From the IMG/VR virus record IMGVR_UViG_3300010885_002215, positions 1-41,813 of that record: a DNA stretch of 41,813 nucleotides. The stretch is one strand, 5' to 3'. Under the pieces are notes generated by a model. The model was not told where the DNA came from, searched no databases, and saw nothing but the letters and a program-made list of their open reading frames with translations. Of this stretch, positions 1 to 41,813 are shown one piece after another. Position numbers and translations under genes: made by a program. This stretch comes from a virus. Numbering within the stretch: position 1 is the stretch's first letter; every line of letters begins with the position of its first letter.

Positions 1-200
1 CATCAATTTCATCAGGTGGATTATTTTCTTACATTAAAAATTCAGGAATAAACTTTGAAGGATATGTATTAAGTACAGTAAATAACACAACATTTGACAC
101 AACAATAAACAATACACTTGTAATCACTGCACAATGGAATAGTACAAATGCAGGAAATTCAATATTTACAAGAAACTTTACTCTAGCTAAAATATATTAA
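1..200 (+). CDS. Fibre-like virion protein, C-terminal end only (partial)
   Basis: The reading frame is open from base 3 and ends at TAA 198-200, giving 66 residues of a protein whose start lies outside the window. The visible part is rich in Ser, Thr, Asn and Gly and alternates hydrophobic and polar residues, ending in TRNFTLAKIY. That is the look of a beta-structured C-terminal domain of a phage fibre, spike or head-fibre protein, but no specific family can be named from 66 residues. It lies directly upstream of the packaging operon in the same orientation, which fits a virion role. The 27 bases that follow are AT-rich and show no obvious terminator. An alternative is the end of any beta-rich structural protein. 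Confidence 0.6.
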   Translation, partial: SISSGGLFSYIKNSGINFEGYVLSTVNNTTFDTTINNTLVITAQWNSTNAGNSIFTRNFTLAKIY

Positions 201-227
201 TAATTATTAAAATCAAATTTATTTAAC

Positions 228-455
228 ATGGATATCCGTAAAATATCGGTAGGGCCTGACTATAAGAACGGAGCCATGCACTATATAGTCGGACAACTTA
301 TTCTAGGAGAGACTCATGAGATTCACCTAATTAAGTGCGACCCGCATACACAGTCTTACTTAATATACATCATCAATAGAAAATCAGAGGTGGTGCTTTG
401 GAAGGAGTTCACCTCAACAATTCCAATCTCAGTCGAATTTAATATAGATTACTAA
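228..455 (+). CDS. Small conserved phage protein, function unknown
   Basis: A 75-residue protein with the motif ISVGPDYKNGAMHYIVGQ near the N-terminus, a central hydrophobic beta-like stretch (SYLIYIIN) and a C-terminus ending in SVEFNIDY. I recall similar short proteins upstream of the terminase in crAss-like phages, but I cannot assign a function. It has no signal peptide and no clear membrane helix. Its stop codon overlaps the ATG of the next gene (TAATG), which indicates translational coupling at the head of the packaging operon. The upstream leader is AT-rich without a Shine-Dalgarno sequence, as is usual in Bacteroidota. Confidence 0.75.
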   Translation: MDIRKISVGPDYKNGAMHYIVGQLILGETHEIHLIKCDPHTQSYLIYIINRKSEVVLWKEFTSTIPISVEFNIDY

Positions 456-1018
456 TGAAATCTCCATTCTACTTTATAGTCAAGCCAATGAATGGGAAAC
501 GATACGACAACACAAAACAGGTAGGAGGAATCGACCTGATAGTCAGCACGTCAGAGGAAGACCACAAGTTCTCCAATAGGTACGCTGAGGTTGTAGAGTT
601 ACCATTGGGTTACACGGGGCCGATAAGCATCGGAGACACGCTACTAGTGCACCATAACGTGTTCAAGTTCTACAACGACATGCGGGGTAGGCAGAAGAGC
701 GGAAAAAGTTTCTTTAGGGACGACCTATTCCTGATAGAACCCGACCAATTCTTTTTATATAAAAAAGGTTCCACATGGAACACGTACGATAGGTACTGCT
801 TCGTTAAGCCGATGCCTACAACCGAGTCGTACGTATACAAACCATTTTCTTACGAGCCACTTATGGGTATCGTCAAATATTCAAACCAATATCTGATCGA
901 TAACCACATTTTTCCAAACGATAAGGTGTGCTTCACGCCCGACAACGAGTACGAGTTTATAGTTGACGGAGAAAAATTATATCGAATTTCTGATAATCAA
1001 ATAACAATCAAATTATGA
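455..1018 (+). CDS. Putative tandem GroES-like co-chaperonin
   Basis: A 187-residue protein that I read as two GroES-like beta-barrels in a row. The first half (about 1-105) has RYAEVVELPLG, then GPISIGDTLLVHH, then a mobile-loop-like KSGKSFFRDD and DLFLIEP, the order seen in GroES: GxVxxVGxG, xVKxGDxVLF, a loop, then LxxxEDIL. The second half (about 115-187) repeats it with GIVKYSNQYL, NDKVCFTPDNEYEF and VDGEKLYRISDNQI. Co-chaperonins that work with host GroEL during capsid folding are known in phages (T4 gp31), and the position next to terminase and portal fits that role. The twofold organisation and the function are inferred from pattern alone. The alternative is an unrelated beta-barrel virion protein. 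The start overlaps the previous stop, and the end overlaps the next start by four bases (ATGA). Confidence 0.55.
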   Translation: MKSPFYFIVKPMNGKRYDNTKQVGGIDLIVSTSEEDHKFSNRYAEVVELPLGYTGPISIGDTLLVHHNVFKFYNDMRGRQKSGKSFFRDDLFLIEPDQFFLYKKGSTWNTYDRYCFVKPMPTTESYVYKPFSYEPLMGIVKYSNQYLIDNHIFPNDKVCFTPDNEYEFIVDGEKLYRISDNQITIKL

Positions 1019-1497
1019 ACCTGATAACATTCGACGACGTAATACTAGACCCGAAGGCGTACGTAAAAAATATATTTGAGTACGGCTTTCAAGACATAGC
1101 AGACGGAGAGAAGGTGTTTAAGAACATTCAACCTAGGGACACAAACGACGAGTTTGCAAAGTGCATGAAGTATCTATTCCCGGCTTACAGGGTTGACTTT
1201 AATTTCGTAAGGCAGTCTCCATTAAATCAATTGGAGCCAAACTTCATCCACAAGGACGACATGATGGGAGACCTAACAGCGTTGTTGTACTTGAACGAGG
1301 AGTATACACACGGTGACGGCACTACCTTGTACGACAAGGATAATAAGGAGGTGTGCAAGATGACGGCTAAGTTCAATAGGATGATTGCATTCGACGCATC
1401 TATCGCACATTCAAGGAACATATTCGATAACTTTGGCGAAGGTGACAGTTCTAGACTAATACAGGTCGCATTCTTAAAATTCTGCAATGGACAATAG
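1015..1497 (+). CDS. 2-oxoglutarate/Fe(II)-dependent oxygenase
   Basis: A 160-residue protein with the metal-binding triad of the 2OG-Fe(II) oxygenase (prolyl 4-hydroxylase-like) superfamily: His79-x-Asp81 in FIHKDD, a distal His132 in ASIAHSR, and Arg147 in SSRLIQVAFL for the 2-oxoglutarate carboxylate. The segment LTALLYLNEEYTHGDGTTLY between them is the typical beta-strand run of the jelly-roll core, and the length suits a minimal enzyme. The family hydroxylates proteins, nucleic acids or small molecules; the substrate here is unknown. It starts inside the end of the GroES-like gene (ATGA overlap) and itself overlaps the next gene by 11 bases, so it is part of the packaging operon. A virion or host protein target is possible but unproven. 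Confidence 0.85.
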   Translation: MNLITFDDVILDPKAYVKNIFEYGFQDIADGEKVFKNIQPRDTNDEFAKCMKYLFPAYRVDFNFVRQSPLNQLEPNFIHKDDMMGDLTALLYLNEEYTHGDGTTLYDKDNKEVCKMTAKFNRMIAFDASIAHSRNIFDNFGEGDSSRLIQVAFLKFCNGQ

Positions 1498-1768
1498 GAA
1501 GGTTAAACTTAAGATAATAGAGGCGGGGTACATTGCGGTAGATGAACTGATTTCAATAGCAAAGGAGACTATAATAAAGAACGGACTTGATGGGGACATA
1601 TCTGCAGACAAATTAAAAAATGCAGCCGCTACAAAGAAGTTGGCTATATTTGATGCGTTTGAGATTCTTACTAGAATAGAAGCTGAAAAGGATGCGCTTG
1701 ACGCTATTGTCAACGGCGTAAGTAAAACAGACACAAAACAAGGATTTGCAGAAAGAAGGTCAAAATAG
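1487..1768 (+). CDS. Probable terminase small subunit
   Basis: A 93-residue, mainly helical protein with the conserved-looking stretch AGYIAVDELISIAKE, then DISADKLKNAAATKKLAIFDAFEIL and a charged C-terminus. It lies immediately upstream of the large terminase and overlaps it by 23 bases in another frame, the usual position for the small, DNA-recognising subunit of the packaging motor. Size and helical content agree with that, but no helix-turn-helix is obvious by eye, so the name depends on position. I recall similar proteins before terL in crAss-like genomes. It overlaps the oxygenase gene by 11 bases. A long antisense frame covers the same stretch and was discounted. Confidence 0.6.
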   Translation: MDNRKVKLKIIEAGYIAVDELISIAKETIIKNGLDGDISADKLKNAAATKKLAIFDAFEILTRIEAEKDALDAIVNGVSKTDTKQGFAERRSK

Positions 1769-3992
1769 CATATACACAATCGTCAAGGATTACATACAGC
1801 CACAGGCAGTCTCAAAGAAAAACGGGAACAGGTCATGGCTATATGGCTACGACGAGCAGTACGACGTTATTGTAATCTCAAAGACCGGGCAGATCGGTGA
1901 AATCTATAACATATCAGGCATACACATAGCGTTGCCACCCGCACCAAAGGACTGTCTTCAAAGACACAACTCAAGTTTTGAGCAATATTGGGAGAGGGAG
2001 GACTTTCCAAAGGAACTATCCAAGATATCCTCGATATTTCAATGGAACGAGATGTCTTCTGAGTTCAAGAACAGGTGGGTTGGGTACATTGAGGAACAGT
2101 TTGACTACAGAGAGCAAGGTTTTTGGTTTAAAAATAATGGTAAGAAGACTTACGTTACGGGTTCTCATTGGATGTACCTACAGTGGTCAAGTATTGACGT
2201 GGGTTATCCCGACTTTCGTGAGGCAAATAGGATATATTGGATTTTTTGGGAGGCTTGCAGGTCTGACTTTAGGTCGTTTGGATTAATATACCTAAAGATA
2301 AGGCGTTCAGGGTTCTCTTTCATGTCGTCATCTGAGTGTATAAACATAGGGACGTTGGCCCGTGATGCTCGTGTTGGTATACTATCAAAGACGGGTGCGG
2401 ATGCTAAGAAGATGTTTACCGACAAGGTGGTGAATATTAACAACAGGCTTCCGTTCTTCTTTAAGCCGATAATGGACGGGATGGATAAACCTAAAACAGA
2501 GTTATCTTTCAGGATACCTGCGTCCAAGATCACTAAAAAGAACATGTATATAACCGAGGAGGAGGAGATAGAGGGGTTAGATACCACTATAGATTGGAAG
2601 AATACAGAGGAGAACTCGTACGATGGTGAGAAGTTACTATTTTTAGCGCACGATGAGAGCGGTAAATGGACTAAACCTAATAATATTCTGAACAATTGGA
2701 GGATTACCAAGACCTGTCTTAGGTTGGGTAGCAAGATAATTGGAAAGTGTATGATGGGTTCAACCTCAAACGCACTCAGCAAGGGTGGAGACAACTTTAA
2801 GAGCCTTTACGGTGACTCTAAGGCCACCACTAGGAACGCAAATGGCCAAACTAAAAGTGGACTATACTCCTTATTCATTCCGATGGAGTGGAACATGGAG
2901 GGATTCATTGATATATACGGATGGCCCGTGCTTAGGAAGCCAAAGGAGCCTGTTCGTGGGGTAGACGGGAACATGATTAAGAACGGTGCCATAGACTATT
3001 GGGAGGCCGAGGTTGAGTCTCTTAAGAATGATGCCGACGCATTGAATGAGTACTACAGACAGTTCCCTAGGACAGAGTCTCATGCGTTCCGTGATGAAAG
3101 CAAGGAGGCATTATTTAACCTTACTAAAATTTACCAACAGATAGACTACAACGACGGTATGATTACGGCACACTACCTAACCCGTGGGTCTTTTAGTTGG
3201 AAGGATGGTATAAAGGACACTCAGGTTATATTCTCTCCCGACTCCCGTGGTAGGTTCCTAGTAAGTTGGACTCCACCAAAGCATTTGCAAAATAATGTAC
3301 ACACAAGGAACGGTGTAAGGTATCCGGGAAATGAGCACATTGGCTCATTTGGTTGTGACTCCTATGATATATCTGCCGTAGTTAGCGGGCGTGGGTCTAA
3401 CGGCTCCCTGCACGGACTAACTAAGTTCCACATGGACGAGGCTCCTGTAAACGAGTTCTTCTTGGAGTACATCGCTAGACCACAGACTGCAGAGATTTTC
3501 TTTGAAGAGATTTTAATGGCCTGTGTATTTTACGGTATGCCGATACTTATAGAGAACAACAAGCCAAGGCTACTGTATCACTTCAAGAATAGAGGATACA
3601 GGGGATTCTCTTTGAACAGGCCGGACAAGCACTACTCAAAGTTGTCAAAAACTGAGAGAGAACTAGGCGGGGTACCAAACTCATCTGAGGATATAAAACA
3701 AGCGCATGCGTCTGCGATAGAGTCGCATATTGAGAAGTACGTAGGAATTGATTTTGAGGGAAAGTATAGGGATAGTGACGAGATGGGAACAATGCCGTTC
3801 ACAAGGACACTAGAGGATTGGGCAAAGTTTGACATAAATGATAGGACAAAGTTTGATGCCTCTATTAGTTCAGGCTTGGCTATCATGGCTAATCAAAAAC
3901 ATCTGTACGTTCCCGAGAAAAAAGAATCAAAAATTAGCATTAACTTCGCAAGGTATAGAAACGATGGTACATCAAGTCAAATAATTTCATGA
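1746..3992 (+). CDS. terL: Terminase large subunit
   Basis: A 748-residue packaging ATPase-nuclease. An N-terminal extension of about 170 residues precedes the ATPase. The Walker A position is occupied by the degenerate KIRRSGFS (184-191), as in crAss-like terminases that have Arg-rich rather than GKT loops. Walker B is LLFLAHDE (297-304, with Asp303 and Glu304 catalytic), followed by the motif III-like MMGSTSN (336-342). The nuclease domain begins at about 530 with GSFGCDSYDIS (Asp538 as first metal ligand), continues with ILIENNK (Glu603), and a late Asp in TKFDASIS probably completes the RNase H-like site. It powers DNA translocation into the prohead and cuts the concatemer. The ATG at 1746 overlaps the probable small subunit, and the stop overlaps the portal start (ATGA). 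Arg codons here are mostly AGG, unlike the capsid gene. Confidence 0.93.
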   Translation: MQKEGQNSIYTIVKDYIQPQAVSKKNGNRSWLYGYDEQYDVIVISKTGQIGEIYNISGIHIALPPAPKDCLQRHNSSFEQYWEREDFPKELSKISSIFQWNEMSSEFKNRWVGYIEEQFDYREQGFWFKNNGKKTYVTGSHWMYLQWSSIDVGYPDFREANRIYWIFWEACRSDFRSFGLIYLKIRRSGFSFMSSSECINIGTLARDARVGILSKTGADAKKMFTDKVVNINNRLPFFFKPIMDGMDKPKTELSFRIPASKITKKNMYITEEEEIEGLDTTIDWKNTEENSYDGEKLLFLAHDESGKWTKPNNILNNWRITKTCLRLGSKIIGKCMMGSTSNALSKGGDNFKSLYGDSKATTRNANGQTKSGLYSLFIPMEWNMEGFIDIYGWPVLRKPKEPVRGVDGNMIKNGAIDYWEAEVESLKNDADALNEYYRQFPRTESHAFRDESKEALFNLTKIYQQIDYNDGMITAHYLTRGSFSWKDGIKDTQVIFSPDSRGRFLVSWTPPKHLQNNVHTRNGVRYPGNEHIGSFGCDSYDISAVVSGRGSNGSLHGLTKFHMDEAPVNEFFLEYIARPQTAEIFFEEILMACVFYGMPILIENNKPRLLYHFKNRGYRGFSLNRPDKHYSKLSKTERELGGVPNSSEDIKQAHASAIESHIEKYVGIDFEGKYRDSDEMGTMPFTRTLEDWAKFDINDRTKFDASISSGLAIMANQKHLYVPEKKESKISINFARYRNDGTSSQIIS

Positions 3993-6424
3993 AAGATATA
4001 GTAATAGACATATTATCCTCTGTTTTCCCTAGTCAGTTAGCAACCGACGCAGAGAAGGCATCTGATGCTTATGGGTTACAGATTGGACAGGCCATTCAGT
4101 ACGAGTGGTTTAGAAAGGATGGGAACTCCTGTAGGTATTACGGGCAATGGAGAGAGTTCCATAGGCTAAGGCTTTATGCTCGTGGTGAACAGTCCATACA
4201 GAAATATAAAAATGAGTTGGCCATAGATGGCGACCTTTCATACTTGAACCTAGATTGGACTCCTGTCCCGGTACTACCAAAGTTTGTAGATATCGTAGTT
4301 AACGGCATGTCAGACAGGTTATTTAAGGTGAAGGCGTACGCACAGGATGCGATGTCTCAGGCAAAAAGAAGTAAGTATCAGGATATGCTTGAGGGTCAGA
4401 TGGCTGCCAAGGATATCCTTACAACAATACAGGAAAATACGGGAGCAAATCCATTCATGATGGAGCCTGATAAACTTCCTGAGACCGACGAGGAGTTGGC
4501 GTTATATATGCAGTTGAATTACAAGCCTGCGATAGAGATTGCAGAGGAAGAGGCGATAAATACCATGTTTGATGAGAACAAGTACGACGATACACGCAAG
4601 AGACTAGACTACGACAATACGGTACTAGGCATAGCGGTAGCTAAGCACGAGTTTCTTCTAGGGGAGGGGGTTAAAATATCCTACGTAGACCCTGCAAATG
4701 TGGTATATAGTTATACAGAAGACCCGTACTTTAGGGACTGTTTTTATTGGGGTGAAATTAAAACGATGCCCCTAACGGAGTTGATGAAGATTGACCCGAC
4801 TCTTACCAAAGAGGAACTACAGGAAATATCAATGTATAGTCAGGGATGGTACGACTACTATAACGTGTCTCAATTTTATGAGAACAGCATGTTTGCACGT
4901 GATACGTGTACCTTGATGTACTTCAACTACAAGACCACTAAGAAGGTTGTATATAAGAAGAAGATACTTGAGAACGGTGGTTCTAGGCTTATTGAAAAGA
5001 ACGACACGTTCAATCCTCCAAAGGAGATGATGGACGAGGGTAACTTTGAGAAAATTGAGAAGACTATTGACGTGTGGTACGAAGGTGTCATGGTAATGGG
5101 AACAAATATTTTATTGAAGTGGGAACTTTCAGAGAACATGGTTCGGCCAAAGTCTGCATCTCAACATGCGCTACCCAACTACGTGGCATGTGCGCCTAGG
5201 ATGTATAAGGGAAGGATTGAGTCTTTGGTTCGTAGGATGATACCGTTCGCTGATTTAATTCAGGTGACACATCTTAAACTACAGCAGGTTATCGCAAGGG
5301 TTGTACCCGACGGTGTTTTCATTGACGCAGACGCATTGAGTGAGATAGACCTAGGACAGGGCAACGCATACAATCCCGAGGATGCGCTTAGGCTTTACTT
5401 CCAAACGGGTAGTGTGATCGGTAGAAGTTTTACAGGAGACGGAGACTTTAATAATGCAAGGGTTCCAATTACTCAGTTAAACTCAAACTCAGGCGCAGGG
5501 AAGACTCAAATGCTTATAGCTAACTATAACCATTACATGGACATGATTAGGTCTGTAACAGGCTTAAACGAGGCTAGAGATGGTTCGTCTCCTGACCCAA
5601 GTTCATTAGTTGGTGTACAGAAGTTGGCCGCACTTAATTCAAACACTGCAACTAGGCACATACTTGAAGGTGGCTTATATTTATATAGGTCGTTAGCAGA
5701 GGCTTTGACCTACAGGATAGCTGACATATTAGAGTACGCAGACTTCAAGGACGACTTTGTTAACAAGATAGGGAAGTACAACGTGTCTATACTGAACGAC
5801 ATATCAGACCTGTACATATACGATTTTGGTATCTTTATAGAGATAGCACCCGACGAGGAGCAGAAGGCACAACTTGAGGCAAACATTCAGATGGCCTTGT
5901 CTAAGGGAGACATTAATCTTGAGGATGCTATTGACATACGTGAGATAAGGAACCTTAAACTTGCCAATCAGTTGTTAAAAATGAAGAGGGTTAAGAAGCA
6001 GGAGCGTGAGGACAAGATGGAGATGCAGAAGCAGGCCATGACATCACAGCAGCAGCTTAAGTCTCAGGAGATGGCCGCTCAGACTGCAATGCAGAAGATA
6101 CAGGCCGAGACTCAGTCTAAGATGCAGATAATGCAGGCAGAGTACCAACTAAGTTCTCAAAAAATGCAGGAGGAGGCTCAGTTAAAATCTCAGTTAATGA
6201 ACGAGGAGTTTGGTTACAACCAACAGCTACACAATATGGAGGTAGGGAACTTATCTAAACGTGAGCAGGATAGGGAGGACGCAAAGGCTAAAAGGATTAG
6301 TCAGCAGAATACGGAGCAGTCTAAGTTAATAAATCAAAGAAAGAATAACCTTCCACCTTTAGATTTTGAGTCAAACGAGGATAGCCTAGACGGATTCGAT
6401 TTAGCTGAGTTTAACCCTAGATAA
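3989..6424 (+). CDS. Portal protein
   Basis: An 811-residue protein directly after terL, with which it shares ATGA. It has the expected mixed alpha/beta body (about 1-640), including DLSYLNLDWTPVPVLPKFVDIVVNGMSDRL near residue 95, which resembles portals of podovirus and crAss-like phages. From about 660 to 790 follows a long Gln/Met/Lys/Glu-rich coiled coil, probably the crown or barrel that projects into the capsid. It ends in an acidic tail (FESNEDSLDGFDLAEF). The dodecameric portal forms the unique vertex through which DNA enters and leaves, and docks terminase and later the connectors. It is slightly longer than P22 gp1 (725 aa) because of the coiled coil. Identification rests on gene order, size and recalled motifs. 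Confidence 0.88.
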   Translation: MKDIVIDILSSVFPSQLATDAEKASDAYGLQIGQAIQYEWFRKDGNSCRYYGQWREFHRLRLYARGEQSIQKYKNELAIDGDLSYLNLDWTPVPVLPKFVDIVVNGMSDRLFKVKAYAQDAMSQAKRSKYQDMLEGQMAAKDILTTIQENTGANPFMMEPDKLPETDEELALYMQLNYKPAIEIAEEEAINTMFDENKYDDTRKRLDYDNTVLGIAVAKHEFLLGEGVKISYVDPANVVYSYTEDPYFRDCFYWGEIKTMPLTELMKIDPTLTKEELQEISMYSQGWYDYYNVSQFYENSMFARDTCTLMYFNYKTTKKVVYKKKILENGGSRLIEKNDTFNPPKEMMDEGNFEKIEKTIDVWYEGVMVMGTNILLKWELSENMVRPKSASQHALPNYVACAPRMYKGRIESLVRRMIPFADLIQVTHLKLQQVIARVVPDGVFIDADALSEIDLGQGNAYNPEDALRLYFQTGSVIGRSFTGDGDFNNARVPITQLNSNSGAGKTQMLIANYNHYMDMIRSVTGLNEARDGSSPDPSSLVGVQKLAALNSNTATRHILEGGLYLYRSLAEALTYRIADILEYADFKDDFVNKIGKYNVSILNDISDLYIYDFGIFIEIAPDEEQKAQLEANIQMALSKGDINLEDAIDIREIRNLKLANQLLKMKRVKKQEREDKMEMQKQAMTSQQQLKSQEMAAQTAMQKIQAETQSKMQIMQAEYQLSSQKMQEEAQLKSQLMNEEFGYNQQLHNMEVGNLSKREQDREDAKAKRISQQNTEQSKLINQRKNNLPPLDFESNEDSLDGFDLAEFNPR

Positions 6425-6444
6425 AAAAATTCAATTTTTTTGTA

Positions 6445-6452
6445 TAAATTTG
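6445..6452 (+). promoter_or_regulatory. Bacteroidota-type promoter -7 element (TAnnTTTG)
   Basis: TAAATTTG matches the Bacteroidota primary sigma factor -7 consensus and lies 22 bases before the ATG of the scaffold gene, in the intergenic gap after portal. The expected -33 TTTG about 19 bases upstream is not clear, because that stretch is a run of A's and T's. It also sits next to a near-perfect A/T palindrome (AAAAAAATTCAATTTTTTT). It probably gives the scaffold and capsid genes extra transcription. Confidence 0.5.
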
Positions 6453-6473
6453 TAACAATTAAAATCTAATCAA

Positions 6474-7568
6474 ATGGAAATGAAGGTAAGAGCAATCGAA
6501 ATGATTGAGCCAAAAAGTGTTCAGGAGGTAGAAGAAAGTCTACTTGATAAGCATGAACAACAGTTTGAGGATGCACAAGAAGATGTGCAGATTATTGAAA
6601 ATAATGCACAAGATGATGTGCAAAATTTAGAAACAGAGTTAAAAGAAGAGGACGTTCTTTCATATATTGGTAAAAGGTACAACAAGCAGATCAATTCATT
6701 TGATGAGTTGATGGCTGAGAGACAAGAGCAGGAGCAGATGCCCGAGGATGTTGCGTCTTATATGAAGTATAAGAAGGAGACAGGCAGAGGATTTGAAGAC
6801 TTCCTTAAGTTAAAGAAGGACTTCGAGGAGATGAATCCTGACCAATTATTAAAGGAGTATCTTTCATCTACACAGGAGGGACTTGACGAGGATGATATCG
6901 AGTCTTTGATGGAAGACTATAGGTACGACGAGGATTTGGATGACGAGTCTACCGTTAAGAAGGTAAAGATTTTAAAGAAAAAGACTATTGTTGAGGCTAA
7001 AAAGTACTTCAACTCTCAGAAGGAGAAATATAAAATGCCACTTGAGTCAAGCACGGCATCACTTTCCGATGATGAGAAGCAGGAGTTTGAAAGCTACAAG
7101 CAGTATACAAAACAGGCAAAGACTCTACAGGAGGAGAACAGTCGTAAGCGTCAATGGTTTGACCAAAAGACGGGAGAGGTTTTTGATAATGGATTCAAAG
7201 GTTTTGAGTTTAATATCAACGACAAGAAACTTACATTTTCTCCGGGGGATGCAACCGAACTTAAAAAGAATCAATCAACACCTTCAAACTTTATTAATAA
7301 GTTTTTAGACGAGAGTGGTTTAATTAAAGATGCGGTTGGATACCACAAGTCGTTGTCGATTGCAATGAACCCCGACAAGTTTGCTAGATTTTTCTACGAA
7401 CAAGGTTTATCTGATGCAACTGAGGATGGGATGCGCAAGATTAAGAATATAAACATGTCTGAGCGTAAGGCACCCGAGGTAGGAAAGATGACGGACGGAA
7501 TGCAGGTGAAAGCAGTAAACCCTGATTCAGGTAAAAGCCTGAAAATACGCAGTATAAAACGAGTTTAA
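6474..7568 (+). CDS. Probable scaffolding protein
   Basis: A 364-residue, highly acidic and helical protein between portal and major capsid protein, the usual site of the scaffold gene. The N-terminal 110 residues are rich in Glu, Asp and Gln (for example EESLLDKHEQQFEDAQEDVQ). A middle acidic cluster (DEDDIESLMEDYRYDEDLDD) precedes a basic helix with KILKKKT. The extreme C-terminus is strongly basic (KSLKIRSIKRV), like the capsid-binding helix-loop-helix of P22-type scaffolds. No protease motif was seen. Scaffold would direct prohead assembly and be removed before packaging. The gene has its own TAnnTTTG promoter element. Assignment is by position and composition; an alternative is a minor head protein. 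Confidence 0.65.
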   Translation: MEMKVRAIEMIEPKSVQEVEESLLDKHEQQFEDAQEDVQIIENNAQDDVQNLETELKEEDVLSYIGKRYNKQINSFDELMAERQEQEQMPEDVASYMKYKKETGRGFEDFLKLKKDFEEMNPDQLLKEYLSSTQEGLDEDDIESLMEDYRYDEDLDDESTVKKVKILKKKTIVEAKKYFNSQKEKYKMPLESSTASLSDDEKQEFESYKQYTKQAKTLQEENSRKRQWFDQKTGEVFDNGFKGFEFNINDKKLTFSPGDATELKKNQSTPSNFINKFLDESGLIKDAVGYHKSLSIAMNPDKFARFFYEQGLSDATEDGMRKIKNINMSERKAPEVGKMTDGMQVKAVNPDSGKSLKIRSIKRV

Positions 7569-7590
7569 ATAACAATTAAAAACATTAAAA

Positions 7591-9015
7591 ATGGCAAGTG
7601 CATTATTAAATAATCCTACGTACGCCCTGCAACCGTCAGCGCAACAAGTAGCATTACAAACAAATTACATCACCAACTTCAACTTCTTGAATCAGTACTT
7701 ACCTGATACCTATGAGAAAGAATTTGAGCGTTATGGTAACAGAACAGTTTCCTCATTCTTAAGAATGGTTGGCGCTGAGATGCCTTCTAACTCTGATCAG
7801 ATTAAGTGGGCAGAACAAGGTCGTCTTCACATCAAGTACACCAACATTACATCAGCAGCAGCTTTAGGTTCAGCAACAGCTACCTTCACTGTAGCAGATA
7901 CAGGTGTTACCTCTAGTGCAATCAGAATCGGTCAGACCGTTATGATTCAAAACAATGCAGTAGGCGGTGGTGTTTATAACAAAGCAATCGTTACTGCGGT
8001 TCCATCTGCATTAACTTTTACAGTTGCTTACTATGAGGCAGCAGGTCAATCTTTTGCAGTAGGAACACAGTGTACTGTATTCATCTACGGTTCTGAGTTT
8101 AAGAAAGGAACCAATGGAATGATCGGTTCTTTAGAAGCACAGGATTCTATCTACAGCAACAACCCAATTATCATCAAAGATAAGTATGCGGTTAATGGTT
8201 CTGACATGGCTCAGATTGGATGGGTAGAGGTTACCACCGAGAATGGAGCAACAGGGTACTTATGGTACTTGAAGTCAGAGCATGAGACTCGTCTTCGTTT
8301 TGAAGATTACATGGAGACTGCTATGATCGAGGCCGTTCCCGCAGTAAGCGGTTCAGGTGCTGCTACAGCAGGCATGATGGGTTCTGAGGGCGTATTCTAC
8401 GTTGTTAACAACCGTGGTAACGTATGGGGTGGTGGTACACCGACTTCATTGTCTGATTGGGATTCTATCGTTAACCGTTTAGATAAGCAGGGTGCTATCG
8501 AAGAGAACGTAGTTTTCGTTAATCGTGGATTAAGTTTCGATATCGATAACATGTTGGCCACATTAAATGGTTACACATCAGGTGGTGTTGCTCAGTCTGC
8601 ATCCTTTGGTTTGTTCGACAACGACGTGAATATGGCGTTAAACTTAGGCTTCACAGGATTCCGTAGAGGTTACGATTTCTACAAGTCTGATTGGAAGTAC
8701 TTGAACGACCCAACAATGCGTGGTGGTCTTAACAACAGTGCAGCTACAGCTACAGGCACAATCACAGGTTTGATGGTTCCTGCAGGTTCTACCTCAGTAT
8801 ACGATCAGATCATGGGTAAGAACGCAAAGCGTCCATTCTTACATGTTAGATACCGTGCCTCTGAGGCCGAAGATCGCAGATACAAGACTTGGATTACAGG
8901 TTCTGCGGGTGGAGCACAAACAAGCGACCTTGATGCAATGGAGGTAAACTTCTTGTCTGAGCGTTGCGTTTGTACACTTGGAGCAAATAACTTCGTATTG
9001 TTCCGTTATGGATAG
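7591..9015 (+). CDS. Major capsid protein
   Basis: A 474-residue protein that begins MASALLNNPTYALQPSAQQVALQ and continues with FLNQYLPDTYEKEFERYGNRTVSSFLRMVGAE, a start I associate with crAss-like major capsid proteins. An inserted beta domain (about 85-170) carries AAALGSATATFTVADTG and IGQTVMIQNN, and the HK97-like core resumes with EHETRLRFEDYMETAMIEAVP. Codon use differs from its neighbours: Arg is encoded almost only by CGT and AGA, with no AGG seen, and Gly mostly by GGT, as expected for the most highly translated virion gene. A strong intrinsic terminator follows 18 bases after the stop. It sits after the scaffold in the standard capsid order. Confidence in the role is high; family placement is by recall. 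Confidence 0.9.
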   Translation: MASALLNNPTYALQPSAQQVALQTNYITNFNFLNQYLPDTYEKEFERYGNRTVSSFLRMVGAEMPSNSDQIKWAEQGRLHIKYTNITSAAALGSATATFTVADTGVTSSAIRIGQTVMIQNNAVGGGVYNKAIVTAVPSALTFTVAYYEAAGQSFAVGTQCTVFIYGSEFKKGTNGMIGSLEAQDSIYSNNPIIIKDKYAVNGSDMAQIGWVEVTTENGATGYLWYLKSEHETRLRFEDYMETAMIEAVPAVSGSGAATAGMMGSEGVFYVVNNRGNVWGGGTPTSLSDWDSIVNRLDKQGAIEENVVFVNRGLSFDIDNMLATLNGYTSGGVAQSASFGLFDNDVNMALNLGFTGFRRGYDFYKSDWKYLNDPTMRGGLNNSAATATGTITGLMVPAGSTSVYDQIMGKNAKRPFLHVRYRASEAEDRRYKTWITGSAGGAQTSDLDAMEVNFLSERCVCTLGANNFVLFRYG

Positions 9016-9032
9016 TATATAGTTGGAAATAA

Positions 9033-9072
9033 GGAGGGTGTCTTCAAGGACACTCTCCATTTTATTTTTTTT
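9033..9072 (+). terminator. Intrinsic terminator after the major capsid gene
   Basis: GGAGGGTGTC (9033-9042) pairs with GACACTCTCC (9049-9058) over ten pairs with one G-U, around a six-base loop, followed by a T-rich tract (TTTTATTTTTTTTT). It lies 18 bases after the capsid stop codon and would separate the abundant capsid transcript from the downstream genes. Confidence 0.88.
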
Positions 9073-9095
9073 TAACTTTAATTAAATTATATTAA

Positions 9096-9839
9096 ATGTC
9101 AACACCAAAGGCGTCAGTAGACAAGGTCTACAGACTAAAGGCAGGAACTCCGCTTTCCTACACACTAGCATCAAGAAACCATCCAAGGTTCCCACTAATG
9201 TGGTACGATGAAAAAAATAATCAGAACCGTGCACTTAGGTACGCAACAAACCAAAAGTCTCCATTTGAGGATGAACAGGACGGTAACGTAATGATTGAAC
9301 CCATTATATTTGAGGATGGATTCCTTCGTGTTACAAGAACAAACCCCGTACTTCAAGAATTTTTACATTATCACCCATTAAACGGAAGCGTTTTTGTAGA
9401 GGTAGATAAAGAAAAAGATGCAAGCACTCAGGTAGAAGAGTTCAATATCGAGGTTGATGCATTAATTGAGGCTAGACAGCTTTCAATAGAGCAGGTTGAG
9501 GTTCTTACCCGTGTTATGTTTGGTAAAGACCCATCGTCTACATCAACTGCAGAGTTAAAGAGGGACATATTGGTATATGCTAAGACGTCCCCTAGGGAGT
9601 TTTTGAATATACTAAACGACCCCGAATTAAAATTCCAAGCAAAGGTTCGCATGTTCTTTGAGAACAAGTTACTAGCCTTAAGAAATAACGACAAAGAGGT
9701 TTGGTTTAATACCACAACTAATAAGAAAAAAATGTTATCTGTACCATTTGGAGAGAGTCCATTTGATATAGTTGGACACTTCCTACAGAGTGATGAGGGT
9801 ATCGACTCATTAAAAATGTTAGAGGCGTCTCTATTTTAG
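9096..9839 (+). CDS. Conserved virion-associated protein between capsid and connectors
   Basis: A 247-residue protein bounded on both sides by intrinsic terminators, so probably its own transcription unit. It starts MSTPKASVDKVYRLK, has the block FEDGFLRVTRTNPVLQEFLHYHPLNG (about 68-93), then a charged helical part with EVDALIEARQLSIEQVEVLTRVMFG, and ends with a compact region containing NKKKMLSVPFGESPFDIVGHFL. I recall similar proteins after the capsid gene in crAss-like and other Bacteroidota phages but know of no established function. Head decoration, connector assembly or DNA binding are all possible. A TAACTTTA sequence upstream is one base off the TAnnTTTG promoter element. Confidence 0.7.
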   Translation: MSTPKASVDKVYRLKAGTPLSYTLASRNHPRFPLMWYDEKNNQNRALRYATNQKSPFEDEQDGNVMIEPIIFEDGFLRVTRTNPVLQEFLHYHPLNGSVFVEVDKEKDASTQVEEFNIEVDALIEARQLSIEQVEVLTRVMFGKDPSSTSTAELKRDILVYAKTSPREFLNILNDPELKFQAKVRMFFENKLLALRNNDKEVWFNTTTNKKKMLSVPFGESPFDIVGHFLQSDEGIDSLKMLEASLF

Positions 9840-9875
9840 TTTTATGTGTGTTTTAGTTGGTTACTAAAGGAAAGA

Positions 9876-9904
9876 AGGGTGCTCATTGCACCCTCTTTTT
9901 TTTT
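9876..9904 (+). terminator. Intrinsic terminator upstream of the connector genes
   Basis: AGGGTGC (9876-9882) pairs perfectly with GCACCCT (9888-9894) around the loop TCATT, followed by C and nine T's (9896-9904). It closes the transcript of the 247-aa gene. The downstream side of the hairpin also contains TTG (9886-9888), exactly 19 bases before a promoter -7 element, so terminator and promoter are physically merged. Confidence 0.88.
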
Positions 9905-9915
9905 GTGTATATTTG
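9886..9915 (+). promoter_or_regulatory. Bacteroidota-type promoter for the connector/tail operon
   Basis: TTG at 9886-9888, a 19-base spacer and TATATTTG at 9908-9915 match the TTTG-N19-TAnnTTTG promoter layout of Bacteroidota. The next ATG (9930) lies 14 bases after the -7 box. This also decides the start of the downstream gene, since a longer frame from 9846 would read through both terminator and promoter. The -33 part overlaps the terminator hairpin. Confidence 0.65.
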
Positions 9916-9929
9916 TAAAAAATAAACGA

Positions 9930-10904
9930 ATGATAAACTCAGTAAGAAACAGTGTCTTATCTGTGCTGAATAAGAATAATTACGGTTATATTTCACCATC
10001 AGATTTCAATCAGTACGCCCTAAACGCACAGATGGAATTTTTTGATGAATACTTTAATAGTTATAATAAAAGCATTAATGCTGAGAACGCAAGAATAACA
10101 GGCACAGACTACGCAGATATAACAAAAACAATTTCAGAGGTAATAGAAAGTTTTCTAATATCAAAATATTTACTACCAAAACCTACTCCTGCAGGAAATA
10201 TTAACAATAGCTACTATATACCGTCGTTGATAACAACAGGTGACGAGTCTTATATGATAAATAAAGTTCTATGCTATACTAGCATGCTTGCTTTGGGAAC
10301 TAATACATCTATAAGTGCATTTAATTTAGTAAACTCTGCAACGGTTTCATTTCTTACGTTAGGCATAAGTGTTGGAGATATAGTACTGAACATTACTAGG
10401 AAGACTTCTTCTACTGTTGCATCTATTACAAATGCAACAACAATTGCTTTAAATAACGACCTATTCTTTAACGTAGGAGACTCTTACGTTATTCTTTCAG
10501 CATCAATTTACAACGAGGCTGAGAAGGTTTCTACCGGGAAAATATCGTTGCTAAATGCATCACTGTTAACGGCACCATCAATTTACTATCCTGCATATAA
10601 TATTATAGGAAATACAATGAATTTGTATCCGGCAACTATAAAGGGATACGGAATGGTGAACGCTACGTATTTCAGGTATCCGTACGTTCCAAAGTGGACT
10701 TATACAACTTTGATTGACGGAACACCTGCATTCGATCAGTCACAGCCGGACTATCAGGACTTTGAGTTGCCGCAGGAGGATGAATATAAACTAGTGGTTA
10801 AGATACTTGAGTACTGCGGTATATCAATCCGTGAGCAAGAGGTTGTGCAGTTTGCTATGGCACAAGAGCAGCATGAACAGCCTTCATTCAGTCAGAAACA
10901 ATAA
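9930..10904 (+). CDS. Head-tail connector / ring protein
   Basis: A 324-residue protein starting MINSVRNSVLSVLNKNNYG. The frame is open from an ATG at 9846, but that extension would include the terminator hairpin and the promoter, so 9930 is chosen. The N-terminal helical part (FNQYALNAQMEFFDEYF) and a C-terminal part with YPYVPKWTYT and LPQEDEYKLVVKILEYCG flank a beta-rich insertion (about 110-190) full of Ser, Thr, Asn and Val. This is the pattern of head-tail connector proteins in crAss-like phages. It would attach below the portal, before the adaptor encoded by the next gene. Assignment is from gene order and recalled similarity; the exact ring it forms cannot be said. The next gene follows after 11 bases. 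Confidence 0.68.
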   Translation: MINSVRNSVLSVLNKNNYGYISPSDFNQYALNAQMEFFDEYFNSYNKSINAENARITGTDYADITKTISEVIESFLISKYLLPKPTPAGNINNSYYIPSLITTGDESYMINKVLCYTSMLALGTNTSISAFNLVNSATVSFLTLGISVGDIVLNITRKTSSTVASITNATTIALNNDLFFNVGDSYVILSASIYNEAEKVSTGKISLLNASLLTAPSIYYPAYNIIGNTMNLYPATIKGYGMVNATYFRYPYVPKWTYTTLIDGTPAFDQSQPDYQDFELPQEDEYKLVVKILEYCGISIREQEVVQFAMAQEQHEQPSFSQKQ

Positions 10905-10915
10905 AATAAATAATA

Positions 10916-11839
10916 ATGGCATATATATCACAGTATCAGTACTATGAGAACAATGGCAACACGCCACAGGATGCCAATTGGGGTTCCTATCAGTACGTCA
11001 GTTTGCAGGATATTATAACAAACTTCCTATTAATGTACTCGGGTAACCACTCATTGGTAAATAACGAGGAGAGGTATAAGATTCTTTTCCACGCAAAGCG
11101 TGCGGTTCAGGAGTTAAACTACGATGCATTTAAAGAAATAAAGGTACTAGAGTTGAGTGTAACTGAATCTTTGAGATTTGTGCTACCTTCCGACTACGTT
11201 AATTGGGTTCGTGTTTCTATGTACAAGGATGGATGGCTTAGACCTTTAAGTGAGAATATTCAGACGCTTTCTTCTAACGCATATCTTCAAGATCAACGTG
11301 GAAATATCCTGTTCGATCAGAACGGTAATATCCTATCTCCTCAGTACTCTGAGATAGATTTCGATAGGATTATGAAGACCAAGAAGAGTATATACCTTAA
11401 CCAAGGCAATCAATTTGATGGCAACTTGGGTTGGAACTACGACGGGATGTGGTACTTCGAGTATAGTATAGGCACAGCCTTTGGTTTAAATACAGAGACG
11501 GCTAACTTCAACCCTACGTTTAACATAGATAAGAAGGCGGGCGTAATAAATTTTGACTCTAGTATGGCTGACGAGTCTTGTATACTTGAGTACGTGTCCG
11601 ACGGTATGGAGGGAGGAGACAACTCGTTAATTACAGTAAATAAATTATTTGAGGCGTATATTTACGCAGCAATTGAGTACGAGATACTGAGTTCTAAGTT
11701 TGGTGTTCAGGAGTACATCATCACACGTGCTCGTAAAAAAAGAAGGGCGTTGCTAAATAACGCAAAGATTAGAATCAGTAACATTCACCCCGGCAGACTC
11801 TTGATGAACTTGAGAGGCATGGACAAGATAATTAAATAA
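10916..11839 (+). CDS. Tail adaptor / tubular protein (P22 gp4-like)
   Basis: A 307-residue protein with the hallmark helix EERYKILFHAKRAVQELNYDAFKEIKVLELSV (about 54-85) followed by LPSDYVNWVRVS, the pattern of the portal-binding adaptor family (P22 gp4, T7 gp11 and their crAss-like counterparts). The middle includes a GNILFDQNGNIL repeat-like loop and an acidic strand region. The C-terminus is strongly basic and helical (ITRARKKRRALLNNAKIRISN), suited to contact portal or DNA. It joins the portal to the tail hub and helps to seal the head. It is followed one base later by the large tail protein gene, indicating tight coupling. Similar sized adaptors in podoviruses are about 160-250 residues, so this one is somewhat longer. 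Confidence 0.72.
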   Translation: MAYISQYQYYENNGNTPQDANWGSYQYVSLQDIITNFLLMYSGNHSLVNNEERYKILFHAKRAVQELNYDAFKEIKVLELSVTESLRFVLPSDYVNWVRVSMYKDGWLRPLSENIQTLSSNAYLQDQRGNILFDQNGNILSPQYSEIDFDRIMKTKKSIYLNQGNQFDGNLGWNYDGMWYFEYSIGTAFGLNTETANFNPTFNIDKKAGVINFDSSMADESCILEYVSDGMEGGDNSLITVNKLFEAYIYAAIEYEILSSKFGVQEYIITRARKKRRALLNNAKIRISNIHPGRLLMNLRGMDKIIK

Positions 11840-11840
11840 T

Positions 11841-14800
11841 ATGGCAAAACTTTCAAGGAACTTTATAGCAGGACGGATGAATAAGGTTGTTGACGAGCGT
11901 CTTGTACCCGAGGGAGAATATATAGACGCCATGAACATAAGGATGGGTTCAACCGAGAACTCAGAGGTTGGTGTGATTGAGAACACCAAAGGCAACGTTG
12001 CGCTCACTAACCTTACCTATATTGACGGCACACCTTTGAGTGTAAGTGCAAGATGCATAGGTGCAATAGAGGACAGCGCAAAGGAGAACATCTATTGGTT
12101 CGTACACGACCCCGCATTTACGGGTTCTGCAACGGGTAAACTTGACTTGATTCTTTCGTACAATACATACACCGACTTGTTATTGTTTCATATTGTGAGT
12201 ATAAACGACGGTAATGGATTGAACACTACACTTAACTTTAACCCCGCCTATTTAATAACGGGAGTAAATATAATTGAAGACTTGTTGTTCTTTACGGACG
12301 ATTATAATCCGCCTAGATTTATTAATGTAAAGTCTTTATATGCAAATCCTGTTATGGGAGTTGATGGTTTTAGTGCAGAGTCTATTCTTGTAATTAAAAA
12401 GCCACCAACAGAGGCACCAAAGGTTCAACCGATAGTAACAAGTAGTCAATCAAACTACATGGATACTAGGTTCATATGCTTTGCCTACAGGTACAAGTAT
12501 GCAAACGGAGAGTACTCTGCCACGTCTCAGTGGTCTGCGCCTTCATTCATACCAAAACCGTTCTCGTTTACTCCCGCAAATTTTTTAAATGGTGGGATGA
12601 CAAACCTTTGCAATACGGCAATCGTGACTTATAACTCAGGTGGCCCGCTTGTTGTTGCAGTAGACCTATTATTCAAGCAGTCTAGCAGTAATATAATAAA
12701 GGTAATTGAGAAGTTAAATAAGAAAAATTTAGGACTAGTTGACTACGTTGATTATACGTTTACTTTTAATAACAGTAAAATATTTACAGTTCTACCCGAG
12801 TCAGAACTTTTAAGACTTTATGACAACGTTCCACGTGTAGCAAAGGCTCAGACTATAATGGGGAATAGGTTAATGTATGGGAACTACCTTGAGGGATATA
12901 ACCTGATTGACCATAACGGTAACCCAATAAAGTTAGAGTATAGCACTAAACTTATAACGGAGCCTATTGGACTTACTACCATAGGAGACACAACGGCACC
13001 AAGCAATTATAATATAAACGGTGCGCAGACTATTACAGACTCTTTAATTGAAATAGACCTAGCAGGAGCAAATTTAGTTGAAGGGGCGTCGTTATCTATG
13101 CAGATAACCATATCACATAGTTTATTTACAGGGCAGACTCCGTTCCCTGCAGAAACAACGGGAGATACACGCATAACTTTTTCATTCTTTTTAAATAAAA
13201 GTTATACTTCTGTTTATCAGATGGCTACTAGTTCTGAGTTTCAGGATGCTGTAGGAACCGCATTAAATATAAAACCTGTTTTTTCATCTGTTCCCGGAAC
13301 TATGACGTCATGCGACGGTGTTACGTTTACGGACGCAATGAACTGTGCGCTTCCAAACAACTTGGACGCACTTACAAAATTTAGTAGTGGTATAAATACA
13401 GGAGGACAGCCTATAACTATAATAACATCACCCGCAAGCAAGGTGATTGGATTTCAAGTTGTGGCGATGAGGTACGTTAATAATACAACGACTCCTATTC
13501 AAAACGTGTACGAGTACTATCAGGTGTCGTACGTTAATGCCACGTTTCAAGAGATTGGTAGTCCAAGGAGTTTACATAGCAACAGAGGTTATGAGGTTGG
13601 TATAGTGTACATGGATGAGTACCTTCGTGCAAGCACTACGCTAGTTAGTCCCGTCAATACGGTTCATGTACCGTGCGGATACTCTGCAAATAAGAACTCG
13701 ATACAGGTCACAATTCCACCAACACAGATAGCACCCGCTTGGGCAAAGAGGTACAAGTTTGTTATACAACCCGATCAGGAGAACTACGAGACCATATACT
13801 GCTATTTATATTTCGCTGACCCTAATACTAACGAGGTTTACTTCCTTTTAGAGGGAGAGAACGCTAGGAAGGTTGAGACGGGGGATATACTTATAGTTAA
13901 GGCAGACACGAACGGCCCAACTAATAACTGCGTTTATGCAACGGTTCTTGAGAAAAAATCTCAGGCATCTGCATTTATTTCCCCTGTATCAAAGGCAATT
14001 GTGCCTGCAGGAGTGTATATGAAGATAAATCCTAACGACTTTGCAGTTGTTGAAGACCCCAACGCAGTTATAGCGCCGGGACAATTAAGCCAATCTACAA
14101 ACGTTAGCGGCAACTATCCCGTACTGTCTTACCCGATGAATATACCCGACCCTAATGTTCCGGGACAGTATATTGACTACACGGTTCCTGCGGGAAGTAG
14201 AATCAGGATGTCTATAAGATTTGAAAGGAAAGGTGGTACAGATAACGGATGTCCAAAAAGAATTTATCAATTAGATAAGACATATATATCATCTGCTGCT
14301 TACGATAATATGGAGGATTGGTTCGTTGGAGATAATATAAAAAATACATTAAATGATGGTGTACAAGATATAGGAGGAGGAAACTGTCCTGCACAGAATA
14401 TATTCATATCAGGACATGGCCCAATAACTGTATCTGACCTGTGTATAAACTACTACAGGTTTAATAGAGATATATCAAACAACTACCTATACCTTCAAAT
14501 AAAGGGTACAAGAAGTTGTGGTGGATTCCCTAGGGCAAACAGGTGGAGGTCTACAGTTACCGCCACGTTTGAGATATTTCGTGCAGAAAACCTTTTGGTA
14601 TTTGAAACTCAACCAAGTGAGTCACTTCCTGACGTATTCTTTGAGAATGATTTATCGTTCTCTATAGACGACAATGGAAACCATTCAGGTAACGTTCAAA
14701 ATCAAGACATAGCTTACGGTGTACCTGCAATTGTAAACACAGGATTCTTTAACTGTTTTGCTTTTGGTAACGGTGTGGAGAGTTATAAGATACAAGACTC

Positions 14801-16490
14801 AATAATTGGCAAGACATTTAATCTAGGCAACAGGGTTACGTCCGTATCTGCCCAAGACTACAAGGCCTCCAATAGGTTCTCAGACATTACCTACAGTGGC
14901 GTGTATAACACCGAGTCCAATGTAAATAAGTTAAACGAGTTTAATTTAGGTCTGCTAGACTACAAGCATTTGGAGGTTTCTTTTGGGCCAATATTTGTCA
15001 TGGATGGTAGGGAAACCGACGTTCTTGTTTTGCAGGAGGATAAGATTTCGTACGTACTTGCGGGAAAAAATTTGCTGTCAGACTCTGCGGGTGGTAATGC
15101 GGTAACGTCCGTGCCCGAGGTGTTGGGTACTCAGATTGCTCGTACTGAGAAGTATGGCATAAGTTTTAATCCCGAGAGTTATGTTCAGTGGGGATTTGAT
15201 AGGTTTTTTACCGACGTTAAGAGGGGTGTGGTTGTACAACTGCAAGGAAACTCGTACTCAAACGAGCAGCTTAAGATTGTATCAGAACAGAACATGAGGA
15301 CTTGGTTCCGTGATGAGTTTATTGCGTCTTTTAATACACAAAAACTTGGAGGATTTGACCCGTACATGAACGAATACGTTCTGTCAAATAATGACATATT
15401 ACTTCCAACAAACCCTCAGTGTAGTAGTTGTGGTATTAATCAGGTTCATACGTTAAGGAACGCAACAAATGACGAGATGGAGTTGGTGTACTGTGTTACA
15501 TTAGGCCCAACAATTGGAGATACCGTTGTTAGTTGGACTGTTACTAGCATAGAACCCGATGCGGATGGGTTTAATATATCAGCAGACTACAACGGAGATA
15601 CTGTATCGTCAGGATACACAACAACCGACGGAAGTATTACCTTCTATAAGGACACCGTTTCAGTAGAGACCGTGTCTATAAGTATCAAGTACAAGGGAAG
15701 TATGGTACTTAACGTACTTGCAGACTGCTGTAATGCTGAGACATTGACCGTAGTTCAAGTTGTATTTACAAACAACTCAGACTCGGGAATGACTACACAT
15801 AATCAATACAGGTACACTAGCGGTTCTTATGTAGGGCCTTTGCAGTCTAACCTTGTGTTATTCCCTAGCGGAACAAGTAGTCCATTGGTGGCAAGCTATG
15901 GAGCCATAACGGGGTATGTTGGAACGGGTTCTATTCCTCCCGAGGGAAGCAACATGAGTTTGATTATGAATCAGATTAGTCCCGACGACTACGTATTTAA
16001 CCCATTAAGTGACGAGTTTAAGTACCTAAGATCAAATACGTTATATAATAACAATAGCACTGACATGCAGACGCTGCTGTCTTTATCTACAACAGCTACT
16101 CCAATAGTTGCAACGGACGCCACAACGTACCAAGCAAACTTTGCAGTTCCTAGTAGATCGTTAGGTGGGTACTTGTACTTAATTTGGGACTTAAGGGATT
16201 CAATTCCTACTAGTCTATGCTATGCAGAGAATATAAACGACGTTTGCTGTACATGTGCGCCTTGTACTACAGTGTGTCAACAGTATAACTTTCAAAACTT
16301 ATCTAGTGTAAACGAGGCGAGTGTTTACCTAACCTACGGAAGGTGTGAAGATACAGGGCCTGTGACGATAACGCTTGAGCCGGGAGAGACGTATAGTACA
16401 TGTGTAAATACTCCTATTGGCGAAACGAATATATTTGAGGTGTCGTCAGGTAACGTTTATGTTACTATACTAGACTGTATTTGTATTTAA
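11841..16490 (+). CDS. Tail stabilisation / muzzle-type protein, 1549 aa
   Basis: The N-terminus, MAKLSRNFIAGRMNKVVDER followed by LVPEGEYIDAMNIRMGSTENSEVGVIEN, is the start I know from tail stabilisation (P22 gp10-like, crAss muzzle) proteins. Beta-propeller-like repeats follow (ENIYWFVHD, DLILSYNTYTDLLLFHIVS, LLFFTDDYNPPRFIN), then very long beta-rich regions up to about residue 1450. The C-terminal 90 residues form a separate cysteine-rich module (NDVCCTCAPCTTVC, then LTYGRCED, ETYSTCVN, ILDCICI). The protein probably forms the distal tail shaft around the hub and closes the channel. It is encoded one base after the adaptor gene. Role confidence is moderate to high; the function of the Cys-rich end is unknown. 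Confidence 0.78.
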   Translation: MAKLSRNFIAGRMNKVVDERLVPEGEYIDAMNIRMGSTENSEVGVIENTKGNVALTNLTYIDGTPLSVSARCIGAIEDSAKENIYWFVHDPAFTGSATGKLDLILSYNTYTDLLLFHIVSINDGNGLNTTLNFNPAYLITGVNIIEDLLFFTDDYNPPRFINVKSLYANPVMGVDGFSAESILVIKKPPTEAPKVQPIVTSSQSNYMDTRFICFAYRYKYANGEYSATSQWSAPSFIPKPFSFTPANFLNGGMTNLCNTAIVTYNSGGPLVVAVDLLFKQSSSNIIKVIEKLNKKNLGLVDYVDYTFTFNNSKIFTVLPESELLRLYDNVPRVAKAQTIMGNRLMYGNYLEGYNLIDHNGNPIKLEYSTKLITEPIGLTTIGDTTAPSNYNINGAQTITDSLIEIDLAGANLVEGASLSMQITISHSLFTGQTPFPAETTGDTRITFSFFLNKSYTSVYQMATSSEFQDAVGTALNIKPVFSSVPGTMTSCDGVTFTDAMNCALPNNLDALTKFSSGINTGGQPITIITSPASKVIGFQVVAMRYVNNTTTPIQNVYEYYQVSYVNATFQEIGSPRSLHSNRGYEVGIVYMDEYLRASTTLVSPVNTVHVPCGYSANKNSIQVTIPPTQIAPAWAKRYKFVIQPDQENYETIYCYLYFADPNTNEVYFLLEGENARKVETGDILIVKADTNGPTNNCVYATVLEKKSQASAFISPVSKAIVPAGVYMKINPNDFAVVEDPNAVIAPGQLSQSTNVSGNYPVLSYPMNIPDPNVPGQYIDYTVPAGSRIRMSIRFERKGGTDNGCPKRIYQLDKTYISSAAYDNMEDWFVGDNIKNTLNDGVQDIGGGNCPAQNIFISGHGPITVSDLCINYYRFNRDISNNYLYLQIKGTRSCGGFPRANRWRSTVTATFEIFRAENLLVFETQPSESLPDVFFENDLSFSIDDNGNHSGNVQNQDIAYGVPAIVNTGFFNCFAFGNGVESYKIQDSIIGKTFNLGNRVTSVSAQDYKASNRFSDITYSGVYNTESNVNKLNEFNLGLLDYKHLEVSFGPIFVMDGRETDVLVLQEDKISYVLAGKNLLSDSAGGNAVTSVPEVLGTQIARTEKYGISFNPESYVQWGFDRFFTDVKRGVVVQLQGNSYSNEQLKIVSEQNMRTWFRDEFIASFNTQKLGGFDPYMNEYVLSNNDILLPTNPQCSSCGINQVHTLRNATNDEMELVYCVTLGPTIGDTVVSWTVTSIEPDADGFNISADYNGDTVSSGYTTTDGSITFYKDTVSVETVSISIKYKGSMVLNVLADCCNAETLTVVQVVFTNNSDSGMTTHNQYRYTSGSYVGPLQSNLVLFPSGTSSPLVASYGAITGYVGTGSIPPEGSNMSLIMNQISPDDYVFNPLSDEFKYLRSNTLYNNNSTDMQTLLSLSTTATPIVATDATTYQANFAVPSRSLGGYLYLIWDLRDSIPTSLCYAENINDVCCTCAPCTTVCQQYNFQNLSSVNEASVYLTYGRCEDTGPVTITLEPGETYSTCVNTPIGETNIFEVSSGNVYVTILDCICI

Positions 16491-16512
16491 TATATAAAAT
16501 AAAATTTAAAAA

Positions 16513-17472
16513 ATGCCCATACCACAACCATTATACTTAAATGCAACCACTCTTGGTGATTCAACAACTGTATTCCTTGATAATCAACTTCTAAATCCTG
16601 CGCCTGATGGATTCTATTCAGATGGCGTAATAGCAAGACAGCAAGTTAGTGGGGTTTTATTACCTCAGCAGTCTTGCCCATCCTGTGGTATTCTATGTGG
16701 TGGAACTATATCAGGGGCAGGCGCTCAAGGAGTTTATTTATTAAATATAAACATGGGGTCTACTGCATCTGACTTGGGGGCAATAATTATAAAATTTGAC
16801 CCGTACGGTATCCCTGATGGGATACAGGCGGTATTTAATGGTGTTGTTTACAATGAACTCAGTTCTCCTAGTTTTGGGTACCTTGCAGGCGCAGCAGGTT
16901 TTCCAACATACATCGGTAACGTTGCTTCGTCATGCTCTGTAGTAACGGACGGTGGTACTGTAGTCTTGGATGAATTTTTATATAACGGTACATCATTTTT
17001 ATCTACGGGAAACACTCCGTCTATAACTATCAATACTACTCAGGTGTCTCTTACTTTAGGTGGCCCGGGACTTTGTGTTATGGTTATACCAAAGACAAGT
17101 GCGACACCGTCTGATATAAGCATTACGTGTATTGGAGCGTGTGCTAGTACAGGTTTCAATATAAGCGTAAACTGCCCAATACTTTTACCATCATTTTTAG
17201 CGACGATAGCTACAACACATGTGGTAGGAGGAGCCAACTGTTTATTGCCATGGAACCAAACATATTACGTAGCTAAGGTAGCGCCTGACCCTACCCCACC
17301 AACTGTACCTCCTGTATTGGGGTTATATGATTGGGTATTTACGGATGCGTTTGGCTCGTCAAAACTTGCTGATGGTTGGTATATAACAAACAGCCTTGGC
17401 CCCGGAGGTCTTGATTCGTTTCATATTGTAAACGGTGTAATAATAGAATTTGATTCACTTTGTAACTTATAG
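16513..17472 (+). CDS. Beta-rich, Cys-containing tail protein
   Basis: A 319-residue protein with almost no charged residues, rich in Gly, Ser, Thr, Val and Leu, as in fibrous or decorated virion proteins. It begins MPIPQPLYLNATTLGDSTTV, and has QSCPSCGILCGG near residue 55, a middle domain with scattered Cys pairs (ITCIGACAS, ISVNCPILL) and a C-terminal segment with ADGWYITN and GPGGLDSFHI. It lies between the large tail protein and another tail protein, so it is probably a tail component, perhaps a spike or surface protein. The Cys-rich start resembles in style the Cys-rich end of the preceding protein. No enzyme motif was found and I do not recognise a family. Confidence 0.65.
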   Translation: MPIPQPLYLNATTLGDSTTVFLDNQLLNPAPDGFYSDGVIARQQVSGVLLPQQSCPSCGILCGGTISGAGAQGVYLLNINMGSTASDLGAIIIKFDPYGIPDGIQAVFNGVVYNELSSPSFGYLAGAAGFPTYIGNVASSCSVVTDGGTVVLDEFLYNGTSFLSTGNTPSITINTTQVSLTLGGPGLCVMVIPKTSATPSDISITCIGACASTGFNISVNCPILLPSFLATIATTHVVGGANCLLPWNQTYYVAKVAPDPTPPTVPPVLGLYDWVFTDAFGSSKLADGWYITNSLGPGGLDSFHIVNGVIIEFDSLCNL

Positions 17473-17477
17473 TAAGC

Positions 17478-18290
17478 ATGGAAAATACTTTAACATACAG
17501 CCAATCCGTTCAGGGTTGGCCTTCTTTCTACTCCTACCATCCCGACTTCATAATCGGTATGAACAACTACCTGTACACGTTCAAGGGCGGTGATTTGTAT
17601 AGGCACAACGTTAATACGAAGAGGAACACGTTCTACGAGCAGTATTGGAACAAGGTGGGTAGGCCACTTGAGGCGTTTAAGCCGTCACAACTTAAGAGCG
17701 TATTCAATGCGGTTGTGCTTGAGAATAAGTTGTTCAAGACCATAGACCTAGAGGGCGACTCTGTTTGGGATTTTACTCTTTATACCGACCTACAGGACTC
17801 GGGTATAATCACGTCTACTTGGTTTGAGAAGAAGGAGGCATCGTACTTTGCGTTTATTAGGAACACAAGTTCAGGAGAGATTAAGTTAAGGAGTCTTAAC
17901 GGAATAGGTAAAAGTTATGCAACCAATATAGTAGGAACCGTAACAACTGCAGACTTCTCTGTGTCCCCAATGGTGTCACTAGGCAGCATAATAAGCATAG
18001 GAGACTTGGTCTACTTCTTGAAGTCTACCAACGTCCCGTTATTTGCAGGAAAGGTTTCTGCAATAACTGTCGACTATCCCGCAGGCGTTAACAGGCTTAC
18101 CATAGACACGTCTCCCGTAGGAACCGTGCCACTTGATAGAAATAATGCATACTTTTTGTATATAAAGAACTCGGTTGCGGAGTCGCATGGAGTTTTAGGT
18201 CATTATTGCGTCTTTGATATCACAAACAGTGAGAACAAGAAGGTAGAATTATTTACTGTTCAGTCTGAGGTTATGAAAAGTTTTCCTTAA
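17478..18290 (+). CDS. Tail protein related to crAss-like muzzle/stabilisation C-terminal region
   Basis: A 270-residue protein beginning MENTLTYSQSVQGWPSFYSY and continuing with GMNNYLYTFKGGDLYRHN and TKRNTFYEQYW. I recall this start (ENTxTxSExVKGWPSFYSxxPD, then NxYLYTFKxGxLYRHN) from the C-terminal part of large tail proteins in crAss-like phages, where it is often fused to the stabilisation protein. Here it is a stand-alone gene. Further on come KTIDLEGDSVW, a beta-domain with LGSIISIGDLVYFL and the end KKVELFTVQSEVMKSFP. It probably packs on the distal tail. The next gene begins 30 bases later behind a separate promoter element. Confidence 0.7.
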   Translation: MENTLTYSQSVQGWPSFYSYHPDFIIGMNNYLYTFKGGDLYRHNVNTKRNTFYEQYWNKVGRPLEAFKPSQLKSVFNAVVLENKLFKTIDLEGDSVWDFTLYTDLQDSGIITSTWFEKKEASYFAFIRNTSSGEIKLRSLNGIGKSYATNIVGTVTTADFSVSPMVSLGSIISIGDLVYFLKSTNVPLFAGKVSAITVDYPAGVNRLTIDTSPVGTVPLDRNNAYFLYIKNSVAESHGVLGHYCVFDITNSENKKVELFTVQSEVMKSFP

Positions 18291-18296
18291 ATTCGA

Positions 18297-18304
18297 TACC
18301 TTTG
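18297..18304 (+). promoter_or_regulatory. Bacteroidota-type promoter -7 element (TAnnTTTG)
   Basis: TACCTTTG lies 16 bases before the ATG of the acetyltransferase gene in a 30-base gap. The -33 element is weak (TTATGAA at about the right distance). It suggests that the acetyltransferase, and perhaps the ejection-protein genes behind it, can be transcribed separately from the tail genes. Confidence 0.5.
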
Positions 18305-18320
18305 TAGCAATATACAATCT

Positions 18321-18731
18321 ATGGCGTTAAATATACGGGCGTTAAATGAGACTGATTACGACGACATCCTTGTTGGGTGGTGGAAGGATTGGAAGTGGGA
18401 CGCCCCTAGCAGGGACTTTCTACCAAACGACGGGAAGGGTGGCATAATGATACTAGACGACGATACGCCAATATGTGCAGGATTTATGTACATAACCAAC
18501 TCCAAGGTTGCGTGGGTAGATTGGATTATATCAAGCAAGACGTACAATATAAAGCCAACAAGGTCGGAGGCTATAAGGTTGTTAATATCATCACTTACGG
18601 CAACGTGTAAGAGCACGGGAAGTAAGTACGCATACGCATTAATTAAAAGTCAAAGTCTTAAGAAGACTTATAAGGAACTAGGGTACATGGAGGGGGACAT
18701 TTATTCAACCGAGATGATAAAAAATTTATAA
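18321..18731 (+). CDS. GNAT-family N-acetyltransferase
   Basis: A 136-residue protein with the GNAT outline: N-terminal LNIRALNETDYDDILVGWW, a beta-strand with PICAGFMYITN, then AWVDWIISSK (the beta4-equivalent strand), a helix EAIRLLISSLTATCKSTGSKYAYALIKS and the end KKTYKELGYMEGDIYSTEMI, typical of the family's closing beta-strands. The usual Q/RxxGxG/A acetyl-CoA loop is not evident, and KTYNIKPTRSEAIRLL occupies that place. It might acetylate a virion or host protein, or be a structural relic. Short GNAT genes of this type are common in phages near tail and ejection genes. It has its own promoter element and ends one base before the next gene. Confidence 0.75.
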   Translation: MALNIRALNETDYDDILVGWWKDWKWDAPSRDFLPNDGKGGIMILDDDTPICAGFMYITNSKVAWVDWIISSKTYNIKPTRSEAIRLLISSLTATCKSTGSKYAYALIKSQSLKKTYKELGYMEGDIYSTEMIKNL

Positions 18732-18732
18732 T

Positions 18733-19548
18733 ATGGCAATAGGAACAGCAACAGCAATAGCGATAGGTGGACTAGCATTAAGTGCGGGTAGCACTGCAGC
18801 ATCGTTTGCACAGGCAGGAAAACAAAAACAACTACAGAGACAGGCCCATTCAGATGCCGACAAGGCTATGCAGGAGGCAAGACATAAGTTAGAGGCAAAC
18901 TACTACGATCAGTTATCTATAAAGAAGGAACCGTACGAGTTGGAGCGTGAGGCTTTGGCATCACAAGGTGCTCAGGCTATTCAGGCGGGCGTTGAGAGTG
19001 AAAGGGGTGCGGCTGCCACGGCAGGACGTGTTCAGATGGGGATGAACGAGGCACAGGCGGGAATAAGGACAGCGCAAGGGAAGGAGATGTCTGACCTTGA
19101 GAAGTTAAGTGCAAACGAGCAGAGTAGACTACGTGACGTTAACGTTCAACTAGACTTAGGTCAGGTTGAGGGAGCACAACTTGCCGAGGCAAATGCACAA
19201 AAACTAGCTGCTGCTTCTACAACACAGGCTATGCAAGGTTTAACTAGTGTAGTACAGCAGGGTATTCAGTTAGGTGTTCCATTATATTTCCAACAAAAAG
19301 GACTAGACCCATTAACGGGTTTACCTTTAAAATCAGCACAAATGCAGTCAGCACAAGCTGCGGGGCAGTCAGTTTCACCTGTTTCATCTGAAAGTATTAG
19401 AGCGCAACCTAATACTCAAATAAATCCATTAAGTCCTTACTATCAGAATCCTTATATTATGGCAGGATTAGGTGCACCACTTAATTCATCTCAAGATTTT
19501 AGGACTAATCCTAACACACAAATTAACCCATTCCAACTAAATTGGTAA
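18733..19548 (+). CDS. Internal virion (ejection) protein, T7 gp14-like
   Basis: A 271-residue protein whose first 25 residues are an Ala/Gly/Ile-rich hydrophobic segment (IGTATAIAIGGLALSAGSTAAS) that could insert in a membrane. A long Gln/Ala/Glu-rich helix follows (about 28-165). It ends with a Pro/Asn/Gln-rich tail in which AQPNTQINPLSPYY is echoed by TNPNTQINPFQLNW. Podovirus inner-core proteins such as T7 gp14 have the same Ala-rich helical, membrane-active makeup and are encoded just before the larger core proteins, as here. It probably helps to form the DNA ejection channel across the host envelope. The function is inferred from composition and order. Confidence 0.62.
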   Translation: MAIGTATAIAIGGLALSAGSTAASFAQAGKQKQLQRQAHSDADKAMQEARHKLEANYYDQLSIKKEPYELEREALASQGAQAIQAGVESERGAAATAGRVQMGMNEAQAGIRTAQGKEMSDLEKLSANEQSRLRDVNVQLDLGQVEGAQLAEANAQKLAAASTTQAMQGLTSVVQQGIQLGVPLYFQQKGLDPLTGLPLKSAQMQSAQAAGQSVSPVSSESIRAQPNTQINPLSPYYQNPYIMAGLGAPLNSSQDFRTNPNTQINPFQLNW

Positions 19549-19549
19549 T

Positions 19550-21370
19550 ATGAGTACTTACTATAAATACGCAGAGCGGAATGTTGATAGCCAAGTAAAT
19601 TGGGGTGAGATTGGCAAGAACATGACCGACATGCTTGCGAGCGAGAATAAGATCAGGGAGGACAAAAAGGCCGCACTTGATGAAGCATCTCGTCAGTATG
19701 GATTAAATCTATCTGAACCACCGCAGGGGACAAACACGTCCCTTAATAGTTACGCATTAAAGTACGCAGACGACGCCCAAAGTGCTCGTCTACTACAGGA
19801 TAGGTTGTTAAGGGGTGGTATACTAAAGCCTAGGGACTACGTGCTGCAGAGGCAGAACCTTACCGACGGGACTAGTGGCCTATTCAATGTAATGAAGGAC
19901 TACCAAACCGAGTACGGTGTAAAGATGGAGCGTTATAAGACCGACAAGTCTCAGGATTTGGAACAGTGGCTAATGGCTCAGGCAGAAGGATTTGCTAACT
20001 TTAATAACTCTAAGCCTGTCATCAACCCAACAGACTACACGTTGAGTATAGCCAAGATGGTAAAGAATGAGAAGACGGGCGTGATGGAGATGGACAAAGA
20101 CCCCAACTCATTCACGACAGTTGCGGGTCTACAGAACAGGATTAAGGCCACGTTTGATAAGTTTGACGTACCGCAAACACTTAATGGATTTGTAAAGACA
20201 ATAGGTAAGCAATTGGATGCGGTAAAACTTGTTGGAAGTGAGACTAGGACGGGAAGCATAACCGAGACACTTGATATATCAAAAAGGAAGGGATTTGGAA
20301 AGTATGCGGGAGTTTTAGATAACTTTGAGAAGGCAGAGACTGCGGCACTAAAGTCATACCTTACCAACCCGTATAACACGTCTTCTGTACTTACAAATAG
20401 TTTAGGATTGGCACCAAACGGTGAACGCTACACGTTCTCATACAAACCCGAGGATATTAAGCCGGGTGGTAACATTATTTTGTTAAAGGACGACGGCAAG
20501 ACGGGAACTCCAATGCCAAACTTTACACCCGAGCAGGAGACTGCTGCGCTAGAACACTTGCGTACGCAGGCTAGGCTAATGTACGACAAGACTACAAACA
20601 TACAGGCGGTAACCGAGCCTAGGAAACGTGAGCCAAACGAGTGGGAATACAATGCTGCTCAGAAAGCTAAGGAAAACTTAACTGCCGCAGGAGCATGGAA
20701 TCAGGTCTACACAGGCAAGACCCCTGCTGAAAAACAATCGGCTTTAAATATATTGCTAGGAACTCCACACGCACGTGCGTTAGGATTGCAGGCAATAGAT
20801 TTAGATAAAAATGGAGTATTAAATCTTAAATATGAAGACCCTAGTAAGAATCGTACAATAAAATACCTTGACGAAAACGGTAAGCCTATTAGTGGGTCAG
20901 ATTGGGCGGCTATAGGAACAGAACTTACAGGAGAGGCTGATAGGAATAAGGCAATTAGAGCAGGTGGTGGTTTAGCGGGTGGATACGGTGGAAATGTTTC
21001 TGAATTAATTTCAGCAAAAAGGACAGGCCCAACCGTTGAGACTCCTGCAAATGAGAAGTATAAGCAGATTGTAACAGGGACACCTGTTAGTACAAAGGGT
21101 AAAGAAGATACTGTAATACCTGACCTGCAGGCTAAGTTTGGTGATTTTGGGTTTACATTTGAACCTTCGGGTTATTGGGGTACAAATAATGTAAAAATTA
21201 CATCACCTGATAAGTTGACTTCAATTGTAGTAGGACTTAATAATAAAAATGAACAAGACGAATTAGATGCAAATCAAAAAATAAAACAGTTCTTATCTAC
21301 AAACATGACCGAGGCTAAATTAAAAGAAATACCTGCGTCTACTTTAGGCGGAAGTATGAGTAAGTACTAA
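19550..21370 (+). CDS. Probable internal virion / cargo protein
   Basis: A 606-residue protein beginning MSTYYKYAERNVDSQVNWGE with a helical N-terminal domain that includes GKNMTDMLASENKIREDKKAALDE and ALKYADDAQSARLLQDRLL. The centre (about 150-300) is rich in Lys, Asp and Thr. The last 150 residues become Gly- and Thr-rich (IRAGGGLAGGYGGNVSEL). No signal peptide, membrane helix or catalytic motif is apparent. It sits between the gp14-like protein and the giant polyvalent protein, two bases after the first and 21 before the second, where T7-like phages encode inner-core protein gp15. I do not recognise the family itself. Confidence 0.55.
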   Translation: MSTYYKYAERNVDSQVNWGEIGKNMTDMLASENKIREDKKAALDEASRQYGLNLSEPPQGTNTSLNSYALKYADDAQSARLLQDRLLRGGILKPRDYVLQRQNLTDGTSGLFNVMKDYQTEYGVKMERYKTDKSQDLEQWLMAQAEGFANFNNSKPVINPTDYTLSIAKMVKNEKTGVMEMDKDPNSFTTVAGLQNRIKATFDKFDVPQTLNGFVKTIGKQLDAVKLVGSETRTGSITETLDISKRKGFGKYAGVLDNFEKAETAALKSYLTNPYNTSSVLTNSLGLAPNGERYTFSYKPEDIKPGGNIILLKDDGKTGTPMPNFTPEQETAALEHLRTQARLMYDKTTNIQAVTEPRKREPNEWEYNAAQKAKENLTAAGAWNQVYTGKTPAEKQSALNILLGTPHARALGLQAIDLDKNGVLNLKYEDPSKNRTIKYLDENGKPISGSDWAAIGTELTGEADRNKAIRAGGGLAGGYGGNVSELISAKRTGPTVETPANEKYKQIVTGTPVSTKGKEDTVIPDLQAKFGDFGFTFEPSGYWGTNNVKITSPDKLTSIVVGLNNKNEQDELDANQKIKQFLSTNMTEAKLKEIPASTLGGSMSKY

Positions 21371-21391
21371 ATATAAAATAACACAACATAT

Positions 21392-24300
21392 ATGAATGAA
21401 GAAGCAATAAAGGACGCATATAACTTATTTGTTCAAAATGGATACAAGAAAAGTATCGACGAGTTTAAGACCTTAATGTCTTCAACACCCGAGGCATTAA
21501 ACGACTCGTATAATATATTCGTAAAAAACGGGTATAATAAAAGCATTGACGACTACAAGACGCTAATTGGTGTAAGTGGAGGTCAACGGGCACAACCTGT
21601 GCAGCCTACACAACAGGCGCAGGATATGCAGCAAGAGCAGCCTGTAGATGAAGGGCATGCACAGCCACCATTAAAAAAAAAAGAACAACCAAGTTTTTCG
21701 GCATTGCCATTGGCAGATGGTTCGTCGGCGTTACCTACTACCCAAGGAACTCCTAGTCCATTACCTCAACCAACCGCACAGCCTGCAACACAGCCTGCTG
21801 TTAATACTGCAGTGCAACCAACCGCACAGCCAACAGGACAGGTTCCTACTAAACCTGTAGATAATAAAGAAAAGTATTTTACCAATTGGGCAGGCGTGTT
21901 GACGCCTGATACTGTGCCAAACAGGGTAGAGAATGCTGTACAGGAGTACACAACCGTTCCGTTAACTAAGTGGTTCCTTGAGTCTGCAGATAATATAGTT
22001 AACGCATCTAAGAACATACTGACAGGGACAGGTTTTTTTGGGGAGGACATACCCGACACTGAAACCCCTATAACAGACGCACTGAAACAGCAACAGCAAA
22101 AAAAACAAGTTGATAAAAATGGTAACATTATAACAACTGCATTTGGTATGTTAGGAAAAACAGGTGACGTTGTTGCATCCATTATTATAAACTCCGTGCT
22201 ACCTCAAGACACGAAGAACAAGTTAATAAGTAACCTAAACAATGCATCTGCAGCCAATAAGGAGTACCTTAAGTCAATGCAAGAGGCTGAGGGTAAGAAC
22301 CAAGACACAAACATTGCGTCTAGGGCAATAAAGGGCATTGTTGGCATGGCGCCTGACTTACTACTAGCCGCAGAACTTGGGCCACAGGCGGCAGAGGCTA
22401 AACTAGCTAAGTACGGTGAGACTATAACAAAGAATGCCGCACCTTTATTAAAAAAACTTGTACCGAATGCGTTGGGATTAATAGAAAGAGGCGCACAGTC
22501 AGGATTTACAAAACTGATGGCTATAGAGGGCGCAGTTAAAGGGGTTGCTGAAACTAAAAAAGACGAGAATTATTTTTGGAATGGTATAAAGGGGTCTGCA
22601 GAGGGTGCACTAGAGGGCATGTACATGCACGGACTTGGTGAGGCTGCAGGCGCTGCCGCTACTCCTATAGCAAAGTTGGTGTCAAAGACCGGGGTTAACA
22701 GCGCAATAGCAACGGCTATAGCCACCCCTCTTGCAAATGCGGGAGTTTTTGCGACAGCAAAGGCGTTAAGGATGGGTATTACAGAACAGAAACTTGTGTC
22801 AGGAGAAGACCTTGCGATGGAGGCCGCAACAGGTGTTGGATTCAGTCTTTTGCATCTTGGCAGTCAGTACAAGAACCATAAAGAACTTAACCACTACTAC
22901 GACAATGTACTTAAGGACGACGCCGCAGATTCATTCACTAGGGTTATAAATGAGACAAAGGCTAATTTAGATGTGGCATACACTCCCGACCTTACACCGG
23001 AGCGTGTTAAGGAACTACAGACCGCAAGGGATGAGATAAAGGACGCAATATTAAAGGAACCCGACCTAAAAAATAAGACCATACTAGGCAACGAGGCTAT
23101 AAAAATTCAGAACCAATTAGATGCACACGCTTCTATAAAAGGAATAGTAGAGAATAAGGACTTCCTTGTAAACGAGATAGCACAGAATGAAAAATTAGAT
23201 CAAAAACAGAAGGACTTCTACACAAAGAAGATAACTGCAATTGCAGACGCATACGACACGTCTCCTCTTGGTATACAGAAGAGGGAGTTTAACAATAAGA
23301 TAGGAGAGGCTCAGTCTGAGTTGGATAAGGCCGCTCAGGTTTTCTCAAGCGCAACAAAGCCATCAGATAGGATAGCCGCCAAGATTGAGTTAGATAAAAG
23401 GCAACAGGAGTTGGACGACTACAACGCACAACTAACCGAACTAATAGCATCCAAGCCTGAGAAGGCAGAGGTTAAGCCTACGGAGGCTCCTGAGAAGACG
23501 GCTGAAAGGATTGCAAGGATTGCAGATATTGAGGCGACATTGTCCCAACCCGATAATGGAAAGGGAACCGTAACTGTTGACGATAAATTAATCGAAAGAT
23601 CAGACCTAGAAACAGAATTAAAAACTTTAAAAACTGAACAAGATGCCATTCAAAAACAAAGCACAAATGAAGGCGTGCTACGCACAGAACAACCCGAATT
23701 GGGACTGCAAGAAGTGGGCCAAGGAAACGCCCAACCTGAAAGAGTTACCACAGGGGCCGAAGAAGCCATCGCTGCTGCGCAACCGCAAGAAGTAGTTAAT
23801 CCATTAGAAACAGTTGAATCTACAACTACGGCTTTAGGAAATTTAGATATGCCTTGGTTTGATGATTTTCAAAACAAATTTGGAGAAGAATATAAAACAG
23901 CCAAAGAAGTTGCAGAGGCATACCAAAAAGCAAAAGCAGATAACAGCAATCCTGAACTAGTAAAAGCTGTTGAATCGTTACTAGTAAATGCTGCTCCTGT
24001 AGTTGAGGCTGCACCTACAGTTGAGGCAGAGCAGTACGTACCAATGCCTACCACAGACCTATCTCATGATGCGTTCACTAGGGACAATGCCATTGACTTT
24101 GAGGAGGATGAGAAGGAGGGAAATAACGGAAGGACGTACTCGTACATCTCGTCATTAACTGTAGAGGCTAGGAACGCTGACGGCGAATCAATCGGTACAA
24201 TTACCAAGAAGGCTGACGAGGATGGAAACCTTAGTTTTGAGGTAGAAAATACAGACGGCAAGCAGTTGCATAAGGAGGGAGGGTTTGAGACGCTTAAGGA

Positions 24301-27300
24301 CGCAAAGAAGGCGCTAGTAGACGACGTAAATAAGACACAAAAGAAGGCGTTTGATAAGGAGGCTAAGGCGCAGGCAAAGATAGCAGAGAAGGCGGCCAAG
24401 AGAGCGGCAGATAAGGATGCAAAGAAGGAGGCGAAGGCGAAAGGGGTTGTGTCTTCAACGACACCAACTGAGGGTACTGTTCAAGAGGTTGCTCCAACTG
24501 AAAGATCAGCATTTAATGAAGGTGTTGCTGAGGTTCAAAAAAACGCAGAGGAGTATAAGAAAGCAAATAAAATCAATAGAAGGTCTAGCTTATCTGTTCC
24601 TAAACTATTTGAGAAGGTATCAAAAATGATGTCTAAGGCTTATGAATTGGTTAAAAATGAACCTAATCAAGCTGCAGTAAAAAGGGCATACGATGCCATG
24701 ATGAGTGAGACAATGACTCAATATGATTTCATTGTAGGAAAGGGGTTAAATGTAATTAAGCATACAGGTACAGGAGAGCCATACGCAAACTCTAAGGATA
24801 TGTTAAAAGATTTAAGGGAAAATAATACCCTTAAGTTTCTTCCTAACGAGGTAGCTTTTGGAAATGAACCTACATCTGCTGCTGATAATATTGGTTTACA
24901 ACCTAGTGGTAGAAAATTACCTGATGGGTACGAACTTACCAACTCTGAGGTATTTAGGATAGTACACGATTACTTTGGCCATGGTATACTTGGAAACCAA
25001 TTTGGCCCAATAGGAGAAGAAAATGCAACACTACAACATCTTGATTTATATTCAAGTGAAGCAGCACCTGCAGTAATATTCCAAACTAGAGGGCAGAACT
25101 CTTGGGTTAATTTTAGTGGAGAGAATACTCGTGCTGCTGAATTAAGAAAAGAAGCAAAGGAGTTAATAAAACAAGGAAAGAATGTAGAGGCAAAGAAATT
25201 ATTGGCAGAGGCAGATAAAATCTTTAAGTTTGCAGAGCCTAAAATAGGAATATTCCCTGACATTTTTAATTTTAAAAAATATGAAACAGCAAGAAGAATC
25301 AACGAGCAAGAAGCTGTTAACAGCAGAGCAGACAAAGGAACTAATGACCTATCCCGTTTATTGGGAAAGTACTCTAAGGAAAGCCGCAGAACGAGGGGAG
25401 TCAATAAGCAAAACGTACGAGGAACTAAAAGAATTGGAGGGGTTGATGTAAACGTAATTAATGAGTATACTTTTGATGATAAAATAAATAACGGAATACT
25501 TAGTGCATTTAAAAATTTTAAAGGAGTACAGAAAGTATACGAGATGACTGACGGAAAGGCTTACCGTGAGATGGTAATTAAGTCATTAAAGAATAATAGA
25601 TTTGCATCATCTGTTACTGTTCATACTGCAGAGGAATTTAATAAGATGAGGATGTTCGTAACAGAAGACGGCTCCACAGGTATTACTATAAATGAAGAAG
25701 GATTTTTAGGCGGGGCATTCTCTGACCCTAGCGCAAGTAGACCTCAAAACTTAGCACAACTAATGGTTTTAGGTATTAAAGAGGGGGCAACAACGTGCGA
25801 AGCGTTTGATACAGTTCTTCCTGATTACTATTCTCAATTTGGTTTTAAAGCTGTTTCAAGAACTGAATTTAATGATGAGTACAGGCCAATGGAAGCCAAT
25901 GGCAACTCAGTTATTGATTGGGATTACGAAACCTATAAAGCGTTTAATAACGGTAAGCCTGATGTAGTATTTTTTATATACGATGGAGGTAACCGTGATA
26001 CTATTGAAGATAGGATAGGATTATTTGATACATATAATAATTACGATAAGGCACAAACTGAATCATTTGATAAGGATGGGTATGAGCATGCAGAAGAGGT
26101 AATGAAACAGTCTGCTGTTAAGAGACTTGAGTTTGACTTAGGTATAGAAGAGGCTCCAAAAACTGAGGTAGAGCAGGAAGTTGCAGACCTAAACGATATG
26201 TTTGGAGAACAGGTTGGCACTACAACTTCCGGGACATCTGTTGCAGACAAGGCAGACATGGACGCAATGAAGGCTAGAACTACAGATGAAAAACAGTTAA
26301 AAATAATTGAGTCTGCAGAAAAACTTTCAAAGACGTTAGGGTCTGTACTTAGAAACTTTGGCATATTCGTACATGAAAGTAATGAAAGTTACAATGCAGC
26401 TATGGCTTCTGATGACGTTATGGGGGTTGGAGACACTGCGGGAAACTTCTCATACATTAAAAATGCTGACGGTACTTACTCGGGACGTGTAGATATTAAC
26501 CTATCTGCGGCTAACGAAAGGACAGTTGCGCATGAGGTTACACACGGTGTTATGCTTAAGGCGTTTGGAGAGAATCCTGCGCTATTTAAGACGTTCCGTG
26601 ACAGGATGTCTACCATACTTTCGGACAGCACTAACAAGGAACTTACAGACTTTGCAAACCAATACGTAGACAGCAAGACGGGTGAACTCAAGGACGTGGC
26701 TCATGAGGAGTATATGACCGAGTTGATTGCAGCGTTGGCTGAACAAGGAGGGAAGATACCCGTTGGTACCATGCAAAAAATTGCCGTACTTATTAATAAG
26801 GTGGTGTCTAAGATTACCAACGGTAAGTTCCAACCTTTTGAGGATATAAAGAACACGAAGAACTTGGTTGACTTTATAAACAGCGTGTCTAAGTCTTTAA
26901 ATAAAGGAGAGGTAATAAGTCCTTCTAATATAAATAAGATTGGACTTAGTGGTGTTATAGACACGTCTAATGCGGTAAAGTCAAAGAGTTCAATAGCTAT
27001 GGGTGAACTTAAAAGATTCCCCGTAAATGAAAACACTAAACTAGAGGAGGATGTTAAGTTATCTGACTTTGACGGAAAACATATAAGTTTGATAGAATCT
27101 GATAGGATGACAGGTGCGCACATATCAGACACTGAGGGTAACGTATTGTATAAATTTTATGGTGGTGTATATTATCCTATAATTACAGGAAAATGGTGGG
27201 CATCAAAAGAAATAAAAAAAGCAAAAGAAATTGCAGAAGTTGGAAATAATAATAGAGATAAAGATGGATATATATATACAGCACCTATGGTTGGTGGCGC

Positions 27301-30300
27301 TGATATGCATATGAGTAATGTAGACATGTTAAATTCAACAATTGAGTTGATGAAGTTTGACGCTAAAAATAAAAAATCAAGTGTAACCAAGGACGATATA
27401 ATTAAATATATAAAAAAAGCATTTGATAAAAAAAATCTAGCAGATAAGGCGTCAATACTAAGATCAGTATTAAGAAAATCAAATAATACAGATACATTAT
27501 TTGACGAGTTGAAGTATGTACTATTACAGGATGGTGAATATATAGTAGATAGAAATGGTAAACCATTCTTAGATGAAAATAAAAATAAAATATCCACATT
27601 TGCATTTGACGAAAGGAAAGAAATTGTAAAAGGCATATTAGGAGACCCGAAAGTTCAAGATAATAAGTTTCCGTCTGCAGGTTCTATTATTGATGTAGCA
27701 AAAAGATTTGAGGAGCCTATAACAAGTAAAGTAAAAAGAATGGGTGACTTGGTTACCGTTATGAGAACTAAAGGTAAGCTAGAAGCAAAAGTTTCTGATG
27801 TAAATGATGAATTTTACCATAAGTCGTACCCTGCAGAAATTCGTGCGGTAGATGAGAATGGAAATCCTGCAGAGATTGAGGTATTTATATTAGACGGTGC
27901 TTATAGCATGAGAGATGTTTTACCATCTTTAAAAACAAAAAAAGGAAAAGAATTTACTTGGGAACAATACCTTGAATATCATAAAGAAAAATATAATGAA
28001 AAACAGATAGAAAGTTGGTATAATAGAAATGCAAAACTAGGGGCCGCAACAGGCAAAGTTGTTTCAAAGTCTCAGAAGGTTAAGTTTACAGACATGCGTG
28101 GCAAAAAAGTAGACGTTGAACTAGACAACATAAAATTAAAGCCAAGGGATGAGATAAATTTAGATGAGGAAAATAAATGGAATCATTTTAATATAGAGTC
28201 TGACGGTGTTACGTTGGGGTACATACAGGTTATGAAGAAGGGAGAAGACGTAAAGATTGCCCTTTCTAGTATAATAGACCCTAAACTTAAGGCAGACAGT
28301 GCCACAGGAAAGACCAATTTTATTGGAAAAGTATTTGAATTACTAAAGGAAATATTTGTAAAGCCTTTCAAGGGTGACGTTATAATAGAGTCTAACAAGG
28401 GTAAGGGAATTGGTTCTGCTGCGTACGATGCGATGGCAAGGATATTAAAGAACGACTACGGCAAGAAACTTATATCCGACACGTCAAGGTCTGACAATGC
28501 TGAGAATTTATGGAAGTCTTTGGTAAAGAAAGGGAAGGCCGTAGTTGTTGGAGATGTAGACAGCAAAAATAGGTGGGAGCACTACTTTGAGTACGTTGTT
28601 CCGAAGGAAGAGGTTACGTCAAAATCTCAGCGTACCAAGGAAGATACCGTAAATAAGATAGTGAACCAAGCAAGGTCTCACGGATTCTCCGAGGAATCTA
28701 TCACCAAGTTCCTTACCGACAAGGGTTTCTCTGACGTTGAAATAAAGAACGCACTAGGAAACGCTGCGCCTACTGAGACACTTTCTGAGCAAAAACTTGC
28801 GGGATACGACGCAATGATGACAAAGGTTGACGCCATGGTTGCTAGGCAGAAAAGAAAAAATATTGACGAGGATAAGATGGCGCTGAACGTAGACAAGTTA
28901 ATTAGGGACACGGATGCGTATAAAAACGCAACAGATGCGCAGAAGAAACTGTTAGAACTAGAGGGCAGGAACAAGGTTGGCGTAAGGGAAAGAAGGGCGC
29001 CATCTATTGGTCGTATACTTGGCTCAATCAAGGATTTCACTAGCCTTACTAGGAACGATAAACTTAACATGATTAAGCAGATAAGAGACCTTTCAAAGGA
29101 TGCGGCTAAGAACTTGGCTCAGGAGATTAGGTTCATAGCAAGCACCGGGAAAATATCTCCAACTCAGGCGTCTAATATTGTCGCAAGGTTTGGCAAGGTT
29201 AACATGCTAAGCGAGTTATCTGTTTCAAACTTTGTGGACTACATGTCAAAGGTTTTAAACGATGCTCAGTATGCATCTAAACTAAATGAGGCCAAGGGCC
29301 TTAAGGGTACAATATCTCAACTGTCTAGGAACCAAGAGAAGAACGCAAACCTTAGAGAGTTGGCAAAGGAGTTCATAAACATCAACCCGTCGTTAGTTGA
29401 AAGTATTGACGACTACAACTCGATGGCTAATAAGATAAAGGAGGCAATTAAGGGGTCAACTGCCGTTGGTGGTAAGGTTAAGTTTGCTGAGACAGTTAAT
29501 ATAGAGGATGCCGTGGCCTATACAAAGGAGGCGATGAAGAATCAGGAGGAGGTTATGCACGAGCAGAAGGCTGCCGAGGTTCAGAACCTTATGGGCATAG
29601 ATTCGTCAGAGTTCTCGTACGATGAGTTGGTGGACATGCTTAAGAAGGACAAGCCAATTAGCAAGTATAACGAGTCTATAATCAAGGACACGGTAGATAA
29701 AATGTTTGGTACCTACTCTGCGGTTATAAAGGACATAATTAAAACGGGAGTTGACCCGTTCACGGGAGAGGACGTGTCGTACACAGATAGAGAAAAGGAA
29801 ATCATAACCAAGTTCATGGGAATGGATACCAAGGAGATGACCACAAAAAATTCGTTAGAGGCAATAGACGCCATAGCAAACTTTTTGGAGAACAAGTCCA
29901 CCGCAAAGATGGATGCGATCACTTCTAGGTACATAGGGGAGAGGAACAGTAAAATAATTTTAAAAAAAGGCATTATGGCGGTTCCTCTTAAGAAGCTATT
30001 CTCAAAGTCATTGGGTAGGGTTCTTACGGAAGGTACGACCAACCTTAGTATGGTATTTGAGAAGATGTTCAAGGGATTCCATCGTGGTGGCGAGGTTGAG
30101 AAGGCTATGGGCGTTACAACACTTATAAACAAGAAGGCGTTTGCTCAGTCTACAGCCGATGGTATAACCAACGACTACATCAAGAAGTTCTACGACAAGA
30201 GCGTTAAACCAAATGGAGAGGCTTTTAATAGCGCAGAGAATAATATTGAGCGTGGAATGGCTGCGTTCATGATGAGGACTGTTATTGGAACAGAGAAGAA

Positions 30301-32488
30301 GATGGCTGCAGAGTTTAGTAGAAGGAAGGGACTAATCGAACAGACCATTGACGTACTATCAAATGGTAACGAGAAGGAGAAAGAGAAGGCGGCAATCTAT
30401 AGGGAGGTATACGAAAAGTTACTAAAAGACTCTGAGACTATAAAGGACGTTAAAGACAAGACAGATAAAATAAATTTAGATGCGGTTGACTATTGGCATA
30501 AGCAGTGGGATAGCAAGTACGATAGGTTATCTGACGTAGCAACAAATGTTTACAATAAGGTGCTAACCAAAGACCTCAACTACTCACCTGACAGGTATTC
30601 TAAGATGGGAAGCTATTCAGAGAACGTAGACCTAGCAAACGATCAGTCTGCGTTTATAAACAATACCAACGGGGTATTATATAATAAAAAGTCGGGCGTG
30701 TTAGAAGACGTTACGCATACGGCATCTCTTCCAAAGGATGACTTTGGTAAGGTGATGTCATTCATTGACCTGTCTTTTGATAAAAACAACTCAAACTCAA
30801 TGTATGATGCATTGGTTGATATTGAAACTGCTGCACCAATTAGGCAGGTTCAGGCGTTCATGGAGTCTAAAAACTTTGAGAAGATTATACCAACTGCAGA
30901 GGATGCGCAGCTATTAAAGAATAGAATTAATCTATATGTTCAGAATATCAGGAAGAAAAGTCCTTACACAAATGATGAGTACTCGAAGGCTATAAGGAGA
31001 ATAAATAAGATAGCTGCAGTTGGAGTAGGTCAGGCATTGGGTGGTATTACACAGCCATTCAAGCAGGTTATACCCGTGGCAATAAATACCGTTGTAAACG
31101 GTGGAGGCATATCATTGGGTGCAGCATTCGACGGAAACTTTAACAATTGGTTGAACAAGTCAGGTTACGCAATTGCGAACAGGGGTATTGAATCTCAGGC
31201 AGAGATTCAGTCTATAAATAAAATGATCGAAGAGGCGTCTAAGTCAAACGTATCTAAGGCGATAAAGATTATAGAGGAGGCCAATAAGAAGTGGATAGAC
31301 CTGTTCCTAGTTAAGCCGGACGTATTGGTGGCTAGGGCCTCGTTTAAGACGTTCTACGAGCAGTCTTTAAAGAAGCAGCGTATTGACGTGAACGGATTAG
31401 ACTACTCTACACACAAGGTAAACGAGGAGGCTGCTGATTACGCACAGAAGATGGTAGACAGACAGCAGAATATATCAGACCATGACTTGGGTGGCAAGTT
31501 ATTTACAAGCAAGGAGCCTTCAACTCAGGTTCTGATGAAGATATTTATGCCGTTTGCTAGTTTCAGGATGAACCAATCAACTAGGTTGGCGTCAGACATG
31601 TCTGTTCTAGGACATTGGAAAATCTCTACACCCGAGGATAAGATGATTGCAGCTAGGTCGTTGGCAGGATTTGCTGCAGAGATGGCCACATTTAAGGTGA
31701 TGTCAACCTTAGTTTCTGTTTTAATAGGAAACATAGCCGCATCTATCATGGGCAAGGATGAGAACGACGAGGAGAAGAAGAAGAGAATAGATGGGGTTAT
31801 GAAGGGACAGGCTACGGGTGCTGTTACAGACATATTCTCACCGCTACCTATACTTGATAAGTTCGTGCAGACAGGAGTTGCATCTATATCAGATGCTGTT
31901 CAGCAGTCTCTTGACATATCTGAGGAGGACAGGATGAATATTTACGGCACTAGGAAGGAAGACTTCGTTAAAAACTTTGGCATGTATGGAATCGCACCTG
32001 ACAGGGCCATTCAGTTCTATGAACTAGTTAAGTTGGCTCAGACGGGAACCTATAAGGATGACTTTGGTAAGGAGAAGCAGATATCTAGCGACAGTCAGGA
32101 TGCGCTCAAGAAACTAGTTGGCCCTGCGCTTTTAACAAACATTGGAATGGCGCCATCTGAACTTGCGTCTGTTATAAGGAACGCTGTTAGTATGGCTAAG
32201 AAGAAAACTTCGGGCGAGAAGAGTGCAGAGAAGGCACAGACTGCTGCTGCGTCTGCAGCACGTTCGGGAAGGAATTTATTGGAAGGATACGACAGTAGGG
32301 AGTCAATGAGAAGATACAACCCAAGACTGTACGAACAAACTTTTGGTAAAAAATCAGATTGGTATAAGGAACACAAGTCAGAGATGGAACAAAAGAAAAA
32401 AGAAAGGCAGGCAGAAAGGAAGGCTCAGGATATTAAAGAAAACTATCACCCTAATACAAAAACAAAAACTGAGTACAGTAACTATTAA
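21392..32488 (+). CDS. Giant polyvalent internal virion protein, 3698 aa
   Basis: One 3698-residue frame. In order: two 30-residue repeats with AYNLFVQNGYKKSIDEF (8-28, 38-58); a Gln/Pro/Thr-rich linker (about 65-150); Ala-rich hydrophobic helices (315-465); coiled coils; a domain with His1192-Asp-x-x-Gly-His1197 followed by EENATLQHLDL; a GNAT-like domain (about 1360-1550); a zincin with HEVTH (1714-1718) and downstream Glu1772/1777; a domain with GGADMHMSN and YHKSYPAEIRA (1873-2235); a second GNAT domain with NKGKGIGSAAY from 2335; long helices; and one membrane segment (3431-3454). Polyvalent proteins of this kind are injected with phage DNA and act on host targets. Position after two ejection proteins supports that. 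No RNA polymerase motif was found. Its stop codon overlaps the stop of the opposing gene. Confidence 0.85.
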   Translation: MNEEAIKDAYNLFVQNGYKKSIDEFKTLMSSTPEALNDSYNIFVKNGYNKSIDDYKTLIGVSGGQRAQPVQPTQQAQDMQQEQPVDEGHAQPPLKKKEQPSFSALPLADGSSALPTTQGTPSPLPQPTAQPATQPAVNTAVQPTAQPTGQVPTKPVDNKEKYFTNWAGVLTPDTVPNRVENAVQEYTTVPLTKWFLESADNIVNASKNILTGTGFFGEDIPDTETPITDALKQQQQKKQVDKNGNIITTAFGMLGKTGDVVASIIINSVLPQDTKNKLISNLNNASAANKEYLKSMQEAEGKNQDTNIASRAIKGIVGMAPDLLLAAELGPQAAEAKLAKYGETITKNAAPLLKKLVPNALGLIERGAQSGFTKLMAIEGAVKGVAETKKDENYFWNGIKGSAEGALEGMYMHGLGEAAGAAATPIAKLVSKTGVNSAIATAIATPLANAGVFATAKALRMGITEQKLVSGEDLAMEAATGVGFSLLHLGSQYKNHKELNHYYDNVLKDDAADSFTRVINETKANLDVAYTPDLTPERVKELQTARDEIKDAILKEPDLKNKTILGNEAIKIQNQLDAHASIKGIVENKDFLVNEIAQNEKLDQKQKDFYTKKITAIADAYDTSPLGIQKREFNNKIGEAQSELDKAAQVFSSATKPSDRIAAKIELDKRQQELDDYNAQLTELIASKPEKAEVKPTEAPEKTAERIARIADIEATLSQPDNGKGTVTVDDKLIERSDLETELKTLKTEQDAIQKQSTNEGVLRTEQPELGLQEVGQGNAQPERVTTGAEEAIAAAQPQEVVNPLETVESTTTALGNLDMPWFDDFQNKFGEEYKTAKEVAEAYQKAKADNSNPELVKAVESLLVNAAPVVEAAPTVEAEQYVPMPTTDLSHDAFTRDNAIDFEEDEKEGNNGRTYSYISSLTVEARNADGESIGTITKKADEDGNLSFEVENTDGKQLHKEGGFETLKDAKKALVDDVNKTQKKAFDKEAKAQAKIAEKAAKRAADKDAKKEAKAKGVVSSTTPTEGTVQEVAPTERSAFNEGVAEVQKNAEEYKKANKINRRSSLSVPKLFEKVSKMMSKAYELVKNEPNQAAVKRAYDAMMSETMTQYDFIVGKGLNVIKHTGTGEPYANSKDMLKDLRENNTLKFLPNEVAFGNEPTSAADNIGLQPSGRKLPDGYELTNSEVFRIVHDYFGHGILGNQFGPIGEENATLQHLDLYSSEAAPAVIFQTRGQNSWVNFSGENTRAAELRKEAKELIKQGKNVEAKKLLAEADKIFKFAEPKIGIFPDIFNFKKYETARRINEQEAVNSRADKGTNDLSRLLGKYSKESRRTRGVNKQNVRGTKRIGGVDVNVINEYTFDDKINNGILSAFKNFKGVQKVYEMTDGKAYREMVIKSLKNNRFASSVTVHTAEEFNKMRMFVTEDGSTGITINEEGFLGGAFSDPSASRPQNLAQLMVLGIKEGATTCEAFDTVLPDYYSQFGFKAVSRTEFNDEYRPMEANGNSVIDWDYETYKAFNNGKPDVVFFIYDGGNRDTIEDRIGLFDTYNNYDKAQTESFDKDGYEHAEEVMKQSAVKRLEFDLGIEEAPKTEVEQEVADLNDMFGEQVGTTTSGTSVADKADMDAMKARTTDEKQLKIIESAEKLSKTLGSVLRNFGIFVHESNESYNAAMASDDVMGVGDTAGNFSYIKNADGTYSGRVDINLSAANERTVAHEVTHGVMLKAFGENPALFKTFRDRMSTILSDSTNKELTDFANQYVDSKTGELKDVAHEEYMTELIAALAEQGGKIPVGTMQKIAVLINKVVSKITNGKFQPFEDIKNTKNLVDFINSVSKSLNKGEVISPSNINKIGLSGVIDTSNAVKSKSSIAMGELKRFPVNENTKLEEDVKLSDFDGKHISLIESDRMTGAHISDTEGNVLYKFYGGVYYPIITGKWWASKEIKKAKEIAEVGNNNRDKDGYIYTAPMVGGADMHMSNVDMLNSTIELMKFDAKNKKSSVTKDDIIKYIKKAFDKKNLADKASILRSVLRKSNNTDTLFDELKYVLLQDGEYIVDRNGKPFLDENKNKISTFAFDERKEIVKGILGDPKVQDNKFPSAGSIIDVAKRFEEPITSKVKRMGDLVTVMRTKGKLEAKVSDVNDEFYHKSYPAEIRAVDENGNPAEIEVFILDGAYSMRDVLPSLKTKKGKEFTWEQYLEYHKEKYNEKQIESWYNRNAKLGAATGKVVSKSQKVKFTDMRGKKVDVELDNIKLKPRDEINLDEENKWNHFNIESDGVTLGYIQVMKKGEDVKIALSSIIDPKLKADSATGKTNFIGKVFELLKEIFVKPFKGDVIIESNKGKGIGSAAYDAMARILKNDYGKKLISDTSRSDNAENLWKSLVKKGKAVVVGDVDSKNRWEHYFEYVVPKEEVTSKSQRTKEDTVNKIVNQARSHGFSEESITKFLTDKGFSDVEIKNALGNAAPTETLSEQKLAGYDAMMTKVDAMVARQKRKNIDEDKMALNVDKLIRDTDAYKNATDAQKKLLELEGRNKVGVRERRAPSIGRILGSIKDFTSLTRNDKLNMIKQIRDLSKDAAKNLAQEIRFIASTGKISPTQASNIVARFGKVNMLSELSVSNFVDYMSKVLNDAQYASKLNEAKGLKGTISQLSRNQEKNANLRELAKEFININPSLVESIDDYNSMANKIKEAIKGSTAVGGKVKFAETVNIEDAVAYTKEAMKNQEEVMHEQKAAEVQNLMGIDSSEFSYDELVDMLKKDKPISKYNESIIKDTVDKMFGTYSAVIKDIIKTGVDPFTGEDVSYTDREKEIITKFMGMDTKEMTTKNSLEAIDAIANFLENKSTAKMDAITSRYIGERNSKIILKKGIMAVPLKKLFSKSLGRVLTEGTTNLSMVFEKMFKGFHRGGEVEKAMGVTTLINKKAFAQSTADGITNDYIKKFYDKSVKPNGEAFNSAENNIERGMAAFMMRTVIGTEKKMAAEFSRRKGLIEQTIDVLSNGNEKEKEKAAIYREVYEKLLKDSETIKDVKDKTDKINLDAVDYWHKQWDSKYDRLSDVATNVYNKVLTKDLNYSPDRYSKMGSYSENVDLANDQSAFINNTNGVLYNKKSGVLEDVTHTASLPKDDFGKVMSFIDLSFDKNNSNSMYDALVDIETAAPIRQVQAFMESKNFEKIIPTAEDAQLLKNRINLYVQNIRKKSPYTNDEYSKAIRRINKIAAVGVGQALGGITQPFKQVIPVAINTVVNGGGISLGAAFDGNFNNWLNKSGYAIANRGIESQAEIQSINKMIEEASKSNVSKAIKIIEEANKKWIDLFLVKPDVLVARASFKTFYEQSLKKQRIDVNGLDYSTHKVNEEAADYAQKMVDRQQNISDHDLGGKLFTSKEPSTQVLMKIFMPFASFRMNQSTRLASDMSVLGHWKISTPEDKMIAARSLAGFAAEMATFKVMSTLVSVLIGNIAASIMGKDENDEEKKKRIDGVMKGQATGAVTDIFSPLPILDKFVQTGVASISDAVQQSLDISEEDRMNIYGTRKEDFVKNFGMYGIAPDRAIQFYELVKLAQTGTYKDDFGKEKQISSDSQDALKKLVGPALLTNIGMAPSELASVIRNAVSMAKKKTSGEKSAEKAQTAAASAARSGRNLLEGYDSRESMRRYNPRLYEQTFGKKSDWYKEHKSEMEQKKKERQAERKAQDIKENYHPNTKTKTEYSNY

Positions 32489-32901
32489 GTGAACCTGATA
32501 TACTTTAATTCCTTTTGTTTGTCGTAGTAGACCATAAGTTCGGTATCGTTGTAGGAGTTGTCTCTTGGGGTTCGTCCACCCCACCTGACTTCTCCTATCA
32601 ACCTATCGATTCTACCGTATATAATGCCGTCCTCGCACGCCCAAATTACTACGGGTGTGATTCTCTTATCCAATAGCTTAACTAGCTTCCTTGCGGCTAT
32701 AGGGAGCGGATACGCACCGTTCATCGTGCGCACTCTGCCCTTAACTTCTACGTACGCTATTAGCTTCTTGTCCTTGTCGAACACCTTGTAGTCGATATCG
32801 TACGGGTCTAGCTTGGTGAACGAGCCGCCAAACATTTCAACGAACAACGAGATGGCCCGCTTTTCCCTTTTTAAATCATCGTCTGTCTCAAAAGTCGTCA
32901 T
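32485..32901 (-). CDS. PDDEXK-like nuclease
   Basis: A 138-residue protein with a restriction-endonuclease-like active site: Asp37 (or Asp35) in PYDIDYKV, then Glu52 and Lys54 in YVEVKGR, in the D-(x)n-ExK spacing of the superfamily, preceded by an N-terminal helix REKRAISLFVEMFGG. A later basic segment (ARKLVKLLDKR, DRLIGEVRWGGR) could bind DNA. The substrate is unknown; resolvase-, repair- or packaging-linked nucleases of this size occur in many phages. It is the last gene of the minus-strand arm and its TAA shares two bases with the TAA of the giant plus-strand gene. Its start overlaps the end of the next upstream gene by 14 bases. Confidence 0.75.
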   Translation of the reverse strand: MTTFETDDDLKREKRAISLFVEMFGGSFTKLDPYDIDYKVFDKDKKLIAYVEVKGRVRTMNGAYPLPIAARKLVKLLDKRITPVVIWACEDGIIYGRIDRLIGEVRWGGRTPRDNSYNDTELMVYYDKQKELKYIRFT

Positions 32902-33076
32902 CCTCTATTGATTTTAGGGTGAACCTAAGTTCCATTATAACAAACCTGATGTCGGTGGTTGCCGTATCAAAGTCCCTGTCCACTAGGTTCTCGTATATGT
33001 TCGCTAGTAGTAGGTGGTATTCGTTTATTCTTAACGATATTCTAGCCGCCCTCTCGTCTTCCGTGTCTTGGTTCAT
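32888..33076 (-). CDS. Small helical protein, function unknown
   Basis: A 62-residue protein, predicted to be all helical by eye, with acidic ends (MNQDTEDERAARISL and SIEDDDF) and a hydrophobic heptad-like middle (LLLANIYENLVDRDF, FVIMELRFTL). It overlaps the downstream nuclease gene by 14 bases and begins 11 bases after the DnaA-like gene ends, so it belongs to the same transcript. There are no Cys residues and no known motif. A dimerising small regulator or a helper of the neighbouring nuclease would be possible, but the sequence supports no function. Confidence 0.6.
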   Translation of the reverse strand: MNQDTEDERAARISLRINEYHLLLANIYENLVDRDFDTATTDIRFVIMELRFTLKSIEDDDF

Positions 33077-33087
33077 TGTGTATTGTT

Positions 33088-33612
33088 TTAAATATCCCCG
33101 TTGAGAATCATAAGTAACTTCCTTTCAAACTGTGACTCGGCACCAATGGGAATCCTTTTATCTAATAATTTTATTATTTTCTTAAATCTTTTAGTTTTCT
33201 TTTCTCTTTCTAGCACATCCTTTCTTTCCAAAATTAAACCATCTATGCGACTATTTAGGTTTCTTATTGTTATTCCCGCATGCTTGTACTTTATCTCGTG
33301 AACCAACTCCTCCTTCCCCTCTAAAAAAGCTACCCTGCACGCCATGTACATCTCTGACTTCTGAACGCTACCAAACTTTAGTATGTTCTCAATCTCGGTA
33401 AGGTAGTGCATGATGGTGGTATGGTCTTTGTTTAAGAATCCTCCGATGACCGCAAGTCCGTAACCCCTCTCCCTGAGTATCTTCGAGAACATCATCCGGG
33501 CCTCGACCATCTCCCTCTTCCTGAGCCTGTTCAACACGTCTACGTTGAACGTGTTGTTAAATATATCCCTCAATAAATCCATTTCTGACTGTAGTCCTAG
33601 CTTTGCTTTCAT
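33088..33612 (-). CDS. DnaA domain IV-like DNA-binding protein
   Basis: A 174-residue protein without an ATPase domain. Residues 31-75 match the C-terminal DNA-binding domain of DnaA: a helix with EARMMFSKILRERGYGLAVIG, then FLNKDHTTIMHYLTEI, equivalent to the DnaA signature GRDHTTVLHA that reads the DnaA box. The rest is a basic coiled coil (ERKDVLEREKKTKRFKKIIKLLDKR). It could mark the phage origin, recruit the primase-helicase, or act as a repressor. The neighbouring genes for nucleases and primase-helicase support a replication role. It is far smaller than host DnaA (about 450-470 aa) because the AAA+ domain is absent rather than broken; the gene is intact. Confidence 0.75.
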   Translation of the reverse strand: MKAKLGLQSEMDLLRDIFNNTFNVDVLNRLRKREMVEARMMFSKILRERGYGLAVIGGFLNKDHTTIMHYLTEIENILKFGSVQKSEMYMACRVAFLEGKEELVHEIKYKHAGITIRNLNSRIDGLILERKDVLEREKKTKRFKKIIKLLDKRIPIGAESQFERKLLMILNGDI

Positions 33613-33623
33613 TTAATTTGATT

Positions 33624-33866
33624 TTAATTTCCTTTAAATAATTCTACCGTTACCCCGTGCCTTTTTAATTCTCCTGCCCTGAACTCCTGCAGCTTACTAA
33701 GTTTACCGTTCGGCCCCTTCACCTCCACGAACAGAACGTCCGAGTTTGGTGGTATGGCTATCAGGTCAGGGATACCGTTCTTGTTGGTATTAATCAACTT
33801 TATTACGTAGTACCCCTGAGCCTCTAGTTCCTTAATTTTTTTAGTTTGTATCTGCTGCTCTGTCAT
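33624..33866 (-). CDS. VRR-NUC domain nuclease
   Basis: An 80-residue protein that is just one VRR-NUC (PDDEXK) domain: N-terminal helix TEQQIQTKKIKELEAQGYYVIK, Asp34 in GIPDLIAI, Glu48 and Lys50 in LFVEVKGPNGKLS, and Gln60 in KLQ, the full catalytic set of the family. Stand-alone VRR-NUC proteins occur in many phages and are thought to cut branched DNA such as Holliday junctions or flaps. Here it would help resolve replication or recombination intermediates before packaging. It overlaps the upstream gene by 26 bases and precedes the DnaA-like gene by 11. Confidence 0.9.
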   Translation of the reverse strand: MTEQQIQTKKIKELEAQGYYVIKLINTNKNGIPDLIAIPPNSDVLFVEVKGPNGKLSKLQEFRAGELKRHGVTVELFKGN

Positions 33867-34164
33867 TAATTTTTGTTTGATTCATTAACTCGTCCATTGA
33901 GAAGTCTGTGTCGTTGCAGTCCTTTATTAGCTTTGCTAACTTATCTAACTCATCCTTTGTGAAGGCGAACCTATCAGCCATGAAGTACTCAAATGGTGCG
34001 CAGCTTTCGTCGAAGTCTATCTCAGCCAACTGAACGGCTAATTTTTTCTGCGGAAGCACTACCACCGTGAAGATTATTGTATACTCTTCGCCCTCCTTCA
34101 CCCACTTGTTTGCGGGAATCTTGCTAGGCTTCTTCTTGTCGTTTATGCACTTACACTTTACCAT
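33841..34164 (-). CDS. Conserved small phage protein, function unknown
   Basis: A 107-residue protein starting MVKCKCINDKKKPSKIPANKWVKEGEEYTI. The CxC pair and the PxxIPxxKWVKEGxxYTI pattern are, as I recall, common in small proteins from Bacteroidota phages. A beta-rich middle (FTVVVLPQKKLAVQLAEIDF) and an acidic helical end (KDELDKLAKLIKDCNDTD) follow. It overlaps the genes on both sides (14 and 26 bases), which shows it is translated as part of the operon. The function is unknown; with only two N-terminal cysteines it would need other ligands or dimerisation to bind zinc. Confidence 0.7.
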   Translation of the reverse strand: MVKCKCINDKKKPSKIPANKWVKEGEEYTIIFTVVVLPQKKLAVQLAEIDFDESCAPFEYFMADRFAFTKDELDKLAKLIKDCNDTDFSMDELMNQTKINDRAADTN

Positions 34165-34558
34165 CTTCTATTTTTTTTACAATTTTAATTAGGTTATCTA
34201 TGCAGTCGATCTCTGCCTCTGTCCGTGTTGGTATCAGTGCATTAAAGGCGATGTACTGCTTGTTGTTTACTCTAGTGTACGGGTAAGGAGTGGACGGCAT
34301 CCTAGCTATATTCCATTTGTACCAATTAAAATCATCTGCCTGCTGTACGGTTCCCTCTAGGTTGTACCTATCCTGAAACCACCTGAACACCTGTTGGTAC
34401 AGTGGAATAGATACAAATTTTTTAGCTTGATTCCAATTAACCCAATCTTTTTGGTCAAAATGCTCTCCAATACCATTCCAATATTTTAAACAAGGTTCAT
34501 CAAATCCTAATTCTTTAAGTTTAACTGATTGGTCGTACGATAGAAATTCTTTGTTCAT
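34151..34558 (-). CDS. Conserved Bacteroidota phage protein, function unknown
   Basis: A 135-residue protein. The start at 34558 (MNKEFLSYDQSVKLKELGFD) is preferred over an in-frame ATG eight codons upstream, because the MNKEF start, as I recall it, is the conserved one in this family. The conserved features are the N-terminal helix with ALKELGFDEP-type sequence, PLYQQVFRWFQDRYNLEG in the middle and YKWNIARMPSTP later. The aromatic-rich core suggests a small globular protein. The function is not known to me; members are carried by many phages and prophages of Bacteroidota in small-gene regions. It overlaps the upstream basic protein gene by 38 bases and is more AT-rich at its start than the replication genes. 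Confidence 0.75.
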   Translation of the reverse strand: MNKEFLSYDQSVKLKELGFDEPCLKYWNGIGEHFDQKDWVNWNQAKKFVSIPLYQQVFRWFQDRYNLEGTVQQADDFNWYKWNIARMPSTPYPYTRVNNKQYIAFNALIPTRTEAEIDCIDNLIKIVKKIEDGKV

Positions 34559-34727
34559 GTTTTTCTTTTTTAATTTTTTCACGATATAGTTTCATTCTAA
34601 GCAATGCGTCTTCTCGGTTGGCGTAGTAGTGCTTCTTAGCAATTTCGCTTACCCTTTCCTTGTTATCCTTTCTCCACTTCCTGTGGCGATCATTGGTTAC
34701 CTTTCTTCTGTACTCTTCTACTGTCAT
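34521..34727 (-). CDS. Small basic protein, function unknown
   Basis: A 68-residue, very basic helical protein (TNDRHRKWRKDNKERVSEIAKKHYYANRED, later KLYREKIKKEKHEQR). The composition suggests nucleic-acid binding, and similar segments occur at the ends of some HNH-type phage proteins, but no catalytic motif is present. Its ATG shares ATGA with the stop of the Cys-rich gene upstream and its end overlaps the next gene by 38 bases. This coupling supports that it is real despite its size. Possible roles include a DNA-binding accessory factor; none is proven. Confidence 0.6.
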   Translation of the reverse strand: MTVEEYRRKVTNDRHRKWRKDNKERVSEIAKKHYYANREDALLRMKLYREKIKKEKHEQRISIVRPIS

Positions 34728-34915
34728 TTTTTAACTATTTTTTTTAAATAATCCCATATTCCCTTCGATGCTTCTCCCCAATACATGTCACACTTTCCGT
34801 CTTTAATTGGAATTTCCATAAAATAAGATTGTACTTGGCTTGGTTGCGCTGTAAATCTGTAACATTTTTCTTTAATAGGGCAATAGAAACCCTTGCATTT
34901 TGTTATGTCTGCCAT
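34724..34915 (-). CDS. Small Cys-containing phage protein
   Basis: A 63-residue protein with four cysteines spaced as in a small zinc-binding fold: KCKGFYCPIKEKCYRF (Cys at about 7, 12, 18) and DGKCDMYWG (about 42). The pattern CxxxxCPxxxxCYRxTA, QSYF, CDMYWG is one I associate with small conserved proteins of Bacteroidota phages. The C-terminus is basic (DYLKKIVKK). It is translationally coupled to the basic protein downstream through ATGA. The function is unknown; zinc or nucleic-acid binding is inferred from cysteine spacing only. Confidence 0.72.
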   Translation of the reverse strand: MADITKCKGFYCPIKEKCYRFTAQPSQVQSYFMEIPIKDGKCDMYWGEASKGIWDYLKKIVKK

Positions 34916-34945
34916 TGTTTTAGTTTTAATGTGTTATAAAAGCAC

Positions 34946-34972
34946 CATTAAGATGCATTTTGGGTCTTAATG
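34946..34972 (-). promoter_or_regulatory. Perfect inverted repeat, possible operator or hairpin
   Basis: CATTAAGA (34946-34953) and TCTTAATG (34965-34972) are perfect inverted copies separated by 11 bases, in the gap between two small minus-strand genes and 31 bases ahead of the Cys-protein ATG. No T-run follows, so an operator or a stabilising hairpin is more likely than a terminator. Confidence 0.4.
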
Positions 34973-34981
34973 AACGCTTTA

Positions 34982-35128
34982 TCATTCATTTTGTAATCGC
35001 AACTCCTGTATTTCTGTTTCTAGCATTAAAATTTTCTTCTTCTCCATATCTTTTGCTTGTTCAATGTATGGATTAAATATTTGTGGGTGCATCATTTTTT
35101 CTGCTAACCATTCTACTGCTGTTTGCAT
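34982..35128 (-). CDS. Short 48-aa protein of the accessory island
   Basis: A short gene reading MQTAVEWLAEKMMHPQIF, then an EQAKDMEKKK helix and the end ELRLQNE. The start (M-x-TAVEWLAEK) and the EQAKxMEK motif, as I recall them, are typical of short proteins found again and again in Bacteroidota phages, usually in tandem with relatives such as the next upstream gene, which also starts with MKTA. Its ATG lies three bases after the stop of that gene. No function is known. Being this short, it is easily missed by gene callers. Local base composition is more AT-rich than in the replication genes. Confidence 0.7.
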   Translation of the reverse strand: MQTAVEWLAEKMMHPQIFNPYIEQAKDMEKKKILMLETEIQELRLQNE

Positions 35129-35131
35129 AAT

Positions 35132-35347
35132 TTATTTTTTAAAGGTTTCGTTGTAATAATTTTTAGAATCACCATTGTAGAATAATGGTTCATCAGTCCA
35201 ATATGATTCACATTCAGCACTCCCTGCTGCAAATGCATTCATTGTATGCTGCTTTTCTTTTTCAATGAATATTAATTTTACTCCATTTGGTACTTTAATA
35301 TCAATTGATTCTAAATTTTCAAATAACTCTTGCATTGCTGTTTTCAT
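35132..35347 (-). CDS. Small accessory phage protein
   Basis: A 71-residue protein starting MKTAMQELFENLESIDIKVPNG, then KLIFIEKEKQHTMNAFAAGSAECESYW and a C-terminus with YYNETFKK. The pattern MKTAMQEL, an FIEKEKQxxxxAF helix and a closing YYNETF is one I recall as a recurrent small-protein family in Bacteroidota phages. It forms a tandem of likely relatives with the 48-aa protein downstream and the C-terminal half of the protein upstream. The function is unknown. It is spaced three bases from both neighbours and has AT-rich composition. Confidence 0.75.
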   Translation of the reverse strand: MKTAMQELFENLESIDIKVPNGVKLIFIEKEKQHTMNAFAAGSAECESYWTDEPLFYNGDSKNYYNETFKK

Positions 35348-35350
35348 AAC

Positions 35351-35758
35351 TTATTTATTTATAAATTCAATAATCTTTTCACACATCTTAGATGCTGAAT
35401 AAGGTCTGCGTTCTGTTATTTCATCTAGCAAAAATTGCACAATTTGTTCTTTTTGCCATTCTGCACCTTCAACAAATGCTGCTTTTAAATCAGACATTTG
35501 AGAGTTTATATCAGCCACTCCATACCCTTCTTCAAAAGGATATATTCTCCCTGCTGCTTCTAACGCTGTTTCTTTTACACTATTTGAATCATTTGGTTTA
35601 CACTTTTCACAGTACTGTGGTGGCAAATCGTCTGTTCTGCCTGTAGCAAAATCTTTTTCTTCCCTTGAAAAGTCGTATCCAACTTTTATAATATCTCTGC
35701 AATCTGAGCATAGGATTGCAAAGTTTCCGGCACTGTATTTTACACATAATTTTTCCAT
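35351..35758 (-). CDS. Zinc-ribbon-like accessory protein
   Basis: A 135-residue protein in two parts. The first 55 residues carry CSDC (about 17-20) and CEKC (about 50-53), a probable zinc ribbon. The second half reads VKETALEAAGRIYP, MSDLKAAFVEGAEWQKEQ and ends with MCEKIIEFINK, a pattern I recall from short proteins in many Bacteroidota phages. The two parts look fused, since the second half often occurs alone. Its role is unknown. It is the first of a run of AT-rich small genes and follows the SNF2 helicase after a 35-base gap. Confidence 0.72.
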   Translation of the reverse strand: MEKLCVKYSAGNFAILCSDCRDIIKVGYDFSREEKDFATGRTDDLPPQYCEKCKPNDSNSVKETALEAAGRIYPFEEGYGVADINSQMSDLKAAFVEGAEWQKEQIVQFLLDEITERRPYSASKMCEKIIEFINK

Positions 35759-35793
35759 GATTTGTCCTGTTTTTTTGTTGTTTTACTGTTGAT

Positions 35794-37257
35794 TTAACTA
35801 TAGAAATCCTTCTTAAAGTGGGACACGGTGTAGTCCTTTTTTTTAGTCACCGCCTTGTATATATCAGACTCAATTCCACCCCTTGAAAATACCCAATAGA
35901 TGTTGTTCTGCAGCCTGTCCTTGGTGGTCATCCTGTCCTTAGACTGCCAATAACTTGTGGCGCTAAAGTCAATGTTGTAGTACACCAAGTAGTCGGCCTT
36001 CCGTAACGAGATTCCCTCCCTACCCGAAACAATCTGCAGCGCAATGCTCTTGTCTGTGTCCTCGAAGACACTAAGTTCAGTCGTAAGACTGTCCCCAAAA
36101 ACCTCCATCAGTGCGTTAAGTTCCTCCTTAAACTTGTAGAATATCCCGATCTTGTTATCTTTAAACCTGTCCTTGATAAATAGTGCCTTGCTGCTGTCTA
36201 CGACCATCGAGTTTCCGCTTTCAAATTTAATCGTTCCTGAGCACAGTTGGTGAACCTTTGTCATTAATTTTACGGGCGTGTCTGCAAGTATCAGTTCCTC
36301 CTTGCCCTCTACAACCAAGTCCTTCTTGAGTCTATTAATCAGCCTGTAGGTTGACTCCTTCATGTCCACTAACAGAACCTCCTCGGTTGTCTTGGAAGCA
36401 AACCCGGCCTCCTGCTGAGTGTAGTTGATCGTAAACGGCTTCATCAACTCCATGATCGACGGCAGTCCTTTCGAGTAGTCCCTCATAAGTAGTCCGTTTA
36501 TTTTCTTCTCGGTAACCTTGACGTGCTTGTCGCAGAACCGATAGAAGTTTTTAAACTCGCTGAACGGGTTTCCAACTATCCCGTACACCTGATGGTACAT
36601 CTGAGAGTACGACTCGGGTGTTGGTGTACCTGACAGGAGTATAACCCGTGCCTTGTAGTTCTCAACGATGTGTTTTACTAATGAGGCCCTGTTACTAGGC
36701 TTTGGGAACGCACCCATACTGTGTGCCTCGTCGCACACCACCACGTCCCAATCATTTTCGTCTATAACCAAGTGAAGGCTCTCATAATTTATCACCTTCA
36801 TGTAGTAGCTAGGCTTGAATAGGTTGTAGTCTGCCTCTATAGAACTGATGGCCTTCTTCTTTGTTATGAACAGCACGTTGCTTACGCCTAGCGTCTCAAT
36901 TATGCCAAGGCTTGTCAGCGTCTTACCCGTACGAACCTCCATGGCTAGGTAAAGGAAACCCCTGTGCAGAAGTATATCGCTTCCCTTCTTTATTATATCC
37001 AATTGATAGTCCCTGAACGTCATCCTGCTTTCTCTTTCCATGTCTATTTGATTTAAGTTTTTGTAGTAGGCTAGGCTGTTCTCGATTCGTTCCTTCAACT
37101 CAGGCTCAACCCTATGCTTTAGAACCTTGACGATCTCTGAGTTTTTACCCCTTCCGATCTTTACATCCTTGGTGACTAGCATAACCTCGTAGTACATCTC
37201 GCACTGTCTGACCATCATCTCGTTGGTGTAGCCTAGCATCCTGTTGAATACGTTCAT
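35794..37257 (-). CDS. SNF2-type DNA helicase/translocase
   Basis: A 487-residue SF2 ATPase. The Q-motif-like FRDYQLDII (81-89) is followed by Walker A MEVRTGKT (106-113), motif Ia FITKKKAI, motif II DEAH (176-179), motif III LLSGTP (207-212), and in the second RecA domain IVSGREGISLRKADYLVYYN (motif V) and QSKDRMTTKDR (motif VI). This is the SNF2 arrangement that moves on duplex DNA without classical unwinding; SNF2 helicases are regular members of crAss-like replication modules. The first 80 residues form an extra helical N-terminal domain. It follows the zinc-ribbon gene after three bases and precedes the accessory island. It probably assists replication fork or recombination steps. Confidence 0.9.
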   Translation of the reverse strand: MNVFNRMLGYTNEMMVRQCEMYYEVMLVTKDVKIGRGKNSEIVKVLKHRVEPELKERIENSLAYYKNLNQIDMERESRMTFRDYQLDIIKKGSDILLHRGFLYLAMEVRTGKTLTSLGIIETLGVSNVLFITKKKAISSIEADYNLFKPSYYMKVINYESLHLVIDENDWDVVVCDEAHSMGAFPKPSNRASLVKHIVENYKARVILLSGTPTPESYSQMYHQVYGIVGNPFSEFKNFYRFCDKHVKVTEKKINGLLMRDYSKGLPSIMELMKPFTINYTQQEAGFASKTTEEVLLVDMKESTYRLINRLKKDLVVEGKEELILADTPVKLMTKVHQLCSGTIKFESGNSMVVDSSKALFIKDRFKDNKIGIFYKFKEELNALMEVFGDSLTTELSVFEDTDKSIALQIVSGREGISLRKADYLVYYNIDFSATSYWQSKDRMTTKDRLQNNIYWVFSRGGIESDIYKAVTKKKDYTVSHFKKDFYS

Positions 37258-37260
37258 GTG

Positions 37261-37602
37261 TCATCGTTTTAAAATTTTATTGCAGTTTGCACACCTTGTT
37301 TTAACCTCGTATGTTTCTATAGAAGGGAACTCGCAGTCGCACTCCTCCTCTACAAACTTGAACGAGCCGTCGTCGTTGTACGTCTGCTTGATGTACTTCT
37401 TTAACTTTGCGCAGTTCTCGTACATCTCGTACTGCCCGAAGTAGTACACCATGAACTCTATTAACTCGTACGGAACGTCCTTGTTTGGCTCGTGTGTCAG
37501 CACCGGAACGCTTGAGTTCATTACCTCGTCTAGTGTATTTCTTTTTGTAATAACGTTGAATGAGTTTATCATCCCTACGTGTATCATCTGATTGTCGTCC
37601 AT
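37261..37602 (-). CDS. Small protein with C-terminal zinc ribbon
   Basis: A 113-residue protein beginning MDDNQMIHVGMINSFNVITK. The frame stays open further upstream (to 37731), but that part lies inside the primase-helicase gene; the ATG at 37602 overlaps the primase stop (TAATG) and is the natural start. The middle is helical (LIEFMVYYFGQYEMYENCAKLKKYI). The C-terminus has CDCEF and, 15 residues on, CANCNKILKR, a likely four-Cys zinc ribbon. Position between primase-helicase and SNF2 helicase suggests a replication accessory factor. I do not recognise a family. Confidence 0.7.
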   Translation of the reverse strand: MDDNQMIHVGMINSFNVITKRNTLDEVMNSSVPVLTHEPNKDVPYELIEFMVYYFGQYEMYENCAKLKKYIKQTYNDDGSFKFVEEECDCEFPSIETYEVKTRCANCNKILKR

Positions 37603-40031
37603 TATTCTTGATTTAATTGGTTTTGAAATTCGATGTCCTGTTTTTTCTTTATTATAATCCACCTGCCTGTTTGGTCTCTGTCCTCGTCCGGCATCACGCC
37701 CTCCTTGAATATTGCGTACGCAACCAACCACTTGTAGAACCTCGTCCTGCTTATGGTCATCCTTCCCCTCGGCCCGTAGTCGGGGTACTCCTCTATAAAG
37801 TTAAAGTACAGGTCGTTCTTATACAGCCTTACTCCAACCTGCAGCATAGTGTTCCTGTCCTGATTGTCTACCAAACCACACCACTCGATAAACTCGTGGC
37901 AGGACTCTGCAGACAGTTGCCTGATTTTTAGGTTCACAAACTTGGACTTAACCAATCCGTTGTTCAGGTAGTTCGTCAGGCAACCTAGCATGTAGTTGTC
38001 GAACTCGCACCAATCTGCGTCAGACCAATCGCCAAACATCAACTTACCAAACTCATCCAACGGAGTGAACTCCTTGCTGTAGTACTGATGCAGTTCCAAC
38101 TCCCACTTCCTCCTTGCGAACGAGTTACCCGCACCCTTGATTGCGTAGTTCGTCGTGATGGCGATCTTTGGCGACTTGCTGAACGGTATCTTGATTGCGT
38201 CCTTGTTCTTCTTCTCTAGCGTCAGGCCCTCTGTAACCACCGAGAACAGTCTCTCGAAGTCGAAGTGCTTCTTTACGTCATCGAAGCAAAGTATCTGCGT
38301 GTCTGCAGACACCAATTGGTATGCGAACGAACGTTCAAATGCGAACGACTTTCCGTCAATCACAACCAATTTTTTCATCTTACTCAGTGCGCTCATTATC
38401 AAACCCTTTCCCGTGCCGCCCTCGGGGTTGTCGGATATAACCTCGTCGTTCAAGATAACCGCCGGACAGAACGATAGGTTCTTGTACCCATGCATCAAGA
38501 ATCCAATCGTGCTCTCCATCGAACGCACCCTAGCGTCGTCTGAGCCGTTGATGTTGCTTATAAACTTCTTAAAGTCGCACCTGTCAGACACGCCACATAT
38601 GCTAAAGTTCCTGTCTATCACGTGGTCTTTCCAAACGTAGCCGCCCAAGTCCAAGTAGTCGATGGTCGTTATTGAACCCTTCATGATCTTAACCGCACAG
38701 TTCCTGTAGTACAGGTAGGCCGTGTCCTTGCTGTCCGCAATAAAGTATATGTCTATGGTCGACAGCAGGGACAGGAACTCCTCCTTAAAGAACCTAGTGT
38801 TGTCTGCGAAGTAGTTGTACACCGAGATGTCGTCCAAGTCCAATAGGTAGTTCAGGATGAAGTCCTTGATCTCCTTGTCTGACGTGTGGTCTATCAGGTT
38901 GTTTGTCACCTTCACAAATATGTAGTTCTTGCCGCCCTCGGGACAGAACTTGTAGAACCCTGAGTCCTCAAGGAACTGCTTAAATAAAATATGAACCACC
39001 TTTATAACTCCCCTGTCGTTCCTGTCCCAAAACGTCTGCTTTGCGTTCTCCTCCTCCACCTTGTTAAGTACAGCGTCTATCACGTCTGCGTCAAGGTTCG
39101 AGTCCTGCATCTGATAGCGAATCTCCTTCTTTGAAACGCCACGCCTCAGCTTCCCCTTGATCTGATTGACTCGCTCCTCGTCCTCGTAGTACTTGGTTCC
39201 AAAGCTAGACGTGTGCTTATATGCTGACTCAATTGTCGTCGTTATCTCCCTGATGGGAAAGTCCTCGGTTGCGTACTGATTCAGTACGTATGAGGCAAGA
39301 CTCTTGTTGACGCCAAAGTCGTTGAACGCCATAGCTAGTATGTATGCGTTGTGGTTGCGCTGCCCCGAACTCATCGGGTACTTTTTGTGCCACCACTTCA
39401 CTAGGATGTCCACGATCTTGTTCTCGTCCGTTATTGGTATGGTCGCCTTGTCTCTTGACTTGCTTACCTCTGTGTACTCGGCCTCCTCGATCACGTCCCA
39501 AACTGACGAGTTCTCGTTGACGTGTATTAGAGGGTCATAGGACTCGTAACACACACGGCTAAGGTTCTTGCTAGTCTTATCAAAGTAAGGACTGTTAAAG
39601 TGCCTCTCTAGGCTGTTAAAGTAGTTCACGTGGTTGTCAGCGTCTGCCGGAACCTTGACGATAACCTTGAGTCCGTTTCCCGACGGAGAGATGAACACCG
39701 AGTACACGTGCTTGTTCTTTGAGATTGTCTCCTTGTCCTGCAGCAACTCCTTCTGCTTCTCGTACCCGTCGAAGTCCAAACATATCAGGCCCGAGTGCTG
39801 ATGTAGTGCTGCGTCCGTCCTCTTGTTGAACGTCCCACTGAAACAGATTGCAGGTAGCTGCTTCTTCATCTCGTTCCTCTCAGGCTTGCTCTTCTCCTGC
39901 CTGATCTTTTTTACCAAGTCCTTGGTGGCGCCTGCGCCCTCCTTAATCCTATCTAGTACCACCCTCACGTCACGAAAGAATGGCGTGTCCGTGTCCCTGA
40001 TGTTTTGAAATATTGTTACCTCGTGATTCAT
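37602..40031 (-). CDS. Primase-helicase (AEP/VirE_N-like primase fused to SF3 helicase)
   Basis: An 809-residue fusion. Residues 1-190 resemble the BT4734/VirE_N archaeo-eukaryotic primase-like domain: LDFDG (85-89, metal-binding Asp pair), ISPSGNGLKVIVKV (114-127) and NLSRVCYESYDP. A PriCT-like helical linker follows (SSGQRNHNAYILAMAFND). The C-terminal half is an SF3/D5-type helicase: Walker A PEGGTGKGL (about 535), Walker B ILCFDD (about 584), sensor IAITTNY and arginine finger ARRKWE (about 627-642). Such proteins prime and unwind DNA in phages and plasmids of Bacteroidota. The start is 31 bases from ATGTCG repeats proposed as origin or operator. It would be the central replication enzyme; no DNA polymerase is visible in the window. 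Confidence 0.88.
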   Translation of the reverse strand: MNHEVTIFQNIRDTDTPFFRDVRVVLDRIKEGAGATKDLVKKIRQEKSKPERNEMKKQLPAICFSGTFNKRTDAALHQHSGLICLDFDGYEKQKELLQDKETISKNKHVYSVFISPSGNGLKVIVKVPADADNHVNYFNSLERHFNSPYFDKTSKNLSRVCYESYDPLIHVNENSSVWDVIEEAEYTEVSKSRDKATIPITDENKIVDILVKWWHKKYPMSSGQRNHNAYILAMAFNDFGVNKSLASYVLNQYATEDFPIREITTTIESAYKHTSSFGTKYYEDEERVNQIKGKLRRGVSKKEIRYQMQDSNLDADVIDAVLNKVEEENAKQTFWDRNDRGVIKVVHILFKQFLEDSGFYKFCPEGGKNYIFVKVTNNLIDHTSDKEIKDFILNYLLDLDDISVYNYFADNTRFFKEEFLSLLSTIDIYFIADSKDTAYLYYRNCAVKIMKGSITTIDYLDLGGYVWKDHVIDRNFSICGVSDRCDFKKFISNINGSDDARVRSMESTIGFLMHGYKNLSFCPAVILNDEVISDNPEGGTGKGLIMSALSKMKKLVVIDGKSFAFERSFAYQLVSADTQILCFDDVKKHFDFERLFSVVTEGLTLEKKNKDAIKIPFSKSPKIAITTNYAIKGAGNSFARRKWELELHQYYSKEFTPLDEFGKLMFGDWSDADWCEFDNYMLGCLTNYLNNGLVKSKFVNLKIRQLSAESCHEFIEWCGLVDNQDRNTMLQVGVRLYKNDLYFNFIEEYPDYGPRGRMTISRTRFYKWLVAYAIFKEGVMPDEDRDQTGRWIIIKKKQDIEFQNQLNQE

Positions 40032-40199
40032 TGATGTCGTTTTTATGTCGGTTTATTTATCGTAACTCTTTGATAACTAGTACTAATGTCTTTAATGTCG
40101 ATTTATTCTTATAATATAAATTAAAAAAAAGAAGAAGAATAGAATATATATATAGTAGTATATGGAAAATCTATTGTCATTCTCGACATTCAAAAGGCC
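40032..40199. promoter_or_regulatory. Candidate replication origin or operator with ATGTCG boxes
   Basis: A gene-free region between primase-helicase and the SSB terminator. ATGTCG occurs at 40034-40039, 40045-40050 and 40095-40100, with a variant ATGTCT at 40086-40091. The longer AATGTCGA (40094-40101) has a perfect inverted copy TCGACATT at 40183-40190. Between them lies an A/T and purine-rich tract (40101-40165) resembling a DNA unwinding element. Repeated boxes plus an AT-rich stretch beside a replication gene fit an origin. Equally, the boxes next to the primase start could be operators for its promoter; no clear TAnnTTTG element was found on the minus strand. Confidence 0.45.
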
Positions 40200-40226
40200 A
40201 AAAAAAGGAGGAGATTTCTCTCCCCC
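40200..40226 (-). terminator. Intrinsic terminator after the SSB-like gene
   Basis: On the minus strand GGGGGAGA pairs with TCTCCTCC over eight pairs (one G-U) around a GAAA tetraloop, followed by seven T's. It lies 30 bases after the SSB-like stop codon and ends the exonuclease-tRNA-SSB transcript before the origin-like region. Confidence 0.88.
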
Positions 40227-40256
40227 TACTTTCTATAGGTCTGATTTTAAACGGGA

Positions 40257-40556
40257 CTAGAACGGTAAGTCTTCGTCTTCTGCAGGTCTCTGCGCCTGTG
40301 GCTGAGCCTTTACCTTCGTAGCCACTGCTGTTGGTTTACCATCAGCCTTCGGCTCGTAGGTGTCCAAGTCCATGTAGTAGTTGCCGGAGCGTGCCTGCTT
40401 TACGTTCAGGTTTACCCAACCATTCTTTGCGTTGTCCTTCATGAATGCGACAGCGTCGTCCACCTTAATGGAAAGTCTACCGATTACAAACTCAGGAGCG
40501 TTTTCGTTTCTTTTGAATACGAATCCGTCAGCGAAAACTTTTTCTTCTTGTGCCAT
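40257..40556 (-). CDS. SSB-like single-stranded DNA-binding protein
   Basis: A 99-residue protein: a short beta-rich body (FADGFVFKRNENAPEFVIGRLSIKVDDAVAF, then GWVNLNVKQARSGNYYMDLDTYEP), a Gln/Pro/Ala-rich linker, and the acidic hydrophobic tip DEDLPF, which matches the C-terminal partner-binding tail of bacterial SSB (DDDIPF). The body is shorter than a standard OB fold of about 110 residues, so it may be a diverged or minimal ssDNA-binding protein. It is encoded with the exonuclease and tRNA cluster on one transcript closed by a terminator, a setting that fits recombination and replication. The alternative is an unrelated small replication protein with a convergent tail. Confidence 0.72.
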   Translation of the reverse strand: MAQEEKVFADGFVFKRNENAPEFVIGRLSIKVDDAVAFMKDNAKNGWVNLNVKQARSGNYYMDLDTYEPKADGKPTAVATKVKAQPQAQRPAEDEDLPF

Positions 40557-40592
40557 ATTACTATGTTTTTTTGTTGCCCCAATCGATTAATC

Positions 40593-40628
40593 CAAGTGCA
40601 AGCCTTTGAGGCTAAGCCTGTCACTCAG
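40593..40628 (-). other. Hairpin-forming leader of the SSB-like gene
   Basis: On the minus strand AGCCT and AGGCT pair around CAA, with flanking AGTG/CACT that can extend the structure after an internal loop. It sits between the tRNA cluster and the SSB-like start codon, about 37 bases upstream of it. It could be an RNA-processing or translational control element. No known riboswitch was recognised. Confidence 0.3.
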
Positions 40629-40640
40629 TTTCTTTTTAGT

Positions 40641-40725
40641 ACGGAGTGTAGGGGTCGAACCTACACGATGACTATCCCCTCCTCCAAGATTTTATAGTCA
40701 TGCCTTACCCTTCAGCCAACTCCGT
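40641..40725 (-). tRNA. tRNA with extended, non-canonical anticodon arm
   Basis: The 85-base element has a perfect seven-pair acceptor (ACGGAGT/ACTCCGT), TG at 8-9, a D-arm GCT...GGC with GGGTA in its loop, and a standard T-arm (GTAGG-TTCGACC-CCTAC). The stretch between D- and T-stem is 37 bases. The best stem there is an eight-pair perfect match (ATGACTAT/ATAGTCAT) placed exactly where the anticodon stem should be, but with an 18-base loop, so the anticodon is unclear. A class II fold with a weaker stem and an eight-base CTATAAAA loop is the alternative; it would resemble Tyr or Leu tRNAs. No CCA is encoded. It is co-directional with neighbours and three bases from the next tRNA. Confidence 0.68.
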
Positions 40726-40728
40726 TGT

Positions 40729-40797
40729 AGTCAGGACAGGAATCGAACCTGTTATCCCCCTTATGATCGGTTACGTATGCCAACACGCCACCTGACT
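40729..40797 (-). tRNA. tRNA with poorly paired anticodon arm (possibly Met-CAT)
   Basis: The 69-base element has a perfect acceptor (AGTCAGG/CCTGACT), TG at 8-9, a D-arm GCGT/ACGT with TTGGC in the loop, and a standard T-arm (ACAGG-TTCGATT-CCTGT). Only 20 bases join D- and T-stem, two or three fewer than usual. The loop ATCATAA could present CAT (Met), yet its flanking bases give only two Watson-Crick pairs, so identity and even decoding ability are uncertain. No CCA is encoded. It lies between another tRNA and a tRNA-like element. Confidence 0.65.
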
Positions 40798-40805
40798 ATT
40801 TAAAA

Positions 40806-40879
40806 GGAAGCACCAACGAGTCTCTCGTTGCAATTGGGCACGGCTTGGTAACCATTCGGTCTTCCGCTCTTATGCTTCC
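40806..40879 (-). ncRNA. tRNA-like cloverleaf without tRNA consensus loops
   Basis: A 74-base element closed by a perfect seven-pair stem (GGAAGCA/TGCTTCC), the length of a tRNA and directly before two tRNAs. Inside are hairpins CGG-AAGA-CCG, TGG-TTA-CCA and, at the T-arm position, a seven-pair CAACGAG-AGA-CTCGTTG with a three-base loop. It lacks the TTCRA T-loop and a recognisable anticodon arm. It may be a degraded tRNA, a tRNA mimic or a processing signal. Confidence 0.4.
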
Positions 40880-40882
40880 GTC

Positions 40883-40900
40883 TGTGTCCTTGACGACACA
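40883..40900 (-). other. Hairpin between exonuclease gene and tRNA cluster
   Basis: TGTGTC and GACACA form a perfect six-pair stem with a six-base loop, two bases after the exonuclease stop codon. No T-run follows, so it is more likely an mRNA 3' end stabiliser or RNase cleavage landmark than a terminator. Confidence 0.35.
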
Positions 40901-40902
40901 AT

Positions 40903-41634
40903 TTATAACAAAAATTCGTCAATGAAGTAGTTAACTATGTCGTCAGTGGCCTCATCTCCAAAATATTTTCTGTATACCTCAATCGCCCGCTTAACCTTTG
41001 CCTCTCCACCAACAACGAACTCAGTAGTCGGCCTGAACACTCCTAGCACGCCTGTGGTCTTGTCGATCACGTAGAACACCAACGGCTTACCGAACAGGTG
41101 TTGGTAAATATAGCACTGACTGTCGTAGTTGTAAGCCTTGGCCGAGTACTTGAACTTGTGTATGTCTCCCGTGGTCTTGAGGTCAATCACCGAGTCGTGC
41201 GTTACGATGTCTGCCTTTCCCTTCCACATCATGCCCTGAATCATTCCAACTGCCGGGGTCTCGTACAGGTTTCCTTCCCTGTATATCTCGTCAAAGAACG
41301 TTATGTTCTTGTTGATGATCTTAACCAAACCCTCTACCTCCTCCTTCTCCTTCTTGAGCATGCAGAAAGGAAGGTTGTTATCCTCGCAGAAGTTCTTGTA
41401 CTCCTTGGTATTCCTCGTACTTACGTCCACGAACTTAATCTGTGCGGCCTTCTCAGGCTCTAGTATCAGTTGGTGGAAGTAGCGACCGTCCATGAACGCC
41501 TTGTTGTCTTCCCTGCTCTTGCCGTAGTCCTGTGGGTTGCTCAACAATGTGCCTATGTCGGAGTTTGACAGGTAGTTCCTGCCAATCCCCGAGTAGTACT
41601 CCTTGTCGTCCCTTAGTTGTTCTATTACGTCCAT
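40903..41634 (-). CDS. PDDEXK exonuclease (RecB/Cas4/RecE-like)
   Basis: A 243-residue nuclease with the complete RecB-type motif set: His54 in GRYFHQLIL, Asp142 in KGKADIVT, Asp151 and Lys153 in VIDLKTT, and Gln173-x-x-x-Tyr177 in YDSQCYIYQHL. An N-terminal YLSNSDIGTLLSNPQDYG resembles the start of the phage PDDEXK_1-like exodeoxyribonuclease group. Such enzymes chew one strand of duplex DNA for single-strand annealing recombination together with an annealing protein; the SSB-like gene lies downstream in the same transcript. The ATG shares one base with the stop of the upstream partial gene (TAATG). A recombination partner would be expected next door, and the partial gene at the window edge is a candidate. 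Confidence 0.88.
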   Translation of the reverse strand: MDVIEQLRDDKEYYSGIGRNYLSNSDIGTLLSNPQDYGKSREDNKAFMDGRYFHQLILEPEKAAQIKFVDVSTRNTKEYKNFCEDNNLPFCMLKKEKEEVEGLVKIINKNITFFDEIYREGNLYETPAVGMIQGMMWKGKADIVTHDSVIDLKTTGDIHKFKYSAKAYNYDSQCYIYQHLFGKPLVFYVIDKTTGVLGVFRPTTEFVVGGEAKVKRAIEVYRKYFGDEATDDIVNYFIDEFLL

Positions 41635-41813
41635 TACTTAGGGTTTACAAGTTTAGAAATTGCTTTTTTAATGTCTGCGGTCATGGTGTACTTGCGTGCA
41701 AGCTGCTGCAGGATTGTGTCCTCGCCTAACGATAGGTTCATGCCGATGTACTTAACCACCTTGTTCCAATCCTCAGTGTCCTTCTTTAATGCCAACGCAG
41801 CAGTAGGTGCAGG
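41634..41813 (-). CDS. C-terminal part of an unidentified protein upstream of the exonuclease (partial)
   Basis: The minus-strand frame is open from the window end to TAA (41634-41636) and gives 59 residues: a Pro/Ala linker (PAPTAALALK), then a compact helical piece with DWNKVVKYIGMNLSLGED, ILQQLARKYTMT and the end ISKLVNPK. The stop overlaps the exonuclease start, indicating coupling. In phage recombination operons the gene beside a RecE-type exonuclease is often a RecT or ERF annealing protein, but the visible residues are too few to name it. Confidence 0.55.
   Translation of the reverse strand, partial: PAPTAALALKKDTEDWNKVVKYIGMNLSLGEDTILQQLARKYTMTADIKKAISKLVNPK

What the first reader, a model, noticed from the sequence alone, without database searches (positions are those of the whole stretch)
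21392..32488. 3698-residue polyvalent protein with several effector-like domains
One gene fills 26% of the window. It joins N-terminal 30-residue repeats, a low-complexity linker, an HDxxGH domain, two GNAT-like regions, a zincin metallopeptidase motif, long helices and a membrane segment. It follows two probable ejection proteins. Polyvalent proteins are thought to be injected to counter host defences; a podovirus inner-core protein of this size with so many putative activities is worth dissecting.
Basis: partly seen in the sequence, partly recalled or inferred. Interest (0 to 1): 0.72.

Follow-up and report, generated by a model that had tools for sequence, protein, structure and literature searches.

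The report
Giant phage protein with swappable cassettes
A flavobacterial-type phage carries one 3,698-residue protein, probably packed in its particle and injected into the host, whose two ends are kept among relatives while the enzyme-like cassettes between them are swapped, and one of those cassettes is a widespread unnamed domain whose stand-alone bacterial cousins sit in S-adenosylmethionine-cycle operons.

Summary
In detail: 21392-32488 (+) is one 3698-aa ORF, last in the virion-gene block of a fragment related to Elemovirus/Pervagoviridae/Pachyviridae podoviruses. The interpretation (injected polyvalent protein) is largely supported by context, but packaging and activity are untested here. 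In the MS/MS-annotated relative phi40:1 the gene in the same position is a virion protein; its sequence is not directly alignable to this one.

New here: (1) most relatives readable past this point have a giant gene (2.2-3.9 kaa). Its N-tag and a C-terminal part of about 1.3 kaa (SD 32 aa) are conserved; the region between (1.1-1.8 kaa in 20 relatives, 2.45 kaa here) is a mosaic of cassettes that are inserted, replaced and reordered. Two phages 96% identical in DNA differ by 1.8 kb of unrelated cassette DNA around a shared 138-bp linker island. (2) The HDxxGH domain (1039-1292) is confidently modelled (pLDDT 92.6), without Pfam model or Foldseek PDB match. Stand-alone bacterial homologues lie in operons with SAH-hydrolase-like, homocysteine-methyltransferase or DUF3293 genes; DUF3293 is itself a cassette in sibling phage proteins. 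(3) The zincin HExxH is kept in 90/90 homologues. GNAT-like 1 has modest support, GNAT-like 2 weak.

Verdict: new variant of a known kind (polyvalent proteins).

The parts
21392..32488 (+). whole gene, 3698-aa polyvalent-type protein
   Evidence: same position in relatives
21392..21574 (+). N-tag, residues 1-61, two ~30-aa repeats; the only long stretch besides M1 shared with the nearest named relative
   Evidence: 41 of 57 proteins; stand-alone 'structural protein' form gp128 in Cellulophaga phi19:3 and N-terminus of a 'DarB-like antirestriction' protein in Bacteroides phage BKO1-TP3
21659..21883 (+). P/Q-rich low-complexity linker, residues 90-164
21884..23626 (+). hypervariable region, residues 165-745; no homologue among the relatives held
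23627..23779 (+). M1, residues 746-796: conserved 50-aa disordered-looking linker at a junction between cassettes
   Evidence: 36 of 57 proteins; DNA island of 127-138 bp between swapped blocks in L062/L063 and L051/L054
23900..24367 (+). M2 cassette, residues 837-992, lies before HD here but after HD in L012, L039, L041
24506..25267 (+). HD domain (HDxxGH), residues 1039-1292; invariant in 96 of 96: Q1110 Y1131 R1189 H1192 D1193 H1197 F1204 G1208 E1209 H1216 Q1235
   Evidence: phrog_3170; model pLDDT 92.6; no PDB match found by Foldseek
25469..26137 (+). GNAT-like domain 1, residues 1360-1582
   Evidence: phrog_2563
26294..26920 (+). zincin metallopeptidase-like domain, residues 1635-1843; H1714 E1715 H1718, candidate third ligand E1773 or E1777
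   Evidence: HExxH in 90 of 90 homologues
26939..27991 (+). X domain, residues 1850-2200, follows the zincin in several relatives including elemoC gp20; unassigned
28169..28687 (+). GNAT-like region 2, residues about 2260-2432 (KGKGIG...); weak
   Evidence: sequence; partial matches in L361 and others; no Pfam or PDB hit
28754..29398 (+). C-terminal chassis, H1 helical domain, residues 2455-2669
   Evidence: 30 proteins
29405..31168 (+). C-terminal chassis, H2, residues 2672-3259
   Evidence: remote match in elemoC and ctfjg026 by profile comparison
31271..32452 (+). C-terminal chassis, CT, residues 3294-3687, with the weak hydrophobic segment 3434-3454
   Evidence: 24 proteins
19550..21370 (+). 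upstream probable ejection protein, used as anchor to find relatives
18733..19548 (+). upstream virion structural protein, probable ejection protein
   Evidence: phrog_13764

Best explanation
This is the last protein of the virion block of a Bacteroidota podovirus: a polyvalent protein packed in the particle and delivered into the host with the DNA. The N-terminal 61-residue tag (possibly a packaging signal) and the ~1250-residue, mostly helical C-terminal chassis are the fixed virion/ejection parts. Between them lies a cargo bay of exchangeable enzyme-like cassettes, probably recombining at conserved linkers such as M1. Here the bay holds the largest load of the set compared: M2, HD, a GNAT-like domain, a zincin with its X domain, and a second GNAT-like region. 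The zincin probably processes the protein itself (before or after injection) or a host protein; the GNAT-like domains may acylate host proteins; the HD domain probably acts in the S-adenosylmethionine/homocysteine cycle, plausibly to lower or redirect SAM early in infection. Shown: gene, position, domain boundaries, conservation, cassette exchange, gene context of HD homologues. Inferred: packaging of this protein, injection, all activities, and the roles of tag, chassis and M1.
For: Most relatives whose contig runs on past the anchor gene show a giant ORF there; complete single ORFs have 2172-3097 aa in the viral contigs, up to 3859 aa in named genomes. Identity to ctfjg026 falls from 79% (terminase) and 77% (portal) to 31% (upstream gene), and only ~120 of 3698 residues of this protein align. 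In 20 complete relatives the chassis is 1311 +/- 32 aa while the part before it is 1496 +/- 213 aa (1080-1809); here 1246 and 2452. Clean cassette events: L039 = L038 plus an HD cassette in a co-linear ~80% background; in L041 HD stands in place of another block; L062/L063 96% identical DNA on both sides of ~1.8 kb of unrelated DNA with only M1 shared. Cassettes in siblings include ART-PolyVal, LPD23, GNAT, DUF3293. HExxH 90/90. HD invariants 96/96 at 11 positions. Stand-alone HD genes: AdoHcyase_NAD-like gene + HD + DUF3293 in 9 loci of 8 genomes, HD + homocysteine S-methyltransferase (+ methyltransferase, AdoHcyase) in 3, AdoHcyase nearby in 3 more. DUF3293 also sits in elemoC gp20, L049 and L050, and L049 holds both DUF3293 and HD.
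Against: phi40:1 gp101 does not align directly with this protein; the link is position plus a chain through elemoC gp20. No Pfam model reaches its cut-off on this protein itself. The chassis model is low confidence (pLDDT 54.5), so its ejection role has no structural support. N-tag homology to the stand-alone structural protein is modest (E 5e-4). HD activity is inferred from neighbours only; the neighbours fit a methylation pathway as well as SAM depletion.
Confidence: 0.62

Rival explanations
1. It is mainly a structural or ejection-conduit protein: the helical chassis and tag build the inner core or trans-envelope channel, and the middle domains are assembly tools (zincin as maturation protease) rather than effectors acting on the host.
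For: Position after two probable ejection proteins, helical C-terminal third, zincin could do autoprocessing as proposed for P1 DdrB, chassis is the most constant part.
Against: Structural parts would not be expected to swap enzyme-like domains between near-identical phages; HD, GNAT-like and DUF3293 have stand-alone cellular or plasmid homologues; ART-PolyVal in siblings.
Confidence: 0.22
2. It is made inside the cell and is not packaged; the location next to virion genes only reflects co-transcription.
For: No proteomics for this phage; in the Cellulophaga phi19:3 group the giant gene is left as 'hypothetical protein' while its neighbours are called structural by similarity to phi8:3.
Against: phi40:1 gp101 is annotated from virion MS/MS; the N-tag occurs as a separate structural protein in phi19:3; phrog_22602, which holds the phi19:3 giant protein, is annotated virion structural protein.
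Confidence: 0.1
3. The HD domain is a metal-dependent enzyme related in mechanism to the 2-His-1-Glu hydroxylases (its HDxFGH helix resembles that of aromatic amino acid hydroxylases) and meets SAM-cycle metabolites only indirectly.
For: Spacing H-D-x-x-G-H and an invariant E and H on following helices; the resemblance to hydroxylases is recalled from memory, a lead only.
Against: No hydroxylase among sequence-profile hits to PDB; Foldseek and VIA gave no convincing match, which does not exclude it.
Confidence: 0.15

Closest known systems
Polyvalent proteins (Iyer et al. 2017, PMC5512222)
   Same: many unrelated domains in one giant polypeptide, zincin and GNAT-like domains, encoded among late virion genes; siblings carry ART-PolyVal and LPD23
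   Different: a fixed N-tag and constant-length C-terminal chassis framing a swap region with a conserved linker island was not described in the parts of that paper read here; no LPD or PolyVal model of Pfam matched the HD domain
N4/DEV virion RNA polymerase (about 3.4-3.5 kaa, ejected)
   Same: giant single virion cargo protein of a podovirus; a zincin is reported in N4 vRNAP
   Different: no RNA polymerase recognised in this protein
crAss001 cargo proteins (gp45-gp50, PMC10172136)
   Same: large proteins stored in a Bacteroidota podovirus virion and thought to be ejected partly unfolded
   Different: those are partly RNA-polymerase associated and broadly conserved; here the cargo is mosaic. 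No sequence relation was tested
Phage P1 DarB/DdrB antirestriction proteins
   Same: virion-packaged, DdrB with a likely processing zincin; the N-tag of this family also starts a 'DarB-like antirestriction' protein in BKO1-TP3
   Different: no DarB helicase/methylase domain found here
Phage SAM-degrading enzymes (T3 SAMase, Svi3-3 SAM lyase; PMC7877911, PMC8406200)
   Same: proposed effect on the SAM pool against restriction
   Different: HD is mostly helical and matches no SAM lyase model; DUF3293 shows only a sub-threshold match to that family in one member (E 0.0066)

Membership tests
Polyvalent proteins | several domains of unrelated type in one polypeptide | tested here: met
   zincin, HD, GNAT-like 1 and X in one ORF, each with its own homologues elsewhere
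Polyvalent proteins | encoded near phage late/virion genes | tested here: met
Polyvalent proteins | contains curated polyvalent-associated domains | tested here: inconclusive
   none reaches cut-off on this protein; ART-PolyVal and LPD23 occur in sibling proteins
Polyvalent proteins | packaged and transferred to the host | not testable with these tools
   indirect only: MS/MS note on phi40:1 gp101
Zincin metallopeptidase (MPTase of polyvalent proteins) | HExxH plus downstream glutamate ligand | tested here: met
   90/90 HExxH, E..EL in 72/90 by a simple pattern; E1772, E1773, E1777 invariant in alignment A6
Zincin metallopeptidase (MPTase of polyvalent proteins) | zincin fold | not tested
GNAT acetyltransferase (region 1) | match to GNAT models | tested here: inconclusive
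   Acetyltransf_10 in 4 of 34 homologues, best E 0.0043, none in this member
N4-like virion RNA polymerase | RNA polymerase domain | tested here: inconclusive
   no RNAP family hit in Pfam, PHROGs or NCBIfam
Phage SAM lyase | match to S-AdoMet_lyase model | tested here: not met
   neither this protein nor the window's HD domain matches
Aromatic amino acid hydroxylase (for HD) | same fold | tested here: inconclusive
   one hydroxylase chain at chance level in Foldseek, none in VIA

The most novel reading that the evidence does not exclude
HD (with its operon partner DUF3293, found as a cassette in sibling phages) is an uncharacterised metal-dependent enzyme family of the SAM/homocysteine cycle that phages inject at the start of infection, as part of an exchangeable cassette system, to disarm SAM-dependent defences such as restriction-modification and BREX.
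Probability: 0.22. Interest if true: 0.87.

Novelty: new variant of a known kind. Interest (0 to 1): 0.62.

Why it matters
It turns a vague class (huge phage proteins of unknown use) into something testable. A constant tag and chassis around a cargo bay suggests how such phages can change injected effectors quickly, much as polymorphic toxins do, and natural pairs that differ by one cassette are ready-made experiments. The HD domain is found in at least 574 viral contig stretches and in bacterial chromosomes from several phyla, has no Pfam name and no PDB match found here, and has a clear metabolic gene context, so one enzyme assay could name a family that recurs across phage virion proteins.

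Tried and rejected
Search of viral contigs with the six-member alignment of the upstream protein: too diverse for patterns, replaced by a two-member alignment. Joint alignment of HD, GNAT 1 and zincin fragments (A8): misaligned, discarded. Chassis model: pLDDT 54.5, not used for fold search. PDB sequence profiles for HD, zincin, GNAT 1, X, chassis, DUF3293: no meaningful hits. Foldseek/VIA of HD against PDB: best Foldseek E 1.4; VIA best IrrE Z 2.5, rmsd 5.2, 95 aligned, too weak to use; families not listed are not excluded. DUF3293 as SAM lyase: one sub-threshold Pfam hit only, no SAM lyase in the PDB profile search. NCBIfam hits to a glutathione transferase and a methanogenesis marker on this protein are far below cut-offs and taken as chance. 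Homology of the variable region 165-745 to other members: none found.

Full report
OBSERVATION. The ORF 21392-32488 (+) is real: 3698 codons, ATG start, no stop. The record is a 41,813-base virus fragment. Portal and terminase are 77-79% identical to 'Podoviridae sp. ctfjg026' (60.85 kb, Manatee Spring) and 35-50% to Elemovirus, Maribacter phage Panino and Cellulophaga phi40:1. The host is inferred to be a Bacteroidota, probably flavobacterial; not tested.

POSITION. In all these phages the virion block runs in the same order and ends with a large gene: 3859 aa (ctfjg026), 3694 (elemoC gp20), 1829 (Panino), 1691 (phi40:1 gp101), and 1871 in phi19:3. In phi40:1, gp101 and several genes before it are annotated from MS/MS of virions. 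This is the only direct evidence for packaging, and it is by position: phi40:1 gp101 does not align with our protein, although it aligns with part of elemoC gp20 (E 3e-7 to 2e-9), which aligns with ours over 1604-2165.

FIXED ENDS, SWAPPED MIDDLE. Using the upstream ejection protein as anchor, 80 contigs were fetched. Most of those that continue past it have a giant ORF next, complete or running off the contig; in three (L055, L058, L059) it is split. Iterated HMMs from our protein gave domain maps for 57 proteins: N-tag in 41, M1 linker in 36, H1 in 30, CT in 24, while HD, zincin and M2 occur in 15 each and GNAT-like 1 in 3 (counts include our own protein). Some profile comparisons include our own sequence in the target profile and so overstate significance; they are used only as support. 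In 20 complete relatives the C-terminal part measures 1311 +/- 32 aa and the part before it 1496 +/- 213 aa; ours are 1246 and 2452, so this protein carries the largest load in that set (the giant proteins of ctfjg026 and elemoC, which are as long, were not in it).

Order varies: M2-HD here, HD-M2 in L012, L039, L041; HD-GNAT-zincin here, zincin-HD-GNAT in L003. Natural pairs show clean events. L038 and L039 are co-linear at 78-81% except for a block of about 270 aa in L039 that is the HD cassette; in L041 HD occupies the place of another block. L062 and L063 are 96% identical in DNA over 11.9 kb before and 7.4 kb after a region of about 1.8 kb that is unrelated except for 138 bp at 93% identity, which is M1; L051/L054 show the same with 127 bp. 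Reading M1 as a recombination handle is inference; the island is observed.

CARGO. Sibling cassettes match ART-PolyVal, LPD23, DUF3293, DUF7178 and GNAT models, which places the family among polyvalent proteins although no Pfam model reaches its cut-off on our member. Zincin: HExxH in 90 of 90 homologues (the search that fetched many of them used a pattern across this motif, so the count is not fully independent), with invariant glutamates downstream. X (1850-2200) follows the zincin in elemoC, L021, L283 and others, is well conserved (invariant D, GG, WA, HxSY) and unassigned. GNAT-like 1 has homologues in many viral contigs and Rhodococcus plasmids and weak Pfam GNAT support. GNAT-like 2 rests on a motif.

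HD DOMAIN. Eleven residues are invariant in 96 of 96 homologues: Q1110, Y1131, R1189, H1192, D1193, H1197, F1204, G1208, E1209, H1216, Q1235 (patterns used to find homologues covered part of this region). Foldseek found no PDB chain below E 1.4; against predicted viral proteins it finds phage proteins, some annotated with polyvalent or head-morphogenesis domains.

GENE CONTEXT OF HD. Of the genome loci, 53 have HD in an ORF under 700 aa; 25 of these have a SAM-cycle-type neighbour within about 4 kb. Strongest: gene A (AdoHcyase_NAD above cut-off) - HD - DUF3293 in Aquimarina (three), Ulvibacter, Aureispira, Enterovibrio, Pelagibius (different order) and a BD1-7 clade bacterium (HD and DUF3293 in one ORF), 9 loci in 8 genomes; HD - homocysteine S-methyltransferase - methyltransferase - AdoHcyase, nearly abutting, in L217 and L193, with L192 alike; AdoHcyase nearby in three actinobacteria. 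The remaining homocysteine-methyltransferase hits in actinobacteria mostly lie 2.5-3 kb away and count for less. No random-locus control was run; my rough estimate for an average genome is about 1-2% by chance. The loci are not independent, since related genomes and near-identical Microbacterium-type contigs are among them. DUF3293 is also a cassette in elemoC gp20 and in L049/L050, and L049 has both. Two members of one bacterial operon type thus recur as cargo of the same phage protein family. This supports a role in SAM/homocysteine metabolism; SAM depletion against restriction is one reading, modelled on T3 SAMase and Svi3-3 (PMC7877911, PMC8406200), and not shown.

MECHANISM. Most likely the protein is packed through its tag and chassis, ejected partly unfolded as proposed for crAss001 cargo (PMC10172136), refolds in the cell, is perhaps cut by its zincin, and its cassettes act on host targets. 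Every step after 'encoded in the virion block' is inference.

NOVELTY. The kind is known (PMC5512222). New are the fixed-ends architecture with measured cassette exchange, and the HD/DUF3293 link to the SAM cycle; a word search of that paper found no mention of homocysteine, and no paper in the library mentions DUF3293. Absence from this library is not proof of novelty.

Noticed in passing
L058:11876-19454, L059:11876-18587, L055:11723-19124: the giant gene is split into two overlapping ORFs in different frames; L058 and L059 are separate assemblies, so a natural split or frameshifting is possible
   Followed up: no
L203-L209, L214, L222: near-identical HD-containing contigs are filed under Microbacterium, Proteobacteria, Croceicoccus, Acidobacteria and Verrucomicrobia genomes: a mobile element or contaminating contigs
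   Followed up: no
L377:5630-17815 (Bacteroides phage BKO1-TP3 gp55): a 5.5-kaa 'DarB-like antirestriction' protein begins with the same kind of N-tag repeat
   Followed up: partly
window 40639-40725 (-): ARAGORN calls a tRNA with a four-base anticodon; probably spurious
   Followed up: no
window 19550-21370, residues about 500-590 of its protein: the end of the upstream protein resembles residues 160-245 of the giant protein of ctfjg026 (30%, E 6e-7), as if segments move between the two neighbouring genes
   Followed up: no
window 26939-27991: X domain with invariant HxSY motif after the zincin, conserved and unassigned
   Followed up: partly

Follow-up and report, generated by a model that had tools for sequence, protein, structure and literature searches.

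A family of phage RNAs that keep the tRNA scaffold and carry variable inserts in place of the anticodon arm

Phage-encoded tRNAs counter defences that attack tRNA (PMC10264068, PMC11555353), and natural tRNAs of odd structure, such as the allo-tRNAs and other non-canonical tRNAs found in metagenomes, retain the anticodon and are unusual in the lengths of their acceptor and T parts (PMC7609411). In an engineered version the acceptor, D and T arms of a tRNA are kept as a scaffold and a foreign RNA is placed at the anticodon stem-loop, the product being processed and protected in the bacterial cell (PMC3753655). The leucine identity bases reported in bacteria are A14, A15-U48, G18G19, A20a and A73, and charging of E. 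coli tRNA-Leu persists without the anticodon and variable arms (PMC9976931). Odd phage tRNAs are usually labelled pseudogenes or forced into an isotype, an example being the 'tRNA-Ala' of the elemo phages considered below.

The stretch of DNA analysed here, referred to as the window, is a viral record of 41.8 kb (IMG/VR record IMGVR_UViG_3300010885_002215; 41,813 nucleotides) whose protein families include terminase, portal and structural proteins. The terminase shares 78% identity with its counterpart in MW202828, a podovirus assembled from Manatee Spring, and about 45% with the one in the cultured 'elemo' phages of Flavobacterium sp. BAL314; these terminase relatives make a Bacteroidetes host likely, an indirect assignment. 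A 3698-aa ORF (window 21392-32488) resembles the giant structural protein of the elemo phages. The features that matter here lie in and around the gap, or slot, between two genes:

40257-40556, minus strand: SSB-like gene (ORF), downstream border of the slot; of 80 related loci, 78 have a downstream homologue.
40641-40725, minus strand: element A, tRNA-like (Rfam RF00005, 41.4 bits, E 1.4e-7; fold).
40729-40797, minus strand: element B, 69 nt, member of the scaffold family AGTCAGG...CCTGACT-A-C (RF00005, 30.6 bits).
40806-40879, minus strand: element C, closed multi-branch RNA, GGAAGCA...TGCTTCC followed by UUUUAAA (fold).
40903-41634, minus strand: RecE/exonuclease VIII-like gene (phrog_412, 9e-24), upstream border of the slot.

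A first-pass annotation had placed three elements between an exonuclease gene and an SSB-like gene and had described two of them as tRNA-like without a normal anticodon arm. Both statements hold: A, B and C all lie on the minus strand between these genes, and the RF00005 scores and the folds give A and B acceptor, D and T arms. Each has a 7-bp acceptor stem, a 5-bp/7-nt T-arm with TTCRA and a D-arm with GG, and a 5-bp/7-nt anticodon arm with U33 is absent from both in the Rfam alignments; the use of a covariance model had been proposed as a check, and the Rfam tRNA model finds no ordinary anticodon arm in either. In element A the seven acceptor pairs (ACGGAGT/ACTCCGT) are followed by A73 and C74, the D-arm has A14, A15 and GG, and the T-arm is of consensus form (GTAGG-TTCGACC-CCTAC), so that direct reading gives the full leucine identity set (A14, A15-U48, G18G19/A20a, A73). 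At the anticodon site the predicted arm has eight pairs in register with the anticodon stem and an 18-nt loop, AAAATCTTGGAGGAGGGG, much as had been claimed, and alignment to the Rfam tRNA model forces a 20-nt insertion in the anticodon loop; ARAGORN calls the element only 'tRNA-???'. When the 3' end of element A was searched for in viral contigs, no relative was found in any other contig. The loop includes GGAGGAGGGG, which is Shine-Dalgarno-like, and since this likeness is seen in element A only, no mechanism is built on it. Element B has perfect acceptor and T stems and a D-arm, and its anticodon arm is nearly stemless, as had been noticed, alignment and fold leaving about 2 pairs; it departs from the leucine set at the 15-48 pair, which is U-A and has covaried. 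Element C folds into a cloverleaf closed by an acceptor-like stem (z-score -3.72; none of 200 shuffles equals it), and the earlier remark that it lacks tRNA loops is borne out, there being no match in Rfam either. Closed non-tRNA RNAs are found at the corresponding place in the related loci L011, L022, L080 and L038, and those in the slots of L011, L022 and L080 share with element C a long closing stem, a position 5' of scaffold elements and a U-rich end (UUUUAAA in the window). These closed RNAs may form a second family of exchanged RNAs.

Of 80 related viral loci fetched with the exonuclease protein, 78 have an SSB gene that could be placed, and adding the window gives 79 loci for comparison. 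A tRNA-like element occupies the slot in 30 of these; another 23 have ORFs only, 23 a short leader only and the last 3 some other sequence. The ORFs sampled encode DNA methyltransferases belonging to three Pfam families (D12, MT-A70, N6_N4_Mtase), along with a Band_7 protein and small proteins without assignment. Because the contents alternate between tRNA-like RNAs, ORFs and nothing, the gap shows, by its contents, the pattern of an accessory-gene slot. Phage DNA methyltransferases are commonly anti-restriction. Both borders of the slot carry further RNA structures. A perfect hairpin, GTGTCGTCAAGGACAC, lies 3' of the exonuclease stop codon (window 40884-40899, minus strand); many related loci have one, and relatives have a GTGTCTTCAAAGACAC version. 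The leader of the SSB-like gene (window 40557-40630, minus strand) contains a conserved H-type pseudoknot, with a stem CTGAGTG/CACTTGG and a loop GCCTCAA that pairs with TTGGGGC; 61 of 79 loci are compatible with it, compared with 13 of 200 shuffles, and its second helix covaries (GCCTCAG/CTGAGGC, GTCCCAA/TTGGGAC, GCCTTAG/CTAAGGC, GCCCTAA/TTAGGGC). It is reminiscent of the autoregulatory pseudoknot of T4 gene 32.

One scaffold, AGTCAGG-TGGCGGAATTGGTAGACGC-insert-U-ACAGGTTCGAATCCTGT-CCTGACT-A-C, is common to most of the tRNA-like elements. Its 3'-end pattern is present in at least 120 stretches in viral contigs, and the scaffold in well over 100 viral contigs, totals that are lower bounds and not measures of prevalence, the metagenome contigs being redundant and partial. 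The genomes of 84,980 prokaryote species contain only 10 such stretches, all in metagenome-assembled contigs that are mostly labelled Bacteroidetes and on which several long ORFs match phage protein families, and a search of plasmids for family members found none. Among cultured phages, blastn with a 77-nt query recovered ordinary tRNA pieces only, and a second query recovered MW202828 only, itself a metagenome phage. An independent 5'-end pattern gave at least 47 usable loci, and the T-arm and acceptor complement followed downstream in 47 of 47 (34 exactly, 13 with small departures); the conservation of the two ends is thus no product of the search. A scanner for acceptor plus T-arm picked out 344 elements across the 2.1 Mb of related loci and a single one across 4.2 Mb of sequence shuffled by dinucleotides, which excludes chance as their source. 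The elements avoid ORFs (54 observed within them, 224 expected) and take the strand of the nearest gene in a ratio of 246:56. A single contig may have up to 11 matches to the 3'-end pattern, on one strand throughout and interspersed with ordinary tRNA genes, and in many phages runs of up to about six elements without a gene between them stand within tRNA arrays.

When one representative is taken per insert cluster, most scaffold positions hold 1.3-2 bits of information, with less at a few D-arm and T-loop positions, compared with about 0.02-0.13 bits at the insert positions sampled. C74 is encoded in 98.7% of scaffold elements and in 99.6% of the other elements, ordinary tRNAs, of the same loci. 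The tertiary pair 15-48 is A-U, G-C or U-A in 211 of 235 representatives, the maximum under permutation being 201, and this covariation argues that the tRNA elbow truly forms. The picture given by these alignments is one in which the acceptor stem, D-arm, T-arm and tertiary elbow are conserved, whereas an insert that varies from phage to phage and among the copies of one phage takes the place of the anticodon arm and variable region. It is close to certain that these RNAs, built on a tRNA scaffold and non-decoding, make up a real family. It is a large phage RNA family and apparently an undescribed one: no earlier description was found in the open-access literature, and a search of open-access papers for T4-type stable RNAs as a precedent likewise found nothing.

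The inserts are 25-150 nt in size. The 311 unique copies among the matches listed fall into 235 clusters, 193 of them singletons, and the figure of 235 is an upper bound because the clusters were set by a blastn threshold that may split remote structural homologues. An insert cluster is repeated in only 2 of the 65 loci with several copies. Within a 13-member insert family on one acceptor the insert helix has eight pairs, about 5-6 of which show compensatory changes, and RNAalifold predicts the same helix. One insert module is found on three acceptors, AGTCAGG, AACAGAG (L224) and AGTGCAG (MW202828), all fully paired, and has changes on both sides in 12 of its 23 pairs with 98.4% pairing, which none of 500 shuffles reaches; acceptor, insert and 15-48 pair all covary. 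Inserts in the D-loop and at the anticodon site occur in differing combinations (L016, L218, L220 and L221; L090, L278 and L322) and, on the evidence of these combinations, are swapped independently. The elements of L007 and L080 differ only in a block within the insert and in the first acceptor pair (U-A and A-U). An RNA module AACCCCGTT...ATGTGGTTAGAATCCACTACGGGGTTAATG is seen in the D-loop of two elements (L177 4212, L206 394) that are otherwise unlike and have different closing stems. Folding of the inserts is modestly better than that of shuffles (mean z -0.63), for which reason many inserts may be weakly structured, or may depend on partners or on pseudoknots. Antisense action was considered and rejected: 13-mer complementarity to all fetched loci looked enriched (2704 against 767), but the median insert was at chance, and a handful of inserts produced the surplus, chiefly where a region had been fetched twice in opposite orientation. 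The antisense screen of the fetched loci found no insert target.

An approximate 5-bp/7-nt arm with U33 is present in 14 of 192 scaffold elements; among the remaining elements of these loci the figure is 86 of 141. RNAs that have no anticodon would not decode. Of the tRNAs on the contigs that carry the scaffold, tRNA-Leu has the D-arm nearest to the scaffold's own (mean edit distance 3.9, compared with at least 6.4 for other tRNAs), the conserved scaffold bases agree with those published for leucine, and A14, A15, U48, A73 and GGNA are jointly present in 58% of the family. Descent from a tRNA-Leu ancestor, without selection, could also account for these bases. The 3-70 pair is U-A in 234 of 235 representatives and U-G in one, which excludes alanine identity of the tmRNA type, and the Rfam tmRNA model had no match at the elements examined. 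In L090 (7609-8193, minus strand) a phage tmRNA (49 bits) adjoins a group I intron (98 bits) with an overlap of a few bases, some 0.5 kb from scaffold elements. A separate kind of tRNA-like gene appears to have a swapped D/anticodon topology: where the D stem would be, a short stem surrounds a 4-bp/7-nt arm with an anticodon-like loop (CAT, TAT, GAT), and the GG segment comes after it (L093 11217, L129 4463, L155 4250, L264 1525, L315 1150); these are five plausible cases, two of them near-identical, compared with about 0.6 expected from shuffles, and a stricter scan gave none.

The explanation that we favour, with a probability of roughly 0.6, takes the elements for non-decoding RNAs that undergo maturation of the tRNA type, are probably leucylated and display fast-changing functional inserts, most likely in counter-defence or host takeover. 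Host RNase P and the tRNA 3'-end enzymes would cut the phage transcript, CCA would be added and the tRNA shape would shield the RNA; that the family RNAs mature like tRNA is, from their conserved features, very likely. Host leucyl-tRNA synthetase would probably then charge them because the leucine identity bases are kept, although for the family as a whole leucylation has about an even chance. It is likely that the inserts are functional. The most speculative step is that they are RNA effectors binding host factors, most likely components of anti-phage defence, which would explain both the turnover of inserts and a slot shared with DNA methyltransferases and small proteins; a role in counter-defence, argued from this variability and this company, is tentative and a little short of an even bet. 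More doubtful still is the fullest form of the proposal, that phages of the Flavobacteria type possess a natural tRNA-scaffold display, with up to about ten RNAs in a genome that are charged with leucine, have no anticodon and bear rapidly swapped inserts to inhibit or decoy host defence proteins. If true, the display system would be the RNA counterpart of hypervariable anti-defence protein loci.

Among the alternatives, the elements might be decoys whose elbow and acceptor soak up tRNA-attacking defence enzymes, whether nucleases or modifiers of the acceptor and CCA tail, the insert being irrelevant or serving only to abolish decoding. What stays constant is precisely the acceptor/elbow half, and phage tRNAs are known to act against such defences (PMC10264068, PMC11555353), but inserts of 25-150 nt with covarying modules and modular exchange would be left unexplained, and we regard this reading as unlikely. 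The first-pass annotation had raised a decoy for anticodon nucleases, an unlikely function for the family as a whole since an anticodon loop is retained by almost none of the members; the suggestion of tRNA mimicry made there can be retained in the structural sense only, a tRNA scaffold having been preserved across phages. It had also offered processing signals, at which RNase P and the tRNA 3' enzymes would cut polycistronic phage mRNA. The window elements are intergenic, elements share the strand of the genes and cutting by tRNA enzymes is plausible, but punctuation accounts neither for the diversity and the conserved insert families nor for runs of up to about six elements without an intervening gene inside tRNA arrays; a simple tRNA would do, and the gap is empty of elements in 23 of 79 related phages, so that as the main function it is improbable. 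A similarly poor prospect is that the elements are mobile or recombining cassettes with conserved ends as recombination sites and RNA that is incidental. Constant ends around a changing middle, the exchange of modules and the swapping of a whole RNA and tRNA cassette between close cultured elemo phages would suit it, but the acceptor ends can be changed completely with pairing kept, the tertiary pair covaries as in tRNA, and inserts are not common to the copies within one phage. The in-register stem of element A might suggest an intron-bearing tRNA that is spliced to a functional one, but across the family such a stem is found in 35 of 163 elements, compared with 24.8 expected from shuffles, and an Rfam scan of 20 scaffold-bearing loci returned, apart from tRNA, only a tmRNA and a group I intron, both in L090, with no further intron from L326 and L328, which makes splicing very improbable. 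Decay, which the truncated look of element B taken alone might suggest and which had been listed as a possibility, has almost no chance of being right against a scaffold that is near-invariant across phages, an anticodon region wholly replaced and hundreds of copies, and the comparison of related phages, proposed as a check, found compensatory changes and no random decay.

Among the relatives named above, MW202828 has an unannotated family member at about 523-630. In the cultured elemoA_7-9A and elemoC_14-1A the GenBank 'tRNA-Ala' lies near replication genes, and at the place of its anticodon arm the prediction gives an 8-bp hairpin capped by a GCAA loop; all eight of the other elemo records inspected have a normal tRNA-Met at that site together with a closed RNA similar to that in the slot of L038, and the remaining records match in the flank only. 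The link to the scaffold family is by analogy only, because the scaffold of the elemo element differs. Two close elemo relatives from one mesocosm (L326 10495-10570 and L329 1357-1500; MT497017, MT497073) have exchanged RNA cassettes at one site. GroEL/GroES-like genes lie near a scaffold and tRNA array in L324 (9840-11767) and are annotated in the elemo phage L326 (25450-27263).

Should the family prove functional, laboratories will have reinvented a format for modular RNA display at which phages had already arrived by evolution, and the family's hundreds of unrelated inserts become candidates for new RNA inhibitors of bacterial immunity. Since tRNA-like phage genes of this kind are unable to serve codon compensation, they also make the purpose of phage tRNAs partly testable, and a cultured system appears to exist in Flavobacterium sp. 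BAL314 and the elemo phages, of which close isolates differ in such a cassette.

Compared with known systems, the family has in common with bacterial tRNA-Leu the D-arm, A14, A15-U48, G18G19 and A73, but it lacks the anticodon arm and the standard long variable arm and its acceptor sequence is different. tmRNA likewise combines tRNA-like acceptor, D and T parts with an insert that replaces the anticodon arm, but it has G3-U70 alanine identity and a coding tag. The anti-defence phage tRNAs are also phage tRNA genes, partly in the same arrays, and an anti-defence role may be shared, but their anticodon arm works, and they stand in for a decoding tRNA or withstand its loss, whereas in the family the arm is given over to unrelated inserts. 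In allo-tRNAs the oddity lies in the acceptor and T lengths and the anticodon is kept, and the review that describes them (PMC7609411) makes no mention of phages. The engineered tRNA scaffold is man-made and built on tRNA-Lys, whereas the phage family is natural, leucine-like and hypervariable.
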